Assembly (NCBI GenBank): GCA_900764725.1
Contig: CAAFPB010000091.1
Span: 1-17,126 of the forward strand
Source of the DNA: an uncultured Catenibacterium sp.
GTDB taxonomy: Bacteria > Bacillota_I > Bacilli_A > Erysipelotrichales > Coprobacillaceae
Reading direction: 5' to 3'
DNA: 17,126 bases
Shown here: piece after piece, positions 1 through 17,126 of the stretch
Layout of the letters: every line of letters begins with the position of its first letter
Position numbering within the stretch: the first letter of the stretch is position 1
Translations under genes and position numbers: made by a program
The notes under the pieces: generated by a model
Databases searched by the model: none
What the model was told of the DNA's origin: nothing
Seen by the model: only the letters and a program-made list of their open reading frames with translations

Positions 1-54
1 AAATTATAAAGAAAACAAAGAGATAGAGATATTACTACATTTTTAAAGCAAAAG

Positions 55-102
55 ACCCTTCAAAAAGCGCTGAATATATCGGCATTTTTGAAGGGTTTTT
101 AT
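55..102. terminator. Strong hairpin, terminator-like on both strands
   Basis: A 12-bp perfect stem (55-66 with 85-96) is extended by an inner 5-bp stem (69-73 with 79-83), with a small bulge between them. On the plus strand it is followed by five T (96-100), a good intrinsic terminator for a gene lying off the left edge on that strand. On the minus strand the tail is only TCTTTTGC. There it lies about 20 nt downstream of the predicted start of the leftward promoter at 125-153, so it could act as an attenuator or as the end of a short RNA. Confidence 0.7.
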
Positions 103-124
103 ATGTACAACTGTCAAAGACAGG

Positions 125-153
125 ATTATAAATAGAAATAAGTTTATAGTCAA
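125..153 (-). promoter_or_regulatory. Leftward sigma-A promoter leaving the window
   Basis: On the minus strand TTGACT (148-153) and a perfect TATAAT (125-130) are separated by exactly 17 bp. Transcription would start near position 118 and run off the left edge. The first transcribed bases contain a small hairpin (CTGTC-TTT-GACAG, 111-123), followed by the large hairpin at 55-96. No open frame begins in this window downstream of it, so the target gene is outside. Confidence 0.65.
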
Positions 154-188
154 TAAAGAACTGATGACACAAAACTTACTCTACATAC

Positions 189-217
189 AAAAACTTCCTG
201 ATCTCATGACCAGGAAG
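189..217 (-). terminator. Intrinsic terminator of the NCS2 permease gene
   Basis: On the minus strand, shortly after the permease stop codon, a stem of CTTCCTG (211-217) and CAGGAAG (194-200) with a 10-nt loop is followed by five T. It separates the permease unit from the next promoter to the left. Confidence 0.8.
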
Positions 218-224
218 CATTATA

Positions 225-1556
225 CTATGAATTACTATTTTTTGGTAAGATTAAGTTTAAAACAATTGCGGTAATAGTAGCAAGTACTACTGGAGACTTA
301 CCAAAGATAGTTGTCACCCAAGATGGGAATGAAGCAAGTGCAGCATTGGCCTGAGTAACGCCCATACCAAGTGCAACAGCTAAACCAACGACTGTAGTAT
401 TTCTGAAATCCATTGGATGAGATGCAATTAATTTAATACCTGTCATCGCAATAGAAGCAAATACAGAAACAGTAGCACCACCAAGAACACAATAAGGAAT
501 TGTAGTAAGAAGTGATGAGAACTTAGGAATAAGACCTGCCACTAGGATAATACTAGCAGCAATCCCAAATACCTTCTTAGAAACAACCTTTGTAGAACCA
601 ACAATACCCACATTCTGACTATAAGTTGCAGTTGGTAAACCACCGAAGAATGCGCAGAATACATTAGTTAAACCATAAGCAACAATACCACCATTTAATT
701 CTTCATCAGTAGGCATACGGTCCATGCCACCTGTTGTAGTCGCTGAGAAGTCCCCAATTGCCTGAATAGAGTTAATAGCGAATAATACAGCAATTGCCAC
801 ACATGCTGCTGGATTAAACTTCACACCAAAATGCATAAATTGTGGTAAAGCGAACCATGATGCATTTGCGACAGCAGAGAAATCAATCATACCAAAGCAG
901 AAAGCAATAATATAACCAACAATAATACCAATTAAAATAGAAGCAAGTTTAAAAATTCCTTTACCATAATGATTCAAGAAAGTAACAACAGCTAATGTAA
1001 TAAACGCAATAAGCCAGTTCTGCCAAGAACCATAATTTTTAGAAGCCGCACCACCAGCCATATAATTAATAGCTGTAGGATACAATGATAAACCGATTGA
1101 GAATACTACTGTACCAGTAATAAGTGGTGGGAAGAATTTTCTAATTTTCTTTACAAATAATCCTACAATAACAGCTACAATACCACCAGCAATCTGAGCG
1201 CCTAGAATAGTCGCAATATCAAATTCACCAGCAATTGCCTGCATAGTAGGCAAGTAAGCAAAACTAATTCCCATGATAACAGGTAATCCTGCACCAATCG
1301 CAAGTCTCTTCCCTCTTAATAGTGGGAAAACCTGAAATAATGTAGAGATAGCAGACATAGTCAATGCAGCCTGAATCAGAATAACTGAATCACTTGCTGA
1401 AAGTCCTGCAACTCCCGAAATAATAATAGCAGGTGCAACACATCCGACAACCATTGCCACAACGTGCTGAAGTGCTAAAGGTAAAGCTTGTGATGTAGAA
1501 GGCTTTCCATCTAGTTTAAAAAGTTCTTCTGACATACTAGTTTGATCTTTACTCAT
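225..1556 (-). CDS. NCS2/NAT family purine (xanthine/uracil-type) permease
   Basis: A 443-aa multi-spanning membrane protein of the nucleobase-ascorbate transporter family, expected to import a nucleobase by proton symport. The TM1 region carries the family His in LQHVVAM (His31). The NAT signature QNxGxxxxTK is intact at residues 314-323; Q-N is usual in xanthine/urate members, E-N in uracil members. The TM8 motif reads QAIGD (265-269), with Gln where XanQ has the essential Glu272, and the TM9 position 20 residues before the QN pair is Tyr294 where XanQ has Asp304. Substrate is therefore uncertain. The start is supported by GAGGAGG seven bases upstream. Own promoter at 1594-1622 and own terminator: a monocistronic unit. 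The 5' leader is only about 30 nt, too short for a purine riboswitch. Confidence 0.85.
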   Translation of the reverse strand: MSKDQTSMSEELFKLDGKPSTSQALPLALQHVVAMVVGCVAPAIIISGVAGLSASDSVILIQAALTMSAISTLFQVFPLLRGKRLAIGAGLPVIMGISFAYLPTMQAIAGEFDIATILGAQIAGGIVAVIVGLFVKKIRKFFPPLITGTVVFSIGLSLYPTAINYMAGGAASKNYGSWQNWLIAFITLAVVTFLNHYGKGIFKLASILIGIIVGYIIAFCFGMIDFSAVANASWFALPQFMHFGVKFNPAACVAIAVLFAINSIQAIGDFSATTTGGMDRMPTDEELNGGIVAYGLTNVFCAFFGGLPTATYSQNVGIVGSTKVVSKKVFGIAASIILVAGLIPKFSSLLTTIPYCVLGGATVSVFASIAMTGIKLIASHPMDFRNTTVVGLAVALGMGVTQANAALASFPSWVTTIFGKSPVVLATITAIVLNLILPKNSNS

Positions 1557-1568
1557 ATTTCCTCCTCA

Positions 1569-1580
1569 TTTGTATACAAA
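1569..1580. promoter_or_regulatory. 12-bp perfect palindrome in the permease leader
   Basis: TTTGTATACAAA reads the same on both strands. It lies just downstream of the predicted transcription start of the permease gene and just before its ribosome binding site, where a repressor could act. No known regulator site is recognised, and chance in AT-rich DNA is possible. Confidence 0.3.
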
Positions 1581-1593
1581 AAATACAATTCAG

Positions 1594-1622
1594 ATAATAA
1601 CATGTAATTGTTTATTATGCAA
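1594..1622 (-). promoter_or_regulatory. Sigma-A promoter of the NCS2 permease
   Basis: TTGCAT (1617-1622), a 17-bp spacer and TATTAT (1594-1599) on the minus strand, 38 bp upstream of the permease start codon and downstream of the tsf terminator. Confidence 0.65.
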
Positions 1623-1648
1623 TGTATTTATTATTATAAGAAAATAGT

Positions 1649-1674
1649 AAAAAAAGAAGTACTTATCGTACTTC
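1649..1674 (-). terminator. Intrinsic terminator of rpsB-tsf
   Basis: On the minus strand a 7-bp stem GAAGTAC/GTACTTC (1656-1662 with 1668-1674) is followed by seven T, 17 bases beyond the tsf stop codon. Confidence 0.85.
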
Positions 1675-1690
1675 TTCTTAAAAATCATAA

Positions 1691-2587
1691 TTATTTTTTA
1701 GCAGCAGCCATCTGAGCAGCTACTTCAGCAGCGAAGTCTTCTTCTTTATGTTCCATACCTTCACCAACCATGAATCTAGCCATTTCAACTACTTTACCGT
1801 TACCTAAGAACTGAGCAACTGTTAAATCAGGGTTCTTAACGAATTCCTGGTCAACTAAGCAGATACCCTTTAATTCCTTGTTTAAACGTCCAGCAATCAT
1901 CTTTTCTACGATATTTTCTGGTTTTGGTTTAGCTGATTTAGCATTTTCTTCTAAAGCCTGTTTCTTTAATACTTCTGTTTCCTTAGCGATATGTTCAGCA
2001 GGGATTGCAGATCTGTCAATGAACTGAGGAGCGCTTGCAGCTACGTGCATAGCAACATCTCTAGCCTTTTCTTCATCACTATCAGCAATCTTAACTAAAG
2101 CAGTGATCTTACCACCCATATGAGAGTAAGCACCAAATACTTCGTTTTCAGCCTTAGTCATAACAACAAATCTTCTTAAAGATAATTTTTCACCGATTTT
2201 ACCTGATTTTTCAGCGATTACAGTAGCAAGATCCTTACCTTCTACTTCGATTTTTAAAGCTGCTTCTACATCAGCTGGATTGTTAGCAACGATAGTCTTT
2301 GCAACGTTTGCTACTAATTCCTGGAATTCAGCATTCTTAGCTACGAAGTCAGTTTCAGAGTTAACTTCTACTAAAGTTGCTTTATCACCATCAATTACAA
2401 ATGCAGATAAACCTTCAGCTGCAATTCTATCAGCCTTCTTAGCTGCCTTTGCGATACCTTTTTCTCTTAACCAGTCAAAAGCTTCTTCAATGTTACCGTT
2501 AGTAGCATCTAAAGCCTTTTTACAGTCCATCATACCTGCACCAGTTTTTTCACGTAATTCTTTTACTAATTTTGCACTAATTGCCAT
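1691..2587 (-). CDS. tsf: Elongation factor Ts
   Basis: A 298-aa EF-Ts, the guanine-nucleotide exchange factor that regenerates EF-Tu-GTP in the cytoplasm. The N-terminal UBA-like domain begins AKLVKELREKTGAGMMDCKK (residues 5-24). The EF-Tu-contacting motif TDFVAKN is at 79-85, followed by the two core subdomains. Length is normal for the family. The start ATG has GGAGG nine bases upstream. It follows rpsB by 60 bases, the usual bacterial order, with a hairpin between them that may lower its expression relative to rpsB. Confidence 0.98.
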   Translation of the reverse strand: MAISAKLVKELREKTGAGMMDCKKALDATNGNIEEAFDWLREKGIAKAAKKADRIAAEGLSAFVIDGDKATLVEVNSETDFVAKNAEFQELVANVAKTIVANNPADVEAALKIEVEGKDLATVIAEKSGKIGEKLSLRRFVVMTKAENEVFGAYSHMGGKITALVKIADSDEEKARDVAMHVAASAPQFIDRSAIPAEHIAKETEVLKKQALEENAKSAKPKPENIVEKMIAGRLNKELKGICLVDQEFVKNPDLTVAQFLGNGKVVEMARFMVGEGMEHKEEDFAAEVAAQMAAAKK

Positions 2588-2613
2588 TTGTTTTTCCTCC
2601 GTATTTTTTTATT

Positions 2614-2641
2614 AAAAAGGAGAAAGCATAATGCTTTCTCC
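2614..2641 (-). terminator. rpsB-tsf intercistronic hairpin (partial terminator)
   Basis: A perfect 9-bp stem, GGAGAAAGC paired with GCTTTCTCC (2619-2627 with 2633-2641) around a 5-nt loop, is followed on the minus strand by five T and then AATAAAA. No promoter is visible between it and tsf, so it probably acts as an attenuator or RNA-processing site that lets some transcripts through. Confidence 0.65.
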
Positions 2642-2647
2642 TCTTGA

Positions 2648-3487
2648 TTATGCTTCAGTCTTGTCAGTTCTTGGAGCTTTATTTCTTCTAGGACCGTTCT
2701 TATATCTTGGTCCTCTGTTGTTTTTATTTTCTTCAACGCTTGCAACTGCATCGTTCATTGTTACTTCTTTTTCTTCTTCGTCTTTAACGAATGCTACAGT
2801 AGTAGGTTCACCCTTAGCTTCGCAGATAGCATCAGCCATAGCAGCAACGATTAACTTAACAGCTCTGATTGCATCATCGTTAGCTGGGATTACGTAATCT
2901 ACTTCATCAGGATCACAGTTAGTATCAACGATACCGAATACTGGGATACCTAAGATCTTAGCTTCAGCAACAGCATTGTGTTCAACCTTTGGATCAACTA
3001 CGAATAAAGCGTTTGGTAACTTCTTCATTTCTTTGATACCGCCAAGGTTTCTTTCTAACTTAGCTTTTTCCTTCATAAGAAGAACTGCTTCTTTCTTAGT
3101 ATACTGTTCTAAGCTTCCGTCTTCTTCCATCTTTTCAAGTTCGATAAGTCTCTTGATTCTCTTCTGGATAGTCTTGAAGTTTGTTAGAGTTCCACCTAAC
3201 CATCTAGAGTTTACGAAATAAGAACCAGATCTTTCAGCTTCAGTCTGAACAGCTTCCTGAGCCTGTTTCTTAGTACCAACAAATAAAACCTTACCGCCCT
3301 TTTCAGCGATTTCTTTCATTGCCTGATAAGCTTCATCTAATTTGTCTGAAGACTTCTTTAAGTCAATGATATAGATTCCATTTCTTGATGTAAAGATGTA
3401 TGGAGCCATTTTTGGGTTCCATCTCTTTGTCTGATGTCCAAAGTGAACACCAACTTCTAATAATTTTTTCATTGAAATTACTGACAT
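2648..3487 (-). CDS. rpsB: 30S ribosomal protein S2
   Basis: Ribosomal protein uS2, 279 aa from the start chosen here, binds the 30S head near S1 and the mRNA exit. The diagnostic opening is [20 protein letters not shown], and [13 protein letters not shown] follows in the middle. The frame stays open upstream to an ATG at 3595, but that codon overlaps the predicted -10 box. The ATG at 3485-3487 has GGAGG eight bases upstream and yields the conserved N terminus. The protein is longer than many S2 (about 230-260 aa). The extra part is a basic, low-complexity C-terminal tail (about residues 245-279, rich in Arg, Lys, Asn, Pro), which looks disordered and may contact rRNA. It is the first gene of the rpsB-tsf operon. 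Confidence 0.97.
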
Positions 3488-3587
3488 GTGTAATTTCCTC
3501 CTTTTTGTTTTTTCCTCCACTATTTCTAACATAGCCCACCAATAAGGCACTCGAACTATGAATCCATAGTGTGTGTATTTCAAACAC
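3488..3587 (-). promoter_or_regulatory. rpsB 5' leader, possible S2-responsive element
   Basis: About 100 nt lie between the predicted transcription start and the rpsB ATG. The leader contains a CTATG-GATT-CATAG hairpin (3556-3569) and two GGAGG motifs in tandem, only the second well placed for translation. Ribosomal protein operons are often autoregulated through such leaders, but I do not recognise a named RNA family here. That role is an inference. Confidence 0.35.
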
Positions 3588-3593
3588 CATGAC

Positions 3594-3622
3594 ATAGTAA
3601 CATAAATTCAAATGAAATACAA
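3594..3622 (-). promoter_or_regulatory. Promoter of rpsB-tsf
   Basis: TTGTAT (3617-3622), a 17-bp spacer and TACTAT (3594-3599) on the minus strand, with an extended TG one base before the -10. It sits between the mreD terminator and the rpsB leader. The -35 is poor, and the TGn motif partly compensates. Confidence 0.5.
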
Positions 3623-3623
3623 T

Positions 3624-3652
3624 AAAAAAGAGAAGAAAAAATTCCTTCTCTT
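3624..3652 (-). terminator. Intrinsic terminator of the radC-mreC-mreD unit
   Basis: An 8-bp stem AAGAGAAG/CTTCTCTT (3628-3635 with 3645-3652) is followed by TTTT on the minus strand. The mreD stop codon lies inside the upstream arm. Confidence 0.75.
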
Positions 3653-4190
3653 AAATATCTTTCATATCAAAATCATTTGGTTCAATATAAATATCAAATT
3701 GTTTATAGACTAGATATACAATTGGTGCAAATGCGATATTCATCACTAATGTTGGAAGATATCTCATTGTCACAAATTGAATGAGTCCAATATAAGTAAA
3801 ACGTGAAATAAGCATCAGCCAATAAACGACAAACTCCTTAAATGTAACAATAAGAATCGCATAAACAAAGAATTCTAAACAAGTCATGTTATCGTTTCTA
3901 TAAATATATGTTCTTACAAATGTAATAGCACAATAAATCAGAATATAGACCGTTAAGGAACTAGAATAACAAACAGTATAATAAAGACCACATGCTGCAC
4001 TAAAGAAAAATCTTTCAGATTTGTCATGAATTGTGATTGTTAATAAGGAAAACATGAGCAATCCAATACATGGAACAAATGTAAGGCCTGAACGATTGAT
4101 ATTAGTAGGAATAAAGAAATTGATGACGCTATCAATCAAATAACAGACAAACATAATCAGGAAATTCTTCAAGATCTGATTATTCTTCAT
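3651..4190 (-). CDS. mreD: Rod shape-determining membrane protein MreD
   Basis: A 179-aa, almost entirely hydrophobic protein with five or six membrane segments and few charged residues, the usual size and profile of MreD. MreD helps tie the cytoplasmic elongation machinery to peptidoglycan synthases. Sequence conservation in this family is low, so the call rests mainly on topology and on position directly after mreC: the mreC stop and this ATG are one base apart (TAA-T-ATG), implying translational coupling. A terminator follows immediately. mreB is not in the window, whereas in Bacillus it lies just upstream of mreC. Confidence 0.8.
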   Translation of the reverse strand: MKNNQILKNFLIMFVCYLIDSVINFFIPTNINRSGLTFVPCIGLLMFSLLTITIHDKSERFFFSAACGLYYTVCYSSSLTVYILIYCAITFVRTYIYRNDNMTCLEFFVYAILIVTFKEFVVYWLMLISRFTYIGLIQFVTMRYLPTLVMNIAFAPIVYLVYKQFDIYIEPNDFDMKDI

Positions 4191-4191
4191 A

Positions 4192-5091
4192 TTAGTTTAC
4201 CCTCTGTACAACTGCTACATAATTCAAAGAATCAAAATTAACTGAAGGTTTAACAGTAACATATTTACCCGATGCATCAGTACCTGCATTAAATCCTACA
4301 ACCTTACCTACTAAGATTCCTTTAGGAGACTTTCCTTTTCCTCCCAAACCACTTGTAGTCACATTTAAACCTTTTTGAATCTTATCCACTGTAGATAAAA
4401 GAGAAACCTTATAAGTGCCAGACTTTACATTATAGCTATTGACTAAACCATAATAAGTATTTTCTCCATCGACAATCATGACAGGAAGCTGGACACTGTT
4501 ATTTTCTGAACAAAGTAATGTCACAGTAGAAGAAATAGTACCTACTTTAGTAACAGTCCCAATCATTCCTTTAGAAGTAATAACAGCCATACCTTTTTGA
4601 ATCTGAGAATTACTTCCCATATTAATCTTCACCTGGTTACTCCAAGATTCAGCATCTCTTTCAATAATAGTTGTATATTTTACTTTATAGTCAGTAGGTA
4701 GAGATTCAATATTTGTAATCTTCTTCATTTCTGACAATTCATTGGATAACACTTCATTCATTGCAAGCTCACTTGCATAATTATCAAGTGAACGTTTCAA
4801 TTTCTTATTTTCACGATAAACAAGCTTAAGATCATGATACTCAGTAAAGACATTCTTTACATAGTTCACTGGTGCCTTAATAACATAATATTCAGCATTT
4901 GCGATTGTATCCTGAAATACGCTTGAAAATGGCAGTTCAGTAATACCTGATACAAGAGCATATACAGATGTCACAATCAACACAACAGTGATTACGATCA
5001 TTCTTCTTGTATGCTTGTTTTTCTTCTTTTTATACAATGACATCACCTCGGTGAATACATTATAATATCTCTTTTTGAAAAATGCAATCAT
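4192..5091 (-). CDS. mreC: Rod shape-determining protein MreC
   Basis: A 299-aa bitopic protein: a basic cytoplasmic N terminus, one membrane helix at about residues 31-50, a coiled coil at about 80-120 and an extracellular beta-rich region to the end. MreC forms the scaffold that organises the elongasome outside the membrane. The C-terminal domain contains family-like GxxGTVTKVG (about 178-187) and GILVGKVVGF (about 258-267) stretches. Start choice is uncertain. The first ATG, 15 bases after the radC stop, has no convincing ribosome binding site. An internal ATG at 5041-5043 (MSLYKKKK) has GAGGTG directly abutting it, which is too close to be ideal. Translation may instead depend on coupling to radC. 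Confidence 0.9.
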   Translation of the reverse strand: MIAFFKKRYYNVFTEVMSLYKKKKNKHTRRMIVITVVLIVTSVYALVSGITELPFSSVFQDTIANAEYYVIKAPVNYVKNVFTEYHDLKLVYRENKKLKRSLDNYASELAMNEVLSNELSEMKKITNIESLPTDYKVKYTTIIERDAESWSNQVKINMGSNSQIQKGMAVITSKGMIGTVTKVGTISSTVTLLCSENNSVQLPVMIVDGENTYYGLVNSYNVKSGTYKVSLLSTVDKIQKGLNVTTSGLGGKGKSPKGILVGKVVGFNAGTDASGKYVTVKPSVNFDSLNYVAVVQRVN

Positions 5092-5106
5092 AAGGAAAAA
5101 CAGTTA

Positions 5107-5784
5107 TTAGATTGAAGAATAGACCCTCTCTGCTTTAAAACTATAATATTGATTTCTTCCAATAATAATATGGTCCACTATATCTACATTCATCATTTTT
5201 CCAAGCTCTATGAGCTTTTGTGTCATATTAATATCTTCAGTAGAAGGATGGGCATCACCTGAAGGATGATTATGGACACAGATGATACTGACTCCATTAA
5301 AAGCAAGTGCTTCTCTAAATATTTCTCTTGCAGATACAATGGACATATTGACACTTCCTACAAATAAGGTCTTTTCCGCAATCAAACGATTATGATTATC
5401 TAAAATCATAATCAAAAAATGTTCCTGTGATAAATGTGACATCTTATTTTCCAAGTGATAAAAAACTTTAGCCGGATTATCATATACTTCATTCATATCT
5501 GTATGCATATTAATTCTTTTAGAGAATTCTAAAGCTGCCATAATACCTATTGCTTTGGCCTTATTAATTCCCTTAAAAGATAATAGCTTCGCAAAAGTAA
5601 TAGAATGAAAACCACTCATTCCATGTATTTCTTTTAATATTGTAGAAGATAAATCTAAAACTGACTGCTCCTTATTTCCCGTTCTTAATAATAACGCAAG
5701 AAGTTCTTCATCCGTCAATGATTCTATACCATTCAAGAGTGCTTTTTCTCTTGGTTGAGAAGCCTGTTCAAGTCCCTTGATCAT
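5107..5784 (-). CDS. radC: RadC-family JAB1/MPN domain protein (UPF0758)
   Basis: A 225-aa protein with an N-terminal helix-hairpin-helix region (about residues 50-85, GINKAKAIGIMAALE) and a C-terminal JAB1/MPN fold. The metal-binding signature is complete: HNHPSGD at 171-177 followed by PS and Asp184. The old DNA-repair assignment is disputed and the true substrate is unknown. A strong GAGGAGG precedes the ATG. The radC-mreC-mreD order is conserved in many Bacillota, and here radC opens the shape cluster. The upstream neighbour, 23 bases away, is a TnpB remnant and not maf or comC. Confidence 0.93.
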   Translation of the reverse strand: MIKGLEQASQPREKALLNGIESLTDEELLALLLRTGNKEQSVLDLSSTILKEIHGMSGFHSITFAKLLSFKGINKAKAIGIMAALEFSKRINMHTDMNEVYDNPAKVFYHLENKMSHLSQEHFLIMILDNHNRLIAEKTLFVGSVNMSIVSAREIFREALAFNGVSIICVHNHPSGDAHPSTEDINMTQKLIELGKMMNVDIVDHIIIGRNQYYSFKAERVYSSI

Positions 5785-5807
5785 AATTTCCTCCTCATAT
5801 TTGATTT

Positions 5808-6212
5808 TTAAGCATATGTTTTTACCACTTTGAATTCAATCCCATGCATTTTACATCTAACTTTCATTCTTATGACAAACTCATAATACTTTTGTAGAAA
5901 CCTTTGATCATTCTCAATAATTATTACAGAAGTCGGATTACTTTTTATTACTACACTAATACATTTATTCATGTATTCGTTATAAACATTATCTAATCTA
6001 TTCTCTATTTTATCTATCTTCTCTAAAAGTTTTTTACTATTATTTGAATTCTGTTCCTTTCTTGTTAGTCGTCTTTTTTGTCTTAATAGTTGCTTTTCTA
6101 ATTTCTTAATATTTTCTAATACATCTACCCTTTGTATGCTTAATCCATTTATTGTGAATATACATTCAACTATATCTAATTCAATTCTTACTACTCTATC
6201 AATTGTTTCCAA
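5808..6212 (-). pseudogene. Truncated TnpB-like (IS200/IS605 OrfB) remnant
   Basis: A 134-aa frame resembling the middle of TnpB nucleases. The basic coiled segment KKLEKQLLRQKRRLTRK (36-52) matches the KLxRxQRRLSRK region. The stretch YMNKCISVVIKSNP then IIIEND (80-102) matches the part ending in the RuvC-II motif IxIEDL. YEFVIRMKVRCKMHGIEFKV (110-129) matches the YEFRxKLxxKCxxxGI region. The N-terminal RNA-binding domains and the C-terminal zinc finger with RuvC-III are absent. The RuvC-I motif GIDLGI has become RIELDI, so the catalytic Asp is replaced by Glu11; Glu100 remains. It cannot be an active nuclease. It nevertheless has a TTG start with AAGGAAGGTG upstream and no internal stop, so a short protein may be made. 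No insertion-sequence ends are visible. The family assignment comes from remembered motif patterns. Confidence 0.65.
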
Positions 6213-6230
6213 TACTCTTCACCTTCCTTA

Positions 6231-6254
6231 TAAATAAGGGTGCGATTCGCACCC
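6231..6254 (-). terminator. Hairpin after the GG-peptide pair
   Basis: GGGTGCG and CGCACCC form a 7-bp GC-rich stem with a 3-nt loop (6238-6254), followed on the minus strand by TTATTTAT. The T tract is interrupted, so termination may be partial. It lies between the second peptide gene and the TnpB remnant. Confidence 0.65.
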
Positions 6255-6262
6255 TTCTCTTC

Positions 6263-6424
6263 TTATTTTCCCCATTCTAACGTGATAAGACGACCTAATC
6301 TGAGACGCCCCTTAGCAGATCTAAGTAGTTTTAATCCAGCAATTCCTAGTAATGCATAAACAATATATGTCAATGCACTACCCCCACAGATCTGTTCCTG
6401 GCTACTAACGGATAATTCGTACAT
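6263..6424 (-). CDS. Small double-glycine leader peptide 1 (bacteriocin-like)
   Basis: A 53-aa open frame missed by size cut-offs. The leader is MYELSVSSQEQICGG. Leu -12, Ser -11, Ile -4 and the Gly-Gly at -2/-1 fit the leader that C39-peptidase ABC exporters cleave. The predicted core (residues 16-53) has a hydrophobic stretch SALTYIVYALLGIAGLKLL and then an Arg/Lys-rich tail ending in LEWGK, net about +6. It is homologous to the peptide encoded just upstream (6467-6619): 27 of 50 ungapped positions are identical, including leader and hydrophobic block. The ribosome binding site GGGAGG lies five bases before the ATG, and a hairpin follows the stop. A class II (two-peptide) bacteriocin or secreted signal is the likeliest role; a non-secreted membrane peptide is the alternative. 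No exporter or immunity gene is adjacent. Confidence 0.75.
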   Translation of the reverse strand: MYELSVSSQEQICGGSALTYIVYALLGIAGLKLLRSAKGRLRLGRLITLEWGK

Positions 6425-6466
6425 ATTTTCCTCCCTTTCTAAAATATTGTAAATGAGACAAATAAA

Positions 6467-6619
6467 CTATTTCATCGTTATAACTCTTGGACCTCTTGGA
6501 TGTTTAAAATATGCTCTCAACAATTTCATACCAGCAACACCTAGAAGTGCATATATAATACGACTCATAACACTTCCCCCGTGAATCTGCTGTTGTCTTT
6601 TCGTAGATAGCTCGTACAT
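6467..6619 (-). CDS. Small double-glycine leader peptide 2 (bacteriocin-like)
   Basis: A 50-aa open frame, first of the peptide pair in transcription order. The leader is MYELSTKRQQQIHGG, with Leu -12, Ser -11, Ile -4 and Gly-Gly at -2/-1. The predicted 35-residue core has a hydrophobic half (residues 21-34, IIYALLGVAGMKLL) and a basic tail with KHPRGPR, net about +7 without His. The AAAGGAG site five bases before the ATG is well placed. The gap to its paralogue is 42 bases, so the two are probably co-transcribed. The two tails diverge while leader and hydrophobic block are kept, the pattern expected of two peptides processed by one exporter. Upstream is only the valS terminator and a weak promoter-like sequence (TTGAGT-N19-TATAGA). 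Confidence 0.75.
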   Translation of the reverse strand: MYELSTKRQQQIHGGSVMSRIIYALLGVAGMKLLRAYFKHPRGPRVITMK

Positions 6620-6676
6620 CTTTACTCCTTTCTGCCCCTCTACTATATCTATACGTCTAAAAAAATGATTTTACTC

Positions 6677-6703
6677 AAAAAAATCCCCAAAATGGGGATT
6701 TTT
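6677..6703 (-). terminator. Intrinsic terminator of valS
   Basis: AAATCCCC and GGGGATTT (6681-6688 with 6694-6701) form an 8-bp stem around a 5-nt loop. On the minus strand a run of seven T begins within the downstream arm. It starts a few bases after the valS stop and isolates the peptide genes from valS transcription. The A/T runs on both flanks could make it bidirectional. Confidence 0.85.
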
Positions 6704-6705
6704 AA

Positions 6706-9330
6706 TTAATTCATCTTAGCAAGTTTTTCTTTTGCAGCAGCATATTTAGAACGATAATCTTCTAACTTGGCTTTTTCTGCTTCTACTTTTGCAGCTGGTG
6801 CTTTAGAAGTGAAATTAGGGTTAGATAACATACCTTCACCACGCTTGATTTCACCTTCAAGCTTCTTGATTTCTTTTTCAACCTTTTCTTTTTCAGCTTC
6901 CATATCAATATACTGACCTAAGTCAATATTAAGTGTATTACCACCCTTGATAACTTCAGTCGCATTATTCTTGCTTGTTGGTACATTATATCCAACACAA
7001 GTTGCATTCACTAATTTGCTGACATAAGGTGCAATTTCCTTTAATAATGTTTCAAGATCATTCTGTTTAGTAGTAATTGTATAATCTACTTCAATGCTGT
7101 TCTTGATGACATAAGTATGTCTGATTTCTCTTACACCCTTAATAATATCAATTAAGTAAGCAAACTGATCATTAATTGTATCATTGTCATATTCTGGATT
7201 TGCTTCTGGCCATTTAGAAATAACGATAGATTCTTCATTATGTGGAATAGCCTGATAGATTTCTTCAGATACGAATGGCATGATTGGATGTAATAATCTA
7301 ACGATAGTATTTAATACATAAACAAGTGTATTCAATGCTGATTTCTTAGCTTCTTCATCATCACCTGTTAAATGAAGCTTAGATAATTCAATATACCAAG
7401 AACAGAAATCATCCCAGATGAAACGATATAATTCAGTTCCTACATTAACGAATTCAAACTTATCCATGTTTTCATCAACGCTTCTGATAACTTCATTTAA
7501 TCTATTTAAGATCCACTTATCAGCTAAGTTAAGTGTTGTATAATCTAATTCTTCTAACTTCTGATCTTCATCAATATTCATTAATACATAACGTGCACTG
7601 TTCCAGATCTTATTAATAAAGTTCCAAGTAGATTTTAATTTAGCTGGTACATAACGCATATCAGCTCCTGGTGAAGAGTTATTTAATAAGAACCATCTTA
7701 ATGAGTCAGCTCCATATTCATCAATAACATCCATTGGGTCAACACCATTACCTAATGATTTAGACATCTTACGACCCTGTTCATCTCTGATTAAACCATG
7801 AATTAAAACATTCTTAAATGGTCTTCTACCAGTAAATTCAATTGACTGGAACATCATACGGCTTACCCAGAAGAAGATAATATCATAACCTGTTACTAAT
7901 GTATCAGTTGGGAAATATCTCTTAAACATTGGATCTTCTGTATTAGGCCAGCCCATAGTTGAGAATGGCCATAAAGCACTTGAGAACCATGTATCAAGAA
8001 CATCTTCATCCTGAGTCCAGTTTTCTTCGTCTTTTGGTGCTTCTCTTCCTACATATAATTCACCAGTTTCATTGTTGTACCATGCTGGAATACGATGTCC
8101 CCACCATACCTGACGTGAAATACACCAGTCTTCAATGTTATTCATCCAGTTAGAGAATGTCTTTTCAAATCTTTCTGGTACGAAATCTACTCTATCATCA
8201 GTTTCCTGATTCTTTAATGCATTTTCAGCTAATGGCTTCATCTTTACAAACCACTGCTTAGATAAATAAGGTTCTACAATTGCATGAGAACGTTCTGAGT
8301 GACCTACTGAATGTACAATAGTTTCAATATGATCTACAACACCAGCTGCTTCAAAATCCTTTAATAAAGCTTCACGGCAATCAAAACGGTCCATACCTTT
8401 ATATTTACCAGCTAAATCATTCATAGTACCATCTTCATTCATACACTTAGGCATTGGAAGATTATACTTCTTTGCTAGCTGGAAGTCATTTGGGTCATGT
8501 GCTGGTGTACATTTCATTACAGCAGTACCAAAATCAAGATCAATATAGCTATCAGCCATGATTGGTAATTCATCACCATTAGCTGGGTTAATAGCCTTCA
8601 TACCAACATACTTCTTATATCTTTCATCATCTGGATGAACAAAGATTGCCTGGTCCGCAAACATTGTTTCTGGACGTGTAGTCGCAATGACTAAAATATC
8701 ATCAGAACCAACGATATGATAATTGAAGTAGTACATATGACCTTCAATATCTTCATGATATACTTCGATATTTGATAATGCTGTTCTTTGTACTGGGTCC
8801 CAGTTAATGATCTTTTCACCCTGGTAGATTAATCCCTTTTCATATAATCTAACAAATACTTCCTTAACAGCATCTGATAAACCTTCATCAAAAGTAAATC
8901 TTTCTTTTGAATAATCAAGTGATAGACCTAATTTAGCCCACTGTGCACGAATAATATCTGCATACTCTTCTTTCCATTCCCAGATCTTATCAACAAGCTT
9001 TTCTCTTCCTAAATCATAACGAGAAATACCCTGTTCTCTAAGTCTAGCTTCAACTTTAGCCTGAGTTGCAAGTCCAGCATGGTCCATACCTGGTAACCAT
9101 AATGCATCATAGCCCTGCATTCTCTTATAACGGATAATCATATCCTGCATAGTAGTATCCCATGCATGACCTAAATGTAATTTACCAGTTACATTAGGTG
9201 GAGGAATAACAATACTATAAGGCTTCTTTGTTAAATCACCTGCTTTAAAGTATTCCTTATCTAACCACTGCTGATATTTACCTTTTTCTACAGCTAAATG
9301 GTCATATTTAGTCGGTAACTCTTTCTTCAT
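6706..9330 (-). CDS. valS: Valyl-tRNA synthetase
   Basis: An 874-aa class Ia aminoacyl-tRNA synthetase charging tRNA-Val. The Rossmann domain holds PPPNVTGK and the HIGH-type motif HLGH (52-55). The editing (CP1) domain contains ATTRPETM (216-223) and HDPND (278-282). The KMSKS motif is at 521-525, followed by the anticodon-binding domain and a C-terminal coiled coil (about 805-874) typical of ValRS. The frame opens upstream at a TTG (9348), but that codon overlaps the AGGGGG ribosome binding site. The ATG at 9328-9330 has the right spacing and gives the usual [11 protein letters not shown] start. This start overlaps the end of the preceding gene by 23 bases, suggesting coupled translation. 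Regulation is through the valine T-box at 9959-10172. Confidence 0.97.
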
Positions 9331-9943
9331 TTGTTTCGTCCCCCTCAATAAATGATTCTTTATGTTCTCTAATATATTTAGTTAATTTAGGCATAAAATC
9401 AGTACCTGCAATCATAGTAATATATTCATGTGTGAAGTCTGAGAAATTATAAGAAGAATAATCACCCATATCTTCATCTTCTTCACCATTTTCCATGATT
9501 TCATTCAATCTTCTTGCACTCTTGACTAATTCAGCAATCTGTGGTTCACGTACATTATTGAAATAAGTTTCTAATTCATCCACATACTTTGCATAAGCAG
9601 GTGTATCAAAGAATGAACGGATTGTTTTAGTACTACTTACACATTCATTTAACTGACTGATACCATAGACAGTTCTTTCTTCCATATTTAATTTTTCTAA
9701 GAAGTTTTCATCATCTTCTTCTAAATCACCAATACGTGCAACAATTAAATTGACTAAGTCCTGATCACTGCATGCATCAAATTTATCTGATGTGAAGTGC
9801 TTGTTTTCATCTTTAAAATCCGCAAATCGTAATGCTTCTTCCATCTGTTTGTTTTTGATTGCTTTTGTTTTCTTATAATAGAAATAACCTAGTGTAACTA
9901 CAAATAAAGCAAAAGCAACCAATATCGGTGTTCTGTATTCCAT
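9308..9943 (-). CDS. Membrane-anchored acidic protein of unknown function
   Basis: A 211-aa protein I do not recognise. It has one N-terminal membrane helix (about residues 6-23, [20 protein letters not shown]) with a following basic patch, so the remainder should be cytoplasmic. The soluble part is acidic and mostly helical in character, with a Glu/Asp-rich loop (GEEDEDMGD, about 152-160) and no catalytic motif I can name. GGAGGAG six bases or fewer before the ATG is a good ribosome binding site. It lies between the T-box and valS and its 3' end overlaps valS, so it is co-expressed with valS and responds to uncharged tRNA-Val. That linkage hints at a translation- or valine-related role but does not prove one. 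Confidence 0.8.
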
Positions 9944-9958
9944 AGCTCCTCCTTAAAT

Positions 9959-10172
9959 AAAAAAGAGCATGTGCATAAGGACGAATTGTATCGTGGTACC
10001 ACCTTATTTCACATACTCTGTATGTCTCTTTACTTTAACGCAGTATTACGTATCTGACTACTTCATTCATCAAATATGCTCCAAGGCTACCTTCCAGTCT
10101 TCACTCTCCTCTTTCACACCAACCAAGAGGTCTCTTTAAGAAGAATAACTGTACTCCTCCTCTTCAACGCTT
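9959..10172 (-). promoter_or_regulatory. T-box riboswitch, valine-specific
   Basis: The leader has the conserved T-box AAGGTGGTACCACG (9992-10005), whose UGGU pairs with an ACCA tRNA end. The terminator stem GAGTATGTG/CACATGCTC (10010-10018 with 9965-9973, one G-U pair) ends in six T. Stem I shows the AGTA strand of the loop-E motif (10152-10155) opposite GAA (10092-10094). One base after GAA comes GTA (10088-10090), a valine codon, matching valS downstream. The distal Stem I hairpin CCTCTT/AAGAGG encloses a GGTGTGAA loop. Uncharged tRNA-Val should favour the antiterminator and allow transcription of the 211-aa gene and valS. Shifting the specifier by one base would give Gly (GGT); the valS context decides for valine. 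Confidence 0.93.
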
Positions 10173-10178
10173 GTTATT

Positions 10179-10207
10179 ATTCTACCAAAGGCTTTAGTAT
10201 AAGTCAA
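10179..10207 (-). promoter_or_regulatory. Promoter of the T-box/valS operon
   Basis: TTGACT (10202-10207), a 17-bp spacer and TAGAAT (10179-10184) on the minus strand, each one base off consensus. It begins six bases after the stop codon of the PTS IIB gene. Confidence 0.8.
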
Positions 10208-10212
10208 TGAAC

Positions 10213-10515
10213 TTATTTGCCCAGATATTCTAAAGCCTGTTCAAGAACTGAATCCCCATTCATCATACCATAGTCCTTCATACCAATCATATAAACTGGG
10301 ATTGAACCAACAGTTTTCTGAATTTCTTCCTTTGCATAACGAACCTGTGGTCCAAGGAAAATAATATCAGCTTCTACATCCTTTAAATCTGTATTTTCAG
10401 CATTTACTGCCCAAATTTCGGCTTCTACACTCTGCTTAGTCGCTGCCCTTTTCATTTTTTCTACAAGTAAGCTTGTACTCATACCTGAAGCACAGCATAA
10501 TAAAATCTTAATCAT
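10213..10515 (-). CDS. PTS system lactose/cellobiose-type IIB component
   Basis: A 100-aa EIIB of the lactose/cellobiose (ChbB/LicB) family, the cytoplasmic domain that passes phosphate from IIA to sugar bound by IIC. The phosphocysteine loop is at the N terminus: LLCCASGMSTSLLV, with Cys8 as the probable phosphorylated residue followed by the family GMSTS. The frame extends to a GTG at 10539, but AAGGGAG lies seven bases before the ATG at 10513-10515, so the shorter start is used here. It is a stand-alone gene with its own strong promoter; no IIA, IIC or glycosidase lies nearby. It may serve a IIC encoded elsewhere or have a regulatory task. No terminator separates it from the T-box promoter, so its transcripts probably end at the T-box terminator. 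Confidence 0.9.
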   Translation of the reverse strand: MIKILLCCASGMSTSLLVEKMKRAATKQSVEAEIWAVNAENTDLKDVEADIIFLGPQVRYAKEEIQKTVGSIPVYMIGMKDYGMMNGDSVLEQALEYLGK

Positions 10516-10539
10516 CAAAAAACTCCCTTCTTGCGACAC

Positions 10540-10568
10540 ATTATATACTAAAATAAGACTTTTGTGAA
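10540..10568 (-). promoter_or_regulatory. Promoter of the PTS IIB gene
   Basis: TTCACA (10563-10568), a 17-bp spacer and perfect TATAAT (10540-10545) on the minus strand, directly after the ysxC terminator. No cre-like sequence was seen around it. Confidence 0.8.
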
Positions 10569-10573
10569 GAAAG

Positions 10574-10601
10574 AAAAAAAGAGAGATTTTATGATCTCTC
10601 T
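10574..10601 (-). terminator. Intrinsic terminator of the tig-lon-ysxC unit
   Basis: An 8-bp stem AGAGAGAT/ATCTCTCT (10580-10587 with 10594-10601) with a 6-nt loop is followed by a long T run on the minus strand. The ysxC stop codon lies within the loop. Confidence 0.85.
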
Positions 10602-11185
10602 TCGCATAGTTCTAAGATACAATCCCAGACTTCTCTAACACCTTTTTTCTTTAAACTAGAAAAACGGACAAAATGGTCATTAGGATCAAAATCCAATGTT
10701 TCTTTAATCAGCTTCTCATTTTTAACAAGTTCATTACGTTTTAGCTTATCCTCTTTTGTTGCAACAACAATGACAGGAATACCAAAATGTTTTGCATAGT
10801 CATACATTGTGACATCATCATCTTTTGGCTTATGACGATAATCCACAATAAGAATCATTGCTTTTAGGTTCTTTCTATTACGTAAATAGTTGTCAATCAT
10901 TTCTGAGAACTGTTCTAACATCTTCTTAGGTACTTTCGCATAGCCATATCCTGGCACATCGACAAGTCTTAATTCATCATTAATGTTAAAGAAATTAAGA
11001 GTACGTGTTTTACCAGGAGTAGAGCTGACCTTTGCAAGTCCCTGTACATTGGTTACTGTATTGATAAAGCTTGATTTACCTACATTTGAACGTCCAGCCA
11101 TGACTACTTCAGGTAATGATTCATCCGGCCACTGACTTGGCCAGGCTGCACATAACATGAATTCGGCTTTTTTTATTGTATACAT
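10589..11185 (-). CDS. ysxC: Ribosome biogenesis GTPase YsxC (EngB/YihA)
   Basis: A 198-aa single-domain GTPase needed for late 50S subunit assembly. All G motifs are visible: G1 GRSNVGKSS (31-39), G2 in STPGKT (55-60), G3 DVPG (76-79), G4 TKED (143-146) and G5 SSL (176-178). The G1 and G2 forms are typical of the TrmE-Era-EngA-YihA group. The ATG lies one base after the lon stop (TAA-T-ATG) and has only a weak ribosome binding site, so translation is probably coupled to lon. The lon-ysxC pairing is conserved in Bacillus and relatives. Confidence 0.97.
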   Translation of the reverse strand: MYTIKKAEFMLCAAWPSQWPDESLPEVVMAGRSNVGKSSFINTVTNVQGLAKVSSTPGKTRTLNFFNINDELRLVDVPGYGYAKVPKKMLEQFSEMIDNYLRNRKNLKAMILIVDYRHKPKDDDVTMYDYAKHFGIPVIVVATKEDKLKRNELVKNEKLIKETLDFDPNDHFVRFSSLKKKGVREVWDCILELCEERS

Positions 11186-11186
11186 A

Positions 11187-13511
11187 TTACTTTACCAATG
11201 CATTCTCTAAAACAGTATCAATATGATCTGCTGTAATAATAGTTAAATCTTTTCTTACTGATTCTGGGATATCATCAATATCTTTCGCATTATCCTTAGG
11301 AATAATAATTGTATGAATACCAGAACGATGTGCTGAAATAGACTTTTCTTTTAACCCACCAATTGGTAATACATTACCAGTTAATGTCACTTCACCTGTC
11401 ATTGCGACATCATCACGTACAGGTTTTTGTGTAAATGCTGAATAGATAGCAGTTGTTAAAGTGACACCAGCACTAGGACCATCCTTCTTCACTGCCCCTT
11501 CAGGTACATGAATATGGATATCCTGCTTATCAAAATCGATATCCTTTAAGCTATACTTATCAGCATGTGCCTTAAGATAGTCTAATGCAATGGATGCAGA
11601 TTCCTTCATGACATCTCCAAGCTGACCAGTGACGATGAATTTACCACTACCCTTGAAGTGATTCACTTCAATTGGAAGAATATCTCCACCAAACTGTGTC
11701 CATGCTAAACCAGTGACTACACCTACCTGAGGTTTAGGCTGTTTCTTTGTATGATCAAAAGGTGCTTTACCTAATAATTCTTCTAAGTCACTTACTTCTA
11801 CAACAACATGATCAGTTATCTTCTTAAGAATCTTTAATACTGATTTTCTGCAGATTGCGGCAATTAATCTTTCTAACTGACGTACACCTGCTTCACGTGT
11901 ATAGTGTCTAATAATATACATTAACGCATCATCGGTGATTGTAAGCTGTTCAGAAGTTAAGCCATGATTTTTAAGTTCTTTCTTAATTAAATGATCTTTC
12001 GCAATCATTAATTTTTCTTGTTCTGTATATGAAGATAATTCAATGATTTCTAATCTATCACGTAATGGTCCAGGAATACCTCCTAAATCATTAGCTGTTG
12101 CGATAAATAAAACCTGTGATAAATCATATGGTTCTTCGATATAGTTATCTGAGAACATAGAATTCTGTTCAGGATCTAATACTTCAAGCATTGCGCTTGT
12201 AGGATCACCCTTATAATCACTTGCCATCTTATCAATTTCATCTAATAAGAAGACAGGATTCATAACGCCTGCTTTTTTCATACCCTGAATAATTCTGCCT
12301 GGCATTGAACCTAAATATGTTCTACGATGACCTCTGATTTCAGATTCATCAGTCACACCACCTAAAGAAATCTTCACAAACTTACGGTCTAATGCACGGG
12401 CAATAGACTTAGAAATAGAAGTCTTACCAACACCTGGTGGACCTACTAAACAAATAATAGGTGCCTTTAAAGACTGTGTCATCTGTTTTACAGCAAGCTG
12501 TTCTACGATTCTTTCTTTAGGCTTCTTTAAACCAAAATGGTCTTCATCAAGAATTTCTTCTACCTTAGTAATATCCTGATTATCTTCTGTCATTTCATAC
12601 CAAGGAAGCTTAGTCATCCAATCAAGATAAGTACGAACAACATTGGCTTCTGGTGAAGTAGAAGGCATCATCTCATAACGTGCTAACTCTTCAGTCAACT
12701 TGTCTTTTACATTCTGTGGATAAGGATTATCCTTAATCATAGAACGGAATCTTTCAACTTCATCCTCACCATTAGGTGTATCGCCTAATTCTTCTTTAAT
12801 CGCTTTAAGTTTTTCTCTTAAATAGAATTCCTTCTGATTTTCATCAATACTCTTCTTAACGCGATTATTGATAGAATTTTCAATTTCATTAATTGCCTTT
12901 TCCTTCTGCATAGATGCAAGAACGAGTAAAAGACGCTTATTAATATCTGGTTCAGCTAAAATCTTTTCTCTTTCAACTAAATCAGAATTAATATAATGAC
13001 CAATTGTATCAGCAAGTTCACTTGCTGATAAGCCCTGAGTAATATTTGAAATTAATTCTCTAGGTAAAAGCTGACTTGCGCCATTCATTGACTGCATCTG
13101 TTCAGTCAATTTACGTACTAATGCAATTTCTTCATTTGGATCACCATGAATATCTTCTAAATAGCGTACCTTAGCATAATAGCATTCACCTTCAGTATAA
13201 AGTGATTCTAATTCAACACGCTTTTCACCTACTACAGTTAGCTTGATAGTACCATGATTATCTTTCTTAATACGTTTTGTAATCTTACAAAGTGTGGCAT
13301 GGTGATATACCATGTCAAAATTGATTTCTTCTTCTAAAGGATGGATTTGTGATACTAATACAATATTAGAATCATGCTGACTTACAGCTAAATCCATTGC
13401 ATTTAAGGAAAATGTACGTCCTACATCCAAAGACAATTCATGTCCTGGAAATACAAGCATACCACGCGTACAAATAACAGGAAGATCAACTGTTACATTT
13501 AAATTTTCCAT
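11187..13511 (-). CDS. lon: ATP-dependent Lon protease (LonA type)
   Basis: A 774-aa cytosolic AAA+ serine protease that degrades misfolded and regulatory proteins. The N-terminal substrate-binding domain covers about residues 1-210, with a helical linker to about 310. The AAA+ module carries Walker A GPPGVGKT (357-364) and Walker B FLLDEID (421-427). The protease domain has the catalytic Ser in DGPSAG (Ser680) and Lys in GGLKEK (Lys723), 43 residues apart as in E. coli Lon. Length is full. AAAGGAG precedes the ATG by nine bases. It sits between tig and ysxC with no visible promoter of its own, so it depends on transcription through the tig terminator hairpin and probably shares the CIRCE-linked heat-shock control. 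Confidence 0.98.
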   Translation of the reverse strand: MENLNVTVDLPVICTRGMLVFPGHELSLDVGRTFSLNAMDLAVSQHDSNIVLVSQIHPLEEEINFDMVYHHATLCKITKRIKKDNHGTIKLTVVGEKRVELESLYTEGECYYAKVRYLEDIHGDPNEEIALVRKLTEQMQSMNGASQLLPRELISNITQGLSASELADTIGHYINSDLVEREKILAEPDINKRLLLVLASMQKEKAINEIENSINNRVKKSIDENQKEFYLREKLKAIKEELGDTPNGEDEVERFRSMIKDNPYPQNVKDKLTEELARYEMMPSTSPEANVVRTYLDWMTKLPWYEMTEDNQDITKVEEILDEDHFGLKKPKERIVEQLAVKQMTQSLKAPIICLVGPPGVGKTSISKSIARALDRKFVKISLGGVTDESEIRGHRRTYLGSMPGRIIQGMKKAGVMNPVFLLDEIDKMASDYKGDPTSAMLEVLDPEQNSMFSDNYIEEPYDLSQVLFIATANDLGGIPGPLRDRLEIIELSSYTEQEKLMIAKDHLIKKELKNHGLTSEQLTITDDALMYIIRHYTREAGVRQLERLIAAICRKSVLKILKKITDHVVVEVSDLEELLGKAPFDHTKKQPKPQVGVVTGLAWTQFGGDILPIEVNHFKGSGKFIVTGQLGDVMKESASIALDYLKAHADKYSLKDIDFDKQDIHIHVPEGAVKKDGPSAGVTLTTAIYSAFTQKPVRDDVAMTGEVTLTGNVLPIGGLKEKSISAHRSGIHTIIIPKDNAKDIDDIPESVRKDLTIITADHIDTVLENALVK

Positions 13512-13532
13512 AACCTATTTCTCCTTTCTTAA

Positions 13533-13560
13533 GAAAAATAAGACGCGTAGGCGTCTTATT
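13533..13560 (-). terminator. tig-lon intercistronic terminator hairpin
   Basis: A 10-bp perfect stem AATAAGACGC/GCGTCTTATT (13537-13546 with 13551-13560), a 4-nt loop, then a T-rich tail on the minus strand. It overlaps the tig stop codon. As no promoter is visible before lon, it probably acts as a partial terminator that reduces lon and ysxC expression relative to tig. Confidence 0.8.
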
Positions 13561-14836
13561 TAACATTATCTTTAATTAACTGAAGAGCCTTTCTGTGAGT
13601 TAAATCACTCTTTAATACATATTCCTGACCACCAAGAACCTTCTTAACTTCTTCAAGTGGCATGTTGTAGTATGTAGCGATTTCTTTCATTTCATCTTCC
13701 ATTTCTGCATCAGTCACTTCAATGTTTTCTGCCTTAACGATTTCATCAAGGATTAAGTTTAACTTAACTCTTTCTTCAGCCTGATCTCTTACATCAGCTT
13801 TGATATCATCCATTGTCTTACCAGTCATCTGAGTGTATAATTCAATGTTTAATCCCTGCTGAGATAAGTTCTGGTTGATTTCGTTAATGATGTTCATAAC
13901 TTCACTATCAACCATTGCATCTGGTACATCGATTGTATTATTAGCAACTACAGCTTTGATTACTTCTTCATTGAACTTGTTTTCAGCTTCAGCCTTCTTC
14001 ATAGTTCTGATCTGATCTTTAATCTTTTCCTGTAACTGTTCTAATGTTTCAACACCTTCGATGTTAACATCCTTAGCTAATTCATCATCAATTTCAGGTA
14101 AAACCTTAGCTTTGATTTCATGAACCTTAACCTTGAATACTACTTCAGCACCTGCTAAATCAGCTGCATGATATTCTTCAGGGAAAGTTAAATTGATTTC
14201 TTTTTCTTCACCAGCAGCCATACCAACTAGACCTTCTTCAAATCCAGGGATGAATGAGTGAGAACCGATTTCTAATGAATAGTTTTCTGCTTTTCCGCCT
14301 TCAAAAGCAACACCATCTTTGAAACCTTCATAATCGATAACAGCTGTATCGCCTTCTTCAACTGTTCCTTCTTCTTTAACTACTAATTCAGCGAACTGCT
14401 TCTGGTAGTCATTTAATCTTTCTTCAACATCTTTCTTAGTTACTCTAACCTGAGCCTTCTTAACTTCTAATCCTTTATATTCACCTAATTCAAATTCAGG
14501 TTTAACTGGACAAGTGAAAGTTACTTCTAATTCAGTTTCAGTAGACTTAACAATGTTTGCAGTTGGCTGAGCAACTGGAGTTACATTGTTGTCAATGAAG
14601 ATCTTAGCATAGTTTTCAGTTAAGATTTCTTCAACAGCCTGTTCTCTAATTGCTTTATTACCAATCTTAGCTTTGATTAAGCTCTTTGGAGCATGTCCCT
14701 TTCTGAAACCATCTAAATTAGCTGAGTTAGCTAACTTATTTAAAGCCTTATCCTGAGCAGCTGCCCATTCTTCTTTATCGAAAACGGCTTTGATTTCAAC
14801 CATTGATTTCTCAAGTTTTTTAACTTCTGTATTCAT
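13556..14836 (-). CDS. tig: Trigger factor (ribosome-associated chaperone, PPIase)
   Basis: A 426-aa chaperone that docks at the ribosomal exit tunnel and shields nascent chains. The N-terminal ribosome-binding domain contains the signature GFRKG (43-47). An FKBP-type PPIase domain spans about residues 150-245 (GDTAVIDYEGFKDG, then FIPGFEEGLVGM). The C-terminal helical arms follow and are Glu/Lys-rich. Length is standard. The ATG has GGAG eight bases upstream. A consensus promoter (14868-14896) and a CIRCE element (14901-14927) lie directly upstream, so heat-shock induction through HrcA is likely. Confidence 0.97.
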   Translation of the reverse strand: MNTEVKKLEKSMVEIKAVFDKEEWAAAQDKALNKLANSANLDGFRKGHAPKSLIKAKIGNKAIREQAVEEILTENYAKIFIDNNVTPVAQPTANIVKSTETELEVTFTCPVKPEFELGEYKGLEVKKAQVRVTKKDVEERLNDYQKQFAELVVKEEGTVEEGDTAVIDYEGFKDGVAFEGGKAENYSLEIGSHSFIPGFEEGLVGMAAGEEKEINLTFPEEYHAADLAGAEVVFKVKVHEIKAKVLPEIDDELAKDVNIEGVETLEQLQEKIKDQIRTMKKAEAENKFNEEVIKAVVANNTIDVPDAMVDSEVMNIINEINQNLSQQGLNIELYTQMTGKTMDDIKADVRDQAEERVKLNLILDEIVKAENIEVTDAEMEDEMKEIATYYNMPLEEVKKVLGGQEYVLKSDLTHRKALQLIKDNVK

Positions 14837-14867
14837 TTCTTAATCTCCTTTACTATTTGCAATTGCT

Positions 14868-14896
14868 ATTATACATGAAAGATTCATGCAATGCAA
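14868..14896 (-). promoter_or_regulatory. Promoter of tig
   Basis: TTGCAT (14891-14896), a 17-bp spacer and perfect TATAAT (14868-14873) on the minus strand. The spacer holds an inverted repeat CATGAA-AGA-TTCATG (14874-14888) of unknown meaning. The upstream edge of the -35 is five bases from the CIRCE element. Confidence 0.75.
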
Positions 14897-14900
14897 CAAT

Positions 14901-14927
14901 TTAACACTCTAATTGTTTGAGTGCTAA
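14901..14927. promoter_or_regulatory. CIRCE element (HrcA operator)
   Basis: TTAACACTC-N9-GAGTGCTAA matches the CIRCE consensus TTAGCACTC-N9-GAGTGCTAA at 17 of 18 fixed positions with the exact 9-bp spacing. HrcA binds CIRCE to repress heat-shock genes. Here it covers the last codons of the upstream TPR-like gene and ends just before the tig -35 box, centred about 53 bp upstream of the predicted tig start. This position is further upstream than usual, where CIRCE overlaps the promoter or leader. Confidence 0.85.
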
Positions 14928-15824
14928 TATTTCTTTTTCTATGTCTGATAAATCACAATTGTAGTCAATTTCTATATCAGATGGATCGACTGGCATATTT
15001 TGTAATGTTGCAACATAATAATGTAATGTTGCTGCTACTAGATCACAGTCTTCTGGCATAATATCCTTAGGATAAATAGTATAAAGATAATATTCCAGAT
15101 AATCGAGACATTGTGAGAGAAGCGTAGGATTATCATCTTCTAATACTCTTGAAAGAGATTTACCAATTAATGTATAACATTCTCTTTCTAATACTAAAGG
15201 ACTATAAGAGCCATTAAAGTAATATGTTTCATCACCCTTCACCACAGTAAATTCTTCATCCACCTGCTGATCAATTAAGATTTCCATAATAAGTGTCTTT
15301 GCAAAAGATGACTTATGAGGATTTTCTAAAAATCTTGATACTTCAGGCATGATCATACGGATGTTTAACTGCTGCAATTGATCAAGTGCCATATAGATCA
15401 AATCATCATTTACTTCATCTCTATCAAGTAAACGTCCAATTTCCTGTGCAGACATAATGGTACTCTTGTTTTCAAGCTGGTAATTCTTTTCCTGTTTCAT
15501 AAGAATAATTTCATCATAAACTGCATTGAATAAATTTTCATACTGCTGAGGAATATAAGGCATGGATAATTCTTCAATAAGAATATTGATTGCCTGTTCA
15601 TATTCTTCAAGTTCTTTTAAAGCATTCAAATATAATGCAGTCACTTCATAATAAGTGTTATTGGCCTGCATTTTTGCAATGGCCCCTTCCTGCATACATT
15701 TTTGATACTCTTCTAATGCATTTAAGCATACAAGACGATAATATCTAGTCATCTCGTCATCCATATCTGTCAAACGACTTAATGCGACTTGATACTGACC
15801 TTCTTCAATAAGTTCTTCTATCAT
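14901..15824 (-). CDS. TPR-like helical protein of unknown function
   Basis: A 307-aa soluble protein without a signal peptide. The N-terminal third (residues 1-90) has helix pairs spaced about 34 residues apart, such as EEGQYQVALSRL and ALKELEEYEQAINILIEEL, resembling tetratricopeptide repeats. The rest is helical and acidic with no catalytic motif seen. It may belong to a TPR-containing DUF family of Bacillota and Mollicutes (DUF3196 comes to mind, unverified). Ribosome binding site AAGGGGGC lies before the ATG, and it has its own promoter. The gene sits just upstream of tig with no terminator between, so it may be partly co-transcribed with tig. A role in protein folding or as a scaffold is only a guess from context. 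Confidence 0.85.
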   Translation of the reverse strand: MIEELIEEGQYQVALSRLTDMDDEMTRYYRLVCLNALEEYQKCMQEGAIAKMQANNTYYEVTALYLNALKELEEYEQAINILIEELSMPYIPQQYENLFNAVYDEIILMKQEKNYQLENKSTIMSAQEIGRLLDRDEVNDDLIYMALDQLQQLNIRMIMPEVSRFLENPHKSSFAKTLIMEILIDQQVDEEFTVVKGDETYYFNGSYSPLVLERECYTLIGKSLSRVLEDDNPTLLSQCLDYLEYYLYTIYPKDIMPEDCDLVAATLHYYVATLQNMPVDPSDIEIDYNCDLSDIEKEILALKQLEC

Positions 15825-15848
15825 GTTTGCCTGCCCCCTTGAGTTTCC

Positions 15849-15876
15849 ATTTTATCAAAATTAGACTATCTGTCAA
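15849..15876 (-). promoter_or_regulatory. Promoter of the TPR-like gene
   Basis: A perfect TTGACA (15871-15876), a 16-bp spacer and TAAAAT (15849-15854) with an extended TGA before it, on the minus strand, 24 bases before the start codon. Confidence 0.75.
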
Positions 15877-15881
15877 CATAT

Positions 15882-15906
15882 AAAAAACCTTACAAAATGT
15901 AAGGTT
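15882..15906 (-). terminator. Intrinsic terminator of pfkA
   Basis: A 9-bp perfect stem AACCTTACA/TGTAAGGTT (15886-15894 with 15898-15906) with a 3-nt loop and a run of six T on the minus strand. Confidence 0.9.
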
Positions 15907-15915
15907 CTTGTCTTA

Positions 15916-17034
15916 TTATTCATCACCAAATGATACGCCCATAGCCTTAGCAGCCTGAACTAAATCTCCATTAGGATCAACAAGTTTCTGTTTACCAAAC
16001 TTAGCATCACCAATAACTTCTTCTAGTGAAGTATATTCCATGTTGCCACCCTTTAATGATACAACATTTCCAAATAATCCTTCATCAATCATAGAACATG
16101 CTTTATTACCAAATCTGATAGATAAGATTCTGTCATATGCATCAATATCACCGCCACGGATAATATGTCCTGGATTAACAGAACGTACTTCATGGTTAGG
16201 AATAACTTTTTCAAGATCATCAGCCACCTTTGCAGCAAGTCCAGAATAACGGATTGGATCTGGTGAATCTTCTACAATCTTACCGATTGATTTAGTACCA
16301 TCTGCATATTTAGCACCTTCAGCCACTGCAATAACAGTATATGGAAGGCCTGCTTCATCACGTTTCTTAACAGCCTTCGCAATATTTTCAATAGTAAATG
16401 GAATTTCAGGAATCAATACAACACCTGCATTACCTGCAAGACCTGCATATAATGAAATCCATCCTGCTTCTCTACCCATTAATTCACAGCAGATAACACG
16501 ATGGTGTGATTTTGCAGTAGTCTGAAGACGATCTACGAATTCAGTACCAACACTCATCGCACTGATGAAACCATATGTTAAATCTGTAGAAGTTAAATCA
16601 TTATCCATAGTCTTTGGAACACCTATGACATTAACACCTTTTCTGCTGAAATCTCTCGCACTTGTTAATGTACCATCGCCACCTAATACAACTAGTACAT
16701 CAACACCATCTTTCTTAAGATTTTCTACACCTACATCACTTACATCTTTTCTTACTTTTCCACCATTTCCATCATCTACAAGATAATCGAATAGGTTATC
16801 TTTATTAGAACTATAAAGAATAGTTCCGCCTTCCTTATATATATCTTCTACCTTGTCTACAGTTAATTCTACATAATTATTATTATACAATCCACGATAA
16901 CCATATACAAAGCCGATGACTTCCCAATTATATTTTTCAATCGCAATCTTAGTGATTGTTCTGATTACCGCATTTAAACCTGGACAATCTCCTCCGCCAG
17001 ATAATAGCGCAATTTTTTTAACTTTTGAATTCAT
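15916..17034 (-). CDS. pfkA: 6-phosphofructokinase, hybrid Gly/Lys active-site type
   Basis: A 372-aa phosphofructokinase converting fructose 6-phosphate to fructose 1,6-bisphosphate in glycolysis. Visible motifs are the phosphate-donor loop SGGGDCPGLN (12-21), GGDGT (118-122), the catalytic KTMDND (141-146) and the sugar-binding MGREAGW (186-192). Gly121 (E. coli 104 position) is the ATP-type residue, while Lys141 (position 124) is the residue typical of PPi-dependent enzymes. This Gly/Lys pairing occurs in the mixed group III PFKs, several of which use ATP; the donor here cannot be settled by sequence alone. It is longer than the 320-aa classical PfkA. GGAGG precedes the ATG by seven bases or so. 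It stands alone with promoter, cre-like site and terminator; pyruvate kinase is not adjacent on the left. Confidence 0.93.
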   Translation of the reverse strand: MNSKVKKIALLSGGGDCPGLNAVIRTITKIAIEKYNWEVIGFVYGYRGLYNNNYVELTVDKVEDIYKEGGTILYSSNKDNLFDYLVDDGNGGKVRKDVSDVGVENLKKDGVDVLVVLGGDGTLTSARDFSRKGVNVIGVPKTMDNDLTSTDLTYGFISAMSVGTEFVDRLQTTAKSHHRVICCELMGREAGWISLYAGLAGNAGVVLIPEIPFTIENIAKAVKKRDEAGLPYTVIAVAEGAKYADGTKSIGKIVEDSPDPIRYSGLAAKVADDLEKVIPNHEVRSVNPGHIIRGGDIDAYDRILSIRFGNKACSMIDEGLFGNVVSLKGGNMEYTSLEEVIGDAKFGKQKLVDPNGDLVQAAKAMGVSFGDE

Positions 17035-17066
17035 GATATTTCCTCCTTATGTAAATCCCACTCTCT

Positions 17067-17095
17067 ATTATAAATTAAACTGTTAGCGTTTTCAA
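17067..17095 (-). promoter_or_regulatory. Promoter of pfkA
   Basis: TTGAAA (17090-17095), a 17-bp spacer and perfect TATAAT (17067-17072) on the minus strand. Confidence 0.8.
17081..17094 (-). promoter_or_regulatory. cre-like site (CcpA) over the pfkA -35 box
   Basis: TGAAAACGCTAACA on the minus strand fits the cre consensus TGWAARCGYTWNCW at every position. It covers part of the -35 box and most of the spacer, a place where CcpA binding would be expected to repress. Confidence 0.7.
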
Positions 17096-17102
17096 TATAA
17101 AT

Positions 17103-17123
17103 ATGAAGCGCTTACATGTAAGC
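17103..17123. promoter_or_regulatory. Second cre-like site and palindrome upstream of pfkA
   Basis: On the minus strand TGTAAGCGCTTCAT (17103-17116) resembles cre with one mismatch. It overlaps a 14-bp perfect palindrome GCTTACATGTAAGC (17110-17123). Centred about 50 bp upstream of the predicted start, this could be an upstream CcpA contact or the operator of another regulator. Confidence 0.4.
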
Positions 17124-17126
17124 ATT

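What the first reader, a model, noticed from the sequence alone, without database searches (positions are those of the whole stretch)
6263..6619. Unreported pair of paralogous double-glycine peptides between valS and radC
Two tandem small genes encode 50- and 53-aa peptides with the same 15-residue leader pattern (MYELS..., Ile at -4, Gly-Gly at -2/-1) and a shared YALLGxAGxKLLR block. About 27 of 50 ungapped positions are identical. Both have good ribosome binding sites, and they are bracketed by the valS terminator and a GC-rich hairpin. The cores are a hydrophobic helix plus a strongly basic tail (net about +6 and +7). This is what a two-peptide class II bacteriocin or a paired export signal would look like, yet no exporter, immunity or kinase gene is nearby. 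A C39-peptidase ABC transporter would have to be elsewhere in the genome.
Basis: partly seen in the sequence, partly recalled or inferred. Interest (0 to 1): 0.8.

Follow-up and report, generated by a model that had tools for sequence, protein, structure and literature searches.

The report
Ancient housekeeping double-glycine peptide beside radC
Two tiny genes turn out to belong to an old, unnamed family of membrane peptides with a cleavable-looking leader, kept beside the same housekeeping genes from gut bacteria to mycoplasmas together with the enzyme that should cut them, and they offer a first candidate for what a puzzling mycoplasma exporter handles.

Summary
The two ORFs are real (53 and 50 aa, 27 of 50 identical, dN/dS 0.06 and 0.16 against the nearest relative), but not an isolated bacteriocin pair. 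A profile finds the peptide in 40 of 43 genomes of the family, one copy in 26 and tandem copies in 14; radC lies downstream in all 39 loci long enough to show it. Homologues sit before radC in other orders, and before rplU-rpmA or near rpmE in Metamycoplasma/Mycoplasmopsis, where the tail tryptophan is usually TGA. No Pfam or NCBIfam family covers it. The missing exporter exists in relatives: a C39-peptidase ABC transporter beside ybeY-cdd-era-recO. Leader and C39 go together: C39 in 44 of 45 peptide genomes outside the order; in family f2, 16 of 16 assessable leader-bearing genomes keep C39 beside ybeY, 0 of 18 leaderless ones do (two independent losses). In other orders C39 lost its ATPase but keeps Gln, Cys, His and Asp in 22 of 22. 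Best reading: a vertically inherited membrane microprotein (helix plus beta hairpin) matured by a dedicated C39 enzyme. Its job is unknown. It is a candidate substrate for mycoplasma C39 transporters, for which none had been identified.

The parts
6263..6424 (-). Peptide A, 53 aa: leader 1-15 (GG at 14-15), helix about 17-35, beta hairpin 39-43/47-51 with the EW tail; the copy that resembles the single copy of other genera
   Evidence: AF2 model; dN/dS 0.062 vs G001
6467..6619 (-). Peptide B, 50 aa: same leader and helix, shorter basic tail without the conserved EW; first of the two in transcription order
   Evidence: dN/dS 0.157 vs G001
6380..6424 (-). Leader of peptide A (15 codons), L at -12, I at -4, GG at -2/-1
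   Evidence: PCAT leader consensus from passages of PMC6959990
6575..6619 (-). Leader of peptide B (15 codons)
6430..6435 (-). Ribosome binding site GGGAGG of peptide A
   Evidence: sequence
6625..6629 (-). Ribosome binding site AGGAG of peptide B
   Evidence: sequence
6236..6256 (.). GC-rich hairpin after peptide A, terminator-like
6679..6703 (-). Terminator hairpin of valS, before the peptide pair
6706..9348 (-). valS, upstream neighbour
5107..5784 (-). radC, conserved downstream neighbour
   Evidence: Pfam RadC 1.7e-42; synteny
5808..6212 (-). Fragment of an IS200/IS605 TnpB gene between the peptides and radC; not part of the system
   Evidence: NCBIfam NF038281 2.8e-8, profile positions 175-266 of 360, 33 bits against a cut-off of 425

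Best explanation
The two genes are a local duplication of an old, vertically inherited gene family. Each makes a precursor of 50-60 aa: a 15-residue double-glycine leader, one helix of membrane-spanning length, and a short C-terminal beta hairpin. The leader is recognised and cut by a C39 peptidase whose gene is fixed beside ybeY-cdd-era-recO. In the window's family this peptidase is part of a full ABC exporter, so the mature 35-38 aa peptide is delivered into or across the membrane. I infer that it then works as a resident envelope microprotein (structural or regulatory), not as a toxin: its tail is nearly invariant, its gene stays at a housekeeping site, and lineages without the C39 enzyme lost the leader and kept helix and tail. 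Shown by computation: the genes, the synteny, the selection, the linked loss of leader and C39. Inferred: cleavage, export, location and role.
For: Distribution: 40 of 43 genomes of the family, 92 of 294 of the order and 70 of 395 of the class, 128 of 320 in the order of Metamycoplasma. Synteny: radC downstream in 39 of 39 family genomes whose stretch reaches it (G050 ends at a contig edge), in 37 of 39 f2 genomes looked at and 23 of 26 genomes of other non-mollicute families; of 30 mollicute loci 13 lie before rplU-rpmA, 15 near rpmE, 2 by neither. Selection: dN/dS 0.06 and 0.16 in the window; 12 further pairs, 11 of them 0.02-0.18 and one saturated. Invariance: M1, E3, L4, G14, S36, G39, E50, W51 in 27 of 27 chosen main copies. 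Exporter: a C39 match in 41 of 43 family genomes, next to ybeY in 18 of 20 fetched loci. Linked loss in f2: 16 of 16 against 0 of 18, two losses on the tree. G010: no peptide, and the protein at the ybeY site has C39 but no ABC_tran domain. C39 in 44 of 45 peptide genomes outside the order.
Against: No biochemical evidence. The window's own genome was not available. The leader departs from the published PCAT consensus at -7 (Q in 21, M in 6 of 27, not Leu). Outside f1 and the two mollicutes examined, the C39 protein has no ATPase, so export is not general. In f2 the C39 protein starts close to its Cys, so the Gln is missing (Cys, His and Asp are kept in the 12 looked at), and only 6 of the 16 f2 leaders have GG, the rest one Gly. 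f8 leaders end in PG, VG or similar. The linked loss is two events, not 18, on one tree without support values. Four leader-bearing f2 genomes (G199, G223, G225, G248; 79-89% complete) show neither YbeY nor a Pfam C39 match and were left out. G190 keeps a GG-like N-terminus without C39 beside ybeY and without radC in its 2 kb stretch. Four leaderless genomes have C39 matches elsewhere: G088 and G121 large exporters, G099 and G128 sub-threshold traces. How often C39 occurs in class genomes without the peptide was not measured. Tandem copies occur in 14 of 40 family genomes.
Confidence: 0.68

Rival explanations
1. Two-peptide class IIb bacteriocin exported by the ybeY-linked C39 transporter, with the immunity gene elsewhere or not recognised.
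For: Two adjacent cationic GG-leader peptides; 2-4 tandem family ORFs in 14 of 40 genomes, several with a short basic second peptide; class IIb NCBIfam hits below cut-off for two relatives (E 0.018-0.019); UniRef calls two mycoplasma members 'Bacteriocin'.
Against: One copy in 26 of 40 genomes, one fixed housekeeping site, near-invariant tail, no immunity gene recognised in the window, no GxxxG in either helix by inspection, leaderless forms that keep helix and tail, presence in reduced mycoplasma genomes.
Confidence: 0.14
2. Peptide pheromone: the mature peptide is exported and sensed, for example for competence, given the radC link.
For: GG leader plus C39 exporter is the ComC/ComA layout. 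That radC is a late competence gene in streptococci is recalled; only listed competence papers that contain the word radC.
Against: No histidine kinase or regulator recognised in the window (by inspection); near-invariant membrane peptide across orders; the mollicute loci fetched show ribosomal-protein neighbours, and no radC was found at the two searched for it.
Confidence: 0.1
3. The leader and C39 protein form a membrane-insertion or quality-control device: C39 binds the leader to steer a small membrane protein, and cutting or ATP use is secondary.
For: ATPase absent in f8/f19 and Gln absent in f2 while a leader persists; leaderless peptides look like plain single-span proteins.
Against: Gln, Cys, His and Asp invariant in 22 of 22 ATPase-less proteins, which argues for retained cutting.
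Confidence: 0.2

Closest known systems
PCAT transporters and their double-glycine substrates (PCAT1/CtA, LahT, ComA/ComC)
   Same: 15-residue leader with L(-12) and GG(-2,-1); C39 peptidase with conserved catalytic residues; the f1 exporter aligns with PCAT1 over its whole length; the ATPase-less form folds on PCAT1 (Foldseek E 4.2e-13, TM 0.55 over the model).
   Different: Exporter and peptide sit at two separate housekeeping loci, look vertically inherited, and the ATPase is missing in several lineages; -7 is Q or M.
NCBIfam NF045998, Mbov_0121 family peptidase domain-containing ABC transporter (mycoplasmas)
   Same: Best curated family for the f1 exporter (262 bits) and for two ATPase-less C39 proteins.
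   Different: Below the curated cut-off of 500 bits; the model's description names no substrate.
JCVI-syn3A gene 0401 (C39-type ABC transporter)
   Same: C39 transporter in a mollicute; the paper says no GG peptide candidate was identified there, nor apparent ones in other mycoplasmas (PMC6609329, passages only).
   Different: That genome was not searched here; our mollicute members are from Metamycoplasma and Mycoplasmopsis.
Class IIb two-peptide bacteriocins (cerein 7B/lactobin family TIGR03949)
   Same: GG leaders, hydrophobic cationic cores.
   Different: Below cut-off, no immunity partner recognised, near-invariant tail modelled as a beta hairpin.

Membership tests
PCAT double-glycine substrates | Leader with L(-12), E(-8), L(-7), G(-2), G(-1) | tested here: inconclusive
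   L(-12) 27/27, G(-2) 27/27, G(-1) 26/27, but -8 is E in 11/27 and -7 is Q/M
PCAT double-glycine substrates | Cognate C39 ABC exporter in the genome | tested here: met
   One C39 match in nearest relative G001, with ABC domain and Walker A; own assembly not held
PCAT double-glycine substrates | Cleavage after GG and export | not testable with these tools
   needs biochemistry
Class IIb two-peptide bacteriocin | Two adjacent GG peptides | tested here: met
Class IIb two-peptide bacteriocin | GxxxG-like motif in both helices | tested here: not met
   only GxxG in both, by inspection
Class IIb two-peptide bacteriocin | Immunity gene and exporter in the same cluster | tested here: not met
   none recognised in the 17 kb window by inspection; the exporter is at a distant locus in G001
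Class IIb two-peptide bacteriocin | Antimicrobial activity needing both peptides | not testable with these tools
   needs activity tests
ComC-type pheromone | Histidine kinase and response regulator beside the gene | tested here: not met
   none recognised by inspection of the window ORFs
NF045998 Mbov_0121 exporter | Score over the curated cut-off of 500 bits | tested here: not met
   262.1 bits for the G001 exporter

The most novel reading that the evidence does not exclude
An ancestral peptide-maturation system of the Erysipelotrichales-like bacteria, neighbouring orders and mycoplasmas: a C39 peptidase fixed beside ybeY-era cuts the leader of one conserved membrane microprotein. The ATPase is dispensable, so double-glycine maturation here is not about secreting a weapon or signal at all. 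The same peptide, hidden by its size and a TGA-coded tryptophan, is the missing substrate of the mycoplasma C39 transporters.
Probability: 0.45. Interest if true: 0.9.

Novelty: new variant of a known kind. Interest (0 to 1): 0.78.

Why it matters
Double-glycine leaders and C39 transporters are usually read as bacteriocin or pheromone systems. Here both look like housekeeping genes kept over a deep split, with forms ranging from full exporter to C39 plus membrane domain, C39 alone, and none, while the leader follows. It turns an open question, what C39 transporters do in mycoplasmas that seem to lack any double-glycine peptide (PMC6609329, passages), into a direct test. It also shows that a gene present in nearly every genome of a bacterial family can be missing from family libraries because it is only 40-80 codons long.

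Tried and rejected
First genome-contig scan with the two-sequence alignment confirmed nothing: patterns too narrow. The second found only Eggerthia catenaformis, which names the family. An early idea that G010 and G011 both lacked peptide and exporter was corrected: G011 has the exporter's C-terminal part at a contig edge and no radC, so its gaps are probably assembly gaps; G025 also lacks radC. My Walker A pattern missed one intact exporter (L060), so the G010 claim now rests on Pfam: no ABC_tran match in G010's protein, one in L060. I first wrote that the catalytic Asp varies in f2; one search shows it kept in the 12 listed, and only the Gln missing. DUF378 similarity was rejected: below cut-off, 6 of 50 members. 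Fold search of the peptide: best E 5.3; PDB sequence search: best E 0.07. Rfam: nothing at the locus. Paper searches listed no paper whose title or abstract start describes this gene; many had capped lists; only PMC6609329 and PMC6959990 were opened, passages only. My note counts the mollicute loci as 14/14; the recount is 13, 15, 2.

Left out of counts: G055 (second copy not looked for), G050 (contig edge), G190 (ambiguous), G199/G223/G225/G248 (no YbeY found), L188 from alignment A7, L158 from A5. Gene orders of B. subtilis and M. genitalium in my notes are recalled and untested.

Full report
OBSERVATION. Both ORFs exist as described, on the minus strand, and share 27 of 50 positions; 0 of 5000 shuffles reach their score. 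The valS terminator and the GC-rich hairpin fold better than shuffles. Against the nearest held genome (G001, valS 98% identical) dN/dS is 0.062 for the 53-aa copy and 0.157 for the 50-aa copy; of 12 further species pairs 11 give 0.02-0.18 and one is saturated. Between the two paralogues of the window the leader is more constrained than the core (pN/pS 0.22 against 0.62; few sites).

THE FAMILY. One search with the shorter peptide found 6 of 40 relatives; an alignment of 21 sequences found 40 of 43 genomes of the family f1. The three without are G025 and G011, both of which also lack radC and so probably have assembly gaps, and G010. The family holds Eggerthia catenaformis. In 39 of the 40 a fetched stretch shows radC downstream, not always directly: in G001 a TnpB-like stretch lies between. 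The fortieth, G050, ends at a contig edge. Copy number: 26 genomes have one family ORF, 14 have two to four in tandem, in 4 of 18 genera (second copies in G004, G014, G021, G054 and G057 are weak, E 8e-5 to 0.005; G055 was not checked). In 27 chosen main copies M1, E3, L4, G14, S36, G39, E50 and W51 never vary. Peptide A of the window is of this kind; peptide B has lost the EW tail.

DEEPER RELATIVES. With four members of a second family of the order added (f2; I take it for Erysipelotrichaceae, which no call names), the profile finds 92 of 294 genomes of the order, 40 in f1 and 52 in f2, and 70 of 395 of the class. radC lies downstream in 37 of 39 f2 genomes looked at and in 23 of 26 genomes of other, non-mollicute families. 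Of ten f2 loci read in detail, four have one ORF of 132-145 aa in between; of these only L086 passes the Pfam SPOR cut-off, L083, L166 and L167 do not. valS precedes the peptide in 9 of 12 detailed loci of other families. Two weak hits in code-4 genomes carry the same tail when TGA is read as Trp and share GEIKTKD with each other; they are Metamycoplasma gateae and Mycoplasmopsis lipofaciens. A profile then found 128 of 320 genomes of that order, 119 of the 128 in one family (how many genomes of that family lack it was not listed). Of the best 30 loci, 24 have a TGA inside the match, all 30 have a KW tail, and 13 lie before rplU-rpmA, 15 near rpmE (lspA too in 10), 2 by neither. In the other orders ORFs of about 100 aa follow radC; that they are rplU-ysxB-rpmA is recall and size, not a test. 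No Pfam or NCBIfam family covers the peptide.

THE EXPORTER. A C39 match is found in 41 of 43 f1 genomes; of the others G011 has the exporter's ABC part at a contig edge and G002 is 69% complete. G001 has one match only, so it is the sole candidate there. Of 20 exporter loci fetched, 18 have ybeY and era beside it and 16 cdd; one of the other two is cut by a contig end, one is a second exporter with an HlyD-like neighbour (that label is by inspection). Names YbeY, cytidine deaminase, Era and RecO are from NCBIfam on the G001 proteins. G010, which lacks the peptide, has at this place a 540-aa protein with C39 but no ABC_tran match.

LEADER AND C39 GO TOGETHER. Outside the order 44 of 45 peptide genomes have C39. 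ybeY is the neighbour in 16 of 23 loci of ATPase-less or short C39 proteins; of the other seven, four were checked and none has YbeY next to it. The protein is a C39 domain plus membrane helices, about 370-420 aa; Pfam finds no ATPase in the two tested. Gln7, Cys13, His85 and Asp101 are invariant in 22 of 22, and the predicted structure matches PCAT1. In f2 the C39 protein is about 113-127 aa and starts close to the Cys, without the Gln. Leader-bearing f2 genomes have it beside ybeY in 16 of 16, leaderless ones in 0 of 18. The Pfam model alone is too blunt to see this: it misses G070, G101 and G111. Only 6 of the 16 f2 leaders keep GG. Left out: G190, ambiguous, and four genomes without a YbeY contig. 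Leaderless G088 and G121 have large C39 exporters elsewhere, G099 and G128 sub-threshold traces. On one YbeY+Era tree, without support values, the leader was lost twice.

STRUCTURE. AlphaFold2 gives peptide A a leader helix 6-13, a helix 17-35 and a hairpin 39-43/47-51 (mean pLDDT 79.9, pTM 0.43); no solved fold matches.

MECHANISM. Shown: genes, selection, synteny, linked fates. Inferred: C39 cuts after GG; in f1 the transporter delivers the peptide; it stays as an envelope microprotein. That leaderless forms persist speaks for a function in the membrane that does not need export. Which function is open.

KNOWN AND NEW. Leader logic follows PCAT substrates (consensus from passages of PMC6959990), except at -7. 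A bacteriocin filing fails on immunity, GxxxG and distribution. New, as far as the searches listed under Tried and rejected go, are the housekeeping setting, the missing ATPase with the catalytic residues kept, and the mollicute members. PMC6609329 (passages) states for JCVI-syn3A 0401 that no double-glycine candidate was identified and none is apparent in other mycoplasmas. I did not search that genome, and C39 was checked in only two mollicutes, both positive.

Noticed in passing
window 5808-6212: Fragment of an IS200/IS605 TnpB gene between the peptides and radC; a fragment 44% identical to it lies between peptide and radC in G001 (L001:785-1222).
   Followed up: partly
window 9974-10176 (-): T-box leader, 145 bits, ahead of the ORF at 9308-9943 and valS.
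   Followed up: no
L086:2596-3009 and L087:2190-2564: A small SPOR-domain protein lies directly before radC in G111 and in G010; G010 keeps it but has no peptide. Similar-sized ORFs at the same place in L083, L166, L167 and L006 do not pass the SPOR cut-off.
   Followed up: partly
L030, L034, L036, L073, L076, L077, L078, L080 (genus g4): A second copy of about 45 aa with a short Arg-rich end, reminiscent of peptide B but placed after the main copy.
   Followed up: partly
L068:4486-6696: A second C39 exporter in G022 with an HlyD-like neighbour, apart from the ybeY-linked one; looks like an ordinary bacteriocin-type system.
   Followed up: no
G768, G777 (family f5): Weak peptide hits (E 9e-7) in another family of the mycoplasma order, without TGA; not examined.
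   Followed up: no
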